DNA from: Streptomyces sp. NBC_01497
GTDB taxonomy: Bacteria; Actinomycetota; Actinomycetes; Streptomycetales; Streptomycetaceae
Assembly: GCF_036250695.1 (NCBI RefSeq)
Contig: NZ_CP109427.1
Location: 5,766,001 to 5,830,000 of the forward strand
Direction: 5' to 3'
Length of the DNA stretch: 64,000 bases
Positions within the stretch are counted from its first letter, which is position 1. Every line of letters begins with the position of its first letter. Made by a program: the position numbers and the translations under genes. A model generated the notes under the pieces. The model was given only the letters and a program-made list of their open reading frames with translations. It searched no databases and was not told where the DNA came from. This document shows positions 1 through 64,000 of the stretch, in pieces.

Positions 1-1376
<1,376 letters not shown>

Positions 1377-1467
1377 TCACGCCGACGGCGGGTGATCACC
1401 CGTGGTGACATCGCCTGGGGTGATCACAGTATGACTTTCCGTGCACAGCCTCTGACCTGAGGGTTTT

Positions 1468-1505
1468 CCGAACCCCGCCCATCGGCTCCGGTGGGCGGGG
1501 TTCGG
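1468..1505 (+). terminator. Rho-independent-type hairpin after leuA
   Basis: A perfect 14-bp stem, CCGAACCCCGCCCA at 1468-1481 pairing with 1492-1505, encloses a 10-nt loop. It sits about 90 bp after the leuA stop and before the next promoter region. A separate 14-bp palindrome, CGGGTGATCACCCG, lies at 1389-1402 directly after the stop and may be part of the same 3' end or a protein site. Confidence 0.75.
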
Positions 1506-1607
1506 CCATGTCTGGTGAACTGGTTACGGGGTACTGACGTAGTTACGGGGATGTGGCTAACATCACGTCCACGGCGACGATGCCGAACCGTTATGGAGGT
1601 GCGCGAC

Positions 1608-2303
1608 GTGCTGCGAGCTGAAGGAATCAGCGGCCGGAAAGTGCGCCTCTGCGGCATGCACACTTCGTGGAGCACCGTGGGGGACGGCGAGTTCTTCTGC
1701 CCCGACTGCGGAGGCGACCGCAACTACCGCCGCCGTACGGGCCGTCGGCGCTTCACCTTCCTCGGCGTCCCGTTGATGGCGCGTGGCAGCGCGGGACCCG
1801 TCGTGGAATGCGGCGCCTGCCGCACCCACTTCGGCCTGGACGTCCTCGACCACCCGACCACGGCACGGTTCTCCGCGATGCTGCGGGACGCCGTCCACAC
1901 CGTGACGCTCGCGGTCCTGGCGGCGGGGGGCACCGCGTCGCGCACGGTCCGGGAGACCGCTGTGATCACGGTCAGGGCGGCAGGCTTCGATGACTGCACC
2001 GAGGACCAGCTGACGGACCTCGTCGAGGCGCTCGCCGCCGACACCGGCCGGTTCGTCTCCGACCCGGGACCCTGCGGCGCGGCCCTCGCCATCGAACTGC
2101 ACGAGGCGCTGGAACCGCTGGCGCCGCATCTGGCGGCGGCGGGCCGGGAGTCGATCGTCATGGGCGCGGCACGCGTGGCGCTGGCGGACGGCGCGTACAG
2201 CCCGGCGGAGCGCGAGGTGCTGGCGACGGTCGGCGGCGCGCTCCAACTCGCGCCCGACGTGACGGCCCGGCTGCTCGCGGCGGCGTCCCGTACGCCGTCC
2301 TGA
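1608..2303 (+). CDS. Zinc-ribbon TerB-family protein
   Basis: This 231-residue cytosolic protein has an N-terminal zinc ribbon with cysteine pairs at about residues 31/34 (CPDC) and 68/71 (CGAC). A mostly helical TerB/DjlA-like domain follows (about 75-230). TerB domains are linked to tellurite resistance and stress signalling, but the biochemical role of this stand-alone actinobacterial form is not known. The start is taken as GTG 1608 because GGAGGT at 1595-1600 sits 7 nt upstream; an in-frame ATG at 1593 overlaps that ribosome-binding site and is less likely. The gene is alone between the leuA terminator and a 500-bp intergenic region. Confidence 0.75.
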   Translation: MLRAEGISGRKVRLCGMHTSWSTVGDGEFFCPDCGGDRNYRRRTGRRRFTFLGVPLMARGSAGPVVECGACRTHFGLDVLDHPTTARFSAMLRDAVHTVTLAVLAAGGTASRTVRETAVITVRAAGFDDCTEDQLTDLVEALAADTGRFVSDPGPCGAALAIELHEALEPLAPHLAAAGRESIVMGAARVALADGAYSPAEREVLATVGGALQLAPDVTARLLAAASRTPS

Positions 2304-2800
2304 CGGCGCGCGGCGGCTCTCCCGTCCCCTCGGACCCGGCCTGACCCTGACCCAGGCCACGGCCGGACCCTGGCCCCCGCCGCACGCGGCATGCGACGGG
2401 CCGAGCACCGGCACGACCGGCGCGCGGGCGATGGCTCGTTGATCGAACGCTACCGGTAACCCCTCACGCACGGTGACGTCGGTCACATCGCGGGTGGTCA
2501 TCGCGGAACGGGGTGTCCGCCGGGGCCGTGACGCGGATCGCGGTGCCCGGCGCGTGGTGACCTGCGGGTGCCGGACCGGGCCAGTGCGGGGTGTGGTGCG
2601 GCGGGAGGAAGACAACGCTGTCGAGTTCGATGGGTGATGGTCCGGTCGTCAACTGTGGTGCGAGTGACGCACGTTCCCAACGTTGACGGGACATCACGGT
2701 TCGGGCACAGTTGCGCCCGCGGACGGTCACGACACCTCCTCGGGTGTGAACGGGGGATGACCGCATCACGCCATGACGCACACCAGGACCCGGAGGTCAC
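2304..2800. other. Intergenic region with a possible promoter for the redox module
   Basis: No convincing gene is seen in these 497 bases. TTGACG at 2683-2688 and CACAGT at 2706-2711 are separated by 17 bp and could be a weak promoter reading into the cytochrome gene. Just before it the direct repeat ACGTT-CCCA-ACGTT is visible. GGAGGTC at 2792 is the ribosome-binding site of the next gene. Confidence 0.4.
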
Positions 2801-4390
2801 GTGATGGCTGGCCCTACCCCCGTGCGACACCATCCACGAAGGACGCGCCGCTCCAACGCCGCCGTGCGGCCCGCCACACCCGGCCAGGACACCGCACGGC
2901 GCGAGTCGCCCGTACTCCCGCTGGCCGCCGGCGCGGGCGTCGGCGGGCTCGTCGTCCTGGCGGCCGCCGTCCAGCCGGTCCTGGCGCAGGGCACACTCGG
3001 GCACGTGGAGAGCGCACTCGTGGCCTTCCTCGACTTCTTCGTCGGTGTGTTCACACTTCTCGCGCTCACCGCCACGGTGGTGTGCGGCCTGCTCGCCGCC
3101 TACCGCTCGCTCCTCACACCGAAGTGGCGCGTCCTCGCCCAACAGGCCCACCGGGGGACGGCCGTGGCGGCTCTCGGCTGCCTGGTGGTGCACATCGCGG
3201 TCAAGGTGGGCGAGGGGCACATCTCCCTGGTCGCCGCCCTGCTTCCCTTCGCCGGAGGTACGCGCCTCGCCGTCGGCCTCGGCGTCTCGGCCGCCTACCT
3301 CATGGTCATCGCCGCGATCACCGGTGCCGTACGCGGCCGGTTCGCGGCCCGGCCGCGCCCGGGTACGTGGCGCGTCCTGCACGCCACGGCGTACGTGTGC
3401 TGGGCGTTCGGCCTCGCGCACGGCCTCGCGGCGGGCCGGCCGGCCAAGCCCTTCGTGCTCTGGGGCTACGGGATCTGCGCCGGGTTCGTCCTGCTGGTGC
3501 TGCTGGTCCGGGTGCTCGCCTTCGTCACCGGCACGGACGGGCCCCGGCGCGCCCGCACCGGGCTGCGCGCCTACGAACCGCGCGCCGTCGACCAGGACAC
3601 GCTGGACGCCCTGGACGCCCTGTCTCTCGCGCGGCCGGGGCCCGGGCAGGCGGCGAGCGGCGCGTCACGTACCGGCGGGTCCGCTCGTCCGGCGCACACC
3701 GACCGCACCCCCCACGTCGCCGTGCAGGCAGGGGCGTTCGCGGGCGCACCGGCTCACGAGCCGTACCCCGGCGGGCAGTTCGCCGTCGTCCAGGAGCGTC
3801 TCTTCGACACCGGCCAGATACCCCTCGTGGCGCGGCACACCACCGCCCACACGCGCACCGTCGGGCAGTTCACGACAGGGAGTTTCGCGACGGGGCAGTT
3901 CGCGACGGGGCAGTACTCCGGCGGGCGGTATTCCCACGACACCGGCGGGTTCGCCGCCGCAGGGCAACCGCCCGCGGAGACTGCTCAGTTCGCCGCGACG
4001 CAACAGACCTTCTTCGACACGGGGCAGTTCGCGACGGTCCGGCAGCCGGGCCACGGCGGCGGGTTCGAGCGGCAGGCGGTGTACGACACGGGGGCGTACG
4101 GTGCGGGATTCCCCGATGCGCCCGGCACCGGATCGCCCGGCACGGGATCGCCCGGCGTCGGATCGTTCGACACCGGATCCCCGACAGTGCGGCGCGGCAA
4201 CGGGCAGTACGGGACCAGCCAGTACGGGACCAGCCAGTACGGCACCGGCCAGTACGCCACCGGGCCGGTCGACCCGGGACGCCTGACCGCTCCCTCGTAC
4301 CAGACCTGGGCGTGGGTCCCCGGGCCCGGGGACACCGGGGCGGCCGGGGGCGCGGTGCCGGGGCCCCGCCGCCCGACGACCGGGCGGTGA
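2801..4390 (+). CDS. Membrane cytochrome b-like protein with repetitive low-complexity tail
   Basis: Residues about 35-245 form roughly six membrane segments. Two histidine pairs, 14 residues apart in the QQAHRG...VVHIA segment and 13 apart in the RVLHATAY...GLAHG segment, match the bis-His haem spacing of ferric-reductase-like and cytochrome b proteins, so two b haems are inferred. The C-terminal 280 residues are predicted cytoplasmic and disordered, with repeats such as ATGQF, TGQY and GTSQYGTSQYGTGQY. GTG 2801 and ATG 2804 are both in frame behind GGAGGTC at 2792. The next gene starts 4 nt after the stop and encodes a NuoF-like flavoprotein, so the pair probably forms an electron-transfer module from a soluble reductant to the membrane. 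The acceptor is unknown. The haem assignment is inferred from spacing, not a recognised family name. Confidence 0.7.
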   Translation: MMAGPTPVRHHPRRTRRSNAAVRPATPGQDTARRESPVLPLAAGAGVGGLVVLAAAVQPVLAQGTLGHVESALVAFLDFFVGVFTLLALTATVVCGLLAAYRSLLTPKWRVLAQQAHRGTAVAALGCLVVHIAVKVGEGHISLVAALLPFAGGTRLAVGLGVSAAYLMVIAAITGAVRGRFAARPRPGTWRVLHATAYVCWAFGLAHGLAAGRPAKPFVLWGYGICAGFVLLVLLVRVLAFVTGTDGPRRARTGLRAYEPRAVDQDTLDALDALSLARPGPGQAASGASRTGGSARPAHTDRTPHVAVQAGAFAGAPAHEPYPGGQFAVVQERLFDTGQIPLVARHTTAHTRTVGQFTTGSFATGQFATGQYSGGRYSHDTGGFAAAGQPPAETAQFAATQQTFFDTGQFATVRQPGHGGGFERQAVYDTGAYGAGFPDAPGTGSPGTGSPGVGSFDTGSPTVRRGNGQYGTSQYGTSQYGTGQYATGPVDPGRLTAPSYQTWAWVPGPGDTGAAGGAVPGPRRPTTGR

Positions 4391-4394
4391 CCCG

Positions 4395-5891
4395 ATGAGC
4401 GGACCCGCGGAGCTGTACATCCACGAGGTGCGGCGGCTCGGCCCCGCCCGGCTGACCGCCGGTATGGACGTGTACCGCAGGCTGGACTGGCGGACCCACC
4501 GCGGCACCCACGGCCCGCTGCCGCACTACGGACCGACGTCGCTGCCGCAGCTCGCCGAGCGCGTCGGACTGCGCGGACGCGGTGGTGCCGGCTTCCCGTT
4601 CCACCGCAAGGCGCGCGCCGTCCTCCGGGCGGCCGGAGCACGCTCCGTCGCCCCCGTCGTCGTGGTCAACGGCGCGGAGGGCGAGCCGCCTAGTGCCAAG
4701 GACAAGGCGCTGCTCACGCGCGCCCCGCACCTGGTGCTCGACGGCGCGCTGCTCGCGGCCGAGGCCTTCGGCGCGCACGAGGTGGTGGTGACCGTGGCGG
4801 CGGGCGGGCCCGGCGAGGTGTCGCTCCCCGCGGCCGTCGCCGAGCGGAGCCGGACCGCTCCCTGCCCGGTACGGATCGTGTGCGTTCCCGAGAGGTTCGT
4901 CTCCGGCGAGTCCAGCGCGCAGGTGTCGGCCATCGGCGGGCACGCGGCGCTGCCCGCCACCCGCGCGGCGCGGGCGAGCGACGGCGGCCCCGGCGGTGTC
5001 GGCGGCCGGCCCACTTTGCTGTGCAACACCGAGACGTGGGCCCAACTCGCCCTCGCCGCCCGCCTCGGCCCCGACGCCTACGCGGTCGTGGGCACCGCCG
5101 AGGAACCCGGCACGCTCCTGCTGACCGTGAACCGGTTCGGCGGACACCCCCTCGTCGTCGAGGTGCCCGCAGGGGCCGGGCTCGCCACCGTCCTCACCTC
5201 GTGCGACACGGACCCCGGGCAGGGCGTGCTCGTCGGCGGGTACCACGGGGCGTGGCTCCGCCCCGAGGCCGCCCGGGCCGTGGAAGTCTCCCGCGCGGGC
5301 CTCGCGGCGGCCGGCGGCACGCTCGGCGCGGGCGCCGTCGTCGCGCTCCCGCACGACACGTGCCCGCTCGGCGAAACCGCCCGCGTACTGCGCTGGCTCG
5401 CCACGCAGTCCGCGGGGCAGTGCGGGCCCTGCAAGCGCGGTCTGCCCGAGGCGTCGGCCGCGCTGGAGCGGATCGCTCATGGCGGCGCGGGCCCGCAGGC
5501 GCAGGCCGCCGTGCGCCGCGCGCTCGGCTCGGCGGTGGGCAACGGGGCGTGCGCCCACCCCGACGGCACGGCGCGGTTCGTGCACACGGCACTGGACGTC
5601 TTCGCCGACGACGTGCGCGCGCACACGACGGGAACGGGCTGCGGCAGAGCCGTACGCGGCGCGCTCCCGCTGCCGCGCGAGCACCGGCCACGGCTGACCG
5701 TCGACTGGTCGCGGTGCACGGCACACGGTCTGTGCGCGGAGGTCGCCCCCGGCCTCGTCGAACTCGGCCCGCACGGCTATCCGATGCTGCACGGCGCCGA
5801 TGTGGCGCCCTGGCAGGAGGCCGCCGCGCGCCGCGCGGTCAGCCAGTGCCCGTCCCTCGCCCTGCGGATCGCGGGACCGGCCACCGGGTGA
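4395..5891 (+). CDS. NuoF-like NADH-binding flavoprotein fused to a ferredoxin domain
   Basis: The 498-residue protein resembles the 51-kDa NADH-binding subunit of complex I. GLRGRGGAGFPFHRKA is the FMN-binding loop, and VVVNGAEGEPPSAKDKALL is the dinucleotide-binding region. An SLBB segment follows, then an Fe-S region QSAGQCGPCKRG with a distal Cys in GNGACAHP. In canonical NuoF the first position of this cluster motif (SCGxC) is cysteine; here it is Ala, leaving three visible ligands. The last 70 residues form a ferredoxin with CTAHGLC and a final CP, the pattern of 3Fe-4S ferredoxins. It is 4 nt downstream of the membrane cytochrome gene, so it likely oxidises NAD(P)H and passes electrons to that protein. 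No other complex I genes are nearby, so it is not part of a Nuo operon. Confidence 0.8.
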   Translation: MSGPAELYIHEVRRLGPARLTAGMDVYRRLDWRTHRGTHGPLPHYGPTSLPQLAERVGLRGRGGAGFPFHRKARAVLRAAGARSVAPVVVVNGAEGEPPSAKDKALLTRAPHLVLDGALLAAEAFGAHEVVVTVAAGGPGEVSLPAAVAERSRTAPCPVRIVCVPERFVSGESSAQVSAIGGHAALPATRAARASDGGPGGVGGRPTLLCNTETWAQLALAARLGPDAYAVVGTAEEPGTLLLTVNRFGGHPLVVEVPAGAGLATVLTSCDTDPGQGVLVGGYHGAWLRPEAARAVEVSRAGLAAAGGTLGAGAVVALPHDTCPLGETARVLRWLATQSAGQCGPCKRGLPEASAALERIAHGGAGPQAQAAVRRALGSAVGNGACAHPDGTARFVHTALDVFADDVRAHTTGTGCGRAVRGALPLPREHRPRLTVDWSRCTAHGLCAEVAPGLVELGPHGYPMLHGADVAPWQEAAARRAVSQCPSLALRIAGPATG

Positions 5892-5968
5892 GGCCCGTAC
5901 CGGGGTGAGCCGCCGTACCTCGCGGCCCCCGCGCCGTACGGGCGCTCGCGTACGGGACAATGGACCGC

Positions 5969-6745
5969 ATGAGTCTGTTCCGGGACGACGGCGTCGTACT
6001 GCGGACCCAGAAGCTCGGTGAGGCCGACCGCATCATCACGCTCCTGACCCGCGGGCACGGGCGTGTCCGCGCCGTCGCGCGCGGGGTGCGGCGCACGAAG
6101 TCGAAGTTCGGGGCGCGGCTCGAACCCTTCTCCCACGTCGACGTGCAGTTCTTCGCGCGCGGCAGCGAACTGATCGGCCGCGGTCTGCCGCTGTGCACCC
6201 AGGGTGAGACCATCGCGCCGTACGGCAGCGGCATCGTCACGGACTACTCCCGCTACACCGCGGGCACCGCGATGCTGGAGACCGCCGAGCGGTTCACCGA
6301 CCACGAGGGCGAGCCCGCGGTGCAGCAGTACCTGCTGCTGATCGGCGGCCTGCGGACCCTGTCCCGCGGGGAACACGCGCCCCACCTGATCCTCGACGCG
6401 TTCCTGCTGCGCTCGCTCGCGGTCAACGGCTACGCGCCCAGTTTCGAGAACTGCGCGAAGTGCGGCCTCGACGGTCCCCACCGGTTCTTCTCCGTCGCGG
6501 CGGGCGGCATCGTCTGCGGCGACTGCCGCGTCCCCGGCAGTGTCGTCCCCTCCTCGGATGCGGTCGCGCTGCTCAGCGCGCTGCTGACGGGCGACTGGGC
6601 CACGGCGGACGCCTGCGAGGACCGCCACGTACGCGAGGGCAGCGGCCTGGTCTCCGCGTACCTGCACTGGCACCTGGAGCGTGGCCTGCGCTCGTTGAAG
6701 TACGTCGACACGGGCAACGCGCCCCGCAGGGCCACCCGGGCCTAG
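5969..6745 (+). CDS. recO: DNA repair protein RecO
   Basis: RecO anneals SSB-coated single strands and loads RecA in the RecFOR pathway. The N-terminal OB fold begins with SLFRDDGVVLRTQKLGEADR, and the helical C-terminal domain carries a four-cysteine zinc site (CAKC and CGDC). The 258-residue length is normal for actinobacteria. The start at ATG 5969 is preferred to an in-frame ATG at 5960 because homologues begin with MSLFRDD. A GACAAT box 7 nt upstream suggests a nearly leaderless transcript. uppS follows on the same strand after about 180 bp. Confidence 0.95.
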   Translation: MSLFRDDGVVLRTQKLGEADRIITLLTRGHGRVRAVARGVRRTKSKFGARLEPFSHVDVQFFARGSELIGRGLPLCTQGETIAPYGSGIVTDYSRYTAGTAMLETAERFTDHEGEPAVQQYLLLIGGLRTLSRGEHAPHLILDAFLLRSLAVNGYAPSFENCAKCGLDGPHRFFSVAAGGIVCGDCRVPGSVVPSSDAVALLSALLTGDWATADACEDRHVREGSGLVSAYLHWHLERGLRSLKYVDTGNAPRRATRA

Positions 6746-6922
6746 ACGCAGCGCGGGCACGTCGACCCCGAGTGGCCCCAGGGGCCCGGGGCGGAATACC
6801 CTTACCCGCAGCCCCGGGGCCGTCAATCGCGTAGAAATCGCAGGTCAGGGCCGCTTTTGAGTGGTTGCCCGCGAGGTCGGCGGAGCAGGGCACAACGTCG
6901 CGAAGTCAGGAGAGCACGGGGC

Positions 6923-7750
6923 ATGGCACGACTCATGGGGCGTTCCCGCCACGAGTACAAGACGCCGGAGCCGCACCCTTCCGGCGCCGTACCGCCGAAG
7001 ATCCCCGGCGAGCTGGTCCCCAAGCACGTCGCCGTCGTGATGGACGGCAACGGCCGCTGGGCCAAGGAGCGCGGGCTGCCGCGCACCGAGGGTCACAAGG
7101 TGGGGGAGGGCGTCGTGATGGACGTTCTCAAGGGGTGCATCGAGATGGGTGTGAAGAACCTGTCGCTGTACGCCTTCTCCACCGAGAACTGGAAGCGCAC
7201 GCCGGACGAGGTGCGGTTCCTGATGAACTTCAACCGCGACGTGATCCGCCGCCGCCGCGACGAGATGAACGAGCTCGGCATCCGCATCCGCTGGGTCGGC
7301 CGTATGCCGAAGATGTGGAAGTCGGTGGTGCAGGAGCTCCAGGTCGCGCAGGAGCAGACCGTCGACAACGACGCGATGACCCTGTACTTCTGCGTCAACT
7401 ACGGCGGCCGCGCGGAGATCGCTGACGCCGCGCGGGCGATAGCGCTCGACGTGGCGGCGGGGCGCCTCGACCCGGCGAAGGTCAGCGAGAAGACCGTCGC
7501 CAAGTACATGTACTACCCGGACATGCCGGACGTGGACCTGTTCCTGCGGCCGAGCGGTGAGCAGCGCACGTCCAACTACCTGATCTGGCAGAGCAGTTAC
7601 GCGGAGATGGTGTTCCAGGACGTGCTGTGGCCCGACTTCGACCGCCGTGACCTGTGGCGTGCTTGCCTGGAGTACGCACAGCGTGACCGCCGCTTCGGCG
7701 GGGCGCTGCCGAACAAGGGCGAGCAGCCGCAGGCCCCGGAGGCCGGCTGA
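6923..7750 (+). CDS. uppS: Isoprenyl (polyprenyl) diphosphate synthase UppS
   Basis: This cis-prenyltransferase condenses isopentenyl diphosphate units onto an allylic primer, making the undecaprenyl or decaprenyl phosphate carrier for cell-wall synthesis at the membrane. [17 protein letters not shown] holds the catalytic Asp (about residue 41), and [15 protein letters not shown] is the pyrophosphate-binding motif. STENWKR is also conserved. The start at ATG 6923 has AGGAGAG 9 nt upstream and gives 275 residues, the usual size. Whether the product is C50 or C55 cannot be read from sequence. A second cis-prenyltransferase is common in actinobacteria, so the symbol is given by family only. Confidence 0.93.
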
Positions 7751-7755
7751 CGCGA

Positions 7756-7790
7756 CGGCGGTGACCGCCCATCACGGACGGTCACCGCCG
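7756..7790. terminator. Bidirectional hairpin between uppS and zur
   Basis: CGGCGGTGACCG at 7756-7767 pairs perfectly with 7779-7790 around an 11-nt loop. It lies between two convergent genes, so it can end both transcripts. Confidence 0.75.
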
Positions 7791-7812
7791 CGCCGGGCCG
7801 GCGCCCGTCAGA

Positions 7813-8232
7813 TCACCTGCCGGCGCAGTCCGCGCACGTACCGAAGATCTCCAGGGTGTGGGCGACCCCCACGTACCCGTGCTGCGCGGCGACCGCGTCG
7901 GCCCACTGCTCGACGGCGGGTCCCTCGACCTCCACCGCCGCTCCGCACATCCGGCACACCAGGTGGTGGTGGTGCGACTCGCTCGCGCACCGCCGGTACA
8001 CGGACTCGCCCTCCGTGGTGCGCAGCACGTCCACCTCACCCGCGTCCGCGAGGGACTGGAGGGTACGGTAGACAGTGGTCAGGCCGACGGAGTCGCCCCG
8101 GTGCTTGAGCATGTCGTGCAGTTCCTGCGCGCTGCGGAACTCCTCCACGTCGTCCAGTGCGGACGCGACCGCCGCACGCTGACGGGTGGACCTGCCGCGT
8201 ACGGCGGGTCCGTCACTGTGCGCGGTCGTCAC
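7813..8232 (-). CDS. zur: Zinc uptake regulator Zur (Fur family)
   Basis: Zur represses zinc uptake and zinc-independent ribosomal protein genes when zinc is plentiful. The winged-helix part includes STRQRAAVASALDDVEEFRSA and GLTTVYRTLQSLAD (recognition helix). The dimerisation part has SHHHHLVCRMCG and a final CADC, giving the structural Cys4 zinc site and the histidine-rich sensory site. The start is GTG 8232 (VTTAHSDG) because GAGGAGG lies 5 nt upstream, which gives 139 residues. Its neighbours are uppS (convergent) and glyS (divergent). No zinc transporter gene is adjacent here, unlike S. coelicolor as I recall it. Confidence 0.93.
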   Translation of the reverse strand: MTTAHSDGPAVRGRSTRQRAAVASALDDVEEFRSAQELHDMLKHRGDSVGLTTVYRTLQSLADAGEVDVLRTTEGESVYRRCASESHHHHLVCRMCGAAVEVEGPAVEQWADAVAAQHGYVGVAHTLEIFGTCADCAGR

Positions 8233-8308
8233 AGATGCCTCCTCGGCTTCGTCGGGCTTCCTCGGTACGTGGCTCACGGCTCCCTCCATTCTGCCAGCCG
8301 CCGCCGAT

Positions 8309-8339
8309 TTGATCCGGGGGGTGAGGCCGCCGCTAATCT
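8309..8339 (+). promoter_or_regulatory. Possible glyS promoter
   Basis: TTGATC at 8309-8314 and TAATCT at 8334-8339 lie upstream of glyS with a 19-bp spacer. The -10 fits the actinobacterial TANNNT pattern; the spacer is slightly long. No T-box or other leader structure was recognised between this site and the GTG start. Confidence 0.45.
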
Positions 8340-8381
8340 GAGGTATTCGCCGTTCGCCGTCATCGTAATGAAGAGAGCACC

Positions 8382-9764
<1,383 letters not shown>

Positions 9765-9783
9765 AGCAGGCGGCCACGGCGCC

Positions 9784-9824
9784 GCGCGCAGGGCCCGTCC
9801 CCGGTGGGGGCGGGCCCTGCGCGC
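9784..9824 (+). terminator. Hairpin after glyS
   Basis: GCGCGCAGGGCCCG at 9784-9797 pairs perfectly over 14 bp with 9811-9824, loop 13 nt, starting 19 bp after the glyS stop. Confidence 0.75.
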
Positions 9825-9890
9825 GCCCACCGGATCGGCGCGGAGGATAATCCGGTACGGGCACGTCCGCCTCGCTGCTAGCGTCGCGGT

Positions 9891-9929
9891 ATGCGTATCA
9901 CGGGCATGTTCTTCCAGCACTACGAGTGA
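9891..9929 (+). CDS. Candidate 12-residue leaderless peptide ORF
   Basis: ATG 9891 opens the peptide MRITGMFFQHYE and stops at 9929. A TAGCGT box at 9880-9885 sits 5 nt before the ATG, the arrangement of leaderless Streptomyces transcripts. The ORF lies 65 bp upstream of the DUF6243-like gene, so it could be a leader peptide. I do not recognise the peptide, and a random short ORF cannot be excluded. Confidence 0.3.
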   Translation: MRITGMFFQHYE

Positions 9930-9994
9930 GGGTGCGCGGTCCCGCGCCGCCCACCGCATCGTCTGACCACTTCACATCACTTCGGGAGATACCC

Positions 9995-10195
9995 GTGGCC
10001 AAGAGCCGCAACAACCTGCTCGGCATCGGCGGACAGCGTAAGAAGCTGCCCAGCTCGGAGGGGCAGGGAACAGGACCGAGCACCGAGGACCGCGCGTCGG
10101 ACGCCGAACGCAAGCAGGAACTGCTGCGCAAGATGCGCGAGCGCGCGGGGCAGGGACCGGCGGCCGCCTCCGAGGAGAGCGAGCCGGAGAACTGA
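9995..10195 (+). CDS. Small conserved Streptomyces protein, DUF6243-like
   Basis: The 66-residue protein starts MAKSRNNLLGIGGQRKKL and continues with a charged helix (KQELLRKMRERAG). This resembles the small DUF6243 family of streptomycetes, whose function is unknown; the assignment is from memory. It has no signal peptide or membrane segment, and its composition (basic N-terminus, acidic tail) suggests a cytosolic protein. GTG 9995 has GGGAG 8 nt upstream. The gene stands alone between the short ORF at 9891 and a strong bidirectional hairpin at 10257. Confidence 0.65.
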   Translation: MAKSRNNLLGIGGQRKKLPSSEGQGTGPSTEDRASDAERKQELLRKMRERAGQGPAAASEESEPEN

Positions 10196-10256
10196 GCCGG
10201 GGCGCCGTCCCTGACCGCCGGTAGCGGGCACCGGAGCACGGCGCGCAGAGGACGAC

Positions 10257-10292
10257 GGGGCCGGGATCGCGAACGTACGCGATCCCGGCCCC
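10257..10292. terminator. Strong bidirectional hairpin
   Basis: GGGGCCGGGATCGCG at 10257-10271 pairs perfectly over 15 bp with 10278-10292 around the loop AACGTA. It separates the plus-strand small gene from the minus-strand MFS gene and can end both. Confidence 0.8.
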
Positions 10293-10304
10293 GTGCTGCC
10301 AGGC

Positions 10305-10371
10305 GGCCCGGCGCCCAAGGAGGCCCGGCGCCCAAGGAGGCCCGGCGCCCAAGGAGCCGGGCGCTCACGGA
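10305..10371. repeat. 17-bp tandem repeat, three perfect copies plus one degenerate
   Basis: The unit GGCCCGGCGCCCAAGGA occurs at 10305-10321, 10322-10338 and 10339-10355, followed by a diverged copy to about 10371. It lies between the hairpin at 10257-10292 and the 3' end of the MFS gene. Replication slippage is the simplest origin. Confidence 0.85.
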
Positions 10372-10401
10372 GCGGGGGAGCCGGCCGAGGAGGCCCGGCG
10401 C

Positions 10402-11928
10402 TCAGGAGACCTGGCGCCGCAGCCGCAGCCCGAGCACCGCCGTCAGCACCACCAGCCCCAACTGCGTCAGCAGCGTCACGATCAGCGCATGGCCCATGTG
10501 CGCCGCGCCGGTGCCGGACAGCGTCAGGAACAGCGAGCCGAGCGTGGCCACCCCGAGCGCCAGCGCCGACTGCTGGGTCGTGACCATCACACCGCTGCCC
10601 ACGCCCGCCCGTTCCGCCGGGACGTCGGAGAGCACGATCCTGAACAGCACCGGCAGTTGGAGGCCCTGGCCGAGACCGGCCAGCGCGGTGCCCGGCAGCA
10701 GCGCGAGCGTGCCGAGCGAGGGCCAGTCCCGCCACACCGCGAACGCGATGAGCGCGAGGCCCAGGCCCTGCAGGACGGCGCCCGCGGGCACGACGCGGCT
10801 GCCGTACCGGCGGATCAGCCGGGGGCCGGCGAGCGACGCGGCGAAGAACGCCACCGCCAGCGGTACCAGCGCGACCCCCGCCGCGACGGCGCCCATCCCG
10901 AGGCCCTGCTGGAGGGCGACGGCGAAGACGAACATGAAGCCGCCGAAGCCGATGGAGAACGGCACGACGAGGATCAGCCCCCGCCGCAGCGACACCTGGT
11001 GGAACAGGCTGGGCGGCACCAGCGGGGTCCGGCCGTCCCGGTCGGCGCGCCGCTCCACCGCGTACAGCGCGCCGGCGAGGAACGGGAACGCGGCCAGCGA
11101 CAGCCAGGTCCACAGCGGCCAGCCCGCGGCCCGGCCCTCGGTGAGCGGGGCGAGCAGCGAGGTCAGGGAGGCGGCCAGCAGCAGCGTGCCGGGCACGTCG
11201 ATCGGCGCGGGCGCCTGCGAGCGGGTCTCCGGCACGGTGCGGACGGCGAGGAACAGGCCCACGACGGCGACCGGCACGTTCACCAGGAAGATCGCGCGCC
11301 AGCCGGAACCGCCGATGTCGGCCGCGACGAGCACGCCGCCGAGTATCTGTCCCGCGACCATGGCGAGGCCCGCCGTCGCGCCGTACATGGACAGCGCGCG
11401 GGCCCGGCGGTGGCCGGTCGTGGAGGAGTGGATGGTGGCGAGGACCTGCGGGAGCATCAGCGCCGACGCGGCGCCCTGCGCGACCCGCGCGCCGACGAGG
11501 GACCAGGCGTCGGGTGCGAGGCCGCACGCGAGCGAGGTGAGGCCGAAGGCCGCCATGCCGGCGATGAACAGCCTGCGGCGGCCGAACATGTCGCCGAGCC
11601 GGCCTCCGAGGACGAGCAGGACCGCGTAGCTGAGCCCGTACCCGGCGACGACGAGTTCCAGGAGCGCGGCGCTCGCGCCGAGGTCGTGCTCGATGGTGGG
11701 CAGGGCCACGTTGACGATGAAGAAGTCGATGAGGGGGAGCGCGGCGCCGAGCAGCACCGTGAACAGGCCCAGCGAGCCGAGGACGGCGCCGTGCCGGTGG
11801 ACGACCGCGCCGTTGTCGCCCGGCCCGCCGGGGGCGGCGTGCGCGCCGGTGGTGCCGGGGGCGGCCTTTCCCGCCGGTCCGACGGTGGTGGCCTTCGCGG
11901 TGACGGCGGAGGTGGATGCCTTGGTCAT
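10402..11928 (-). CDS. MFS drug/H+ antiporter, DHA2 (14-TM) type
   Basis: This is an inner-membrane exporter of the EmrB/QacA type. After a flexible 35-residue N-terminus come LPLIDFFIVNVALPTIEHDL (motif D1 region), GGRLGDMFGRRRLF (motif A), QGAASALMLPQVLATI and GWRAIFLVNVPVAV (motif C region). About 14 membrane segments follow. The substrate cannot be predicted. The start is set at ATG 11928 (MTKAST), but an in-frame ATG at 11976 is also possible; neither has a clear ribosome-binding site. It is divergent from an XRE/MmyB-type regulator at 12031, with repeated CCTGGTA motifs between them, so that regulator probably controls it. Confidence 0.85.
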   Translation of the reverse strand: MTKASTSAVTAKATTVGPAGKAAPGTTGAHAAPGGPGDNGAVVHRHGAVLGSLGLFTVLLGAALPLIDFFIVNVALPTIEHDLGASAALLELVVAGYGLSYAVLLVLGGRLGDMFGRRRLFIAGMAAFGLTSLACGLAPDAWSLVGARVAQGAASALMLPQVLATIHSSTTGHRRARALSMYGATAGLAMVAGQILGGVLVAADIGGSGWRAIFLVNVPVAVVGLFLAVRTVPETRSQAPAPIDVPGTLLLAASLTSLLAPLTEGRAAGWPLWTWLSLAAFPFLAGALYAVERRADRDGRTPLVPPSLFHQVSLRRGLILVVPFSIGFGGFMFVFAVALQQGLGMGAVAAGVALVPLAVAFFAASLAGPRLIRRYGSRVVPAGAVLQGLGLALIAFAVWRDWPSLGTLALLPGTALAGLGQGLQLPVLFRIVLSDVPAERAGVGSGVMVTTQQSALALGVATLGSLFLTLSGTGAAHMGHALIVTLLTQLGLVVLTAVLGLRLRRQVS

Positions 11929-11955
11929 GGCATTGACGATCGCCCACTGCGCAGA

Positions 11956-12000
11956 CAGGTACCAGAGTCTCTTCATCCTGGTACAAGAACTACCTGGTAA
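11956..12000. promoter_or_regulatory. Candidate operator between MFS gene and XRE regulator
   Basis: The motif CCTGGTA occurs at 11977-11983 and 11993-11999, 16 bp apart, and an inverted related copy CAGGTACCAG lies at 11956-11965. Three related sites in a short divergent intergenic region suggest binding of the adjacent regulator. If translation of the MFS gene starts at 11976, the first site would be inside its coding sequence. Confidence 0.45.
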
Positions 12001-12030
12001 CAGGGTGAGCCAGGGGGGAGACTGCACTCT

Positions 12031-12987
12031 ATGACGACGACCACGACGACCACGACCGCACCGGCGCGCGGCGGGAACGGACACGAGTCGCCGGACGTCC
12101 GGCGCCAGGAGCTGGCCGAGTTCCTGCGCAGCCGGCGCGAGCGCATCGGCCCCGAGCAGGTCGGCCTGCCGCGCGGGGCCCGCAGACGCACCCCAGGACT
12201 GCGCCGCGAGGAGGTCGCGCACCTGTCGGCGGTCGGCGTGACCTGGTACACGTGGCTGGAGCAGGCACGCGAGATCCAGGTGTCCGCGCAGGTGCTGGAC
12301 GCGCTGGCCCGTGCCCTGCTGCTCGACCCGGTGGAGCGCGGGCACCTGTTCGCGCTGGGCGGCGCGGTGGACCCCGACCCGACGACGCCGTGCCCGCAGG
12401 TGACGCCCGCGCTGCGCGGCATGCTGGAGCAACTGGAGCCGTTCCCCGCCGCCGTGCAGAACAGCCGGTACGACCTGCTCGCCTACAACAGCACGTACGG
12501 CGTGCTGCTGCGCGACCTGGACGCGCTGGCCCCGGAGGACCGCAACTGCCTCTGGCTCGCCTTCACCGACGACGACTGGCGCGCCTCGCTCGCCGACCGG
12601 GTGGGGGCGCAGCGGGCCATGGCGGCGAAGTTCCGCGCGTCCATGGCGGAGCACCTGAACGACCCGGCGTGGAAGGCCCTGCTGTCGCGGCTGCGCACCG
12701 CGTCCGCGGAGTTCCGCGAGGCATGGGACCGGCACGAGGTCGAATCGAACGGCGGCCTCAGCAAGCGCTTCGACAACGCGGTCGTGGGGCGGCTGCGGCT
12801 GGAGCAGACGCCGCTGTGGCTGGGGCCCAAGAGCGGGCCCGCCCTGATCAGTTACGTACCGGCGGACGAGGAGAGCCGCGAGCGGCTGGTGCGGCTGCAC
12901 GCGTACGCCCGGGACCTGCGGGCGAGCAGGCGGGCCGCGGGCCGGGACGCGGCGGCGCGCGAGGCGCGGCCACTCGTGAAGGTCTGA
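12031..12987 (+). CDS. XRE-family regulator with MmyB-like ligand domain
   Basis: The 318-residue protein has an N-terminal helix-turn-helix (about 25-95) with GARRRTPGLRREEVAHLSAV and WYTWLEQARE, then an MmyB/MLTR-type PAS-like ligand-binding domain (about 110-290) with NSRYDLLAYN. The signature RTPGLRREEVA is typical of this actinobacterial family. The N-terminus opens with eight consecutive threonines encoded by ACG/ACC repeats. It is divergent from a DHA2 exporter and convergent with another, an arrangement typical of local efflux control. The ligand is unknown. Confidence 0.85.
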   Translation: MTTTTTTTTAPARGGNGHESPDVRRQELAEFLRSRRERIGPEQVGLPRGARRRTPGLRREEVAHLSAVGVTWYTWLEQAREIQVSAQVLDALARALLLDPVERGHLFALGGAVDPDPTTPCPQVTPALRGMLEQLEPFPAAVQNSRYDLLAYNSTYGVLLRDLDALAPEDRNCLWLAFTDDDWRASLADRVGAQRAMAAKFRASMAEHLNDPAWKALLSRLRTASAEFREAWDRHEVESNGGLSKRFDNAVVGRLRLEQTPLWLGPKSGPALISYVPADEESRERLVRLHAYARDLRASRRAAGRDAAAREARPLVKV

Positions 12988-13063
12988 GCGGGGCCACCCT
13001 TCGAGCGGTCCACCGCTGAGGGCAGGTCGCGCGGGCGCCCGGAGCGGGGCCGGGCGAGGGCCG

Positions 13064-14557
13064 TCACAGGGCGCGGGAGGAGCCCGTGCCCGCCGCGGCC
13101 GACGCGGGCGGTGCGTCCTGCTCGAAGCGGGCCGCCGCGCGCTGCGCGCTGCGCCGCGCCCAGTCGCCGCTGGTGACGATGCCGAGGACCAGGACGGCCA
13201 GGCCGCAGGCCGTCAGGATCCACCAGGCCGGGCGGGCGGCGTCCGTGAAGTCGTGGATGTACGACGCCGGTGCCTTGCCGTGGCCCGAGGAGGCGGCGAC
13301 GCCGCCCGCGAGCACGGCGCCGAGCACGGCCACGCCCAGGGTGGAGCCGATCTGGCGGCTGGTGGAGGCGACGGCGGCGGCCACCCCCGCCTGGGAGCGG
13401 GGCATGCCGGAGACCGCGGTGTTGGTGATGGGCGCGTTCACCCAGCCGAACCCGAAGCCGAAGAGGACGTAGCCGAGCAGCAGCAGCGGTGTGTGCGCCT
13501 CCGCGTCCAGCACCGCGAACAGCACCCCGCTCACCGTCATCCCCACCCCCGCGATGATCAGCGAGGGGCGCGGGCCCCGGCTGCCCACGACCCGGCCGGA
13601 GAGCGGCGCGCAAATGCCCGTCATGGCCGCCATCGGCAGCAGGTAGAGGCCGGCGTGCAGGGCGCTCAGGTTCCGTACCTCCTGGAGGTACAGGGTGTTC
13701 ACGAAGAGGAAGCCGCCGAGCGCGGCGAAGGCGCACACCGCGATCGCCGTCGCGCCGCTGAACGGGGCGCTGCGGAAGAACCGCAGGTCGATCAGGGGTT
13801 CCGGGCGCCGGGGCTCGTAGACGAGGAGGGCCACGAGGCAGAGAACGGCCAGGCAGATCAGCGCGAGGATCAGCGGTGACGTCCAGCCCGCCGAGGGGAC
13901 CTCGATGATCGTCGACGTCACACCGGCCAGCACGCCGATGACCAGCAACTGGCCGACGGGGTCGGGCCTGCGGGCCTTCCCGGCCCGCGACTCGGGCACG
14001 AACTTCCAGGTCAGGATGAGCGCGGCCACGCCGATCGGCAGGTTGACCCAGAAGATCGAGCGCCAGCCGACGGAGTCCACCAGCAGCCCGCCGATCAGCG
14101 GTCCCGCCGCCATGGAGAGCCCGACGACGCCGCCCCACACGCCGATGGCGCGGGCGCGCTCCTTCGGATCGGTGAAGGTGTTCGTGATGATCGACATGGC
14201 GACCGGGTTGAGCATCGAACCGCCGATGGCCTGCATCATCCGGAAGATGACCAGCGTCTGAAGATTGGGCGCCACGGAACAGAGCGCCGAGCCGAGGGTG
14301 AATATCACCAGGCCGGTCTTGAAGACGCGGCGGCGGCCGATCCGGTCGGCGGTGGAGCCCGAGAGCATCAGCAGCGAGGCGAGGACGAGGGTGTACGCGT
14401 CGATGGTCCACTGCAGCCCGGAGAGGCTGGCGTGCAGTTCCCTCTGCATGGAGGGCAGGGCGACGTTGAGGACGGTGTTGTCGAGGCTGACGATCAGCAG
14501 ACTCATGCAGCAGATCGCCAGCACCAGCATCCGCCTGCGATGGCTGAGCTCGGGCAT
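13064..14557 (-). CDS. MFS exporter, DHA2 (14-TM) type
   Basis: This 497-residue inner-membrane antiporter shows SLDNTVLNVALPSMQRELHA in helix 1, GSTADRIGRRRVFKTG (motif A), and GLSMAAGPLIGGLLVDSVGW (motif C, typical of drug/H+ antiporters). Fourteen hydrophobic segments are visible. The start ATG 14557 (MPELSHRRRM) leaves 88 bp to dusB on the other strand. It converges with the XRE regulator at 12031. Sequence alone does not name the substrate; it is a different subfamily member from the MFS protein at 10402, not a recent duplicate. Confidence 0.87.
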   Translation of the reverse strand: MPELSHRRRMLVLAICCMSLLIVSLDNTVLNVALPSMQRELHASLSGLQWTIDAYTLVLASLLMLSGSTADRIGRRRVFKTGLVIFTLGSALCSVAPNLQTLVIFRMMQAIGGSMLNPVAMSIITNTFTDPKERARAIGVWGGVVGLSMAAGPLIGGLLVDSVGWRSIFWVNLPIGVAALILTWKFVPESRAGKARRPDPVGQLLVIGVLAGVTSTIIEVPSAGWTSPLILALICLAVLCLVALLVYEPRRPEPLIDLRFFRSAPFSGATAIAVCAFAALGGFLFVNTLYLQEVRNLSALHAGLYLLPMAAMTGICAPLSGRVVGSRGPRPSLIIAGVGMTVSGVLFAVLDAEAHTPLLLLGYVLFGFGFGWVNAPITNTAVSGMPRSQAGVAAAVASTSRQIGSTLGVAVLGAVLAGGVAASSGHGKAPASYIHDFTDAARPAWWILTACGLAVLVLGIVTSGDWARRSAQRAAARFEQDAPPASAAAGTGSSRAL

Positions 14558-14645
14558 ACATCGATAGTACGCAAAACTAATGACCTTCATGTACGACGCA
14601 CCTGGTTCGCGCGGGGCACCCCGCGCGATACGCGACAATGGGGCC

Positions 14646-15818
14646 ATGACCACCGAGACCCTCACCGCGACCACGCCCGCCGAGAGGGCGGCCGCACAGC
14701 TGTCCGTCGGGCCGTATGCCGTAAGGCCTCCCGTGGTTCTGGCGCCGATGGCCGGAATCACGAACGCGCCCTTCCGCACGCTGTGCCGGGAGTTCGCGGG
14801 CGGCAAGGGCCTCTTCGTCAGTGAGATGATCACCACACGCGCACTGGTCGAGCGCAACGAGAAGACCATGCAGCTGATCCGGTTCGACCCGGGCGAGACG
14901 CCCCGCTCGATCCAGCTGTACGGCGTCGACCCGGCCACCGTCGGCAGGGCGGTGCGGATGATCGTCGACGAGGACCTCGCCGACCACATCGACCTCAACT
15001 TCGGCTGCCCTGTGCCCAAGGTCACCCGCAAGGGCGGCGGCTCGGCCCTCCCGTACAAGCGGCCGCTGCTGCGCGCGATCCTGCACGAGGCGGTGTCCAA
15101 CGCGGGCGCGCTGCCCGTCACGATGAAGATGCGCAAGGGCATCGACGCGGACCACCTCACGAGCCTGGACGCCGGCCGGATCGCCGTCGACGAGGGCATC
15201 ACCGCGATAGCCCTGCACGGCAGGACCGCGGCGGAGCACTACGGAGGCACGGCCGACTGGGACGCGATCGCCCGTCTCAAGGAGCACGTGCCGGAGATCC
15301 CCGTACTCGGCAACGGCGACATCTGGTCGGCCGAGGACGCGCTGCGCATGGTGCGCGAGACGGGCTGCGACGGCGTCGTGGTCGGCCGCGGCTGCCTCGG
15401 ACGGCCCTGGCTGTTCGCGGACCTGGTCGCCGCGTTCGAAGGCACCGGCGAGATGACGCGCCCCGCCCTGCGCCAGGTCGCGGCCGTCATGCACCGGCAC
15501 GCGCAGCTGCTCGGGGAGTGGCTCGGCGACGAGACGCGTGGCGTGATCGACTTCCGCAAGCATGTCGCCTGGTACCTGAAGGGCTTCGCGGTCGGCTCCG
15601 AGCTGCGCAGGCAGCTCGCGGTGACGTCGTCCCTCGCCCAGCTCGACGAACTGCTGGCGGGCCTCGACCTCGACCAGCCCTGGCCGGCCGGGGCCGACGG
15701 CCCGCGCGGACGGACGTCGGGCAACAACCGCGTGGTGCTCCCGGACGGCTGGCTGAAGGACCCCTACGACTGCGCCGGGATCGACGCGGGCGCGGAACTC
15801 GACACGTCCGGCGGCTGA
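14646..15818 (+). CDS. dusB: tRNA dihydrouridine synthase DusB
   Basis: The flavoenzyme reduces uridines in the D-loop of tRNA with NADPH. PPVVLAPMAGITNAPFR starts the TIM barrel, and NFGCPVPKVTRKGGGSAL holds the catalytic cysteine. ALHGRTAAEHYGG and GNGDIWSAEDAL are FMN phosphate-binding loops, and DFRKHVAWYLKG lies in the C-terminal tRNA-binding domain. The start at ATG 14646 follows a GACAATG box and gives 390 residues; an in-frame ATG at 14580 would add an unlike 22-residue extension. The gene is divergent from the MFS exporter. Confidence 0.93.
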   Translation: MTTETLTATTPAERAAAQLSVGPYAVRPPVVLAPMAGITNAPFRTLCREFAGGKGLFVSEMITTRALVERNEKTMQLIRFDPGETPRSIQLYGVDPATVGRAVRMIVDEDLADHIDLNFGCPVPKVTRKGGGSALPYKRPLLRAILHEAVSNAGALPVTMKMRKGIDADHLTSLDAGRIAVDEGITAIALHGRTAAEHYGGTADWDAIARLKEHVPEIPVLGNGDIWSAEDALRMVRETGCDGVVVGRGCLGRPWLFADLVAAFEGTGEMTRPALRQVAAVMHRHAQLLGEWLGDETRGVIDFRKHVAWYLKGFAVGSELRRQLAVTSSLAQLDELLAGLDLDQPWPAGADGPRGRTSGNNRVVLPDGWLKDPYDCAGIDAGAELDTSGG

Positions 15819-15846
15819 GAGCGCCCGCGGGTCCCGCCGGGATACG

Positions 15847-15900
15847 GACGGGGCCCGCGTCCCGCCGGACGAAGACGGGGCCCGCGTCCCGTCGGAGGAA
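15847..15900. repeat. 27-bp tandem repeat, two copies
   Basis: Two adjacent 27-bp units sharing GACGGGGCCCGCGTCCCG lie at 15847-15873 and 15874-15900, differing at two positions. They sit between dusB and the decayed aldo/keto reductase and encode nothing recognisable. Confidence 0.8.
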
Positions 15901-15995
15901 GACGCGGCACCGGGTGACGGTTCGGCGCCCCCTCGCGTGGTAGGCGCCCGGTACGCCGGTCCACTCCCGGCGTTCCGCGACCGGGAGGGACCACG

Positions 15996-16857
15996 ATGGA
16001 GTACCGGCAACTCGGACGATCCGGCCTGCGCGTCTCCGTGCTCTCCATGGGCACCATGACGTTCGGCGGCAGGACCAGTTCGGCGCCATCGGCAACACGG
16101 ACGTGGCAGGCGCCAAGCGGCAGATCGACATGTGCCTGGACGCCGGCGTGAACCTGATCGACACCGCCAACATGTACTCGTCGGGGGCGTCCGAGGAGAT
16201 CGTCGGCGAGGCCCTCGCCGGCCGGCGCGACCGGGTGCTCATCTCCGACAAGGTACGGATGAGGGTGGGGGAGGGCCCGAACGACGAGGGCCTGTCCCGG
16301 GGGCACATCCTGGATCAGGTCGAACGGAGCCTGCGCCGCCTCGGCACGGACCACCTGGACAGCTACCACGTGCACGCTCGCGGGACGCCGAGTACGGACT
16401 CGTCCCGCTCTCGCTCGACCAGGGGCTCGGCGTCCTGGTGTGGAGCCCGCTCGCGGGCGGGCTGCTGTCCGGCAAGTACCGGCGGGGCGGGCAGGCGAGC
16501 GAGGGCCGCCACCTCACCGAGTGGAGCGAGCCGCCCGTACGCGACGAGGAGAAGCTGTACGACACCGTCGAGACGGTCGTCGACATCGCGTCCGCCCACG
16601 GCGCCTCGCCCGCGCAGGTCTCCCTCGCGTACCTGCTCGCGAAGCCCGCGGTCACCTCTCTCGTCGTCGGAGCGCGCAGGGACGAGCAGCTGGCCGACAA
16701 CCTGGGCGCGGCGCAACTCGCCCTGTCGTCCGAGGACGTCGACCGGCTCGACAAGGTCAGGGCGCCCGGCCTGATCTACCCCCACTGGCACCAGGCGGCC
16801 AACGCGGCCGGGCGGTTCGGCGCGCCCGACCGCGCCCTGCACGACCCCGCCCGCTGA
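15996..16857 (+). pseudogene. Decayed aldo/keto reductase
   Basis: Three pieces of one aldo/keto reductase occur in three different frames. Frame 1 (15996 to about 16070) encodes MEYRQLGRSGLRVSVLSMGT. A missing base near 16071 shifts the frame, after which FGAIGNTDVAGAKRQIDMCL runs to about 16377 with the NADPH-barrel sequence LIDTANMYSSG. At about 16376-16381 the frame shifts again and roughly 70 codons of the usual barrel middle are absent. The third piece, from RDAEYGLVPLSLDQ through VLVWSPLAGGLLSGKY to the stop, completes the C-terminus. Both breaks would have to be sequencing errors for the gene to work, and the internal deletion makes that unlikely. An 11-bp-stem hairpin at 16875-16921 may be its old terminator. 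Confidence 0.85.
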
Positions 16858-16978
16858 CGGCCCCGCCCGCTGACGGCCCCGCGCCTGGCCCCGCCGGGCG
16901 CGCGGGAAGCGGCGCGGGGCCGGGAGCGGGCTGTTCCCGTGCTGCGCTAGCGTGGTCGCGTCGAGGGGGAGGGGTGCC

Positions 16979-17665
16979 GTGGAACGGGTCCGGCTGTGGT
17001 GGAAGCCCGTACTGGCGTGTGTCGTCGCGGTGCTCGGTGCGCTCTCGCTCGCCGGGCAGATCAAGATGGTGGTCCAGGGGCGCGCCGAGCTCGCCGACCT
17101 GCGCACGCACGGCACGCGCGTGCCGGGTGAGGCCCGTGTCATGACGCACTGCGGCGGCAGCGGCCGGTCGTACTCCTGCGGAACGTCCGCGGTCCGGCTG
17201 GACTTCACCGACACACGGAAGGTGCCGTGGCTGGTGGGCGAGAAGTCCGTCGCGTCCTCCCTGTACGTGCCGCGGGGCAAGCTGAACGACGAGGCGGCGA
17301 TCGCGACGACCGTCGTGTACGACCCCGCCGACCCGGAGGACGCGCAGGCGCTCGGCGCCGTCGGCCAGAACGTTCTGGACCTCGCCCGCCACAACCTGTC
17401 CACCCTGGTCATCACGGTGCTGATGGCCGTGCTCGGCACGGGAGTCGCGCTCGGCTCCTGGCCGGACCGCGCGGCCAGGACGGCTGCCGCGGGCGCCGTG
17501 GCCGGGCGCAGGGACGCGCGCGCCATGGCGTGGCGGCGGGAACTGGACGAGAGCGACGAGGCGGTCCGCAGGGCGCGCGGCGACCGGGCGGACGGGGACG
17601 CCGGCGACGCCGAGTCCGGTGACGAAGGCGCGGGCGGGGGCCGGGGCGCGCAGAGCGGCGGTTGA
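16979..17665 (+). CDS. DUF3592-like membrane protein
   Basis: The 228-residue protein has a membrane segment at about 8-28, an outside domain with VMTHCGGSGRSYSCG and a DPADPEDA segment, a second membrane segment at about 140-160, and a charged cytoplasmic tail. This is the layout of DUF3592 proteins, whose function is unknown. A TAGCGT -10 box lies at 16948, and GGGGAGGGG at 16966 precedes GTG 16979; an upstream in-frame GTG at 16952 has no such site. It converges with the SDR gene at 17703. Confidence 0.65.
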   Translation: MERVRLWWKPVLACVVAVLGALSLAGQIKMVVQGRAELADLRTHGTRVPGEARVMTHCGGSGRSYSCGTSAVRLDFTDTRKVPWLVGEKSVASSLYVPRGKLNDEAAIATTVVYDPADPEDAQALGAVGQNVLDLARHNLSTLVITVLMAVLGTGVALGSWPDRAARTAAAGAVAGRRDARAMAWRRELDESDEAVRRARGDRADGDAGDAESGDEGAGGGRGAQSGG

Positions 17666-17702
17666 GCCCGGGACGCCGCCCTGCCCCCGTCCGGGGACGC
17701 GG

Positions 17703-18464
17703 TCAGCCCTGGCGGCCGGGCAGCATGGCAAGGGCCCGGGAGCGCTGCGCGACCAGGCCGGCGTAGGTGCCGTCCCGCTCGGCCCAGCGGTGCATGAGGA
17801 CCCCCTCGACGAGGATCTCGTCGGGGGTGGGTTCCTGCGCGAGCAGCCGCATGGTCTCGCCGGCGAAGTCGTCGAGCGGCAGTCCCTGCGGGTTCACCCC
17901 GTCCGGGCCCGCCGTCGCGACGGCCGGCGGGACGAGTTCGACGACTCCGACACCGGTGCCGTCGAGCTGTGCGCGCAGCGCCTCGGAGTAGGCGTGCACC
18001 GCGGCTTTCGACGCGGCGTAGGTGGGCATGGGCGGGAACGGCAGGAAGGCGATGCCCGAGGTGACGGTCACGAAGTCGCCCGCGCCGCGCCCGACCAGGT
18101 GCGGTGTGAACGCGTCGATGACCCGGATGGTGCCGAGCAGGTTGGTCTCGATCGTCGTGCGTGCCGCCTCGAAGTGCGCCGGGTCGCGCAGGTCTTCCAG
18201 GAGCATGACGCCCGACATGGTCACCACCGTGTCCAGTGCGGGATACCGGGCGAGGACGGCGTCACGGGCCCGTGCGACGGAGGCACCGTCGGCGACGTCG
18301 ATGGGGAAGGCGCCGATGCCTTCGTCGGTGAGATGCGACAGTGCTTCCTCGTTGCGGCCGCCGACGGCCACGGTGCTGCCCGCCGCGGCGAACCGCCGGG
18401 CCAGCTCCCGGCCGATGCCGGACGTACCCCCGACGACGAGGACGGTGCGGTTGGAGAGATCCAC
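17703..18464 (-). CDS. Short-chain dehydrogenase/reductase
   Basis: The 253-residue classical SDR has the cofactor motif GGTSGIG near residue 12. The catalytic Ser is in VTVTSGIAF and the YxxxK pair in PTYAASKAAVHAY. It resembles the DltE/uncharacterised oxidoreductase group; the substrate is unknown. It is divergent from the XRE/MmyB regulator at 18653, with 188 bp between them, so it is the likely target of that regulator. This pairing (SDR plus divergent MmyB-type regulator) is common in streptomycetes. Confidence 0.85.
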   Translation of the reverse strand: MDLSNRTVLVVGGTSGIGRELARRFAAAGSTVAVGGRNEEALSHLTDEGIGAFPIDVADGASVARARDAVLARYPALDTVVTMSGVMLLEDLRDPAHFEAARTTIETNLLGTIRVIDAFTPHLVGRGAGDFVTVTSGIAFLPFPPMPTYAASKAAVHAYSEALRAQLDGTGVGVVELVPPAVATAGPDGVNPQGLPLDDFAGETMRLLAQEPTPDEILVEGVLMHRWAERDGTYAGLVAQRSRALAMLPGRQG

Positions 18465-18652
18465 GGGTCTTCCCTTCGGTGGTGTGCGCCGGCGGCGTTC
18501 AGGAGCGCGTCCCCGGCGCAGACGATCGCGGTCCTTCTCGAACGGCGATGCCGAAAGTCTCGACGGTGCCCGCCGGACGGGGTGAGGCCCCCTGATTCCC
18601 TGGTCCTGTCAGGGCCCCCTCTCCGGGGCGCGTGCCGCACTACCGTGGACGG

Positions 18653-19588
18653 ATGAAGCATGAGGATCCCGGCAGCCGGCTCGGCGGCTACCTCCGCGCC
18701 CGGCGGGAGCTGGTCTCCCCGGAGGCGGCGGGGCTCCCGCCCGGCGCCAACCGCCGCGTGCCCGGCCTGCGCCGTGAGGAAGTCGCCCTGCTGGCCGGCA
18801 TCAGCCCCGATTACTACCTGCGCCTGGAGCGGGGCCGCGACAAGAACCCCTCGCTCCAGGTGCTCGCGTCACTCGCGCGCGTCCTGCGTCTCGACGACGT
18901 CGAGCGGACGTACCTGCTCGGCCTCACGGCGGCACGCCCCAGGGCGCCGCGACGCAAGCGGCCCGAGCAGGTGCCGGACCGGGTGCACCAGCTCCTCGCC
19001 CAGCTGCAGATCCCCGCGTTCGTCGAGGGCCGCGCGTTCGACGTCCTGGCCTCCAACCCGCCGGCCGTCGCGCTCTCCCCGCGTCTGCGCCCCGGCCACA
19101 ACCGGATGCGTTCGCTCTTCCTCGATCCCGAGGAACAGGCCTTCCAGCAGGACTGGCCCAGAGCCGCCGCGGGCTTCGTCGCCGCGCTGCGCACGAGCAT
19201 CGGGGACGACACCGACGACCCCCGGTTCGTCGAGATCGTCGGGGAGCTCGCCCTCGCCAGCGGACGGTTCCGCACGCTGTGGGCCCGGCACGATGTCCGC
19301 GACCTCGACGGAGGCACGGCCACCGTCCACCACCCCGTCGTCGGTGACCTGCGGCTCCACCGCGACAAACTCCCCGTCGACGACGTCATCCTCGTCGTGT
19401 ACTACCCCGACAAGGGCAGCGACAGCGACGAGAAGCTGCGCCTGCTCGCCGCACTCGCGGCAACGGATCCGGCTGATCCCGCCGATCCGGCCGATCCCGC
19501 CGATCCGGCCGATCCCGCCGATCCGGCAGGACGCACCGACGAAGCGCACAGCCGGCCAGGAGGGACCCCGCCCCCGAAGGCGCCGTGA
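18653..19588 (+). CDS. XRE-family regulator with MmyB-like domain and Asp-Pro-Ala repeat tail
   Basis: The N-terminal helix-turn-helix contains GANRRVPGLRREEVALLAG and YYLRLERGRDKNPS. An MmyB/MLTR-like ligand domain follows (about 105-265) with HPVVGDLRLHRDKLP and VVYYPDKGSDSDEKL. The last 45 residues contain seven Asp-Pro-Ala triplets encoded by a 9-bp DNA repeat. TACCGT at 18641-18646 lies 6 nt before ATG 18653, so the transcript is probably leaderless, which supports this start over an in-frame codon at 18632. It is divergent from the SDR gene and likely controls it. Confidence 0.87.
   Translation: MKHEDPGSRLGGYLRARRELVSPEAAGLPPGANRRVPGLRREEVALLAGISPDYYLRLERGRDKNPSLQVLASLARVLRLDDVERTYLLGLTAARPRAPRRKRPEQVPDRVHQLLAQLQIPAFVEGRAFDVLASNPPAVALSPRLRPGHNRMRSLFLDPEEQAFQQDWPRAAAGFVAALRTSIGDDTDDPRFVEIVGELALASGRFRTLWARHDVRDLDGGTATVHHPVVGDLRLHRDKLPVDDVILVVYYPDKGSDSDEKLRLLAALAATDPADPADPADPADPADPADPAGRTDEAHSRPGGTPPPKAP
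19466..19528 (+). repeat. Seven 9-bp units encoding Asp-Pro-Ala
   Basis: GATCCGGCC and GATCCCGCC units alternate from 19466 to 19528 near the 3' end of the regulator gene. Every unit is in frame and reads Asp-Pro-Ala. Perfect alternation of the two unit types suggests expansion of an 18-bp dimer by slippage. Confidence 0.9.
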
Positions 19589-19630
19589 CGCCCGGGTGCC
19601 GGGGGACCGCACCGGCCCCCCGGTCATGAC

Positions 19631-20404
19631 TCAGGGCGTCCGTGCCGGGTGCGGGGTCACGGACGGGCCGGCGTGCCGTTCCAGCGGAGTCGCCGCCGCC
19701 GAGTTGCTCACGGCGAAGGCGACACTCCCCGGCAGGTAGCGGCCGTCCGTCCACTCGATGGGACGCCCCGCCGCCGTGTATGTGAGGTAGCGCTGCCGCA
19801 GCAGCGGACTGCCCCGGCGTACGCCCAGCAGGCGCGCGTCCTGGCTGCCCGCGGCGACCGCGTCGATCAGGTGCTCGCCGTAGTGCGCCACGATGCCCGC
19901 CTCCTCGGCGATGCTGTTCATGATCGAGACGCAGTCCACGGGCAGGCCGAGCACGGCCGGCGCGACCCAGTCGGTGTAGGCGGTGCGCTCCACCAGCACG
20001 GGTTCGCCGTCCAGGTGCCGCAGCCGCAGGACGCACAGGACGTCGCTGTCCTGTGCCACCCCGAGCCGGGACGCCTCCTCGGCGCTCGGGCGCCGCGTCG
20101 CGCGGTCGAGGATGCGGCTCGACACCTCGCACCCCATGGCCTGCGCCCATTGCGCGAAACTGTTCAACTGCGCGAAGCTGTGCCGCCGTTCCTGGCGGAG
20201 CACCACCCGGCGCGCGCCCTGCCGCGAACCGATCAGCCCTTCGGAGGCGAGCAGGCCCACCGCCTGGCGCACCGTGCCCCGGGAGGCTCCCCACCGCTCG
20301 GCGAGGTCGCTCTCCGAGGGCAGCAGCCCGCCCACCGGGTACTCCCCTTCGAGGATCGACTGCCGCAGCGCCTCCGCTATCTCCACGTAGCGCGAACCGC
20401 TCAC
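19631..20404 (-). CDS. GntR-family regulator with UTRA domain
   Basis: The 257-residue protein has a GntR winged helix (LPSESDLAERWGASRGTVRQ) and a HutC/FarR-type UTRA ligand domain (about 90-245) with VLCVLRLRHLDGEPVLVERT and the closing RQRYLTYTAAGRPIEW. The start is GTG 20404 (VSGSRYVEIAEAL), preceded by GAGGGGGA on the minus strand; the in-frame ATG at 20434 has no ribosome-binding site. It is divergent from the ABC importer operon at 20735, so it probably responds to the imported solute or a product of the HAD phosphatase. Confidence 0.88.
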   Translation of the reverse strand: MSGSRYVEIAEALRQSILEGEYPVGGLLPSESDLAERWGASRGTVRQAVGLLASEGLIGSRQGARRVVLRQERRHSFAQLNSFAQWAQAMGCEVSSRILDRATRRPSAEEASRLGVAQDSDVLCVLRLRHLDGEPVLVERTAYTDWVAPAVLGLPVDCVSIMNSIAEEAGIVAHYGEHLIDAVAAGSQDARLLGVRRGSPLLRQRYLTYTAAGRPIEWTDGRYLPGSVAFAVSNSAAATPLERHAGPSVTPHPARTP

Positions 20405-20734
20405 GCGTCCCCCTCGGCCGTACGGATGGTCCATGGTCGGCTGTACACAGATACGGGTACCCACCACGTACCGGGTCCTTAACTCTAACCGCACCCGGGT
20501 TCAGCGGTGACGCCGTCCCGGTGTCCCCTTCTGTCGGGATGTCAGGTAGGCCAAGCACGGATATGTCGGTCGTTGTGTCGTCCGTCCCGTCTTCCGTGCG
20601 TTGACCGCGAGAGGCCATGCCCCGTTCATTCCCCGGTCACCGCGACCGGGCGAACTGATTCCAGCTTGTCTGAACAAGTGGGGCCGTGAGGCCCGGACAG
20701 GCCTTCCATCCCCATGCCCTACGGGAGACACAGC
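20405..20734. other. Divergent intergenic region of the importer operon
   Basis: These 330 bases separate the GntR regulator from the importer. TTGACC at 20605 and the palindrome at 20665-20678 are the visible signals; GGGAG at 20723 is the ribosome-binding site of the binding-protein gene. No gene is seen. Confidence 0.5.
20665..20678. promoter_or_regulatory. Candidate GntR/HutC-type operator CTTGTCTGAACAAG
   Basis: The 14-bp sequence has 5-bp inverted arms CTTGT and ACAAG. HutC-subfamily GntR regulators bind similar sites with a GTCTnnAC-like core. It lies 57 bp before the start of the importer operon and downstream of the regulator gene's own start, a position suited to repression of the importer. 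Confidence 0.5.
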
Positions 20735-21907
20735 GTGACCCGAATCCGTGTGCGCGACCACCGCCGGCTCATCGCCGCCGTGGCGCTCAGCACCGCAGCC
20801 CTCACCGCGCTCACCGCGTGCGGTGCCAAGCAGGACAACGCCGCGGACACCTCCGCGTCCGCGGGCGGCGTCAAGGCGTCGACCGCGACCTCGGCCGCCG
20901 CCTTCGGCGGTATGGACGCCCTGGTAGCCGCCGCTCAGAAGGAGGGCTCGCTCAACGCGATAGCCCTGCCGCCGGACTGGGCCAACTACGGCGAGATCAT
21001 CAAGCAGTTCGAAGCCAAGTACAAGATCAAGGTCAAGGACGAGACGCCGGACGCGGCGAGCGCCGACGAGATCAGCGCGATCACGTCCCGCAAGGGCCAG
21101 GACCGCGCCCCCGACGTGGTCGACCTGGGCATCCCCTTCGACCGCAGCGGCGCCTCGCAGGGCCTGTTCGCCCCGTACAAGGTCGCGAGCTTCGACAAGA
21201 TCCCGACGGCCCAGAAGGACCCGAACGGCCTCTGGTACAACGACTACGGCGGCTACATCTCCATCGGCTGCGACGCCAAGCGCGTCAAGGTCTGCCCCAC
21301 CACCTTCGCGGACCTCCTGAAGCCCGAGTACAAGGGCCAGGTCGCCCTCAACGGCAACCCGAACAAGTCGGGTTCCGCCTTCGGCGGCGTGTACGCGGCG
21401 GCCCTCGCCAACAAGGGCGGCTTCACCGACATCCAGCCCGGTATCGACTACTTCGGCAAGCTGAAGAAGAGCGGCAACTTCATCCCCGTCGAGTCCACCC
21501 CGGCCACCGTGGAGAAGGGCGAGACGCCCATCTCCATCGACTGGGACTACCTGAACGCCTCCTACGCCGACGAGTTCAAGTCCAAGGGCGTCGACTGGAA
21601 GGTCACCGTACCCACCGACGGGCAGTACGCGCAGTACTACTCGCAGGCGGTCAACAAGGACGCGCCGCACCCGGCGGCCGCCCGGCTGTGGATGGAGTTC
21701 CTCTACAGCACCACCGGCCAGAACCTGTTCCTGAAGGGGTACGCGCGTCCCGTGCTGCTGCCCTCGATGACCGCCGACGGCTCCGCCGACAAGACGTTCG
21801 TCGCCAAGCTGCCGCAGGTCACCGGAACCCCGTCCTTCCCCGCCTCCAGCGACCTTGACAAGGTCAAGGGCGTCCTCGCCCAGAACTGGGACAAGGCCGT
21901 CTCCTGA
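20735..21907 (+). CDS. ABC importer solute-binding lipoprotein
   Basis: The 390-residue family 1 extracellular solute-binding protein has a basic N-terminus, a hydrophobic stretch and a lipobox LTAC with the lipidated cysteine at about residue 29. The mature part has VAAAQKEGSLNAIALPPDWANY and LGIPFDRSGASQGLF, typical of the cluster D group that binds iron, polyamines, thiamine or phosphonates. The start is GTG 20735, with GGGAG at 20723. Its stop overlaps the start of the first permease (ATGA). A HAD phosphatase at the operon end suggests a phosphorylated or phosphonate-like solute, but this is inference. Confidence 0.87.
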   Translation: MTRIRVRDHRRLIAAVALSTAALTALTACGAKQDNAADTSASAGGVKASTATSAAAFGGMDALVAAAQKEGSLNAIALPPDWANYGEIIKQFEAKYKIKVKDETPDAASADEISAITSRKGQDRAPDVVDLGIPFDRSGASQGLFAPYKVASFDKIPTAQKDPNGLWYNDYGGYISIGCDAKRVKVCPTTFADLLKPEYKGQVALNGNPNKSGSAFGGVYAAALANKGGFTDIQPGIDYFGKLKKSGNFIPVESTPATVEKGETPISIDWDYLNASYADEFKSKGVDWKVTVPTDGQYAQYYSQAVNKDAPHPAAARLWMEFLYSTTGQNLFLKGYARPVLLPSMTADGSADKTFVAKLPQVTGTPSFPASSDLDKVKGVLAQNWDKAVS

Positions 21908-22815
21908 TGCCGTCCGACACCCTGCCCGCCGCGCCGGGCAAGCCCGTACCGGGCGCCGCCGACGGCAGCCGCCGTCGGCGGCGGGGGTCGCGCTCCTGGC
22001 TCGGCACCCTCCCGCTGCTCGTGTTCGCCGCCGTCTGCTTCGGGCTGCCGGTCGGCTTCGTCGTGTACGGGGCGCTCACCACCGACCAGGGCGGCGCCAC
22101 GCACGCGACCGGCGCCAACCTGTCGACGTCGCTGCACGGCGCCTACCTCGGTTCGCTGACCGGCAGCGTCGAACTGTCCGCGCTGACCGCCCTGATCGGC
22201 TGTGTGCTCGGCATGCTGATCGCGCAGGCCGTGGTCACCTCGCGGCGCGGCGCGCTGCGCGAGTCGGTGCTGACCGCGTCCGGCGTGCTCGCCAACTTCG
22301 GCGGTGTGCCGCTCGCGTTCGCGTTCGTCGCCACGCTCGGCATCTCGGGCGTCGTCACCCAGATCGCACACCTCGGCTCGGCCGGCTGGAGCCTCTACTC
22401 GTTCCCCGGTCTCGTCGTCATCTACCTGTACTTCCTCATCCCGCTGATGGTGCTCGTCTCCGTCCCCGCGCTGGACGGGCTGCGCCCGCAGTGGCGGGAG
22501 GCCGCGCAGAACGCGGGCGCCACCACCGGGCAGTTCTGGCGTCATGTCGGCATCCCGGTGCTCGCGCCCACCCTGCTCGGCGGCTTCGTGCTGCTGTTCG
22601 GCTCCGCGTTCGCCGCGTACGCCACCGCGGCCGCGCTGGTCGGCGGCTCCGTGCCGCTCGTCACGCTGAAGATCGCGGACGCGCTCTCCGGCAACGTCCA
22701 GGTCGGGCAGGAGAACGTGGCCCTCGCGCTCAGCGCGGACATGATCGTGATCGCCGGGCTCGTCATGGCGGTCTACCTGCCCCTCCAGCGACGGAGCACC
22801 CGATGGCTGCACTGA
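21907..22815 (+). CDS. ABC importer permease 1
   Basis: The 302-residue inner-membrane permease has about six membrane segments. The EAA loop that docks the ATPase is visible as WREAAQNAGATTGQFWRHVG followed by IPVLAPTLLGG. It belongs to the CysTW/PotB-like group of permeases that work with cluster D binding proteins. It overlaps the preceding gene by one base and the next permease by 13 bases, so the three are translationally coupled. The long arginine-rich N-terminus (SRRRRRGSRSW) is cytoplasmic. Confidence 0.9.
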   Translation: MPSDTLPAAPGKPVPGAADGSRRRRRGSRSWLGTLPLLVFAAVCFGLPVGFVVYGALTTDQGGATHATGANLSTSLHGAYLGSLTGSVELSALTALIGCVLGMLIAQAVVTSRRGALRESVLTASGVLANFGGVPLAFAFVATLGISGVVTQIAHLGSAGWSLYSFPGLVVIYLYFLIPLMVLVSVPALDGLRPQWREAAQNAGATTGQFWRHVGIPVLAPTLLGGFVLLFGSAFAAYATAAALVGGSVPLVTLKIADALSGNVQVGQENVALALSADMIVIAGLVMAVYLPLQRRSTRWLH

Positions 22816-23849
22816 CCCCCACGGCGGACGGCGCGGACACCGCGCCCGCCGGCCCGAAGGACGTGTCCCGGCGCGGCGGTTCCCCTGCCGCGCGCCCGGC
22901 CCGGGCCCGCCGCGGGCGGCCGCGCGTGTGGCGCGGTGCCGTACTCGGCCTTGCGGGCGTCTACTTCCTCGTCCCGCTCCTCGCGTCGTTCGTCTTCACC
23001 GTCCATGTCTCCGGCCAGGGCGTGAACTTCGACGCGTACACCGGCATCTTCTCGGCCGACGGCTTCGGCCGGAGCCTGCTGCTCTCGCTCGGGCTCGCCG
23101 CCGCGACGATCGTGCTCTCGCTGCTGATCGCCGTGCCCGCCATGGTCGCGGTGCGCCTCGGTGCGCCGCGGCTGCGGCCCGTCGTCGAGATCGTCTGCAT
23201 GCTGCCGCTGGTGGTCCCGCCGATCGCGCTGGTCAGCGGGTTGCAGAGCGTCCTCAAGTGGGGGCCCGACCACCTCGCCACGACGCCGCTGTACCAGACC
23301 TTCCTCGCTGTGCAGAACCAGTCGTTCCCGCTGGTGCTCGTCTTCGCGTACGTGGTGCTGGCGCTGCCCTTCGTGTACCGCTCGCTCGACGCGGGTCTGC
23401 GTGCCGTCGACGTCACGACGCTCGTGGAGGCCGCCCGCAACTGCGGTGCCTCGATGCCCTACACGCTCTGGCGGGTGATCCTGCCGAACCTGCGGTCCTC
23501 GCTGGCCGGTGCCGCCTTCCTCACGCTCGCGCTGGTGCTCGGCGAGTACACCATCGCCGCACTGCTGGGCTACGAGCCGTTCGCGGTCTGGATCGTCACC
23601 ATCTCCGGCGACCAGGCACAGATGTCCGTCGCGGTGTCGCTGCTGAGCCTGCTGATCGCGTGGGCGCTGCTGCTCGTCCTGTCGCGCGCCGGTGCCCGCG
23701 CGGACAGCGGCGCCGGGGTGAGCGGCGGGCCCGCTTCCCGGGTGTCCGGCCCGGACGCCTCCGGCGCCTCCGCCACGGCTCCGGCCCCCCGTACGGCCCC
23801 GGCACCCGGTGCCGCCGCCCCCCTGCCCGCCCCCTCCGGCAAGGAGTAG
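22803..23849 (+). CDS. ABC importer permease 2
   Basis: The 348-residue second permease has about six membrane segments and the EAA loop LVEAARNCGASMPYTLWRVI with LPNLRSSLAGA. It resembles PotC/PhnV-type permeases. The start at ATG 22803 lies inside the end of permease 1. The C-terminal 50 residues are rich in Pro, Ala and Ser and are not part of the usual fold. The ATPase gene follows after 8 bp. Confidence 0.9.
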   Translation: MAALTPTADGADTAPAGPKDVSRRGGSPAARPARARRGRPRVWRGAVLGLAGVYFLVPLLASFVFTVHVSGQGVNFDAYTGIFSADGFGRSLLLSLGLAAATIVLSLLIAVPAMVAVRLGAPRLRPVVEIVCMLPLVVPPIALVSGLQSVLKWGPDHLATTPLYQTFLAVQNQSFPLVLVFAYVVLALPFVYRSLDAGLRAVDVTTLVEAARNCGASMPYTLWRVILPNLRSSLAGAAFLTLALVLGEYTIAALLGYEPFAVWIVTISGDQAQMSVAVSLLSLLIAWALLLVLSRAGARADSGAGVSGGPASRVSGPDASGASATAPAPRTAPAPGAAAPLPAPSGKE

Positions 23850-23857
23850 TCCCTCCC

Positions 23858-24982
23858 ATGGCCACATCCACCCTGTCCACCGCCCCCGCGGCGGACGGAC
23901 GGCCCCCGGCCGCCGCCGGCGCCCTGGTCGAATTCCGCGGCCTGCGCCGGGAGTTCGGTCCCACCGTCGCCCTCGACGGGCTCGACCTGACCGCGCGGCC
24001 CGGTGAACTGCTCGCGCTGCTCGGCCCGTCGGGCTGCGGCAAGACCACCGCCCTGCGCGTGCTCGCCGGTTTCGAGCACCCCGACGCGGGTGACGTCCTG
24101 GTGGACGGCGAGGACATCACGCGGGTGCCCGCCAACCGGCGCGACGCGGGCATGGTCTTCCAGTCGTACAGCCTCTTCCCGCACCTCAGCGCCCGCGACA
24201 ACGTCGCCTTCGGGCTGCGCGTACGGAAGGTGTCCGCGGCCGAGCGGCGCGAGCGCGCCGCCGAACTCCTTGACCTGGTCGGCCTGCCCGAGCACGGCGA
24301 CCGCTTCCCGCACCAGATGTCCGGCGGGCAGCAGCAGCGTGTCGCGCTCGCCCGCGCGCTGGCGCTGCGGCCCCGCGTGCTGCTGCTGGACGAACCGCTG
24401 TCGGCGCTCGACGCGAAGGTCAGGCTCACGCTGCGCGAGGAGATCAGGCGGCTCCAGCTGTCCCTGGGCATCACCACGATCTTCGTCACGCACGACCAGG
24501 AGGAGGCCCTGTCGATGGCGGACCGTGTCGCCGTGCTGAACGCCGGCCGCCTGGAGCAGTGCGCGACGCCGGCGGAGCTGTACGAGCGGCCCGCGACCGC
24601 CTTCGTCGCCGAGTTCGTCGGCACGATGAACCGCCTGCCGGGTGTCCTGGCAGGCCCCGGCCGCGTCCAGGTCCTGGGCGTGGCACTGCCGGTCGACGGC
24701 GAGGCGCCCGCGGTGGGCGGCGGCGGGGCGGTCGAGGTGCTGATCCGGCCCGAGAACGTCACCGCGCAGCCCGACCCGGGGGGCACCGCGACCGTCGTCG
24801 CCGCGTCCTTCTTCGGCTCGGTGACCCGCATCCTGCTGGATCTGCCGGACGGCACGACCGTCAAGGCGGATGTGGCGTCGCGCGATGCGGCCGGTCTCGC
24901 GCCGGGGGTCCGCGCCACGGTCGCCCCGGCGAACCGTCCGGTCCTCGTCGTCGCCCCGGCTCGGGCGGGGAAGGCCGCGTGA
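23858..24982 (+). CDS. ABC importer ATPase with TOBE domain
   Basis: The 374-residue protein has Walker A GPSGCGKTT, Q-loop VFQSYSLFPHLS, signature MSGGQQQRVALARAL, Walker B VLLLDEPLSALD and switch histidine IFVTHDQEEAL. A C-terminal TOBE domain (about 280-370) includes VEVLIRPENVTAQ. This is the PotA/FbpC-type arrangement. AAGGAG at 23841 precedes ATG 23858. The HAD gene starts inside its stop codon, so the phosphatase is made in step with the transporter. Confidence 0.92.
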   Translation: MATSTLSTAPAADGRPPAAAGALVEFRGLRREFGPTVALDGLDLTARPGELLALLGPSGCGKTTALRVLAGFEHPDAGDVLVDGEDITRVPANRRDAGMVFQSYSLFPHLSARDNVAFGLRVRKVSAAERRERAAELLDLVGLPEHGDRFPHQMSGGQQQRVALARALALRPRVLLLDEPLSALDAKVRLTLREEIRRLQLSLGITTIFVTHDQEEALSMADRVAVLNAGRLEQCATPAELYERPATAFVAEFVGTMNRLPGVLAGPGRVQVLGVALPVDGEAPAVGGGGAVEVLIRPENVTAQPDPGGTATVVAASFFGSVTRILLDLPDGTTVKADVASRDAAGLAPGVRATVAPANRPVLVVAPARAGKAA

Positions 24983-25812
24983 GCGACCTCCGGGCCACCG
25001 GGAGCGCGCCCGGCGGGCGTGGCCGCGTCGGCGCCGAGGAGGCCCCGGCCGTCGTCGCCGCGGCCACGGAGGGTCCGCTCGTGGTCTCAGGCGCCCCTGC
25101 GGCTCCCGGAGCCCTCGCGGCGGTCCTGTTCGACATGGACGGCACCCTCGTCGACACCGAGTGCCTGTGGTGGGACACCGCCGCCGAGGTGGCGGCCTCG
25201 CTCGGTCACCAACTGGGCGACGACGACGCCCCCGAGGTCGTGGGCCGCGCCGTCCGGGACACCGCGGCGCACCTCGTGGGGGCCGTCGGCGCGGCGGGCG
25301 CCGGTGGCGCCGATGCCTGGTCCGCCGGGACCGCGGCGAGCGTCGAGGCCGTCGCCGCCGAACTGACCGCCGCCTTCTTCCGGCGCGTCGACGCGGGCGC
25401 TCCGCTGCGCCCGGGCGTCGGGCAGCTGCTGGCCTCTCTACGGGCCGCCGATGTGCCGTTCGCACTGGTGAGTGCCTCGCCGCGGGCGGTGGTCGACTCG
25501 GTGGTGGGTGGCGCGCTGGCCGGAGCGGGCTTCGCGTTCACGCTCTCGGCCGACGACACCGAACGGACCAAGCCGCACCCGGATCCCTACCTGGCGGCGG
25601 CCGGCCGGCTCGGAGTCCCGCCCAGCGCCTGCGTGGCCGTGGAGGACTCCCCGGACGGCACCGCGTCCGCCCGCGCGGCCGGGTGCGCGGTGCTCGTCGT
25701 ACCGTCGCTGCTGCCCGTGGAGGAGGGCGAGGGCCGGTACTTCACGAGCAGCCTCGAAGGGGTGGGACCCGCGGAACTCGCCACCTGTCTGACCGCCGAC
25801 TTTAGGCCATAG
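24979..25812 (+). CDS. HAD-family phosphatase at the end of the importer operon
   Basis: The 277-residue protein starts at GTG 24979, overlapping the ATPase stop. After a 45-residue Ala/Gly-rich extension come HAD motif I AVLFDMDGTLVDTE, motif II VSASPRA, the lysine in TERTKPHPDPYLAAAGRLG, and motif IV VEDSPDG. The cap is the helical type of the beta-phosphoglucomutase and phosphatase subgroup. Its place in an import operon suggests it removes phosphate from the imported solute or an early product. It lacks features I would need to call it phosphonoacetaldehyde hydrolase. No promoter of its own is seen. Confidence 0.85.
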   Translation: MSDLRATGSAPGGRGRVGAEEAPAVVAAATEGPLVVSGAPAAPGALAAVLFDMDGTLVDTECLWWDTAAEVAASLGHQLGDDDAPEVVGRAVRDTAAHLVGAVGAAGAGGADAWSAGTAASVEAVAAELTAAFFRRVDAGAPLRPGVGQLLASLRAADVPFALVSASPRAVVDSVVGGALAGAGFAFTLSADDTERTKPHPDPYLAAAGRLGVPPSACVAVEDSPDGTASARAAGCAVLVVPSLLPVEEGEGRYFTSSLEGVGPAELATCLTADFRP

Positions 25813-26158
25813 GGGGCGTGATATTCGCCACGTATGATTCGCGTTTTGCTCATATGAGCACTCGCGGCCCGTTTCTGAGCCCGAAGGGGTGGCACCCAGT
25901 GCCACCTCCTCGGCGTTCGACACGTGAACTCAGACGTCGTTGTCATCGCTCATATGAGCGGTTGGCGTCATGGGGGAGTCATTGTCCCTTCGTGTCCTGA
26001 AGGAGCCGGAGTGGCCCGGCCGCCCGACGACGCTTTAGATCCGGTGGCGGACGGGTGGTTATGGCCGTATGACAGACAGGTGGACATCTCCAGAAGCCTT
26101 TGATCTGGGTATGTTCCTCGCCGTCAGGGCAGCCACCGCGTCCCGAGGAGTCGAGACC
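25813..26158. other. Regulatory region upstream of ppdK
   Basis: These 346 bases hold no convincing gene. They contain the -10 TATGAT, two perfect palindromes described separately, and GAGGAG at 26145 as ribosome-binding site for ppdK. Confidence 0.6.
25833..25959 (+). promoter_or_regulatory. Promoter box and two identical 12-bp palindromes before ppdK
   Basis: TATGAT at 25833-25838 matches the consensus -10. The palindrome GCTCATATGAGC lies at 25848-25859, about where transcription would start, and again at 25948-25959, exactly 100 bp downstream. No good -35 is seen for the TATGAT box; TTGTCA at 25940 could serve a second promoter whose spacer holds the second palindrome. The identical sites suggest a dimeric regulator acting at both, possibly by looping. 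The cognate protein is not recognised. Confidence 0.6.
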
Positions 26159-28939
<2,781 letters not shown>

Positions 28940-29042
28940 CACCCCCTGGTGACAGGGGAGTCCGAGCGGGGGCCGTTCGCCCCCCTGACCGGAAGGGACG
29001 GCGGGCGGGGGCACCCGGCGTCACCGAAAAAGAGCCACCGGA

Positions 29043-29085
29043 GCCACCGGACCCGCGACCCCCTCACCGACGCGGGTCCGGTGGC
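29043..29085 (+). terminator. First hairpin after ppdK
   Basis: GCCACCGGACCCGCG at 29043-29057 pairs perfectly over 15 bp with 29071-29085 around a 13-nt loop, about 100 bp after the ppdK stop. Confidence 0.7.
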
Positions 29086-29098
29086 CCCGGTCCACGAA

Positions 29099-29128
29099 GA
29101 GGCGGGCGCCGTGCGGGGCGCCCGCCTC
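29099..29128 (+). terminator. Second hairpin after ppdK
   Basis: GAGGCGGGCGCC at 29099-29110 pairs perfectly over 12 bp with 29117-29128 around the loop GTGCGG, 13 bp after the first hairpin. Confidence 0.7.
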
Positions 29129-29626
29129 GTGCGCCTTCTCCCCGCTCACGGCCGCTCGGCCCGGGAGCCTGTCCCCGCTCACGAGCGCCCGGTTCAGGGC
29201 CGCCCGGCTCATGGCCACCGCCGGGCTCGCCGCCACCGCCACCGCCACCGGGCCCGGGGCCCGTCCCGCACCGCACGGCAAAGCCCGTGGTGGGCCGCCC
29301 GCCCGCGCCGTACGCCAAAGCCCGTGGTGGGCCGCGCGCCCGCGCCGAAAACTGCCTTGTGCCGTCCGCGCCGGGCGTGGCACGATGCGAGGCGTCACTC
29401 CTCCCCGCGCATCCGTGCGCGACCTCACGGCTAGGACCGAAGACCTATGGACCCGGCGCCCCTCAGCGGCCGCCCCCGGCACTGAGCGGACACTGCTCCC
29501 GCTCTCTGCGTCCTGCCTGCCCGTACCGGGCACGGCGGCCCCACGTGCGGTGCCTCGCGCACCGTCCCGGCGTGACGCCCGGGAGACACCTGTCGCTTCT
29601 GTTCTCACGTGAGGTCGATCAACACC
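29129..29626. other. Intergenic region with a spaced direct repeat
   Basis: CAAAGCCCGTGGTGGGCCGC is present at 29279-29298 and again at 29316-29335, followed in both cases by nearly identical GC-rich sequence, giving two units with a 37-bp period. ATG 29447 opens a 12-codon ORF (MDPAPLSGRPRH) of doubtful meaning. GAGGT at 29611 is the likely ribosome-binding site for the next gene. No other gene is seen. Confidence 0.5.
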
Positions 29627-30376
29627 GTGGACACCCCTGTCCAGAACTTCGCCGTGGCCAACCTCCGCCGCCGCCCCGTGGTCGTCGAGACCGCGGGCTT
29701 CGTCGCGGGATTCGACCCGGACACCACCAGCCCGTACATCAACTACGCCACGCCGCTGCCCGGCGCCGAACCCACCACCGCCGATGTCGCGGCGCTCGTC
29801 GGGGAGTTCCGCGCACGCGGACTGAAGCCCCGCCTGGAATTCGCGCCCGTGGCCGCGCCCGCCGTCGAACCCGCCCTGCGTACTGCCGGGTTCATCACCG
29901 AGGAGGAGCACGTCTACCTGGTCTGCACGCCGGGCACCCTGACCGCTCCGGCTCCCGGCGGTCCCGCGGCGGACCTCCCGCGCACCGACGACGAGTACGC
30001 CGTGCTCGACGCCGCCCTGTGCGACGCGTTCGACGGCCAGTTCGCCCCCTCGCCGGAGGGGGCCGCCCGGTTGCGCCGCACGCAGGAACGCGGGGGAGCC
30101 GTCCGTCTCGTCCGCACCCCGGACGGCGGGTGCGCGGGCGGCGGTTCCTGCTCGCCCCCGGCCGTCGGCACGTCGGAACTGGCGGGGGTCGGCACCCGCC
30201 CGGCCCATCGTGGCCAGGGAGTCGCGGCGGCGGTCGTCGCGTCCCTGACGGAGGCGATGTTCGGCGCCGGCGCCGGGTCGGTGTGGCTGGAGTACTCCGG
30301 CGACGGCTCGCGCCGCGTGTACGAACGCCTCGGCTACCGGCCGGCGGGCAACCGCCTGTACATCTCGCTGCCGTAA
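29627..30376 (+). CDS. GNAT-family N-acetyltransferase
   Basis: The 249-residue protein has a divergent N-terminal GNAT-like half and a C-terminal acetyltransferase half with the acetyl-CoA loop VGTRPAHRGQGVAAAVVASL (motif A, RGxGxA). The closing RRVYERLGYRPAGNRLY is typical of GNAT motif B. Acceptor unknown. GTG 29627 (MDTPVQNFAVANLRRRP) is chosen because GAGGT lies upstream at 29611; GTG 29609 would add six residues and has no clear site. It converges with pcaB and is probably a separate transcript. Confidence 0.82.
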   Translation: MDTPVQNFAVANLRRRPVVVETAGFVAGFDPDTTSPYINYATPLPGAEPTTADVAALVGEFRARGLKPRLEFAPVAAPAVEPALRTAGFITEEEHVYLVCTPGTLTAPAPGGPAADLPRTDDEYAVLDAALCDAFDGQFAPSPEGAARLRRTQERGGAVRLVRTPDGGCAGGGSCSPPAVGTSELAGVGTRPAHRGQGVAAAVVASLTEAMFGAGAGSVWLEYSGDGSRRVYERLGYRPAGNRLYISLP

Positions 30377-30593
30377 CCCGGACGGAGAGCCCGGACGGTC
30401 GTCCCGGAAGGGGCGTCCGCCCGGGCCGGTGGGATGCGTGACGCGGCGTACGGCGGCCGAAAGGCCGTAGGACACATACGACACGCAGGACAGGCGTGGT
30501 GGCCGTGCGTCCGCCCCGGGCCCCAGGGCACGCGGGGCGGCCGTGCGGTGGCCGGAAGCCGGGCCCGAGCGACCGTGCCTGATCATCCCCGTG

Positions 30594-31856
30594 TCACGTC
30601 CGTTCCAGCGCGCGGTCCACCAGGGCGCCCGCCGCCCCCGACCAGCGCTCCGGGGGCAGGAGGTCCCCGAAGCCCGCCGCCTCGGCCACCTCCGCGAACG
30701 GTGCGTCCGCCGCAGCCGCGCGGTCGATCAGTTTCCCCACTTCCTGCTTGCCCAGCTCCGTCGCGAAGCGCTCGCTGACGATCAACCCGCCCGTCAGGGA
30801 GAGGTTGCGCGCCATACGATCCGGGAAGATCCGCAATCCGGACGCCAGTTGAGCCGTGTGCTCAGCCGAACCGCCCGCGAGGCGCAGGAGTTCACGCAGC
30901 GGGGTCCACTCGGCGTGCCAGGCACCGGCCGGCCGCTCGTCCTCGGCCGGAACCGCGCAGAGCAGGACGGACAGGTGGGCGGGTGCCTGCCGGGCGGCGG
31001 CCGCCACCAGCGTCGCGTGCACGGGGTTCGCCTTGTGCGGCATCGCCGACGAAGCGCCGCCGCTGCCTTCCGCGACCTCGGCGACCTCCGTGCGCGACAG
31101 GGTCAGCACGTCCACGGCCGTCTTGCCCAGGGCCGAGCAGGCGAAGGCGAGCGCACAGCCCAGGTCCGCGACCGGGGTGCGCAGGGTGTGCCACGGCAGC
31201 ACGGGTTCTGTCAGGCCGAGTTCCCGGGCGTACGCCGCCGCGTGGGCTAGCGCGGCCGCGCCGCCCAGCGCGGCCAGTGTGCCCGCCGCGCCGCCCAGTT
31301 GGGCGGGCAGCCGTACCGCCGCCAGGCGGTCGCGGGCGTCCAGGACCAGCGAACGCCAGCCCGCCGCCTTCAGCCCGAACGTCGTCGGGACCGCGTGCTG
31401 CGTCAGGGTGCGGCCCGGCATCACCGTGTCCCGGTGCTCCGCCGCGAGGCGCGCCAGCGCGGTCGCCGTACGCTCCAGATCCGCCAGGATCAGCCGCCGT
31501 GTCCGGGCTGCCACCAGCATCAGCGCGGTGTCCAGGATGTCCTGGCTGGTCGCGCCCCGGTGCACGTACCGCGCCGAGGGCGCGCCGACCGCGCCGCGCA
31601 GCGCCTCGGCCAGCGGGATCACCGGGTTGCCGCCCGCGCGGGCACGCAGGGCCATCTCCCGTACGTCCAGCCGGGCCCCGGCCGCCGCGATCGCCTCGAC
31701 GGCCTCGCGCGGCGCGCCCTGTGCCCGGGCGAGTGCGGTCTCCGCCGCGACGAGGGCCCGTAGCAGCGCCGCGTCGCCGGTCGCGGACTCGGCCGCCGTA
31801 TCCGTGGCGGCCGACGTCAGCAGCCCGAACAGCCCGCCGGCTTCAGTGGAACTCAA
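30594..31856 (-). CDS. pcaB: 3-carboxy-cis,cis-muconate cycloisomerase PcaB
   Basis: PcaB lactonises 3-carboxymuconate to 4-carboxymuconolactone in the protocatechuate branch of the beta-ketoadipate pathway. It belongs to the fumarase/adenylosuccinate lyase superfamily, with signature GGASSAMPHKANPVHATL, and HRGATSQDILDTALML lies in the active site. The 420-residue length is usual. The start is TTG 31856 (SSTEAGGLFG follows), overlapping the end of pcaG by 14 bp, with a GGGAGAAGGGG purine run upstream. It is the last gene of the pca operon here; no pcaL follows, and the next gene (GNAT) is on the other strand. Confidence 0.92.
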   Translation of the reverse strand: MSSTEAGGLFGLLTSAATDTAAESATGDAALLRALVAAETALARAQGAPREAVEAIAAAGARLDVREMALRARAGGNPVIPLAEALRGAVGAPSARYVHRGATSQDILDTALMLVAARTRRLILADLERTATALARLAAEHRDTVMPGRTLTQHAVPTTFGLKAAGWRSLVLDARDRLAAVRLPAQLGGAAGTLAALGGAAALAHAAAYARELGLTEPVLPWHTLRTPVADLGCALAFACSALGKTAVDVLTLSRTEVAEVAEGSGGASSAMPHKANPVHATLVAAAARQAPAHLSVLLCAVPAEDERPAGAWHAEWTPLRELLRLAGGSAEHTAQLASGLRIFPDRMARNLSLTGGLIVSERFATELGKQEVGKLIDRAAAADAPFAEVAEAAGFGDLLPPERWSGAAGALVDRALERT

Positions 31857-32463
31857 GGAAGACCGTTTCCCCTTCTCCCTGCAGGCGGATGTCGAAGCGG
31901 TAGGTACGGTGCCGCGCCGGCCCCTCCTCGCGGCGTGCCACCAGGGTCGCCCGCCGCGCCGGGTCCAGCGCCCCGAGCAGCGCGTCCCGTCCGTCCGTCA
32001 GGTACACCCGCGTGTAGAGGTGGTGGGTGAGGCCGCGCGCGAACACGCACACGCTGAGATACGGCAGCGGCTCCGGCACCCGGGGGGGCAGGGTCCGCAG
32101 CGTGTAGTGCCCGTCCGCGTCGGTCGGGACCCGGCCGAAGCCGGTGAAGTCCACGCCGTTGCGTCCGAGGAACCCGCCGGTCACCCCGTCGCGCCGCATC
32201 GATCCCGGCAGGCCCGTGCCGGGGCCGCCCTGCCAGAACTCCAGCAGCGCGTCGGGCACCGGCGCCCCCGCGCCGTCGTACACGTGACCGTGCACCGTGA
32301 CGGCCTCCGGGTGCCCGGCGGGTGCGATGTCACCGCCACCGGGGAACGGCAGCGCGTACCCGTAGAACGGGCCCACGGTCTGCGAGGGCGTCGGCGCGGA
32401 AACCGGCGCCGGGGCCGGCCCGGACGTCGGTACGGATGGCGTTGCGGACGTCGGCTCCGGCAT
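31843..32463 (-). CDS. pcaG: Protocatechuate 3,4-dioxygenase alpha subunit PcaG
   Basis: With PcaH it forms the non-haem iron dioxygenase that cleaves protocatechuate between the hydroxyls. The 206-residue subunit has TPSQTVGPFYGYALPF near the N-terminus, the beta-sandwich FTGFGRVPTDADGHYTLRTL, and PYLSVCVFARGLTHHLYTRV, where the beta subunit has iron ligands. The alpha subunit does not bind iron. ATG 32463 overlaps the pcaH stop (ATGA). The first 25 residues, rich in Pro, Ala and Ser, are longer than usual. Confidence 0.93.
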   Translation of the reverse strand: MPEPTSATPSVPTSGPAPAPVSAPTPSQTVGPFYGYALPFPGGGDIAPAGHPEAVTVHGHVYDGAGAPVPDALLEFWQGGPGTGLPGSMRRDGVTGGFLGRNGVDFTGFGRVPTDADGHYTLRTLPPRVPEPLPYLSVCVFARGLTHHLYTRVYLTDGRDALLGALDPARRATLVARREEGPARHRTYRFDIRLQGEGETVFLEFH

Positions 32464-33233
32464 CAGCGACCCTCCTCGATCCAGGTGGCGGACGGTCCGT
32501 CCAGCACGATGTCCCAGCGGTAGCCGAGCGAGAACTCGGGCCGTGACAGCTCGTGGTCGTACGTCGCGACGAGCCGCTCCCGCGCCGCCCGGTCCGTCAC
32601 CGACTGGAGGATCGGGTCGTAGGGGAACAGCGGGTCCCCTGGGAAGTACATCTGCGTCACCAGGCGCTGGGTGAACGCCTGCCCGAACACGGAGAAGTGG
32701 ATGTGCGCGGGCCGCCAGGCGTTGTCGTGGTTGCGCCACGGGTACGCGCCCGGCTTGACGGTCGTGAAGGAGTACGTGCCGTCGTCGCCGGTGAGGACCC
32801 GGCCGACTCCGGTGAAGTGGGGGTCCAGCGGCGCCGGATGGTCGTCGCGCTGGTGTGCGTAGCGCCCGGACGCGTTCGCCTGCCACAGCTCGATCAGCTG
32901 ACCGGCGAGCGCCCTGCCGCGCCCGTCGAGGAGCCGGCCCGAGACGGTGATGCGCTCCCCGAGCGGCTCGCCGTGGTGCTGCCGGGTCAGGTCGCGGTCC
33001 AGCGCGGTCACGTCCGTGCTGCCGAACACCGGACCGGACAGCTCGACCGTCTCCGGGTCTCCGTCGGCGGCGACCGCCACCAGCGGCTGCCGCGGGTGGC
33101 GGAGCACCGAACTGCGGTACGGGGCATAGGAGCGCGAGGGGTGGTGGGCGGCGGGAGCGCCGTCCGCGCGGCCCTTCTCGTACGCGTCGCGCGCGGCCCG
33201 GATCTCCGCCGATATCTCGTCCTGGGTGGTCAT
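32463..33233 (-). CDS. pcaH: Protocatechuate 3,4-dioxygenase beta subunit PcaH
   Basis: This is the iron-binding subunit. All four ligands are visible: Tyr in NASGRYAHQRDDH, Tyr in VKPGAYPWRNHDN, and the two histidines in WRPAHIHFSVFG. The 256-residue length is normal. It is coupled to pcaG (ATGA overlap) and to pcaJ (4-bp overlap), so the I-J-H-G-B genes form one operon read leftwards. In the S. coelicolor order, as I recall it, pcaF lies between pcaJ and pcaH; here they are directly joined. Confidence 0.95.
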   Translation of the reverse strand: MTTQDEISAEIRAARDAYEKGRADGAPAAHHPSRSYAPYRSSVLRHPRQPLVAVAADGDPETVELSGPVFGSTDVTALDRDLTRQHHGEPLGERITVSGRLLDGRGRALAGQLIELWQANASGRYAHQRDDHPAPLDPHFTGVGRVLTGDDGTYSFTTVKPGAYPWRNHDNAWRPAHIHFSVFGQAFTQRLVTQMYFPGDPLFPYDPILQSVTDRAARERLVATYDHELSRPEFSLGYRWDIVLDGPSATWIEEGR

Positions 33234-34096
33234 GACGCCTTCCTCCCCGCGGCCTTGAGCGTGCGCAGCGCGGCCAGCTCACCGGCCGTGGGCGGCGCGG
33301 TCGTGGCGACGTCGGGGGCGACCTTCAGGTCCCATCCGGTCGCCGCCCTGACCTGGTCCACCGTGACGCCGGGATGGGTCTCGGTCAGCACCAGCTCCGA
33401 GGTGGCCGGGTCGGGCCGCAGGATGCCGAGGTCCGTGATGACCGCGACGGGCCCCTCGCCCCGCATCCCGTACTTGGCCCGGTCGCCGGGGCCGGAGCCG
33501 TGGCCCATCGTCGTGACGAAGTCGAGCGTGCCGACGAAACCCCGGGGGGTGTGGCGCAGCACGAGCAGGACCTTCTTGCAGTTCGCGGCGATCTCCGGAG
33601 CCCCGCCGGCGCCCGGCAGCCGGGCCTCGGGCCTGTCCGCGCCGCGTGCGACGACCGTCGTGTTGACGTTGGCGAACCGGTCGACCTGGGCGGCGCCGAG
33701 GAAGCCGACGTCGATCCTGCCGCCCTGGAGCCAGTAGTTGAACATCTCCGGTACCGCGACGACCGCGTCGGCGGTGTCGGCGAGTTCGCCGTCGCCGATG
33801 GACAGCGGCAGCCGGGTCGGCCGGGAGCCGATCGTGCCCGACTCGTAGATCAGCACGAGGTCGGGCTCGTGGGTCGCGCGCGCCAGGTTCGCGGCGGTGG
33901 ACGGCAGGCCGATGCCGACGAAGCAGGTACGTGAACCGGCCAGTGCGCGGGCCGCGTTGACCTCCATCAGCTCGTCACTGGTGAAACCGCCGGCGCGCCT
34001 CGCGTCCTGGTCCACACCGCCACCGACGCCACCGACGCCGCTGGTGCCGTTGTTGTCGCTGCCGCCGCGCGATGTCTCTCCGGTCGCGTCGCTCAT
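33230..34096 (-). CDS. pcaJ: 3-oxoadipate CoA-transferase subunit B PcaJ
   Basis: PcaI and PcaJ transfer CoA from succinyl-CoA to beta-ketoadipate. The 288-residue beta subunit contains the active-site glutamate in LVLIYESGTIGSRP and the conserved GIGLPSTAANLARATHEPDL. The first 35 residues are Gly/Ser-rich and unusual. Actinobacterial enzymes of this type are also annotated as generic or glutaconate-like CoA-transferases; placement next to pcaHGB supports the beta-ketoadipate role. It overlaps pcaI and pcaH by 4 bp each. Confidence 0.9.
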   Translation of the reverse strand: MSDATGETSRGGSDNNGTSGVGGVGGGVDQDARRAGGFTSDELMEVNAARALAGSRTCFVGIGLPSTAANLARATHEPDLVLIYESGTIGSRPTRLPLSIGDGELADTADAVVAVPEMFNYWLQGGRIDVGFLGAAQVDRFANVNTTVVARGADRPEARLPGAGGAPEIAANCKKVLLVLRHTPRGFVGTLDFVTTMGHGSGPGDRAKYGMRGEGPVAVITDLGILRPDPATSELVLTETHPGVTVDQVRAATGWDLKVAPDVATTAPPTAGELAALRTLKAAGRKAS

Positions 34097-34938
34097 CGTA
34101 CGGTCGCCTCCGCTTCGCTGCTCCCGGCGCCGGCCGCGCCCCTGACCTCTGTGTCCAGCCAGCGCGTGAACGCCTCACGGTCCCGGGCGATCGCGTCCCA
34201 CGCCGTGTAGAAAGCGTTGTCGCGCTCCGAGTAGCCCGTCGCGTACGAGGGGTGCGCACCGCCCGGCACGACGCTCACCGCGTCCACCACCCAGTGCGGC
34301 AGCACCACGGCGCCCGGTCGCGGCTCCAGCGCGTCCACGACCTCCTCGACGGTCACCAGCGAGCGCCGCGCGGCGAGGACGGCCTCCTTCTGCACGCCGG
34401 TCAGGCCCCACATCTGCACATTGCCCGCGCGGTCGGCGCGCTGCGCGTGGATGATCGCCACATCGGGGTTGAGCGCGCGTACCGCTGCCAACTCCTCGCC
34501 GGTGAACGGGCAGACGACCGTCGCGACGGTGTCCGTACGCGTCGGGAGGTCGGAGCCGCGATAGCCGCGCAACGTGGCGAAGGGCAGCCCGGAGGCGCCC
34601 GCCACATAGCGGTTGGCCATCCCCGCGTGGCTGTGCTCGTCGAGCTCCAGCGGGCGGGGCCAGCCGTTCTCCACGGCGTCCCGGAACCGGTGCAGCGACC
34701 CGACACCCGGGTTGCCGCCCCAGGAGAAGACCAGCTTGCGGACGAGGCCCGCCCCGATGAGCTGGTCGTAGACGACGTCGGGGGTCATACGCGCGAGTGT
34801 CAGGTCGGTGATGCCCTGGCGGATGATCTCGTGCGCGGCGGCGAACGGGATCAGATGGGTGAACCCCTCCAGCGCGACGGTGTCCCCGTCGTGGACGAGT
34901 TCCGCCACGGCGTCGTGGAGGCTGCGCATCCCGGCCAT
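34093..34938 (-). CDS. pcaI: 3-oxoadipate CoA-transferase subunit A PcaI
   Basis: The 281-residue alpha subunit has VHDGDTVALEGFTHLIPFAA near the start and NPDVAIIHAQRADRAGNVQM, both conserved in family I CoA-transferase A subunits. ATG 34938 (MAGMRSLHDAVAELV) has GAGGAGAGAGAGG upstream on the minus strand; MRSLHDAV, three codons later, is also possible. It is the first gene of the pca operon and is divergent from the MarR regulator, with a 190-bp operator region between them. Confidence 0.9.
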   Translation of the reverse strand: MAGMRSLHDAVAELVHDGDTVALEGFTHLIPFAAAHEIIRQGITDLTLARMTPDVVYDQLIGAGLVRKLVFSWGGNPGVGSLHRFRDAVENGWPRPLELDEHSHAGMANRYVAGASGLPFATLRGYRGSDLPTRTDTVATVVCPFTGEELAAVRALNPDVAIIHAQRADRAGNVQMWGLTGVQKEAVLAARRSLVTVEEVVDALEPRPGAVVLPHWVVDAVSVVPGGAHPSYATGYSERDNAFYTAWDAIARDREAFTRWLDTEVRGAAGAGSSEAEATVR

Positions 34939-35003
34939 CCGGCCTCTCTCTCCTCGGATCACCGGAGCGGTGACCGCTCCGCGTGCTCGTTGTTCAAAAT
35001 GCT

Positions 35004-35078
35004 CTGTGTACTGACGGTTCTCTACTGAACCCGTACACTTCCAGGCAGTTCGGCGGTCGTCAATAGCTCAGTACACGG
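35004..35078. promoter_or_regulatory. Candidate PcaV operator pair
   Basis: CTGTGTACTGA at 35004-35014 has an inverted partner TCAGTACACGG at 35068-35078 (one mismatch), and a further GTACAC half-site lies at 35033. These sit between pcaI and the MarR gene, upstream of both. A MarR repressor bound here could control both directions. The exact site needs footprinting. Confidence 0.55.
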
Positions 35079-35127
35079 AGCAAATGAAGTATTGGGCACG
35101 GTTATCCAACAGCGGAGTGTGGGGCGC

Positions 35128-35571
35128 ATGGCAGCGGTCGATCTCAGTACGCACCCCGGTCACCTGGCCCGCAGACTCCAGCAGGCGCACACGTTGCTCT
35201 GGTCGACGCTCGTCTCGCAGGAGACCACCTCACCGCAGTTCGCCGTGCTCAACACCCTGGTGGAGAAGCCCGACATCGACCAGCGCACGCTGGGCGAGGA
35301 GGTACGGCTCGACCGCTCGACGGTCGCGGACGTCGTCGCCCGGCTGGCCCGGCGCGGCCTGCTGGAGCGGGTACGGGACCCACTCGACGGGCGGCGCAAC
35401 GTGCTGCGCGCGACAGCCGAGGGGGCGAGGGCACACCGCAGGCTCGCCGCCCGGACGGAGGCCATGAACATGGTCTTCCTCGCACCGCTGGAGGAGGACG
35501 AGCGGGCGACGCTGCTGCGGCTGATCGCGCGGGTCGCGGACGAGGCGGAAAAAGTTCGCGACCGGGCGTGA
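35128..35571 (+). CDS. pcaV: MarR-family regulator, PcaV-like
   Basis: The 147-residue winged-helix protein has TSPQFAVLNTLVEKPDIDQRT and the recognition region RLDRSTVADVVARLARRGLL, with the wing RVRDPLDGRRNVLRAT. S. coelicolor PcaV, also MarR-type and divergent from pcaI, is known to repress the pca operon and to bind protocatechuate; position and size support the same role here. ATG 35128 (MAAVDLSTHPG) is preferred to an in-frame TTG at 35092. The wing and the arginine-rich end of the recognition helix look intact. Confidence 0.85.
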   Translation: MAAVDLSTHPGHLARRLQQAHTLLWSTLVSQETTSPQFAVLNTLVEKPDIDQRTLGEEVRLDRSTVADVVARLARRGLLERVRDPLDGRRNVLRATAEGARAHRRLAARTEAMNMVFLAPLEEDERATLLRLIARVADEAEKVRDRA

Positions 35572-35589
35572 GGTCTTCGGCGGTGCCGG

Positions 35590-35748
35590 GGCCGCGTGCT
35601 GGTGGCGTCGGGCGCAGGCGCCGCCGTCGGGCACGAGGTCCGAGCGCACGGCGGCCGTGGCGGCGGCCGACGCCAGGTGGAGCACGGCCGCGGCCACCTC
35701 GGGAGGCCGGCCGTCCGGCCGGGCGGCGACGCGTGCCGCCGTCGCGGC
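35590..35748 (-). pseudogene. Possible relic of a short-chain dehydrogenase C-terminus
   Basis: Read leftwards, one minus-strand frame gives RPPEVAAAVLHLASAAATA and then SDLVPDGGACA, matching the usual SDR end (RPEEVAAAVLFLAS...VDGG). No start, no Rossmann part and no stop at the expected place are present. It begins immediately after the sortase stop codon. With only about 50 residues in a high-GC frame, chance resemblance is possible. Confidence 0.35.
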
Positions 35749-36408
35749 TCAGCCCCGGACGCCGGTGAGGTGGGCGTAGGTGACCACGTTGCCCTCGTAG
35801 CCCGTGCTCGGCGAGAAGCCGCCCCCGCAGGTGATCACGCGCAGTTCGGGGCGGTTCGCCGCCGCGTAGACCTTGTGGTTGGGAAAGGCGCTGTTCTTGT
35901 AGACCTCGACCGCGTCCACGCCGAACACCGCTGTGCGCCCGTCACGCCGGGTGATCTCGATCCGGTCGCCCTTGCGGAGCGTGCCCAGGTTGTAGAAGAC
36001 GGCCGGGCCGCGCGCCGTGTCCACATGGCCTGCCACGATCGCGGTGCCCTTCGCGCCGGGCGTCGTCCCCCGCTCGTACCAGCCCGCGAGATCGCCGCGG
36101 GAGGCCGGGGGCGCGTCGAGGCGCCCGTCCCGGGTCAGGCCGAGGCCCGCCATCGGGGCGTCCACGCCGATACGCGGGATACGCAGCCGTACGGGTGCCG
36201 ACGCCGGCAGCGGTGCGGGACCGGGGCGTGCGTGGGGGACCGCCGCCGTGCGCCCCGCGCCGCCGGGCTCCGCGTGGCCCGCGAAGGCCTGCGTCACCGT
36301 CGGAGCGGGTGGTGTCACGGGCCGCAGCCCCGTCTGTACGAGCCAGAGGCCGACGCAGGCGGCCGTGGCCAGCCCCCAGGCCCTGCCCTTGGCGCCGTTG
36401 GCGCTCAT
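35749..36408 (-). CDS. Class F sortase
   Basis: The 219-residue membrane-anchored transpeptidase has an N-terminal membrane segment (GLATAACVGLWLVQTGL), a Pro/Ala-rich linker and a sortase barrel. VRLRIPRIGVDAPMAGLGL starts the barrel, GTAIVAGHVDTARGPAVFY has the catalytic His, and ELRVITCGGGFSPSTGY has the catalytic Cys. The usual downstream arginine of other classes is not obvious after TCGG, which ends GYEGNVVTYAHL. ATG 36408 has AAAGGG upstream. The neighbouring signal-peptide protein at 36719 is its likely partner or substrate. Confidence 0.85.
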   Translation of the reverse strand: MSANGAKGRAWGLATAACVGLWLVQTGLRPVTPPAPTVTQAFAGHAEPGGAGRTAAVPHARPGPAPLPASAPVRLRIPRIGVDAPMAGLGLTRDGRLDAPPASRGDLAGWYERGTTPGAKGTAIVAGHVDTARGPAVFYNLGTLRKGDRIEITRRDGRTAVFGVDAVEVYKNSAFPNHKVYAAANRPELRVITCGGGFSPSTGYEGNVVTYAHLTGVRG

Positions 36409-36718
36409 GCCGTGACCCTTTCTGCCCGGGCCGGGACCGGGACCGGGGACGGACCGAATGAACGGGTGGAGCGGGTGAGTGGGTGAAGACGACGCGGCTG
36501 CTGGGGCCGAGGCCGAGGCCGAGGCCGATGACGCAGCCGAAGCAGAGGGCGAGGACGCGGCCGGCGGGGCGGTGCAGCCGGGGGCCGACGCAGCCGTGCG
36601 CGGCGGATCGGACGGGAGAGCCGTGGCATGGAGGTCCCCGCCCGCGTCAGCGAAAAGCGTGACGAGGGCGGGGACTTGGGGCGGGTGCGGGCATTCGGCG
36701 GGTGGGATCCGCGGCCCG
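36409..36718. other. GC-rich intergenic region between sortase and surface protein
   Basis: These 310 bases contain short GCCGAG and GGGACC runs and no supported gene. Open frames here read as Pro/Arg or Ala/Glu low-complexity sequence and lack ribosome-binding sites. Confidence 0.5.
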
Positions 36719-37453
36719 TCAGCTCTGCGTGCCGCTCGCCCGGCGACGCAGGAGCCATACCCCGCCCACGGCGGACCCGGCCAGAACGGCCGAACCCACC
36801 GCGACCTTGGGGACATCGACATGCACACTGCCGCCCACCCCGGTATGGAGGTGGCCGTGCGGTATCCCGGAAGGCGGCCCGGCCGGCCGGGCCGGCCCGG
36901 CCTGGTCGTCGGATCCGGCCTGGTCGTCGGATCCGGCCTGGTCGTCGGATCCGGCGGGCCCGACCGGGTACCCGGGGGCGGCCGGACGCGCGGACTCCTC
37001 GGGGTCGCCCGGGAGGAGCGACGCGCCGGGATCGTCGGGCGCCGGCGGCAGCCCGGGGTCCTCCACCCGACCGGTCTGCTTCTGGCTCCCCGCATCGAGC
37101 GGCGGCGACGCGGAGTGACCTGGCACCGCACCCGCGCTCGCCGCGGCCTTCGGGTCGTCCTGGGCCTGGTCGCCGTCGTCGGGGGGCAAGCCGTCCGACC
37201 CCGGTGCCACGTCGTCCTCGCCCGCACCGGCAACCGCCGTGCCTGTGCCCGTGCCCGGGGCCGTCGCGTCGGGCCCGACGGGCCCGGGCACGGGCACGGC
37301 CTTGCGGGCGACCGACGCGGGGGCGGCGGCCGGGGGACCGTATCCCGGCGATCCCGCGAGCGCGGGTGACGTGCCCGCGGCGGCCAGACCGAGCGACGCG
37401 GCGGCCAGTGCGGCACCGGTCATCAGGCGGGCGGTGCGGGCGGTCCTGGGCAT
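36719..37453 (-). CDS. Secreted or membrane-anchored Pro/Gly-rich protein paired with the sortase
   Basis: The 244-residue protein has a signal peptide (TARLMTGAALAAASLGLAAA, cleavage near ALAGSP) and a long disordered Pro/Gly/Asp region with three SDDQAG repeats. A C-terminal hydrophobic helix (VAVGSAVLAGSAVGGVWLL) is followed by RRR. This end looks like a sortase sorting signal, but no LPxTG or LAxTG motif precedes the helix; SVHVDVPK occupies that place. It may be a plain membrane-anchored partner or use an unusual sorting motif. ATG 37453 (MPRTARTARLM) is the start. I do not recognise its function. The adjacent class F sortase reads the same way 310 bp downstream. Confidence 0.65.
   Translation of the reverse strand: MPRTARTARLMTGAALAAASLGLAAAGTSPALAGSPGYGPPAAAPASVARKAVPVPGPVGPDATAPGTGTGTAVAGAGEDDVAPGSDGLPPDDGDQAQDDPKAAASAGAVPGHSASPPLDAGSQKQTGRVEDPGLPPAPDDPGASLLPGDPEESARPAAPGYPVGPAGSDDQAGSDDQAGSDDQAGPARPAGPPSGIPHGHLHTGVGGSVHVDVPKVAVGSAVLAGSAVGGVWLLRRRASGTQS
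36903..36956. repeat. 18-bp tandem repeat, three copies, encoding SDDQAG
   Basis: The unit TGGTCGTCGGATCCGGCC occurs three times from 36903 to 36956 (the third copy changes at its end). On the minus strand each unit encodes Ser-Asp-Asp-Gln-Ala-Gly in the surface protein. Confidence 0.9.
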
Positions 37454-37967
37454 GCTGTCCTCCGGGAAAGGGTGGTGTCTCCTCTCCAGAGGTAAGGCGT
37501 GCGGACGCCCCCGCGCCTGCTGAGGGCGTATCAGATGGCCGCCCCGGGGGAGCCCGGCCTGGGAGGGCTCGCGGCATCGCCGCAGTTCAGCGCGGGCTCC
37601 CTGCGTCACGGCCACGATCCCGGCCGCCTCGCGCCGAACGGGTGACGTGTTCCGCTTCCGCCGGAACGGGAACCCCTCGGCACGGGAACGGGAACCCCTC
37701 GGCGTCGCGGACCCGAGGGTCGGCAGCGCGGCCGGACCGCCGGTCGCCGCGCCCCGGCTCTCCCGCCGCCGCGGGCCCCGAGGACGGCACAACGGCACCG
37801 GACGGCCGGACGGCACGGGACGGCACAGAACGACGCGGAGCCCGGGGAGTCCGCGGTCCCTGGCGACCACGGCGACTCCGGCGACCGTGCGATCCCTTCG
37901 GCCCTGCCGCTTCGTCCCCTACCGTTGCCGTCCTGTGTCCCATCGGCCCCGACCGAAGGAGCGTTCC
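37454..37967. other. Intergenic region with a 22-bp-period repeat
   Basis: GGAACGGGAACCCCTCGGC is present at 37663-37681 and 37685-37703. Otherwise the 514 bases show no supported gene. AAGGAG at 37956 is the ribosome-binding site of cutA; promoters for the divergent surface-protein gene and cutA must lie here but are not clear. Confidence 0.5.
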
Positions 37968-38333
37968 GTGCCCGACCCCGGTGCTTCGCGTCCAGCGACC
38001 CCGCCTGCGGGCGACTCGTGCCTGGTGGTGCTCACCACGACCGACAGTGCGGCCAAGGCCGAGGCGTTGGCGGCCGGCGCCGTCACGGCCCGCCTCGCGG
38101 CCTGTGCGCAGATCTCGGCGCCCGTCACCTCCGTCTACCGCTGGGAGGGCGTCCTCCGTACGGACCGGGAGTGGCAGATCGTCTTCAAGACGACCCACGA
38201 CGTGTACGACGCGCTGGAGGCGCATCTGCGTGCCGCACACGACTACGACACCCCCGAGATCGTCGCGGTGCCCCTCGTGCGCGGGAGCGCGGACTACCTG
38301 GCCTGGGTGGCGGAACAGACCCGTACCTCGTGA
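37968..38333 (+). CDS. cutA: CutA1-family protein
   Basis: The 121-residue protein has the small trimeric ferredoxin-like CutA1 fold. SCLVVLTTTDSAAKAEALAA starts the domain, ARLAACAQIS and YRWEGVLRTDREWQIVFKTT are the conserved core, and DTPEIVAVPLVRGSADYLAW the end. CutA1 was linked to divalent metal tolerance in E. coli; the actinobacterial role is unclear. GTG 37968 has AAGGAG 6 nt upstream. Its stop overlaps the start of the cyclotransferase-like gene, so the two are coupled. Confidence 0.92.
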   Translation: MPDPGASRPATPPAGDSCLVVLTTTDSAAKAEALAAGAVTARLAACAQISAPVTSVYRWEGVLRTDREWQIVFKTTHDVYDALEAHLRAAHDYDTPEIVAVPLVRGSADYLAWVAEQTRTS

Positions 38334-38761
38334 CCGGGCCACCCTTCTTCGTCTACGGCACGCTCCGCGCCGGGGGCGCCCATCATGACGCGTTCCTGCG
38401 CGGCAGGACGGCGGGCCCGCCGGTCGCGGCCGTCCTGCCGGGGGCAGCGCTGTACGAAGGGCCGGGCTACCCGTACGCGGTTCTGGAAGCGGCCGACGGC
38501 ACCCTCGGCGCCGCGGCCGGCGAGCTGGTGACGGCCGCGCCCGGTGCGTACGCCGGCCTGCTCGCGGCGCTGGACCGGCTGGAGGGCTTCACCGTGCCCG
38601 GAGCACGGAACAACCTGTACGAGCGGGTGTACGGGCCGACGCGCACGGATCGCGGGGTCACGGTCATGGCCTGGGTCTACGTCGCTCCCCCGGATCTCGC
38701 CGCGGAACTGCGCGCACACGGCCGCCGCGTCCCGCACGACGACTGGCGGGCCCGCCCCTGA
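38330..38761 (+). CDS. Gamma-glutamylcyclotransferase-like (BtrG/AIG2 fold) protein
   Basis: The 143-residue protein has FFVYGTLRAGGAHHDAFL, the substrate-binding YGTLR loop, and LLAALDRLEGFTVPG with the probable catalytic glutamate. Family members release 5-oxoproline from gamma-glutamyl compounds or act as repair enzymes; the actual substrate here is unknown. GTG 38330 overlaps the cutA stop by 4 bp. The SanA-like gene converges 16 bp after its stop. Confidence 0.85.
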   Translation: MTGPPFFVYGTLRAGGAHHDAFLRGRTAGPPVAAVLPGAALYEGPGYPYAVLEAADGTLGAAAGELVTAAPGAYAGLLAALDRLEGFTVPGARNNLYERVYGPTRTDRGVTVMAWVYVAPPDLAAELRAHGRRVPHDDWRARP

Positions 38762-38777
38762 TCCGGAGGGGCGCCGT

Positions 38778-39662
38778 TCAGCCGGAGCCACTCGTTGCGG
38801 AGGAGGACGCGAGCGCTCGCGCGACGCCGTGGTCCTTGGGGCCGAGGAACGTCGGGGCGGGCCGTAGCATCGCGTCGAGTGACGCCTTGTCCGCGGCCAG
38901 GACCTCGCGCGCCTCGCCGTAGTACCAGGTCACATCGTGCGGATCGGACGCCGGGACGCCGTACGCCTCGATGCCCGCCGCCCGGCACAGCGCCAGCGCG
39001 CGCGGCACGTGGAAGCCCTGGGTCACCAGGACCGCCCGCCGCACGCCGAAGATCTTCTCGGCGCGTGTACAGGAGTTCCAGGTGTCGAAGCCCGCATAGT
39101 CGTCCACGACGCGGGCGCGCGGCACCCCGTGCCGGACGAGATACGCGCTCATCGCGTCCGGCTCGTCGTAGTCCTTGGTGCTGTTGTCGCCGCTGACCAG
39201 CACCACCTTCACCTTCCCTGTCCGGTACAGCTCCGCGGCCGTGTCCAGCCGGTGCGCCAGGTACGCCGTGGGAGTGCCGTCGCGCAGGCCCGCGCCGAAC
39301 ACCACCGCGACGTCCGTCGCGGGCACGTCCGCCACCGTCCGCATCCGGTCGCCGGTGCTCAGATGCAGCCACGCGGCGGGCGCCAGCGCCAGTGCGCAGA
39401 CCCCCATCACCGCCTGGGTCAGACGCCGCTGCCAGCGCCGTGTCCGCAGTGCGGCTCGTACCGCGCGCAGTGCCCGCGCCGCCCGTCCCGCCCGTCGCGC
39501 AGGCCCCGCCTGTTCCGAAGACCCCACCCGTTGCCTACGTCCCGCCTCTTTCGAAGACCCCGCCTGTTGTGAACGTCCTGTCCGTTGCGAAGATCCCGCC
39601 TGTTCCCTACGTCCCGTCTCTTTCCAGGATCTCGCCTGTTGTGAACGCGCCGCCCGCGACAT
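38778..39662 (-). CDS. SanA/YdcF (DUF218) family membrane protein
   Basis: The 294-residue protein has a repetitive basic and Gln/Ser-rich N-terminus (about 1-75), one membrane segment (VMGVCALALAPAAWLHLS) and an extracytoplasmic DUF218 domain. VAVVFGAGLRDGTPTAYLAH, VKVVLVSGDNSTKDYDEPDA and TRAEKIFGVRRAVLVTQGFH are the conserved blocks. SanA in E. coli affects envelope permeability and vancomycin sensitivity; the reaction is unknown. ATG 39662 (MSRAARSQQARS) has GAGAGGG upstream. The N-terminal repeats are absent from the homologues I recall and come from a degenerate DNA repeat at about 39520-39650. Confidence 0.82.
   Translation of the reverse strand: MSRAARSQQARSWKETGRREQAGSSQRTGRSQQAGSSKEAGRRQRVGSSEQAGPARRAGRAARALRAVRAALRTRRWQRRLTQAVMGVCALALAPAAWLHLSTGDRMRTVADVPATDVAVVFGAGLRDGTPTAYLAHRLDTAAELYRTGKVKVVLVSGDNSTKDYDEPDAMSAYLVRHGVPRARVVDDYAGFDTWNSCTRAEKIFGVRRAVLVTQGFHVPRALALCRAAGIEAYGVPASDPHDVTWYYGEAREVLAADKASLDAMLRPAPTFLGPKDHGVARALASSSATSGSG
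39520..39650. repeat. Degenerate repeat of about 33-39 bp in the SanA-like gene
   Basis: Blocks such as CGCCTGTTGTGAACG (near 39560 and 39640), TACGTCCC and CTCTTTC recur in order, with lower GC than the surroundings. On the minus strand they give alternating QAGSS and TGRR-like residues. Confidence 0.6.
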
Positions 39663-40047
39663 CCGTCCCTCTCGCACGCCCTGCACTCCTCCCACCACGT
39701 CCGCCGCTCCACCGTCCGCGCGTTCCCGTCGGCGCCGTCGCCCGGGCCTCCCGCGTGACAACGGACCCCTCCTGCTCGCCGGCTCCCCCCGTGGGGGACG
39801 CCCCCTGGCCCCGCGCGGTTCGTTCCGCCGCTTGCGTACGGCTGTCACGACCGCCCGCGGCGGGTGCCGCCCGCGATCGGCACCACAGCCGTCTGTGCGC
39901 GCCCTGTCCCGACCCGGTCGGCGCGCTGTGTGATCCCCGCCGGTGTCCAGGCGGTATCCCGGTCGCCCCCGTTGGCACCCCGTACGGATCGGGTCCGCAC
40001 CCGGGATGAGCACCGCTTTCCCGTCGGCTCCGGTTACCGTCGGGACC
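39663..40047. other. Divergent region between SanA-like gene and dgt
   Basis: No gene is supported in these 385 bases. TACCGT at 40035-40040 lies 7 nt before the dgt start and fits a leaderless promoter. Confidence 0.5.
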
Positions 40048-41508
40048 ATGGCAGGCACTTCCGGCTCCACCCCGTCCCGCCCCTCTTCCGCCGGTTCCTC
40101 CGGCGCCGGTTCCCCTTCCGCGGATTCCTCCGGCGGGGGAGCCTCCCCCCACGAAGGCTCCGGCCCTGGCAGCGCCGGCCGCTACGGCCCCGCCGACACG
40201 GCCCGTTGGGTCACCGAACCCGACAAACGCCCCGGCCGGACGGCGTTCCAGCGCGACAGGGCCCGTGTCCTGCACTCCTCGGCCCTGCGCAGGCTGGCCG
40301 GGAAGACCCAGGTCGTCACCCCCGGCGCGCCCGGCGAGGAGTGGGACGCGAGCCCGCGCACCCGGCTCACCCACTCCCTCGAATGCGCCCAGGTGGGCCG
40401 TGAACTCGGGGCGGCCCTGGGCTGCGACCCCGACCTGGTGGAAGCGGCCTGCCTCTCCCACGACATGGGGCATCCGCCCTTCGGCCACAACGGGGAACGC
40501 GTTCTCGACCAGTTCGCCGCGGACTGCGGCGGGTTCGAGGGCAACGCCCAGTCCCTGCGGCTCCTCACCCGGATCGAGCCGAAGCGCTTCGCCGCGCCCG
40601 GCGCCGCTGCCCGGCCCCGTGACGGCTCCGCTCCCGCTTCCCCCGCATCGCCCGGCCCCGGCACCTCCCAGGTGGGTGTGGGTCTCAACCTGACCCGCGC
40701 GGCGCTCGACGCCGCCACCAAGTACCCCTGGCCGCGCGGTGGGGCGCCCGCGGCCACTCCGGCGGGCCACGTCAAGTTCGGTGTGTACGAGGACGACCTG
40801 CCGGTGTTCGCCTGGGTGCGCGAGGGCGTCCCCGAGGGCCGTACCTGCTTCGAGGCGCAGGTCATGGACTGGTCCGACGATGTGGCGTACTCCGTCCACG
40901 ACTTCGAGGACGGTCTGTACGCCGGGTACATCGACCCCGCGGCCCTGGCCTCGCCCACCGAGCGCCAGGCGATCTGGGCCGTGGCCGTGGGCCGTTACAC
41001 GGACCCCGGTACCGATCCCGCGGAACTGTCCGCCGCGCTCGACCGCCTGATGGCGCAGGAGTGGTGGCCCGACGTCTACGACGGTTCGGCCGTCGCCCAG
41101 GGCAGGGTCAAGGACGCCGCCAGTGAGCTCATCGGCAGGTTCTGCCTGAGCGCCGAGGGTGCGACGCGCGCCGCGTACGGTCCGGGGCCGCTGACCCGCT
41201 ACGGTGCGCGGCTCGTGGTCCCGCGCCCCGCCCGGCTCGAATGCGCCGTCCTCAAGGCGGTGGCGGACCGGTACGTCATGCAGCGGCCCGAGCAGGAGGC
41301 GATCCGGGCCGACCAGCGGGTCGTCCTCACGGAACTCGCGCACACGCTCGTCGAACGCGCGCCGCACGGCCTGAACCCGCAGTTCCGCGCCCTGTTCGAG
41401 GCGGCAGCGGACGACGCGGCCCGCAAACGGGCCGTGGTGGACCAGATCGCCTCTCTCACGGACGCGGCCGCCCGGGCTCTGCACGCACGCGTCACCACCC
41501 GCCCGTAA
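40048..41508 (+). CDS. dgt: Deoxyguanosinetriphosphate triphosphohydrolase-like protein
   Basis: The 486-residue HD-domain enzyme hydrolyses dNTPs to nucleosides and triphosphate. The metal site is seen in [31 protein letters not shown] and [37 protein letters not shown] is the conserved N-terminal segment. The first 60 residues are Ser/Gly/Pro-rich, and a second low-complexity insert is near residues 195-215. The start is ATG 40048, supported by TACCGT at 40035. The order dgt, oxidoreductase, dnaG, sigma factor matches what I recall of Streptomyces core genomes. Confidence 0.93.
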
Positions 41509-42066
41509 CGACACGATCGGCAGCCCGCCGTCGCCAGCCCGTAGCCGGCACTGCGTCCGGCAGCCCGCAGTCGGCGCGGCGTCCGTCCACCGGCCGCGGC
41601 CGTCCACCGGCCGCGTCCGTCCGCGGGCCGGCGCAGGCCGGACGCCGACAGCCCGGCCCCCAGCCGCCCTTCACACGCCCCGACCGCCCGGACGTGATCG
41701 CCCCCGCGGCACCTCGTGGCCCGCCCCGCCTGAGCACCGGTGCCCTGCGGCGCTCCACAGCCCGCCCCGCCTCCGCACCGGTGCCCCGGCATGCGGCAAG
41801 ATCGACTCGACATCCATCCGTCATCCGCCGGCTGCCCTCCGGCCGCACAGGATCCACGCACCGTCCGCTCACCACCGACCCCCCCACACGCCCCGACGGC
41901 CGCCGGCCCTCCCTCGTCACCGGACACGCTCGTGCGGAACCGGTGGTATCCGGCATCACCGTCCGAAACGGGGCAAGAAGACACTCCCGTGGAGCACTCC
42001 CTCTTCCGCCATCACGCTCCGTGCGGGACGCTCGCAGATGGCGGCAGCACTACGAGGAGGCATCAA
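41509..42066. other. C-rich intergenic region
   Basis: CCGTCCACCGGCCGCG is repeated near 41584 and 41606. No gene is supported in the 558 bases. GAGGAGG at 42054-42060 is the ribosome-binding site of the next gene. Confidence 0.5.
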
Positions 42067-43338
42067 GTGGTCGACGCACATCGCACATTCGTCATCGTCG
42101 GTGGCGGTCTAGCGGCGGCGAAAGCGGCGGAGACCCTCCGCGTGGAGGGATTCACCGGCCGAGTGATCCTGATCGGTGACGAGCGCGACCACCCCTACGA
42201 GCGCCCCGCACTCTCCAAGGGCTATCTCGTGGGCAAGGACGAGCGTTCCAGCGTCTTCGTCCACGACCCCGCCTGGTACGCGAAGAACGAGGTGGAGCTG
42301 CATCTCGGGCAGACCGTCACCTCCGTCGACCGCGAGGGCCACGCCGTCCACCTCGGCGACGGCAGCTCGGTGCGGTACGACAAACTGCTGCTCGCCACGG
42401 GCGCCGAGCCCCGGCGGCTGGACGTCCCCGGCACCGGGCTCGCCGGCGTGCACCATCTGCGCCGGCTCGCGCACGCCGAGCGGCTGCGCCAGGTCCTGAC
42501 CTCCCTCGGCCGTGACAACGGCCACATCGTCATCGCGGGCGCGGGCTGGATCGGCCTCGAAGTCGCCGCGGCCGCCCGTACATACGGGGCGGAGGTCACC
42601 GTCGTCGAGGGCGAGGCCACCCCGCTGCACCGGGTCATCGGCCCCGAGATCGGGCAGTTGTTCACCGACCTGCACGCCGAGCACGGAGTCCGTTTCCACT
42701 TCGGCGCGCGGCTCACCGAGATCGTCGGGCAGGACGGGGTGGTCCTGGCGGCCCGCACGGACGACGGGGAGGAACATCCGGCGCACGATGTGCTCGCCGC
42801 GATCGGCGCCGCGCCCCGGGTCGCCCTCGCCGAGGCCGCGGGACTCGCGCTCGCGGACCGGGCCGAGGGCGGGGGTATCGCTGTGGACGCGGCTCTGCGG
42901 ACCTCGGACCCGGACATCCACGCGGCGGGCGACGTGGCGTCCGTGCCGTCCCCGTGGGGTGCTGCGGCCGGCGGCCGGGTTCGCGTCGAGCACTGGGCGA
43001 ACGCGCTGCACGCGGGTCCGGTCGCCGCCCGCGCGATGCTCGGGCAGGACGTCACGTACGACCGTGTCCCGTACTTCTTCTCGGACCAGTACGACCTCGG
43101 CCTTGAGTACTCGGGCTGGGCGCCGCCCGGCGCGTACGACGAGGTGGTGGTGCGCGGGGACACCGGCAAGCGGGAGTTCATCGCGTTCTGGCTGAGGGGC
43201 GGCAAGGTGCTCGCCGGGATGAACGTCAACGTGTGGGATGTGACGGAGGACATCCAGCGCCTGATCCGCTCGGGCGTGCCCGCCGACACCCAGGCCCTCG
43301 CCGACCCGTCCGTACCGCTGGGCGGGATCGGGCGCTGA
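42067..43338 (+). CDS. FAD-dependent ferredoxin reductase-like oxidoreductase
   Basis: The 423-residue flavoprotein has two Rossmann domains. FVIVGGGLAAAKAAETLRVE binds FAD, and IVIAGAGWIGLEVAAAARTY with VTVVEGEATPL binds NAD(P)H. The second FAD motif is TSDPDIHAAGDVASVP, and a reductase C-terminal domain follows (PYFFSDQYDLGLEYSGWA). This is the family of rubredoxin and dioxygenase ferredoxin reductases, so it probably passes electrons from NAD(P)H to a ferredoxin for a P450 or oxygenase; the partner is not adjacent. GTG 42067 has GAGGAGG 6 nt upstream. Confidence 0.88.
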   Translation: MVDAHRTFVIVGGGLAAAKAAETLRVEGFTGRVILIGDERDHPYERPALSKGYLVGKDERSSVFVHDPAWYAKNEVELHLGQTVTSVDREGHAVHLGDGSSVRYDKLLLATGAEPRRLDVPGTGLAGVHHLRRLAHAERLRQVLTSLGRDNGHIVIAGAGWIGLEVAAAARTYGAEVTVVEGEATPLHRVIGPEIGQLFTDLHAEHGVRFHFGARLTEIVGQDGVVLAARTDDGEEHPAHDVLAAIGAAPRVALAEAAGLALADRAEGGGIAVDAALRTSDPDIHAAGDVASVPSPWGAAAGGRVRVEHWANALHAGPVAARAMLGQDVTYDRVPYFFSDQYDLGLEYSGWAPPGAYDEVVVRGDTGKREFIAFWLRGGKVLAGMNVNVWDVTEDIQRLIRSGVPADTQALADPSVPLGGIGR

Positions 43339-43410
43339 GTTCGCCGCCCGGGGGATGCCGGGCACCCCGCCCGGCGCGGGAGTACCCGTTCGTCCCCGTA
43401 GGATTCAGGC

Positions 43411-45351
43411 GTGGCCGGCAGGATCAACGATGACGACGTGAAGGCGGTTCGGGACGCGGTCCCGATCGACGCCGTCGTTTCCGAGTACCTCCAGCTGCGC
43501 AACGCGGGCGGCGGCAACCTCAAGGGCCTGTGCCCCTTCCACGACGAGAAGTCCCCGTCCTTCCAGGTCAGTCCGAGCAAGGGTCTCTTCCACTGCTTCG
43601 GCTGCCAGGAGGGCGGGGACACCTTCGCCTTCGTGATGAAGATCGACCATCTCTCGTTCTCCGAGACGGTCGAGCGCCTGGCGGTGCGCGCCGGCATCAC
43701 GCTGCGGTACGAGGAGGGCGGCTACAACCCGTCGAGCCAGCGCGGGGAGCGTACGCGCCTGGTCGAGGCGCATGTGAGTGCCGCCCGGTTCTACGTGGAG
43801 CAGCTGGACTCCCCGGAGGCCGAGATCGGCCGGAAGTTCCTCGCCGAGCGCGGTTTCGACCAGGCCGCGGCGGAGCACTTCGAGGTCGGCTACAGTCCGG
43901 CCGGCTGGGACCACCTCACCCGGTTCCTGCGTGGGAAGGGTTTCACCGACCGCGAGTTGATCATGTCCGGCCTCTCGCAGGACGGCAGGCGCGGCCCGAT
44001 CGACCGCTTCCGGGGCCGTTTGATGTGGCCCATCAGGGACATCTCGGGTGATGTCGTCGGATTCGGTGCGCGCCGCCTGCGCGAGGACGACAACGGGCCC
44101 AAGTACCTGAACACGCCCGAGACGCCCATCTACAAGAAGTCCCAGGTCCTCTACGGCGTCGACCTGGCCAAGAAGGACATCGCCAAGGCGAGCAGGGCCG
44201 TCGTCGTCGAGGGCTACACGGACGTCATGGCGTGCCATCTCGCCGGGGTCACCACCGCCATCGCGACCTGCGGCACGGCGTTCGGCGGCGACCACATCAA
44301 GATCCTCCGCCGGCTGCTGATGGACAACGGCAGCGCCCGGGTGATCTTCACCTTCGACGGCGACGCGGCGGGCCAGAAGGCGGCCCTGCGCGCCTTCGAG
44401 GACGACCAGAAGTTCGCCGCCGAGACGTACATCGCGATCGCCCCGGACGGCATGGACCCCTGCGAACTGCGCCTCGCCAAGGGCGACTCGTCCGTCCAGG
44501 ACCTGGTGCAGCCACGCACCCCGCTGTTCGAGTTCGCCATCCGCCAGATCGTGAGCCGCTACGACCTGGAGGTCCCGGCGGGCCGGGCGGCGGCGCTCGA
44601 CGAGGCCGCGCCGATCGTCGCGCGCATCAAGAACTCCGCGTCGCAGCACGAGGTCGCGGTGCAACTGGCCGGGATGCTCGGCATCCTCGACACGCAGTTC
44701 GTCGTCAAGCGCGTGTCCCAGCTGGCGCGCTGGGCCCGCGACCGGGGCGGCCGGGGCCCCGCGCCGGGGCCGGGCCAGGGCCAGGGCGCGGACCAGAGTC
44801 GGACCGGCCCCGGCGGCGGGTCCGGCCGGCCGGGCCCCGATGAGCGCAGGGGGCCCTCGGGCCCCGCGCTGTACCTGCGCAACCCGGTCTACGCGACCGA
44901 GCGCGAGCTGCTGAAGCTCGCGCTCCAGCGCCCCGAACTCGTGACGCCCGCCTTCGACGCCTACGAGACCGACGAGTTCACGGCCCCGCCGTACGCGGCG
45001 GTGCGGGCGTGCATCGACGAGGTGGGCGGCGCCGAGATGGGCCGCGCCGATGTCCGGGACTACCTGGCGCGGGTCCGCGAGGCGGCCCCCGACGACACGG
45101 TGCGCAAACTGGTGACCGAGCTGGCCGTGGAGGTCTTCCGCGGCAAGACCATCGACGAGCTGTACGCGGGCCAGCAGCTCGTGCAGGTCCGCATCCGGGC
45201 CGTCGACCGCCGTATCCAGGACGTCACGTCGTCCCTGACGCGCCTCGGCAACGGAGGCGACCCGCAGCAGTACGCGGCCGTGCAGAGCGAACTGTGGGTG
45301 CTGCAGCAGTACGGTCAGGCCCTGCGAAACAACGGCGTCGACGCCCTGTAA
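43411..45351 (+). CDS. dnaG: DNA primase DnaG
   Basis: DnaG makes RNA primers at the replication fork. The 646-residue protein has the zinc-binding domain (GLCPFHDEKSPSFQV and HCFGCQEGGDTFAF) and the RNA polymerase core (RFRGRLMWPIRDISGDVVGF). The TOPRIM motifs are AVVVEGYTDVMACHLAG and IFTFDGDAAGQKAALRAF, and a C-terminal helicase-interaction domain follows a Gly/Pro-rich linker. TAGGAT at 43399-43404 lies 6 nt before GTG 43411, so the mRNA is probably leaderless. A sigma factor gene follows after 413 bp, an echo of the dnaG-rpoD arrangement. Confidence 0.97.
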   Translation: MAGRINDDDVKAVRDAVPIDAVVSEYLQLRNAGGGNLKGLCPFHDEKSPSFQVSPSKGLFHCFGCQEGGDTFAFVMKIDHLSFSETVERLAVRAGITLRYEEGGYNPSSQRGERTRLVEAHVSAARFYVEQLDSPEAEIGRKFLAERGFDQAAAEHFEVGYSPAGWDHLTRFLRGKGFTDRELIMSGLSQDGRRGPIDRFRGRLMWPIRDISGDVVGFGARRLREDDNGPKYLNTPETPIYKKSQVLYGVDLAKKDIAKASRAVVVEGYTDVMACHLAGVTTAIATCGTAFGGDHIKILRRLLMDNGSARVIFTFDGDAAGQKAALRAFEDDQKFAAETYIAIAPDGMDPCELRLAKGDSSVQDLVQPRTPLFEFAIRQIVSRYDLEVPAGRAAALDEAAPIVARIKNSASQHEVAVQLAGMLGILDTQFVVKRVSQLARWARDRGGRGPAPGPGQGQGADQSRTGPGGGSGRPGPDERRGPSGPALYLRNPVYATERELLKLALQRPELVTPAFDAYETDEFTAPPYAAVRACIDEVGGAEMGRADVRDYLARVREAAPDDTVRKLVTELAVEVFRGKTIDELYAGQQLVQVRIRAVDRRIQDVTSSLTRLGNGGDPQQYAAVQSELWVLQQYGQALRNNGVDAL

Positions 45352-45764
45352 GCCCCGCCACCCACCGCCGGTACGGCCCCGGGCGCCGCGCCCCCTCCCG
45401 GGGCCCCGCGCCTCGTACCCGCCGCGTCCCTTCCCCGGGCTCCGCGCCCTGTACCCGAAGCCCTTCCCCGGGTCCACGCGTGACGTCCCCGGCCTCCGCG
45501 CGCCGTCCCAGGGCCCTGCCACGGCGTCGCCGGGTTGCCCCCGTGGCCGGCGGCGCTGACCTCCGGTGGTGGGCCGCGACGGCCTCCCCGGCCGTCCGCG
45601 GTGGCTCCCGGCCCTCCGGGGGCCCGCCGCGACGGCCTCCCGCGCGCCGGGTAAAAAGTGCGCGCACGCCCCTCGTGGCGGCGATGTGCCGTACGCCACA
45701 CTGAGGGCGGGTTCTTGCTGCCGCACACTCCCGAGCCCGGCAGCGACCATCTGGAGGTCGCCTC
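45352..45764. other. Intergenic region between dnaG and the sigma factor
   Basis: GCCGCGACGGCCTCCC occurs near 45576 and 45627, and short CCGGG-rich repeats fill the first 150 bases. No gene is supported. GGAGGTC at 45753 is the ribosome-binding site of the sigma factor gene. Confidence 0.5.
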
Positions 45765-46844
45765 GTGCAGACCCAGACACTGACCGCACCGGACGTGCCC
45801 CACTCCTCCCGGACACCCGACGGGCCCGGCGCCCCCGGCCTGCCCGAGGCGCGGGATCCGGGGGACACCCACGACGTCCCGGACGTGCCGGAGCCCCCTG
45901 GGCGCCGCCCCGGGGCGTACGTCGGCACCGGCGCCGCCTCCTCCGACCTGCTGCGCCAGTACCTGCGTGAGATCGGCCGGGTGCGGCTGCTGACCGCGGT
46001 GGAGGAGGTCGAACTCGCCCGGCGGGTCGAGGCCGGTCTGTTCGCGGAGCACAAGCTCGAAACGGTGCCGGGCCTGGACGAGCGCCTCGCACTGGACCTC
46101 GACCGGATCGTCGTCCTCGGCCGGATGGCCAAACGCCGTCTCATCGAGGCGAATCTGCGGCTCGTGGTCTCGGTGGCCAAGCGCTACGTGGGCCGCGGGC
46201 TGACCATGCTCGACCTCGTCCAGGAGGGCAACCTCGGACTGATCAGGGCGGTCGAGAAGTTCGACTACGCGCGCGGCTACAAGTTCTCCACCTACGCGAC
46301 CTGGTGGATCCGGCAGGCCATGTCCCGCGCCCTCGCCGACCAGGCCCGGACCATCCGGGTGCCCGTGCACGTGGTCGAACTGATCAACCGCGTGGTGCGG
46401 GTACAGCGCCGGATGCTGCAGGAACAGGGATACGAACCGACGCCGGCCGAGGTCGGGGCGCAGCTCGGACTCGCACCCGAGCGGGTCGGCGAGGTCCTGC
46501 GGCTCGCCCAGGAGCCCGTCTCGCTGTACGCGCCGATCGGCGAGGAGGAGGACCTCGCGCTGGGCGACCTGATCGAGGACGGTGACGCCGCGTCGCCGGT
46601 CGAGTCCGCGGCGTTCCTGCTGCTCCGCCGGCACCTGGAGGCGGTGCTCTCGACGCTCGGCGAGCGTGAGCGCAAGGTCATCCAGCTCCGCTACGGCCTG
46701 ACCGACGGCCGCCCCCGCACGCTGGAGGAGATCGGGCAGATCTTCGGCGTGACCCGGGAGCGGATACGGCAGATCGAGTCCCGCACGCTCGGCAAGCTCC
46801 GCGACCACGCCCTCGCCGACCAGCTCCGCGGCTACCTCGACTGA
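45765..46844 (+). CDS. hrdA: Sigma-70 group 2 sigma factor, HrdA-like
   Basis: The 359-residue protein has region 1.2 ([20 protein letters not shown]), region 2 ([20 protein letters not shown] and [20 protein letters not shown]), region 3, and region 4 ([20 protein letters not shown]). It lacks the long N-terminal region 1.1 and the large insert of the essential HrdB, so it is a group 2 factor. In S. coelicolor hrdA is, as I recall, close to dnaG, which supports the symbol. Regions 2.4 and 4.2 are HrdB-like, so the promoter preference should overlap that of the principal factor. GTG 45765 follows GGAGGTC. A terminator lies at 46949. Confidence 0.88.
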
Positions 46845-46948
46845 CCCGCGCGGACCGGGTGGCCACGCGCACACGGTGCACACGCGCACACGGTCGCCGG
46901 CCGACGTGGCTTCGAAGGGCGCCGGGCGGCGCCGGCGCCGGGCATGAG

Positions 46949-46980
46949 GAAGCCCGCCCTCCGGTCCGAAGGCGGGCTTC
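46949..46980. terminator. Hairpin after the sigma factor gene
   Basis: GAAGCCCGCC at 46949-46958 pairs with 46971-46980, with further partial pairing inside. It lies between convergent genes and may end both. Confidence 0.7.
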
Positions 46981-47011
46981 GGCTGTGCGGGCGGGGCCCG
47001 ATCTCACAGCT

Positions 47012-47182
47012 CTACGGGAACAACGCGATTCCCACGATCACCAGGAGAACGATGACGAGGACGATGGCACCGGCAGACCAGCTGCCCTGATGCTTCACAC
47101 CCTTGGACCTGCCTCCGCGAGGCCTGTCCTCCTGGAGCGTGGGGTGCTGCGGCCTTCCGTGCTTGTAGAACGTGTCCGCCAT
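47012..47182 (-). CDS. 56-residue single-span membrane protein
   Basis: Below the usual length cut-off, this frame encodes a hydrophilic N-terminus (MADTFYKHGRPQHPTLQEDR and a basic stretch) and a C-terminal membrane helix (SAGAIVLVIVLLVIVGIALF) ending in Pro. AAGGGGG lies 5 nt before ATG 47182 on the minus strand. The clean hydrophobic segment, the ribosome-binding site and the shared terminator support a real gene. DUF6480-like small proteins of streptomycetes look similar, but I cannot confirm the family. Function unknown. Confidence 0.7.
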   Translation of the reverse strand: MADTFYKHGRPQHPTLQEDRPRGGRSKGVKHQGSWSAGAIVLVIVLLVIVGIALFP

Positions 47183-47518
47183 GAGAACCCCCTTATGGTG
47201 GTCTCGATCACTCCTACGACCCGATTACCCGCAATTCGGACAAGCATGCACAGGCCCCTCCGGCCCTCTCCCGTCGCCGCGCCCAGGGGGCGGCCCGGTA
47301 CGGCGCGGGGCGGACCGGAGCAGCGCCCACGTCGGTGCCGCGCCGCCGACGTACCGGATCGGAGCCGCGTCCGTAACGCACTGGAGCCCCGTCCGTACCG
47401 GACCGGAGCCGTGCTCGCGCCGGAGGCCGGAGACAGCGGAGGGCGCCCCCGCCGCGCCGCATCACTGCGTCGCCGTGGGAGCGCCCTGTGCCATGACGGC
47501 AGCGGGCCCGCGCCGCCG
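47183..47518. other. Intergenic region before the ABC exporter 3' end
   Basis: CGTCCGTA-containing repeats (near 47369 and 47391) with CGGAGCC are seen. No gene is supported in the 336 bases; the promoter of the 56-residue protein must be here. Confidence 0.45.
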
Positions 47519-49450
47519 TCAGTCGACCTCGGCCACCGCCTGGGCGAACTGGGCCTGGTACAGACGCGCGTACGCGCCGCCCGCCGTGAGCAGTTCCTCG
47601 TGCGTCCCCTGCTCCACGATCGAGCCGCTCTCCATCACGAGGATCACGTCCGCGTCGCGGATGGTGGACAGCCGGTGCGCGATCACGAAGCTCGTCCTGC
47701 CGTGCGCGAGCCGCGCCATCGCCTTCTGGATGAGGACCTCCGTACGGGTGTCCACCGAGCTCGTCGCCTCGTCGAGGACCAGGATCACCGGGTCGGACAG
47801 GAACGCCCGCGCGATGGTGATCAGCTGCTTCTCACCGGCGCTGACGCCCGAGCCCTCGTCGTCGAGCACCGTGTCGTAGCCCTCGGGCAGCGTGCGCACG
47901 AAGCGGTCCGCGTGCGCGGCACGCGCCGCCTCCTCGACCTCTTCCCGCGACACCTCGCGGGAGGCCCCGTACGCGATGTTCTCCGCGATCGTTCCGCCGA
48001 ACAGCCAGGTGTCCTGCAGCACCATCCCTATCCCGGAGCGCAGTTGCTCGCGGGTCATGTCCCGCACGTCGACGCCGTCGAGCGTGATCCGCCCTGCCGA
48101 CACCTCGTAGAACCGCATCAGCAGGTTGACCAGCGTGGTCTTGCCGGCGCCCGTGGGGCCGACGATCGCGACCGTCTGACCGGGCTCGACCGCCAGCGAC
48201 AGGTCTTCGATCAGCGGCTTCTCCGGGTCGTAGCGGAACGCGACCTTCTCCAGTGCGACCCGGCCGCGCGGCGGGGTGAGCATCTTGCGCTCCGGGCCGT
48301 CCGGCTCCTGCTCCTCGGCGTCCAGCAACTCGAAGATCCGCTCGGCCGACGCCACGCCCGACTGCACGAGGTTCGCCATCGAGGCGACCTGCGTGAGGGG
48401 CTGCGAGAACTGCCGCGAGTACTGGATGAACGCCTGCACGTCACCGATGGACAGCGCGCCCGACGCCACCCTGAGGCCGCCGACGACCGCGACCAGCACG
48501 TAGTTGAGGTTCGAGATGAACATCATCAGCGGCTGCATGATGCCGCTGTTGAACTGCGCCTTGAACGCCGCCTCGTACAGCAGCTCGTTCTGTTCCTCGA
48601 ACGCGGCGGCGGACTCCTCCTGCCGGCCGAACGTCTTCACCAGCGAATGCCCCGTGTACATCTCCTCGATGTGGGCGTTGAGCTTGCCGGTGACGCGCCA
48701 CTGCTGCACGAACTGCGGCTGCGACCGCTTGCCGATCCTCGTCGCCACCAGCACCGACAGCGGCACGGTGACCAGCGCGACCAGCGCCAGCAGCCACGAG
48801 ATCCAGAACATCATCACGATGACGCCGACGATCGTCAGCAGCGAGTTGACCATCTGCCCCATCGTCTGCTGCATCGTCTGCGCGAGGTTGTCCACGTCGT
48901 TCGTCGCGCGGCTGAGCACCTCACCGCGCCGCTGCCGGTCGAAGTACGACAGCGGCAGGCGGGCCAGCTTCGCCTGGATGTCCTGCCGCATCCGGTACAC
49001 GGTGCGGTTGATGATCCGGATCGACATCCGCTGCGCCACCAGCATCAGCAGCCCCGCCGCCAGGTAGACCAGCAGCGCCGTCAGCAGCGTCGTCCCGATC
49101 TTGTCGAAGTCGATGCCGTGCCCCGGCACGAAGTCGACACCCGACAACAGGTCCGCGACCGAGCCCTGGCCGCGCGTGCGCAGTTCCGCGATCGCCTGCG
49201 CCTTCGTCGAGCCCTGGGGCATAGAGCGGCCGATGACACCCGCGAAGATCAGGTCGGTGGCCTTGCCGAGGATCCTCGGCCCCTCCACCGACAGGCCCAC
49301 GCTCACCACGGTCGCCGCGATCATCGCCACCAGCGCCGACCGGTACTGCGTCAGCCGCCGCAGCAGACGCTTCGCCGACCCCTTGAAGTCCGCGGAGCGC
49401 TGTGCGGGCGCGCCGGCCCCCATCATCCGCCCGGGTCCTGCGCCGCTCAT
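47519..49450 (-). CDS. ABC exporter half-transporter with consensus Walker B (partner B)
   Basis: The 643-residue protein has a six-helix exporter domain (about 30-350) and a nucleotide-binding domain. Walker A is GPTGAGKTT, Walker B VILVLDEATSSVD with the catalytic Glu, and the signature GVSAGEKQLITIARAF departs from LSGGQ. Its start ATG 49450 overlaps the stop of the partner gene (ATGA), so they form a heterodimer. It matches the subunit with intact Walker B in BmrCD or TM287/288-type exporters. The substrate is unknown. The operon has no other gene. Confidence 0.92.
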   Translation of the reverse strand: MSGAGPGRMMGAGAPAQRSADFKGSAKRLLRRLTQYRSALVAMIAATVVSVGLSVEGPRILGKATDLIFAGVIGRSMPQGSTKAQAIAELRTRGQGSVADLLSGVDFVPGHGIDFDKIGTTLLTALLVYLAAGLLMLVAQRMSIRIINRTVYRMRQDIQAKLARLPLSYFDRQRRGEVLSRATNDVDNLAQTMQQTMGQMVNSLLTIVGVIVMMFWISWLLALVALVTVPLSVLVATRIGKRSQPQFVQQWRVTGKLNAHIEEMYTGHSLVKTFGRQEESAAAFEEQNELLYEAAFKAQFNSGIMQPLMMFISNLNYVLVAVVGGLRVASGALSIGDVQAFIQYSRQFSQPLTQVASMANLVQSGVASAERIFELLDAEEQEPDGPERKMLTPPRGRVALEKVAFRYDPEKPLIEDLSLAVEPGQTVAIVGPTGAGKTTLVNLLMRFYEVSAGRITLDGVDVRDMTREQLRSGIGMVLQDTWLFGGTIAENIAYGASREVSREEVEEAARAAHADRFVRTLPEGYDTVLDDEGSGVSAGEKQLITIARAFLSDPVILVLDEATSSVDTRTEVLIQKAMARLAHGRTSFVIAHRLSTIRDADVILVMESGSIVEQGTHEELLTAGGAYARLYQAQFAQAVAEVD

Positions 49451-51183
49451 CAGGCCGCCTCCGCCTCGGTCAGCTGGGAGAGCACGATCTCCCGGTACGT
49501 GTCGTTGGACGCCATCAGCTCCGCGTGGCGGCCCGTGCCGACCACGCGGCCCTCGTCCAGCACCACGATCCGGTCGGCGTCCCTGATCGTCGACACGCGC
49601 TGCGCGACGATCACCACCGTCGCCTGCGCGGTCTCCCGCGCGAGCGCGGCACGCAGCGCCGCGTCCGTCGCGTAGTCCAGCGCGGAGAACGAGTCGTCGA
49701 ACAGGTAGATCTCCGGGCGCTGCACCAGCGTCCGCGCGATCGAAAGCCGCTGCCGCTGGCCGCCGGAGACGTTGGTGCCGCCCTGGGCGACCGGCGCGTC
49801 GAGACCGCCCTCCAGCTTGGTGACGAACTCCTTGGCCTGCGCCACCTCCAGCGCGTGCCACAGTTCCTCGTCGGTCGCGTCGGGGTTGCCGTACCGCAGG
49901 TTGGTCGCGATCGTCCCCGCGAACAGGTACGGCTTCTGCGGCACCAGGCTCACGGTCTTCGCCAGGAGCCGCGCCTCCAGTTCGCGCACGTCCTGCCCGT
50001 CCACCAGGATCTGGCCCGTCGTGACGTCCATCAGCCGCGGTACGAGGGAGAGCAGGGTCGACTTGCCGCTGCCCGTCGAGCCGATGACGGCGGTCGTCTC
50101 GCCCGGCCGCGCGGCGAGGGTCACCGCCTTGAGTACGGATTCCTCGGCGCCGGGATAGCGGAAGTCGACGTCCCTGATCTCCAGGTGGCCGTGGGCGCGC
50201 AGCTCCCGCACCGGGCTCAGCGGCGGTACGACGCTGGAGTCGGTGGACAGCACCTCCTCGATACGCTCGGCGCAGACCTCGGCCCGCGGCACCATGATGA
50301 ACATGAACGTGGCCATCATCACGGCCATCACGATCTGCATCAGGTACGACAGGAACGCGGTCAGCGCGCCGATCTGCATGTGACCGCCGTCGATACGGTG
50401 CGCGCCGAACCAGACCACGGCGATCGACGACAGGTTGACCACCGTCATCACCGTCGGGAACATCAGCGACATCAGGCGGCCCGTCGACAACTGCAGTTGG
50501 GACACCTCGGTGTTGGCGGTCTTGAAGCGCCCCTGCTCGTAGTCGTCGCGGACGAAGGCGCGGATGACGCGGTTGCCGGTGATCTGCTCGCGCAGCACCC
50601 GGTTCACGCTGTCCAGCTTCTTCTGCATCTGCCGGAACAGCGGCCGCATCCTGCGCACGATCAGGCTCACCGCGAGCGCGAGCACGGGCACCACGGCCAG
50701 CAGGATCGACGACAGCGGCACGTCCTGGCTGAGCGCCATGATGATGCCGCCGACGCACATGATCGGCGCGGACACCATCAGCGTGAACGACATGAGTGTC
50801 AGCATCTGTATCTGCTGCACGTCGTTGGTGGTCCGGGTGATCAGCGTGGGTGCCCCGAAGTGGCTCACCTCACGGGCGGAGAAGCTCTGCACCCGGTGGA
50901 AGACGGCGGAGCGCACGTCACGCCCCACCGACGACGCCGTACGCGCTCCGTAGTACACGGCGCCCATGTTGCACAGCACCTGGCCGACGGAGACGGCGAG
51001 CATGATCGCGCCGAACTCCAGGATGTAGCCCGAGTCACCGCTCACGACACCGTTGTCGATGATGTCCGCGTTGAGCGTGGGGAGGTAGAGGGTGGCGACG
51101 GTCTGGAGCAGCTGAAGCGCCACCAGCAGACCGATCGGTCGTCTGTACGGAGCGAGGTGGGTCCGTAGAAGTCGTAGGAGCAC
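49450..51183 (-). CDS. ABC exporter half-transporter with degenerate Walker B (partner A)
   Basis: The 577-residue protein has six membrane helices (about 10-310) and a nucleotide-binding domain with Walker A GSTGSGKST and the intact signature NVSGGQRQRLSIARTL. Walker B reads IYLFDDSFSALD, where the catalytic Glu is Asp. Together with the altered signature of the partner this builds one degenerate and one consensus ATP site, as in heterodimeric multidrug exporters. The start is GTG 51183 (VLLRLLRTHLAPYRR), with GGAGAG upstream; longer frames to 51234 add a non-conserved leader. It is the first gene of the pair. Confidence 0.92.
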   Translation of the reverse strand: MLLRLLRTHLAPYRRPIGLLVALQLLQTVATLYLPTLNADIIDNGVVSGDSGYILEFGAIMLAVSVGQVLCNMGAVYYGARTASSVGRDVRSAVFHRVQSFSAREVSHFGAPTLITRTTNDVQQIQMLTLMSFTLMVSAPIMCVGGIIMALSQDVPLSSILLAVVPVLALAVSLIVRRMRPLFRQMQKKLDSVNRVLREQITGNRVIRAFVRDDYEQGRFKTANTEVSQLQLSTGRLMSLMFPTVMTVVNLSSIAVVWFGAHRIDGGHMQIGALTAFLSYLMQIVMAVMMATFMFIMVPRAEVCAERIEEVLSTDSSVVPPLSPVRELRAHGHLEIRDVDFRYPGAEESVLKAVTLAARPGETTAVIGSTGSGKSTLLSLVPRLMDVTTGQILVDGQDVRELEARLLAKTVSLVPQKPYLFAGTIATNLRYGNPDATDEELWHALEVAQAKEFVTKLEGGLDAPVAQGGTNVSGGQRQRLSIARTLVQRPEIYLFDDSFSALDYATDAALRAALARETAQATVVIVAQRVSTIRDADRIVVLDEGRVVGTGRHAELMASNDTYREIVLSQLTEAEAA

Positions 51184-51467
51184 GCGGGAGTCTCTCCGGG
51201 TCGGCGGACAGAGGTCGCCCCCATCTTGCGGCACCCGGGCCCCGGATTCCCACGGAATTCCGGCGGGAGGGCCGGTGGAATGGCCAAGGCCGGGTCAAAG
51301 CACGGAGCGTTGCGACGGGTGCACCGAAAACTGTACGGCGGGGGTACGACAACGCTCCCCGGCGCCGCCGCACCCGTCCCCGGGGCGCAGGCCCGCGAGC
51401 GGGCCCGGGGCGGGACCTGCGAGAAGATCCAGGGGCCGGGACCGGTGGGAGCGCCCGGGCACCTGTC

Positions 51468-53000
51468 CTACGAGAGGGAGGGCTCCCCGGGACCGTCCTG
51501 CCCCGCGGCCCGCTCACCGCCCGCGCCGCCCGTCGCGCCCGTCGTCGGACCCACGGCCCCCGACCCGTCGAAGGCGCCGGGGTGGATGTGCTCGCGGGTC
51601 GCGCGGTACTGCTGCCGTACGGCCGAGCCGACCGGCAGCTCGTCACCCGGCTCGAAGACCTGCGTCGCCGCGCCCTGCCAGGCCGGCGGGGTGTCCGGCG
51701 ACAGCGTGCCGCCCGCGACCCCGAGTGCCCAGGCCGCCTGCCGGGCCGCGCCGAGCGCCGCGTACTCCGCCGGCTGCGGCACCACGACCTGCGCGCCCAG
51801 CACCGACGGTGCGATGGCCTGCACGGCCGGCAGTTCGGCCGCGCCACCGAGCAGGAACACCCGCCGCACCTGAACGCCGCGCCCGCGCAGGACGTCCATC
51901 GCGTCGGCCAGCGAGCAGAGCATCCCCTCGAAGGCGGCGCGCGCCAGGTGCTCGGGCCGCATCGACTCGCGGCGCAGTCCGCTCAGGGTGCCCGCGGTGT
52001 GCGGCAGTTGCGGGGTCCGCTCGCCCTCCAGGTAAGGCAGCAGGACAAGTCCGGATGAACCGGGCGTTGACTTGAGGGCGAGCGCGGACAGCTCCGCCAG
52101 GTCCTCCGTGCCCAGCAGCTCCGCGGTGCCGCGCAGCGCCCGTACCGCGTTGCTGATGTGCACGACGGGCAGATGCATGCCGGTGGCGTCCGCGAACGAC
52201 GTGATCGTGCCCGACGGGTCCGCCAGGGCCTCGCCGTGCACCGCCATCACGGACCCGGACGCTCCGAGGGAGACGACCGCGTCACCGGGCACGAGCCCGA
52301 GGCCGAACGCCGCCGCCATCGTCTCGCCGGTACCCGCCGAGATCAGCAGCCCCTCGGGGGTCGTGCCCGCGGGCTCGGCCGGAGCCAGCACCTCGGGGAC
52401 GCCGATCCGGTGGCCGAGTGCCAGCTCGATGAGGTCCTGCCGGTACGCGCCGGTGCCCGCCGCCCAGTAGCCGGTTCCGGACGCGCCGCCGCGGTCCGTG
52501 GTGCGGCGCACGGGCCTGCCCAGCAACTGCCAGACGATCCAGTCGTGCGCCTGCATCACCGAGGCGACCCGCTCAGCGGCCTCCGGCTCGTGCCGGGCCA
52601 GCCAGCGCAGCTTCGCCAGGATCTGGCCGGACTGCGGAACGGCGCCCACGGCCTCCGCCCACGCCCGGCGTCCGCCGAGGGCGTCGACCAGGTCCGCCGC
52701 GGCGACCTGGGCCCGCTTGTCGTTGCCGAGCAGCGCAGGCCGCACCAGGGCGCCCTGCCGGTCGAGCGCGATCAGGGCGTGCTGCTGCGCGGAGACGCCG
52801 ATGGCCTGGACGCCTTCGAGCAGCCCGCCGGACGCGGCCTCACCGAGGGAGAGCAGCCAGGCCTGCGGATCGATGTCCGCGGCCTTGGGATCCACCGGGT
52901 GCGGGGCGTACCCCTGGCGCAGGACGGCACCGGTGTCGGTGTCGCAGACGACGATGCGTGTGGCCGCGGACGAGCTGTCGAGACCGGCGACTATTCCCAT
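51468..53000 (-). CDS. xylB: Xylulokinase-like FGGY-family kinase
   Basis: The 510-residue FGGY kinase phosphorylates a pentulose, most likely D-xylulose, with ATP. GIVAGLDSSSAATRIVVCDT is the N-terminal phosphate loop, AIGVSAQQHALIALDRQG and AHDWIVWQLLGRPVRRTTDR are substrate-domain blocks, and VVSLGASGSVMAVHGEALAD and RVFLLGGAAELPAVQAIAPS are ATP-side motifs. No xylose isomerase or transporter is adjacent, so it may be constitutive or controlled elsewhere. The last 50 residues are Gly/Ala-rich. Related ribulo- and glycerol kinases are less likely from the motifs but not excluded. Confidence 0.85.
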   Translation of the reverse strand: MGIVAGLDSSSAATRIVVCDTDTGAVLRQGYAPHPVDPKAADIDPQAWLLSLGEAASGGLLEGVQAIGVSAQQHALIALDRQGALVRPALLGNDKRAQVAAADLVDALGGRRAWAEAVGAVPQSGQILAKLRWLARHEPEAAERVASVMQAHDWIVWQLLGRPVRRTTDRGGASGTGYWAAGTGAYRQDLIELALGHRIGVPEVLAPAEPAGTTPEGLLISAGTGETMAAAFGLGLVPGDAVVSLGASGSVMAVHGEALADPSGTITSFADATGMHLPVVHISNAVRALRGTAELLGTEDLAELSALALKSTPGSSGLVLLPYLEGERTPQLPHTAGTLSGLRRESMRPEHLARAAFEGMLCSLADAMDVLRGRGVQVRRVFLLGGAAELPAVQAIAPSVLGAQVVVPQPAEYAALGAARQAAWALGVAGGTLSPDTPPAWQGAATQVFEPGDELPVGSAVRQQYRATREHIHPGAFDGSGAVGPTTGATGGAGGERAAGQDGPGEPSLS

Positions 53001-53106
53001 GGCACAGGATTCTACGGACAGCGGTCGGCGGGCCCCGACGCCCGTCGAAGCCCGCCGACCTGATGTCCGATTGTCCGGCCGCCCGCGCGGGGAGCAGGCC
53101 CGAGGC

Positions 53107-53409
53107 TCAGGTGTTGCTGCTGCCCCAGTCGTCCTCGCCCGGACGACCGTTGCGCTCGCGCAGCGACCGCACCCGGTTCGCGACGGACGCGGGCACCTTG
53201 TCCTCGACCCGGCCGCTCACCGAGTGGTACGCCTTGCCGGCGAACTCGCGGCCGGTCTGCGCGGCCGTCTCCGTGGCGTTGCGCACCGCCGGGTTCTGCG
53301 AGACCTGCTGCGCGGCCTTCTTCAGCTTCTCGTAGCGCTCGCGGCCTGCGCGGGTTCCCAGAACGTATCCGAGAGCCAGACCCGCGATGAACGTGAGGCG
53401 GTACCTCAT
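53107..53409 (-). CDS. YtxH-like small protein
   Basis: The 100-residue protein starts with a short membrane segment (LTFIAGLALGYVLGTRAGRE) and continues as an amphipathic, charged helix, the layout of YtxH-domain proteins. YtxH proteins are stress-associated in Bacillus, with unknown function in streptomycetes. Xylulokinase reads the same way about 100 bp further on, so co-transcription is possible but not shown. Confidence 0.75.
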   Translation of the reverse strand: MRYRLTFIAGLALGYVLGTRAGRERYEKLKKAAQQVSQNPAVRNATETAAQTGREFAGKAYHSVSGRVEDKVPASVANRVRSLRERNGRPGEDDWGSSNT

Positions 53410-53521
53410 TGGCTGCCACCCTTTCCTAGCGTCGGACCGTGGGGACCATCTGCTGCCTGGTTGCTGTTGCGCCTACCCCGTCCGGCCCGGGATCACCCGA
53501 CGTGACCCGGCACGATACCGA

Positions 53522-53553
53522 TTGGCGGAGCACCCCCCTGCTTGCGCTAATGT
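53522..53553 (+). promoter_or_regulatory. Possible promoter of the tRNA-Asn genes
   Basis: TAATGT at 53548-53553 fits a -10 box; TTGGCG at 53522-53527 is a weak -35 with a 20-bp spacer. It lies about 70 bp before the first tRNA. Confidence 0.35.
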
Positions 53554-53620
53554 ATGTGTCGCAGCGAGCACGCGCCGCCTGGGTGACCCGGACCGGCGAT
53601 GCCCGTCGCAGACGCAGCAA

Positions 53621-53693
53621 TCCCCTGTAGCTCAATTGGCAGAGCAGCCGGCTGTTAACCGGCAGGTTACTGGTTCGAGTCCAGTCGGGGGAG
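53621..53693 (+). tRNA. tRNA-Asn (anticodon GTT), copy 1
   Basis: The 73-nt cloverleaf has acceptor stem TCCCCTG paired with CGGGGGA (one T-G pair), anticodon GTT at 53654-53656, the invariant GGTTCGAGTCC of the T arm, and discriminator G. CCA is not encoded. The anticodon stem GCCGG/CCGGC is fully paired. Confidence 0.97.
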
Positions 53694-53698
53694 CGCGG

Positions 53699-53771
53699 TC
53701 CCCTGTAGCTCAATTGGCAGAGCATTCGGCTGTTAACCGGAGGGTTGCTGGTTCGAGTCCAGCCGGGGGAG
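53699..53771 (+). tRNA. tRNA-Asn (anticodon GTT), copy 2
   Basis: This second 73-nt tRNA-Asn is 5 bp downstream of the first, anticodon 53732-53734. It differs from copy 1 in the anticodon stem (TTCGG/CCGGA, including one wobble pair) and in a compensatory T-stem pair (G-C instead of A-T). The two are therefore old, independently kept copies. Confidence 0.97.
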
Positions 53772-53779
53772 CACTTCTC

Positions 53780-53808
53780 AAAAGGACCCTTCGGGGTCCT
53801 TTTTTCTT
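53780..53808 (+). terminator. Classical Rho-independent terminator after the tRNA-Asn pair
   Basis: AAAAGGACCC at 53780-53789 pairs with 53794-53803 around a TTCG tetraloop and runs into a T tract. U-tract terminators like this are uncommon in such GC-rich DNA. Confidence 0.92.
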
Positions 53809-53938
53809 TTCCCCGGAACCGCGGGGCAGGCAGCGTGGTCCTCAAGGTCGGAGCATGCCGACCAGCCGAGGCGGGAGATCGTATGACCGGCTATGCTGCG
53901 GCAGACGGCGCGTACACATGTGCGCGACGCGCCGTGTG

Positions 53939-54012
53939 GGGGCGGTAGCTCAGCCGGTTAGAGCAGCGGACTCATAATCCGTCGGCCGTGGGTTCGAGTC
54001 CCACCCGCCCCA
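53939..54012 (+). tRNA. tRNA with anticodon CAT, probably Ile2 (lysidine type)
   Basis: The 74-nt cloverleaf has acceptor GGGGCGG/CCGCCCC, anticodon CAT at 53973-53975, and discriminator A. The AGAGCAG entry to the anticodon arm resembles bacterial tRNA-Ile2 genes, whose C34 is changed to lysidine by TilS. Elongator tRNA-Met is the alternative. It is outside the terminator of the tRNA-Asn pair, so it has its own promoter. Confidence 0.9.
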
Positions 54013-54265
54013 CTCGAACGAATGTACTGATGGGCGATCAGGTTCACGTTTTGCCGTCGCGCGGGATCCATTGTCCCCTCCGCTGAGTCGCGGGCCCCTT
54101 TCGCAAGGACTGCCCCGCCCAGCCTCAAAATCCGTACGTGGTCGAATCCCGTACGCGTGTCAAAGCCCGCACGCGCAGCGAAGCCCGTACGGCCTCCCAA
54201 GCCCCCAGGAGCAGGCCGCTCCGGTCATGCGGAGACCTGCCCCGGGCCCCCGCACCACCCTCCGG

Positions 54266-55432
54266 TCAGGCCAGTCGGGCCTTCTCGAACACGGTGACCG
54301 CTTCTTCGATCGGCGGCAGGGCGTCGAGGGAAGCGGCCGTCCGGCGCGCCGCGGCGGCGAACGCGGGCTCGGAGAGCACCCGGACGAGAGCGGCACGCAC
54401 CGGAGCCGCGTCGAACGGGGCGTCAGTGCCGGGGTCCACGGACAGGCCGGCACCCGTCGACGCCACCCCCGTCGCGTTGCCCGGCGCGTCGCCCCCGTGC
54501 GGCACGATCACCGACGGCAGCCCGGCGGAGAGGACCTCCATGACGTTGCCCATCCCGCCGTGGTGGATCACCGCGGTCGCCTCGCGCAGGACCTGTTCCT
54601 GGAGCACCCAGTCCACGACGTGCGCGTTGGGGGGCAGTGCAGGCCAGGCCTGTTCGTCGGGGTTGCCGCCGTAGGTGACGAGCAGGCGCACGGGCAGGTC
54701 CGCCACGGCCTCGACGATCGCCCGCAGCCGGGCCCGGTGAACGGCATCGCGCATGAGGACGGTGCCGAAGGTGACGTACACGAGGGGGTCCTCGCCGTTC
54801 GTCCACCACTGCGGCAGGTTCTCGGCGACGGCCCCCGCGCCGGCCGTGCGGAACCGGTGGATCTCGGCCGGGGCCGCGGTGTAGGGCTCGTCGAGGAACT
54901 CCGGCAACCGGGTCAGGCAGGGCGTGCGCAGGCAGTGCCCTTCGGGGTCGGGCGGAAGACCGACGGATTCGCGCAGCCGGGAGACCGCCCCGGCGGCCTC
55001 GTCCCGTACGGACAGGAGAATGCCGGTACGGCTGTGCAGCATCTGCACGTGGGGGACCGACCGCAGGTCGGCGGCGACCGCCGAGGCGAATTCCACGGCG
55101 TCGCGGAAGATCACATCAGGCTGCCAGGCGTCGATCGCGGCGAGGACCCCGGGCAGGAACGCCCGTGCCGCGACATCGCCCCAGACCTGGCGGACCATGA
55201 TCTCCCTGATCCTCCCGGGCTCGCGGGCGATCGCGTCGTGGAACGGCGCGAGCACGTCGGGGGCGATGTCGTCGCACTCCCAGAGACCGAGGCCGGCGTC
55301 CTTCACCAGGTGAGCGGCGGAGCGGGGGGTCGCGACCTGGACCTCGTGCCCTGCGGCGACGCAGGCCCGGGCGAAGGGAAGCATGGGGCGCAGATGCCCG
55401 GCCTCGGCGGTCGACGACATGAGGATGCGCAT
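54266..55432 (-). CDS. GT1-family (macrolide-type) glycosyltransferase
   Basis: The 388-residue GT-B enzyme transfers a sugar from a nucleotide donor to a small acceptor. RILMSSTAEAGHLRPMLPFA is the N-terminal acceptor domain start, and VIHHGGMGNVMEVLSAGLPS with VIVPHGGDAPGNA is the donor-binding motif of the C-terminal domain. Streptomycetes use such enzymes to decorate or inactivate macrolides and aromatic products. No acceptor genes are next to it; the methylisoborneol operon begins about 1.2 kb away and is not an obvious partner. ATG 55432 has a GAGAG run upstream. Confidence 0.85.
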   Translation of the reverse strand: MRILMSSTAEAGHLRPMLPFARACVAAGHEVQVATPRSAAHLVKDAGLGLWECDDIAPDVLAPFHDAIAREPGRIREIMVRQVWGDVAARAFLPGVLAAIDAWQPDVIFRDAVEFASAVAADLRSVPHVQMLHSRTGILLSVRDEAAGAVSRLRESVGLPPDPEGHCLRTPCLTRLPEFLDEPYTAAPAEIHRFRTAGAGAVAENLPQWWTNGEDPLVYVTFGTVLMRDAVHRARLRAIVEAVADLPVRLLVTYGGNPDEQAWPALPPNAHVVDWVLQEQVLREATAVIHHGGMGNVMEVLSAGLPSVIVPHGGDAPGNATGVASTGAGLSVDPGTDAPFDAAPVRAALVRVLSEPAFAAAARRTAASLDALPPIEEAVTVFEKARLA

Positions 55433-55864
55433 GGTGCTCTCTTTCGGGCCGCCTGCCCGGCGGAGATATGAGGAATGAAAAAAATGAGAATGTCGGGCCT
55501 GCAGTCTAGATCGCCGGGCCCCGCGTCGACGCGGCGGGCGTAGGGCCCCGCTTCCTCCGTGGTGGTCGATCGGCGCCCAGGAGGGCGGCGGCCCCGTCGA
55601 GGACGAGGACAGCGCCCACTGCCCCGCGTTCGGCGCCGAGTCGGACCCGGGACCGCTCCCGTGCCCCCGGGCGGGCCTCCCCACGCGGTGCGCGCGATCG
55701 TGGCCGAGCCGGAGACGACGCGCCCGCGCCCCGCGCCCTGCGCCGCGCCGCGGGAGCCGCCGGGCGCGCACTCCCGGCTCCCTGCGGGCCGGCGCCCGCC
55801 CCCGGCCGGCGGGGACGGGCGCCGGAATCGGTGTACGGGCCCCGGGGCCGTCCGGGACGGGCGG
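55433..55864. other. Intergenic region with a possible ROK-family relic
   Basis: On the minus strand, a frame ending at 55506 reads SRVRLGAERGAVGAVLVLDG, like the C-terminus of ROK-family sugar kinases or regulators (RLG...GLLGAA). No other ROK motif is present upstream. The resemblance is weak. The rest of the 432 bases holds no supported gene. Confidence 0.3.
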
Positions 55865-56401
55865 TCACCGCTCCGTGCGGAAGTAGGCCCACGAGGAGCG
55901 GGAGTCGAGGCGGGAAGCGGTCCTGAGCCACCGCGTGCCGTTGTGGTGGATCGCCGGGTAGCGCCCCTGCTCATCCGCGAACAGCAGGCCGTACCGGGTG
56001 GGGAACACCGCGAAGACGGTGGCGTCCGACTCCTTCGAGAGGCGGACTCCGTTGGCCCCCGCGGCGTGCCACCAGGAGTGGTGGACGTAGTGGGAGAAGG
56101 TCTGCTCGATGGTGTAGCCGTGGCCCCTGCGGTGGAAGACGACGCGGTCCCCCCTGTCGCCCCGCCTCTCACCGAGGAGGACGTAGTCCCGGTTCAGGTG
56201 CACCGCGATGTGGACGCCGCTGTCCTCGGCCGGGTCGATCAGATGGACGCGGGTGCCCACCGGCACGGGAGCGACCGGCCGTACCGCGGCGGCCGGGTGG
56301 GGAGCGGGGTGCCGGGCGGTCGCCGCGGGGGCGGGTCCGGCGGCGACGAGGGGCAGCGCGGCGAGCAGGGCGAGGCCGAGGGCTCGCAGGATCTTGGTCA
56401 T
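55865..56401 (-). CDS. Small secreted protein, unknown function
   Basis: The 178-residue protein has a signal peptide (ILRALGLALLAALPLVAAGP, cleavage near PAPAATA), a Pro/Ala linker and a compact domain from about residue 48. That domain is rich in aromatic and basic residues (VHLNRDYVLLGERRGDRGDR, FSHYVHHSWWHAAGANG) and has no cysteine. I do not recognise the domain. It lies between the glycosyltransferase and the end of the methylisoborneol operon but is separated from that operon by two strong hairpins, so it is likely transcribed on its own. Confidence 0.7.
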   Translation of the reverse strand: MTKILRALGLALLAALPLVAAGPAPAATARHPAPHPAAAVRPVAPVPVGTRVHLIDPAEDSGVHIAVHLNRDYVLLGERRGDRGDRVVFHRRGHGYTIEQTFSHYVHHSWWHAAGANGVRLSKESDATVFAVFPTRYGLLFADEQGRYPAIHHNGTRWLRTASRLDSRSSWAYFRTER

Positions 56402-56570
56402 GCGAACGTCGTAGCGGGGCGGACGAGGAACATGCCCGGGACCGGCGCAGGCGTCACCCGGACGGCCTCATCAGTCGTATCGCACGGCACGGCACGGCAC
56501 GGCACGGGCGTCGGCGGGAGCGCCGGCGCCGGCATCGCCTCCGATCCGGCCGGGGCACGCGCCCGCGCCG

Positions 56571-56606
56571 GTGCCCCGGGTCCGTCGGCGGACGGACCCG
56601 GGGCAC
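56571..56606 (-). terminator. Distal terminator of the methylisoborneol operon
   Basis: GTGCCCCGGGTCCGTC at 56571-56586 pairs perfectly over 16 bp with 56591-56606 around a 4-nt loop, just after the proximal hairpin. Confidence 0.8.
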
Positions 56607-56607
56607 C

Positions 56608-56638
56608 GGCGGACCGCGTCGCTCAGACGCGGTCCGCC
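56608..56638 (-). terminator. Proximal terminator overlapping the methyltransferase stop codon
   Basis: GGCGGACCGCGTC at 56608-56620 pairs perfectly over 13 bp with 56626-56638. The 5-nt loop contains the stop codon of the methyltransferase gene, so the upper arm is coding. Confidence 0.7.
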
Positions 56639-57501
56639 GCGATCAGGAGGTACTGGAAGGAGCCGTCCTTGTACGAGTTGATGAAGGCGTCCTCGATGCC
56701 GGTGACCAGGGACGATGTGGCGCGCAACTCCCAGTAGGGCAGGGTCGCCGCGGTCAGGTCGACGATGGCCTGCGGCACGAGGCGGTGGTCGGCCATGGCC
56801 TTCAGGTACTCCCGGCGGGAGTGGATGTTGCACTCGAAGTGCGCGTTGATCTGGGAGACCCACTTCGAGGGCTGCCCGTAACGCGGGTTCCAGCAGCCCG
56901 TGATGGTCACGTAGCGCCCGCCGACGGACAGCACGCGGGAGTGCTCGGCGAACAGGTCGTCCAGGTCGACGTACATGCTGGACTCGTTGTTCCACGAGCC
57001 CGCGGCCTCGCCCGTCGCGAAGGGCGTGTCGAGCATGTTGCACACCCGGGCGCGGACGTGGTCCTCGATGCCGAGTTCCTGGGCACGCCGGTTGGCGAAC
57101 TCGGCCTGTTTGGCGGAGAGGGTGACGCCCTCGGCCTTGCATCCGAACCGCCGGTGCGCCATGACCATCGAACCGCCCCGGCCGCAGCCGGCGTCCACCA
57201 CGGTGTCCTCGCGCCCGGGGGAACCGAGGTGGTCCAGGAGGACTTCGGCCTGCGCGGACTCCAGCCGGTGGAGTTCCGCGATCAGCTTCTTCTCGTACGC
57301 GCTGTCGGAGGGGTCTCCGAGGGCACCGTGGTCGACGTCGCCGATCCCGTAGTGATGGTGGTAGAGCCCGTCGACGTCGCCGAGGCGCAGGTTCACGGGC
57401 CTCGCCTCCTGGTCCCAGTAGCGGGCGATGTCGCCCTGGTACGGGGACGCCGGAGCGGGGATGAATACGGGGGTGGCGGTGGTGAGTTCGGTGCTGGTCA
57501 C
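56623..57501 (-). CDS. Geranyl diphosphate 2-C-methyltransferase
   Basis: The enzyme uses S-adenosylmethionine to methylate geranyl diphosphate at C2, making the substrate for 2-methylisoborneol synthase. The 292-residue class I methyltransferase has motif I TVVDAGCGRGGSMVMAHRRF, the downstream VTLSAKQAEFANRRAQELGI, and NNESSMYVDLDDLFAEHSRV with acidic residues typical of the family. It corresponds to S. coelicolor SCO7701 as I recall it. GTG 57501 lies 15 bp after the cyclase stop, with AAGGAG between, so the two are co-expressed. A terminator hairpin overlaps its end. Confidence 0.95.
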   Translation of the reverse strand: MTSTELTTATPVFIPAPASPYQGDIARYWDQEARPVNLRLGDVDGLYHHHYGIGDVDHGALGDPSDSAYEKKLIAELHRLESAQAEVLLDHLGSPGREDTVVDAGCGRGGSMVMAHRRFGCKAEGVTLSAKQAEFANRRAQELGIEDHVRARVCNMLDTPFATGEAAGSWNNESSMYVDLDDLFAEHSRVLSVGGRYVTITGCWNPRYGQPSKWVSQINAHFECNIHSRREYLKAMADHRLVPQAIVDLTAATLPYWELRATSSLVTGIEDAFINSYKDGSFQYLLIAADRV

Positions 57502-57516
57502 GGTGAAGTGCGCTCC

Positions 57517-58788
57517 TTACCAGAAATCGGGCAGGCTGTATCGGTAGGTGTTGGTCCGGTGCCAGTAGTGGTTGCCGTCGACCCACACGGCCACGCCCCG
57601 AAGGAAACGGAGCACGCTCGGGACGGGGCAGGCGGCCGCCAGGTCGGCTGCTTCGGTTTCGAAGCGGTGCATGAGTTCGTTGTGGACCTCGACGGCCTTC
57701 AGGTAGGCGTCCCGGTCCGAGGCGGCCTCCCGTTCGGCGATCACCACGGGCAGGTTGAGGTGCCGGCCGGGACTGTCGAGTTCCTTGGTGTACGAGTACA
57801 GGTCGTTCACGATCGTGGTGGCGTTGCCGGCGAGCGCGATGACCCGCTGCATGGCGGTCCGGGCGTGCAGGTCGGCAGGCAGTTCGTAGCCACCGACGGT
57901 GTCGGTGATGGTGGGGCAGGGGCGGAAGTTGTTGAACTGGCGCATCGCCAGGTACTCCCACACCTCGGGCACGTGGTCCGTCTCGGCCCAGGCCGCCTCG
58001 GCGAGGTAACCCAGGTGCAGACGCGCCATGTCGTGCCGGTACCGGTCGGCCTGCGAGTCGGTGGCCTGCCGGCCGAAGTACTCCATGGCGGAGCGGTAGG
58101 CGCGCCGGGGCCCGTCCGAGCCGAGTGAACTCGCCCAGTGCGGCTCGTACTCGCCGGTCGTGTACAGCGGGTCGAGGGCGGTGTGTGCCAGCAGGAGCCG
58201 GCTGCCGAGTCCGACGGGTGAGCCGCCGTGGTCCTCGCAGTAGCAGTCGTCGACCGCGTTCTCGGCGACCATCAGCCGCGTGGCGATCATCAGGTGCTCG
58301 ACGGTGGGGGCGTCGGGATGGCAGGCGACCATGTAACGGCCGACGGAGAAGCCGTCGAACTGGTCCTCCCACTCCGGGGGGAACGCCTGGACCTCGTCCA
58401 CCGCCCAGGCCTTGATCCTGCGGCTGACCTCCGCCACCCGCTCCGGGTCGGGCGGCTGGACCGGGTGGTGGTAGAGGCCGGGGATCGCTGTCCCCTCCAC
58501 AGCCGTCTCCTCCACCGGTGTCCCGGGCTCGGGAGGGGCGGGGGGTTGCGGTCGCCGGCCCGGACGCAGACCCGCGGTGCCCAGACCGCTCGGGCCGCAC
58601 AGGATCCGCTCCAGCGCGGTGCTCGCTCCCCCGACGACCGCGGTGTCCCGCGGTGCGTGCCCGGCGACCGTCTCGTCCGGCGGTCCGGTGCCGGGTGCGG
58701 GTGCGGGAGCGGGGACGCGGGCCCCGAAAAGGGGCGGCGCGGCGGCGGGCAGGCTCGGCTGCAGAGAGGAAGGCCCGGGATCGGGCAT
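57517..58788 (-). CDS. 2-Methylisoborneol synthase (terpene cyclase)
   Basis: The enzyme cyclises 2-methylgeranyl diphosphate to 2-methylisoborneol, an earthy odorant. The 423-residue protein has a disordered Pro/Ala-rich N-terminus (1-104) followed by a class I terpene cyclase fold. The Asp-rich motif VDDCYCEDHGG is at about residues 179-189, and the NSE motif NDLYSYTKE at about 328-336; both bind the Mg-diphosphate. The end YRYSLPDFW is typical of this group. The N-terminus contains ALERILCGPSGLGTAGL (about 58-74), a conserved-looking segment in otherwise variable sequence. It sits between the shell protein and methyltransferase genes. ATG 58788 has AAGGAG upstream. Confidence 0.95.
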   Translation of the reverse strand: MPDPGPSSLQPSLPAAAPPLFGARVPAPAPAPGTGPPDETVAGHAPRDTAVVGGASTALERILCGPSGLGTAGLRPGRRPQPPAPPEPGTPVEETAVEGTAIPGLYHHPVQPPDPERVAEVSRRIKAWAVDEVQAFPPEWEDQFDGFSVGRYMVACHPDAPTVEHLMIATRLMVAENAVDDCYCEDHGGSPVGLGSRLLLAHTALDPLYTTGEYEPHWASSLGSDGPRRAYRSAMEYFGRQATDSQADRYRHDMARLHLGYLAEAAWAETDHVPEVWEYLAMRQFNNFRPCPTITDTVGGYELPADLHARTAMQRVIALAGNATTIVNDLYSYTKELDSPGRHLNLPVVIAEREAASDRDAYLKAVEVHNELMHRFETEAADLAAACPVPSVLRFLRGVAVWVDGNHYWHRTNTYRYSLPDFW

Positions 58789-58920
58789 CCGTGACTCCTT
58801 GGTGAGGTGGGTGGGCTGCCCGGGGGGCCGGGCATCGCGTGCCAGGCCGGGGACCTGGACCGGTGGCCGGCCCGCGTCGGCGGGCGGCCCGCCGGCCGTG
58901 TCGCCGAACGAGCGGGCCCG

Positions 58921-60333
58921 CTAGTCGCGTCCGCGGGCGATCTGCACGTCCTCCAGTACGCCGAGTGCGTCGGGCAGCAGGATGGCGGCGGAGTAATAGG
59001 TCGTGACCAGGTACGAGATGATGGCCTGCTCGCTCATGCCCATGAAGCGCACCGACAGGCCCGGCTCGTACTCGTCCGGCAGGCCGGTCTGGCGCAGGCC
59101 GATGACGCCCTGGTTCTCCTCGCCGGTCCGCATGGCGAGGATCGAGCTGGTGTTCTCCTTGGTGATGGGGATCTTGTTGCAGGGCAGGATCGGGACGCCG
59201 CGCCAGGCCGGGACCTGCTGGCCGCCGAGGTCGACGTGGTCCGGGTGCAGGCCGTAGGCGTTGAACCCGCGCCCGATCGCCGCGATCGTCCGGGGATGCG
59301 CCAGGAAGACCTTGGTGCCGCGGCGGCGGCAGAGCAGTTCGTCGAGGTCGTCCGGGGTGGGCGGGCCGGAATGGGTCTGGATCCGCTGCTTGAAGTCGGC
59401 GTTGTGCAGCAGCCCGAATTCCGGGTTGTTGACGAGCTCGTATTCTTGGCGTTCACGCAACGCCTCGATGGTGAGCCTGAGTTGCTCCTCGGTCTGGTTC
59501 ATCGGACCGTTGTAGAGATCCGCGACCCTGCTGTGGACGCGCAGAACGGTCTGCGCGACCGAGAGTTCGTACTCACGCGGGTGGAGTTCGTAGTCGACGA
59601 AGGAGCCCGGCACCAGGGCTTCGCCGGTGTGGCCGGCGGACATCGGGATCTCGGCTTCGCCGTGCCGGGTCTGCGGCCGGTCGGAGAGCGAGCCGAACCA
59701 TTCGAGGTGTGCCTGGAGGCCCGGTGCCGCCGCGCATACGGCGGCGAAGTCGGCGCGGGACAGGGTGAGCAGGGTGCCGGCGGTCTGGGCGGTGGCGGTG
59801 CAGTCCCACCTCGCGTCGCCGTCCAGGAGGGCGCTCTCACCGAAGCACCCGCCGTCGGCGAGGGTGGTGACGCGGACCTCGTCGCCGTACTTGCCGACGG
59901 CGCTCTGGACGATTCGGCCGTGGGCGATCAGGTGGATCCGGTCGGCGGGGGTGCCGCGCTCGACGAGTACCTCGCCGGCGCCGAAGTCCCGCTGGACGCA
60001 GCGGTCGGCGAGCGCGGTCAGCACCTCGACGTCGTCGAAGCCGCGCAGCAGGGCCAGTTCGCCGAGCTCGCGGGGGATCACCCGGACCTCGGAGCCGTTC
60101 TGGAGGAACTCGACGCGCCCGTCGCCGACGGTGTAGCTCAGCCGGCGGTTCACCCGGTAGGCGCCGCCCTTGGTCTCGACCCAGGGGAGCGTCCGCAGCA
60201 GCCACCGGGAGGTGATCTCCTGCATCTGCGGCGCGGACTTGGTCGTGGTGGCCAGGTTGCGGGCGGCCGCGGTACCCAGGCTGGACTGGCGGGGCGGCGC
60301 CGGCTGCGCTTCCGGACTGGTCTCAACGGTCAT
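58921..60333 (-). CDS. eshA: Family 2B encapsulin-type shell protein with cyclic-nucleotide-binding domain (EshA-like)
   Basis: The 470-residue protein has an N-terminal arm (1-90), a cyclic-nucleotide-binding-like domain (about 92-212), and a C-terminal part matching the HK97-type fold of Family 2 encapsulins (about 230-470, [20 protein letters not shown] and [20 protein letters not shown]). In the binding domain [13 protein letters not shown] forms the phosphate cassette, but the usual arginine is missing (WDCTA follows). EshA of S. griseus, first known from ppGpp and hyphal-growth work, is the family name-giver. Placement before the cyclase and methyltransferase genes suggests a shell that packages the cyclase. 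ATG 60333 ([10 protein letters not shown]) is the start. It is the first gene of the operon. Confidence 0.9.
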
Positions 60334-60643
60334 CGGGGCGAGTTCTCCTTCGCGGCGGAGGTGATCGGCGCGGGCGCGCCGACCGGTGGAAGAGGAAAAG
60401 AGGGGAATCGCCGGCAATCCGTCCGGAACACTGGGAACGGTAATGGCGCCCGGACCCAACTCGCGCGGAACCGCTGCTGAGTTACCTCGATACGGCGATC
60501 TCGGCCGGCATCAGGTTTATCGCGAGGGGCGTTGGTAATCGCGAGTGGGCGGTGCGTTCACGCCGCCTTTTCCCCTGCACGGCACCGTGCGGCACCCGTC
60601 GCACGGCGGATGCGGGCACGCGAGACGCCGTGCGGGCACGCGC
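60334..60643. other. Upstream region of the eshA operon
   Basis: AAGGAG lies 11 nt before the eshA start on the minus strand. A TACCGT box on the minus strand near 60435 could be a -10, without a clear -35. Direct repeats at 60517-60545 are listed separately. No gene is supported. Confidence 0.5.
60517..60545. promoter_or_regulatory. Pair of ATCGCGAG direct repeats upstream of eshA
   Basis: TTATCGCGAG (ending 60526) and TAATCGCGAG (ending 60545) are 19 bp apart, close to two helical turns. They lie about 190 bp upstream of eshA and may bind a tandem activator or repressor. Confidence 0.4.
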
Positions 60644-60677
60644 GACGCCCGGGCCCCTGTGCGCGGGCCCGGGCGTC
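60644..60677 (-). terminator. Distal terminator of the GH59 gene
   Basis: GACGCCCGGGCCC at 60644-60656 pairs perfectly over 13 bp with 60665-60677 around an 8-nt loop. Confidence 0.75.
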
Positions 60678-60688
60678 ACATGACGGGT

Positions 60689-60721
60689 GCGGCACCTGAC
60701 CCGCTGAGGGGCAGGTGCCGC
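60689..60721 (-). terminator. Proximal terminator of the GH59 gene
   Basis: GCGGCACCTG at 60689-60698 pairs with 60712-60721, with inner CCC/GGG pairing, 8 bp after the stop codon of the glycosidase gene. Confidence 0.75.
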
Positions 60722-60728
60722 GCGGTTC

Positions 60729-63509
60729 TCAGCCGGAGCAGGTGAGAGTGGGCGTCGCCCAGTCCCCGTGGTCGTACGCGTTGCCGTCACCGGCGTCGCC
60801 CACGACGAGGTCGAGGCTCTGCACACCGTCGAGATCGGCGCTCAGCTGCTGGGCCGGGTCCCCGCCCTTGATGGTCTTCGTGGCCGCCAGCGTCTTGCCG
60901 TCGCCGAGCACGCTGAAGGTCATGGAGCCCGAGTTCCCGGCGTCGTCGTCATTGCCGACCGTGGTGGTGAACTTCGAGCAGTTGCCGCCCAGGTAGACGG
61001 TGACATCGCTGACCGAGTTGGTTCCGAGGCCCTTGGCGTAGACCTTGCCGTCGATGGTGAGCGGCGTGCCGTCGCCGGCGTTGGTGCCGCCGACGGACTG
61101 GTCGTGCTCGACGGGACCCCAGCCGTTGGTGGACGACACGAAGTCGAGGTCGCTGACGTCGGTGGTCCCGGTCGGCGGGGGCGGGTTGGTGACCGCCACC
61201 TGGGTGTCGCCCCGCAGCCACTGCGCCACGCCGCCCTGGGCGAAGGTCGCCGTCGCGCTGATCGTCGCCGTGGACGCCTTGTCCGTGGGCGCCGTCAACT
61301 GCCAGGTGGCGACGGCACTGTGGCCGGGCTTCACCTCGCCGAACACCTGGGGCTGCGCGTCGAAGGTGAACCCGGGAGCCGTGAGGCTGAGGTTGACGCC
61401 CTGCGCCGCCTTCGCGTGCGACGGCACCGTGACGGTGGTGGACAGCGTCAGGGACTTGCCGCGCTGGACGCTCGTCGCCGACGGGGTCACCGCCAGCGAG
61501 GCGGCCGGGGTGGTGGCGGCCGTCTTCTTGAAGGAGAGGTTGTCGAACTGGTCGGTGTCGTACGACGTGAGGCCGAGCCCGCCCTGCCCCGCGGTGTAGC
61601 TGCTGTCGTGGACCGTTCCGATGTCCTTGCCGTCGACGGACGCGGTGATCGCCGAGCCGCTGAAGGACAGGCCCAGCCGGTGCCAGGTGCCGGTGCCGAG
61701 TGCGGTGGTCGCGGAACGGGTCAGCACCGTGCGCGTGCCGTTCGCGTCGCTCTTGAAGAGGGTCCAGGCGCCGGTGTCGCTGATCTGGAAGAAGTAGCCC
61801 TGCTGGTGGGACTGCGGGCGGTTCTGGGTGCCCGCGCGTCCGATCAGCTCGACCGTGCCCGGCTTGGCCAGTTCGACGTCGGACTGGAGCGAGTAGTTCG
61901 TCCAGGTGGGGTCGCCGACGAGGGTGAACGCGTCGCTGTCGTCCTGCCATTCGATCGGCTTGGTGGCCGCCATCTGCTGCAGGCACATGCCGTGGCGTCC
62001 GGCGGCGCACTTCTGGACCTCGAAGGAGCCCTGCATGTCGGAGACGTACTTCGCCTCCGTGCCGGCGGCGTCGTGGTCGAAGTCGTCCGTGTAGGGAAGG
62101 GCCAGCGCGTGCGCGGCGGGAGGCGTCGCGGTGCCCTTGCCCTGGCCGGTCGTCGTGGTGAGCGTGTAGACGTAGCCGGGCTTCATCGTCAGGGAGTACG
62201 CGCCGTCGCTCGGGGTGATGTCCTGGGTGTGGATGAAGTCCGTCGCGGGGTTCGGGTTGTTCACGTCGGTGGCCCACACGTGGACCGTGCCGGTGGACAG
62301 CCCGCCCGACACGGTGAGGTTCGCGGTCTGCGCCTCGGTGGCCGAGGTCGTCTCCAGGACCGTGGAGTAGTCCTTGCCGCCCGGGGACTTCAGCGTGATG
62401 TAACTGCCGTTGGTCTCCGAGCCGCCGAGGTAGCCGGAGGCGGAGTCGACGAACTTCCAGCCGGGCTGCGCGAACTGGGTGACCTGCGCGGTCGCCCAGG
62501 TGTTCTCGCCGATGGAGTAGTTGCCCGACCAGGGGGATCCGGCCGTCGAGAGGCCCACGGTGGAGTACGGGAGATTGGGGTAGATCGCGGCGAGCAGCGG
62601 CCAGTTGAAGTAACTGGTCATCTTGGCGTCGACGTAGCCGCGTGTGATGGAGCGGATCAGGGCGGGTGCGCCGGTGTTCATGTCCTGCGAGCCGTTCTCG
62701 GACGCCCACAGCGGTTTGCCGTTGTTCTTGGCGGTGTCGGTGCTGGAGCAGGTGTCGGCGGGGCCGCCGTCACCCTGGCAGGGGTAGTGGGCGCCGATGA
62801 TCGACACCGCGTCGTTGAACGCCGGGTCCTTGGCCATGTCGTCAGCGACGTCCCAGCCGCTGTCGTCGGCCACGAGCTGCACGCCGGAGTACCCGGCGGC
62901 GTCGAGGGCGGTGCGCAACTGGACGTACCAGTCGGCGTCGTGACCGCGCTCGTTCCAGCCGCCGAGGTAGCTGATGTCCAGGCCGTGCTGCTTGGCGCAA
63001 CCCAGCCAGGAGATCAGGTAGTTGATGGTGTCGGTGGACCAGAACCCGCCGTTGATCCAGCCGGGCGCCGCCCAGGCCAGCCCGTACAGGCCGATGTCCG
63101 GGTTGCGCTTCTTGGCCTGCTCGGCGAGCCAGAACTCGTAACCGGCATCACAGTTGATCTTGCCCTTGGTGTGCTCGATCGACGGCTCCGAGCCGTCGGT
63201 GGAGTTGGCGTCGCCGCCGATCTCCAGCTTCAGCAACTGGAGATCGGCCCCGTAACCGGGCTTGAAGAGGTAGTCGAGGATCTGCTTCTGCTGGGCGGCC
63301 GGATAGTCGGTCAGCAGGCGGGAGTTGCCGCCGCCGCCGCTGATCGCGCCGATGCCGTCGAAGGTGCGGCCGCTCTTGCTGCCGTCGACGCTGATCGACG
63401 TGGCGGGTGCCGCGTGGGCCGGCGTCGCGCCCGACGCCAGCAAGGCGGCCAGCAGGGCCAGCACCCAGAGGGGGATGAGTCTGCGCACATGAGTCAACAC
63501 GCGGGGCAT
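60729..63509 (-). CDS. Secreted GH59 galactocerebrosidase-like glycosidase with NPCBM module
   Basis: The 926-residue secreted enzyme has a signal peptide (PLWVLALLAALLASGATPAH, cleavage near AHAA), a GH59 catalytic barrel, a beta-sandwich region and a C-terminal NPCBM carbohydrate-binding module (about 785-925, TNGWGPVEHDQSVGG and VTVYLGGNCSKFTTTVGNDD). The acid/base Glu is probably E187 in YLGGWNERGHD and the nucleophile E271 in KPLWASENGSQDM, matching the GALC pattern. A lectin-like segment near residues 485-660 (FEVQ, GYFFQISDTGAWTLFKSD) resembles the GALC lectin domain. It probably cleaves beta-galactosides outside the cell; natural substrate unknown. Two hairpins follow, and a partial IclR-type gene lies upstream. 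Confidence 0.88.
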   Translation of the reverse strand: MPRVLTHVRRLIPLWVLALLAALLASGATPAHAAPATSISVDGSKSGRTFDGIGAISGGGGNSRLLTDYPAAQQKQILDYLFKPGYGADLQLLKLEIGGDANSTDGSEPSIEHTKGKINCDAGYEFWLAEQAKKRNPDIGLYGLAWAAPGWINGGFWSTDTINYLISWLGCAKQHGLDISYLGGWNERGHDADWYVQLRTALDAAGYSGVQLVADDSGWDVADDMAKDPAFNDAVSIIGAHYPCQGDGGPADTCSSTDTAKNNGKPLWASENGSQDMNTGAPALIRSITRGYVDAKMTSYFNWPLLAAIYPNLPYSTVGLSTAGSPWSGNYSIGENTWATAQVTQFAQPGWKFVDSASGYLGGSETNGSYITLKSPGGKDYSTVLETTSATEAQTANLTVSGGLSTGTVHVWATDVNNPNPATDFIHTQDITPSDGAYSLTMKPGYVYTLTTTTGQGKGTATPPAAHALALPYTDDFDHDAAGTEAKYVSDMQGSFEVQKCAAGRHGMCLQQMAATKPIEWQDDSDAFTLVGDPTWTNYSLQSDVELAKPGTVELIGRAGTQNRPQSHQQGYFFQISDTGAWTLFKSDANGTRTVLTRSATTALGTGTWHRLGLSFSGSAITASVDGKDIGTVHDSSYTAGQGGLGLTSYDTDQFDNLSFKKTAATTPAASLAVTPSATSVQRGKSLTLSTTVTVPSHAKAAQGVNLSLTAPGFTFDAQPQVFGEVKPGHSAVATWQLTAPTDKASTATISATATFAQGGVAQWLRGDTQVAVTNPPPPTGTTDVSDLDFVSSTNGWGPVEHDQSVGGTNAGDGTPLTIDGKVYAKGLGTNSVSDVTVYLGGNCSKFTTTVGNDDDAGNSGSMTFSVLGDGKTLAATKTIKGGDPAQQLSADLDGVQSLDLVVGDAGDGNAYDHGDWATPTLTCSG

Positions 63510-63556
63510 GGTTGACGCCCTTCACCAGAGGAGGATGGGGCTCAGTGTCTCTACGT

Positions 63557-63574
63557 GTTGAATATTCGGTCAAT
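63557..63574. promoter_or_regulatory. Possible promoter/operator of the GH59 gene
   Basis: On the minus strand TTGACC (63573-63568) is a good -35, with a weak -10 (GACACT) 18 bp on. The perfect palindrome GAATATTC lies just downstream of the -35, within GTTGAATATTCGGTCAAT, and could be an operator for the adjacent IclR-type regulator. Confidence 0.4.
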
Positions 63575-63595
63575 ACCGCGAACAAAGAAACAGAA

Positions 63596-64000
63596 TCAAA
63601 CATCCGATGGGTCGTCATGTCCCTGGCCAGAGGCCGGGAGGCGGGGCGGTGTGAGGGCGGGTCGCGACAGCTCCGTGGCGATCCTGCCCGCCGTCCGCCG
63701 CGTGGCGTTCACCATCGGGTCGGGGATGCCGGCCCCTCCGGGCAGCATCAGTGACACCGCGCCGGTGTCCGACGGGGACAGGCGCAGGGGTGCGGCGACG
63801 CAGCTGACCCGGGGATCGACGCCGCCCGCGTCGATGACGGGACGCATGTCTCCCGTGTGTGCCCGCTCGTGGGCGCGAACCACGGCGAGCCGGGCGACGG
63901 GCAGGCCGACCGCGGCGAGATCGTCCTCGTGCAGCAGGCCCGGTCGCGGCGCGCGGGCGACGGGCCGGTCCCCGGGCAGCACCTCCACCATCAGCCCCCG
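63596..64000 (-). CDS. IclR-type regulator, C-terminal part only (window edge)
   Basis: The minus-strand frame is open to the window edge, so only the last 134 residues are present. GVDPRVSCVAAPLRLSPSDT resembles the core of the IclR effector domain (G-SCVAAPV), and MVEVLPGDRPVARAPRPGLL the preceding part. The DNA-binding half is outside the window. It lies 86 bp upstream of the GH59 gene on the same strand and could control it. The first visible ATG (63991) is internal. Confidence 0.6.
   Translation of the reverse strand, partial: RGLMVEVLPGDRPVARAPRPGLLHEDDLAAVGLPVARLAVVRAHERAHTGDMRPVIDAGGVDPRVSCVAAPLRLSPSDTGAVSLMLPGGAGIPDPMVNATRRTAGRIATELSRPALTPPRLPASGQGHDDPSDV

Follow-up and report, generated by a model that had tools for sequence, protein, structure and literature searches.

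A Family 2B encapsulin operon with a 2-methylisoborneol synthase in Streptomyces sp. NBC_01497 and a putative cargo tag resembling the shell N-terminal arm

The presence of a gene for an encapsulin-type shell protein next to the genes for a terpene cyclase and its methyltransferase raises the question of whether the three encode a compartment for terpene biosynthesis and by which part the cyclase would be taken into the shell. The locus lies in Streptomyces sp. NBC_01497 within a window of 64,000 nucleotides, the whole stretch of DNA that was analysed, and all positions are those of the window. Three genes on the minus strand make up the operon:

58921..60333, minus strand: Family 2B encapsulin shell protein EshA, 470 aa, taken from the ATG at 60333 (NF041163; Pfam SrpI-like and cNMP_binding; PDB 9bhu)
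57517..58788, minus strand: 2-methylisoborneol synthase (terpene cyclase), 423 aa, taken from the ATG at 58788 (NF041167; PDB 3v1v and 3v1x, 661 and 658 bits)
56623..57501, minus strand: geranyl diphosphate 2-C-methyltransferase, 292 aa, with a GTG start at 57501 (NF041943; PDB 4f84, 551 bits)

The gap between the shell and cyclase genes is 132 bp and that between the cyclase and methyltransferase genes 15 bp, the gene order, strand and spacing, like the Asp-rich and NSE motifs of the cyclase, being as described in the earlier note. Judged from sequence, this is very probably a 2-methylisoborneol encapsulin operon encoding a shell and its cyclase cargo with loading being putative, and it is a further example of an already known system. 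In keeping with this eshA-mibA-mibB of model Streptomyces, with the same three functions, has been reported in a review as a single operon controlled by BldM (PMC8549240). A sigma-70 scan did not find a promoter.

EshA scored 745 bits against the Family 2B model NF041163 (cut-off 400) and 338 bits against the Family 2A model, below the cut-off of 380 for that family. The protein carries the HK97-type shell domain and the cyclic-nucleotide-binding-fold insert that mark Family 2B, together with an extended N-terminal arm:

58933..59682, minus strand: HK97-fold (SrpI-like) shell domain, residues 218-467 (Pfam PF19307, 448.7 bits)
59731..59991, minus strand: cyclic-nucleotide-binding-fold insert, residues 115-201 (Pfam PF00027, 60.6 bits)
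60226..60288, minus strand: shell N-arm segment, residues 16-36, defined by conservation among shells, with the LGTAAAR core at 60259-60279

EshA matched PDB 9bhu with 837 bits and is 80% identical (375/466 residues) to the shell protein of S. griseus NCTC13033, which is itself PDB 9bhu over all 470 residues and whose gene there immediately precedes those for the cyclase and the methyltransferase (locus L118). The N-termini of EshA and the S. griseus shell align without gaps starting at residue 1, and 20 of the residues 16-38 of the arm are invariant among 15 aligned close shells. More widely, the pattern L[GSAT]T[ASE]AAR was present in 94 of the 110 unique shells in which this place is visible, with a single departure from it in each of the remaining 16. 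The predicted models of EshA and the cyclase were poor (mean pLDDT 41.6 and 45.6 respectively) and no use was made of either.

The cyclase scored 488 bits against NF041167 (cut-off 400) and both of its metal-binding motifs are intact. Ahead of these lies an unannotated N-terminal region that contains a motif of the GPTGLGT type:

58495..58788, minus strand: variable N-terminal part of the cyclase (residues 1-98), consisting largely of gaps and divergent positions in the alignment except at the tag
58576..58596, minus strand: putative cargo tag GPSGLGT, residues 65-71, conserved in relatives
58231..58251, minus strand: Asp-rich motif DDCYCED, residues 180-186, read in translation
57781..57807, minus strand: NSE motif NDLYSYTKE, residues 328-336, read in translation

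GPTGLGT has been published as the cargo-tag consensus, the string occurring, among the papers searched, in PMC8346489 alone, which also names the 2-methylisoborneol synthase class as putative Family 2B cargo. The tag was found as GPxGLG[TS] in 112 of 120 close cyclase homologs, the remaining eight varying at the L position. The solved structure of the S. griseus ortholog and the published standing of the cyclase class as putative cargo both support the earlier proposal of an encapsulin shell with a terpene cyclase inside. On this basis EshA would form a capsid-like compartment some 28 nm in size, with assembly and dimensions as described for Family 2B shells in the literature, and the cyclase would be loaded inside via its variable N-terminal region, most likely by the GPSGLGT tag. 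The methyltransferase (469 bits against NF041943, cut-off 400) would make 2-methyl-GPP outside the shell, and substrate and volatile product would cross the shell pores. A position of the methyltransferase outside the shell fits the data since a tag-like motif was present in none of 79 methyltransferase ORFs in related loci.

The closest known system is the S. griseus Family 2B encapsulin with 2-methylisoborneol synthase (PDB 9bhu, 9bhv and 9bi0), which has the same gene order and the same N-arm core and in which the cyclase tag is GPHGLGT; it differs in strain, in the 20% divergence of the shell over the 466 aligned residues and in the variable cyclase N-terminus. A second Family 2B shell of the NBC_01497 genome (L007) is 65% identical to EshA with the same N-arm core but stands beside a polyprenyl synthetase gene, another cargo class, more than 3 Mb away. 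These two shells are the only ones of the genome above the cut-off, and their distance contrasts with the two shell genes within 10 kb that define a two-component Family 2B system. One such system, in S. lydicus, has the same fold and one arm reading SLDTAAARKLATTTKT but two shell proteins in one operon, for which PMC12407261 determined no native cargo; by the diagnostic motifs given there, 9bix and 9bje are probably these two shell proteins. Family 2 geosmin-synthase-like cargo (NF041168) is likewise a terpene cyclase with GPTGLGTSAAR-like tags but is a two-domain enzyme and within the genus is mostly not adjacent to a shell, only four of 59 genes lying within 10 kb of one.

Among 80 related loci, 61 had an upstream shell gene, 13 had no shell in more than 9 kb (one of these retaining a 28-residue shell remnant), two had only decayed shell fragments and four were cut by a contig end. 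The 61 loci speak for the encapsulin operon reading, as do 150 sampled congeneric genomes, in which a Family 2B shell match lay within 5 kb of 52 of the 65 higher-scoring cyclase loci. Placement of the operon in an accessory region, as had been proposed, was borne out only in part: at E values up to 1e-20, none of the three flanking genes tested was matched in any of the 80 related loci, the S. griseus locus included, and the locus is found at very different chromosome positions across other genomes.

The 13 shell-less and two decayed loci speak against this reading of the operon, as the cyclase gene persists there without an intact shell gene in cis. In all 15 the tag was kept as GPxGxGT, with a pairwise identity of 0.772 compared with 0.767 in shell-bearing loci and 0.13-0.18 in the flanking linkers, such that the tag may serve something other than the cis-encoded shell. 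Family 2B shell genes were found in all 17 genomes queried, namely these 15, that of locus L084 and S. griseus. The shells elsewhere are unlikely to be moved copies of the lost shell in 13 of the 15 genomes because their identities to the best-scoring cis-type shell reach at most 69.6%; the values were 72.6% in G547 and 77.6% in G548, where a moved copy may be present, with the fragment G550:C29 left out.

Replacement of the lost shell by tandem, two-component shells was also considered. By coordinates, 12 of the 15 genomes that lack an intact cis shell gene have two shell genes next to each other, while a random sample had tandem shells in two of the 11 genomes lacking a cis shell, several of these being contig ends, compared with five of 50 with one. 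The two samples disagree in strength and relatedness was uncorrected, leaving this as a lead only. A second N-terminal cyclase stretch resembling QSSLPAAAAR (Motif 1) was rejected as a shell-dependent signal, its presence being independent of the shell: it occurred in 51 of the 61 loci with a shell and in 10 of the 15 without an intact one (Fisher p 0.16), counts for which start codons were chosen by rule and are in some cases wrong (e.g., L087 and L119), and only three independent pairs on starred branches were available, which was not significant.

The cyclase tag resembles the near-invariant LGTAAAR of the shell N-arm. Against the EshA arm the 2-methylisoborneol synthase tag had a mean score of 23.0 (own shuffles 14.8) and the C-terminal tags of geosmin synthases 27.4 (own shuffles 17.0), whereas two control segments were not higher than their shuffles (14.6 versus 13.1 and 16.5 versus 16.8); for both tags the median per-sequence p was only 0.025-0.032 and the sequences are homologs. 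Motif 1 was the most arm-like (28.8 versus 17.7 for shuffles, with 60 of the 120 homologs used). The DNA pattern GP[ST]G[LF]GT[AS], in which R and C are also allowed at position three, was unenriched in 41 genomes with 22 matches against 31 when read backwards. Only the location of these matches is telling and not their count, with eight in 2-methylisoborneol synthase-like genes, eight in geosmin synthases, one in a short frame whose tail is cyclase-like and five elsewhere. Within the NBC_01497 genome LGT[AS]AAR, with F also admitted for L, had five matches compared with three for the control, two being the N-arms of both shells and three lying in unrelated frames.

Geosmin synthases extend the comparison to enzymes encoded apart from a shell. 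Thirty-three of 55 stand-alone geosmin synthases carry a C-terminal tag, 26 of the form GxGTxxx[RQ], which occurred in 0.16% of shuffled tails, and seven of a looser form FGM/LGM[AS]AAR. Every one of the 55 comes from a genome that has a Family 2B shell gene elsewhere. Beyond the genus, strong geosmin synthase matches were present in three genomes, in each of which the gene adjoins a shell. Taken together, the tag, N-arm and geosmin data suggest that loading might take place in trans through a peptide imitating the N-arm, which would be possible because Family 2B shells share this arm. As a tentative and on balance doubtful reading, the tag would be a docking peptide that takes the site of a neighbouring N-arm and loads both 2-methylisoborneol synthases without their own shell and stand-alone geosmin synthases. 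The broader proposal that N-arm mimicry (core LGT[AS]AAR) is how terpene cyclases get into Family 2B encapsulins, with these enzymes as cargo of shells encoded elsewhere, seems rather unlikely. The frequency of the arm pattern among shells, the scores of both tags above their shuffles and the retention of the tag in every shell-less or decayed locus, all in genomes with Family 2B shells, argue for such mimicry, as do the tagged stand-alone geosmin synthases and the shell-adjacent genes outside the genus. Against it, the Family 2A N-terminus is reported to point outward (PMC8346489), so that a mimic would sit on the wrong side, no C-terminal tag is present in 22 of the 55 stand-alone and two of the four shell-adjacent geosmin synthases, the per-sequence p values are modest for homologous sequences and the tag pattern is unenriched. 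Furthermore, Family 2B shells occur in 147 of 150 genomes of the genus sample, making co-loss uninformative there. A literature search covering few subscription papers and preprints returned no paper on N-arm mimicry by encapsulin cargo, and the idea may have been published elsewhere. Should an arm-mimicking tag work in trans, most Streptomyces could have a geosmin compartment that went unnoticed owing to the separation of the genes, and a single short peptide could serve for loading Family 2B shells. The comparison makes Family 2B cargo recognition and the need for shell and cargo to be co-encoded directly testable.

The tag might instead be a conserved element for the stability or regulation of the cyclase itself and carry no shell signal, with shell association via the rest of the N-terminal region, a reading in keeping with its retention and equal conservation where no shell is encoded in cis. 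This is unlikely, as shell-bearing loci L047, L053, L055, L061 and L077 have only some 4-11 residues before the tag and so little else is left for shell association; moreover, geosmin synthases have the motif at different locations (the C-terminus and between domains), and the shell N-arm contains the same core. That EshA is mainly a cyclic-nucleotide-responsive regulator sharing an operon with odour genes by chance, as its cNMP-binding-fold domain and the labelling of deposited relatives as, for example, 'Crp/Fnr family transcriptional regulator' might suggest, is most improbable given the 449-bit HK97 shell domain, the solved entry for the S. griseus ortholog and the report that Family 2B inserts do not bind cyclic nucleotides (PMC12407261).

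For the operon as a putatively cyclase-loaded encapsulin system there remains the 3′ end, which the earlier note had described as closed by two strong hairpins:

56566..56611, no strand assigned: perfect hairpin after the methyltransferase gene, 21-nt arms 56566-56586 and 56591-56611, loop of 4, 100% complementary
56607..56639, no strand assigned: second hairpin straddling the methyltransferase stop codon, 14-nt arms 56607-56620 and 56626-56639, 100% complementary

Both hairpins are present but overlap by 5 nt such that they cannot both form in full. The fold of 56540-56625 had an energy of -70.4 kcal/mol, whereas shuffled sequences averaged -50.8 (z -5.5). The sequence has no U-run after the hairpins and a simple terminator scan did not include them in its output; the 21-bp hairpin 3′ of the methyltransferase gene is the probable end of the transcript. 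The operon is preceded by two more strong hairpins (60644-60677 and 60689-60721), which adjoin the end of a GH59-type gene.

The shell, cyclase and methyltransferase genes follow one another in the window:

58921-60333, minus strand, shell gene (EshA, a Family 2B or F2B encapsulin), above the curated NCBIfam cut-off, with a structure match to 9bhu
57517-58788, minus strand, 2-methylisoborneol synthase (2-MIBS, the cyclase), above the curated NCBIfam cut-off and matching the solved structure of the same name
56623-57501, minus strand, geranyl diphosphate 2-C-methyltransferase, above the curated NCBIfam cut-off and matching the solved structure of the same name

The earlier note's reading of these genes as one operon is borne out by their order, common strand, gaps of 132 bp (shell-cyclase) and 15 bp (cyclase-methyltransferase) and the NCBIfam cut-offs; AAGGAG lies upstream of all three start codons, GC3 is 0.90-0.94 and none of the three genes contains a TTA codon. 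Both hairpins that it placed after the methyltransferase gene are real, but they overlap and have no U-run downstream. The operon is already known, with direct control of eshA-mibA-mibB by BldM described in a passage of PMC8549240. Directly upstream, 60729-63509 encodes a 926-aa galactocerebrosidase-like protein with GH59 domains and NPCBM, and two strong hairpins between this gene and the shell gene (60640-60730) probably mark the end of the upstream transcript.

The window genome (9.08 Mb, two contigs; window at C1:5766001-5830000) is assigned to the same genus as G086, which identical shell coordinates mark as the Streptomyces violens genome carrying locus L048, and has the operon at 5.82 Mb of its 8.55-Mb contig. 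Elsewhere the operon lies near contig ends (8.10 of 8.67 Mb in genome G052, 0.32 of 9.17 Mb in G013) or near the middle (4.55 of 8.03 Mb in G047). Three flanking genes (the GH59-type enzyme, a 178-aa ORF and a glycosyltransferase) had no matches at E up to 1e-20 in the best 80 of 432 related loci. Missing flank matches and varied positions fit the accessory placement proposed earlier, but do not show the route of movement. A second F2B shell in this genome, 65% identical to the window shell, adjoins a polyprenyl synthetase.

The window shell is 80% identical (375/466) to that of Streptomyces griseus NCTC13033 (L118:8274-9686), which is identical over all 470 residues to PDB 9bhu and lies directly upstream of a cyclase and methyltransferase in the same gene order. 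The solved structure is therefore that of an orthologous operon. A preprint probably describing it reportedly has the cyclase loaded via its N-terminal region. Entry by this region is the best candidate mechanism here, and the methyltransferase would stay outside, where it is placed because a tag-like motif was absent from all 79 methyltransferase ORFs examined. Passages of PMC12407261 describe Family 2B shells as T=1 particles about 28 nm in diameter with large pores at two-fold positions, inserts without cyclic nucleotide binding and terpene cyclases as cargo. Those of PMC8346489 count 904 Family 2B operons in which terpene cyclases are the putative cargo, note that C-methyltransferases usually accompany the 2-MIBS-like cyclases, and give the consensus GPTGLGT and GPTGLGTSAAR for possible targeting sequences.

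Across 150 congeneric genomes the F2B shell occurs in 147 and the cyclase family, above cut-off, in 81. The 94 cyclase loci split into 65 at 468 bits or more (2-MIBS proper) and 29 lower. An F2B shell match lies within 5 kb of 52 of the 65, including two partial matches and one case of shells in another arrangement, and is missing from 13, several at contig ends; among the lower-scoring loci the figures are 26/29 with and 3/29 without.

Loss of the adjacent (cis) shell was followed in the best 80 of 432 related loci found in named genomes, a sample biased to close kin. An upstream shell ORF (scoring at least 822 bits with a model built in this analysis) is present in 61, absent from 13 (each with >9 kb of upstream sequence) and decayed in two (L054, L056), with four cut by contig ends. 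One of the 13, L098, retains 28 shell residues, and in all three loci the remnants lie just upstream of open cyclase and methyltransferase frames. On the tree of the 80 cyclases plus the window the shell-less label needs eight changes, only three of them forced by well-supported branches, the bootstrap not being settled. In Streptomyces sp. ms191, L084:1783-3933 (G041:C124, judging by coordinates) holds shell residues 1-315 in a single open frame with the cyclase. This looks like a shell-cargo fusion left by a deletion, the 7.6-kb contig making an assembly error possible. At G040:C1:782452-783273 a match to model positions 177-450 only, directly upstream of a 2-MIBS-type gene, is possibly a decaying shell.

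The putative cargo motif GPxGxGT (the tag; GPSGLGT, residues 65-71, in the window) outlives the shell. Among the best 80 of 432 it is present in 15/15 shell-less or decayed loci (13 GLGT, 2 GPGT) and in 60/61 shell-bearing loci. Mean pairwise identity of the tag segment is 0.772 in loci lacking a shell and 0.767 in those that have one, against 0.13-0.18 for the 20-residue stretches on each side. The invariant glycines are encoded by varying synonymous codons. Near-equal identity, variable flanks and this synonymous variation therefore show that the tag is under constraint in the absence of a cis shell. Either the tag would work with another shell, or it would serve the cyclase enzyme itself. 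F2B shells are encoded elsewhere in all 15 genomes, in 13 of them none being >70% identical to the cis type. Two F2B shell genes stand side by side in 12 of the 15 (those of L048, L054, L056, L057, L063-L066, L072, L087, L098 and L123), a pattern far weaker in a random sample (2/11 without a cis shell vs 5/50 with one).

Should the tag work with another shell, its likeness to the conserved N-terminal shell arm (residues 16-36, core LGTAAAR in the window) would give a possible mechanism for loading. Against the window arm, geosmin synthase tag windows (n=35, two misplaced on a wrong first match) scored 27.4 and their own shuffles 17.0 (sd 3.8), and 2-MIB synthase tag windows (60 of the 80 loci) scored 23.0 and their shuffles 14.8 (sd 3.3), the sequences being related and the scores thus not an independent p-value; control segments (one core, one linker) scored much like their own shuffles. 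Of the 143 unique shells encoded by the fetched loci, 114 had a locatable arm anchor, and for four of these the locus stops short of the motif. L[GSAT]T[ASE]AAR was matched by 94 of the 110 visible arms, the other 16 being one position off (e.g., LGTPAAR, LDTAAAR, LGIAAAR, LGTAGAR), and the motif was visible in 4 of the 29 shells without the anchor, a group in which many are truncated where the locus stops. Twenty of residues 16-38 are invariant across 15 aligned close shells, an unusual degree of conservation given that this segment has been described as disordered.

Many geosmin synthases carry a comparable tag at the C-terminus. Excluding G010 (split gene) and G008 and G050 (no geosmin synthase), 58 of 61 genomes hold 59 full or nearly full genes, of which four have an F2B shell within 10 kb and 55 stand alone, every one of the latter in a genome with an F2B shell. 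The tag is present in 35/59 (28 GxGTxxx[RQ], 7 FGM or LGM[AS]AAR), in 2/4 shell-adjacent vs 33/55 other genes; shuffling the tails yields the first form at a rate of 0.16% and never the second. The window genome has GPGTAAAR at this place. In a phylum sample of 396 genomes, 15 gave a strong geosmin synthase match, and in the three outside the genus an F2B shell is only 98-169 bp away from the gene (match coordinates); the stand-alone state in Streptomyces, with the tag retained by the majority, may therefore be derived. A perfect GPTGLGTSAAR lies at G040:C1:1712134-1712156 (locus L217), close to the terminus of an open frame of 102 aa whose tail resembles a terpene cyclase; this may be another cyclase gene, disrupted or frameshifted.
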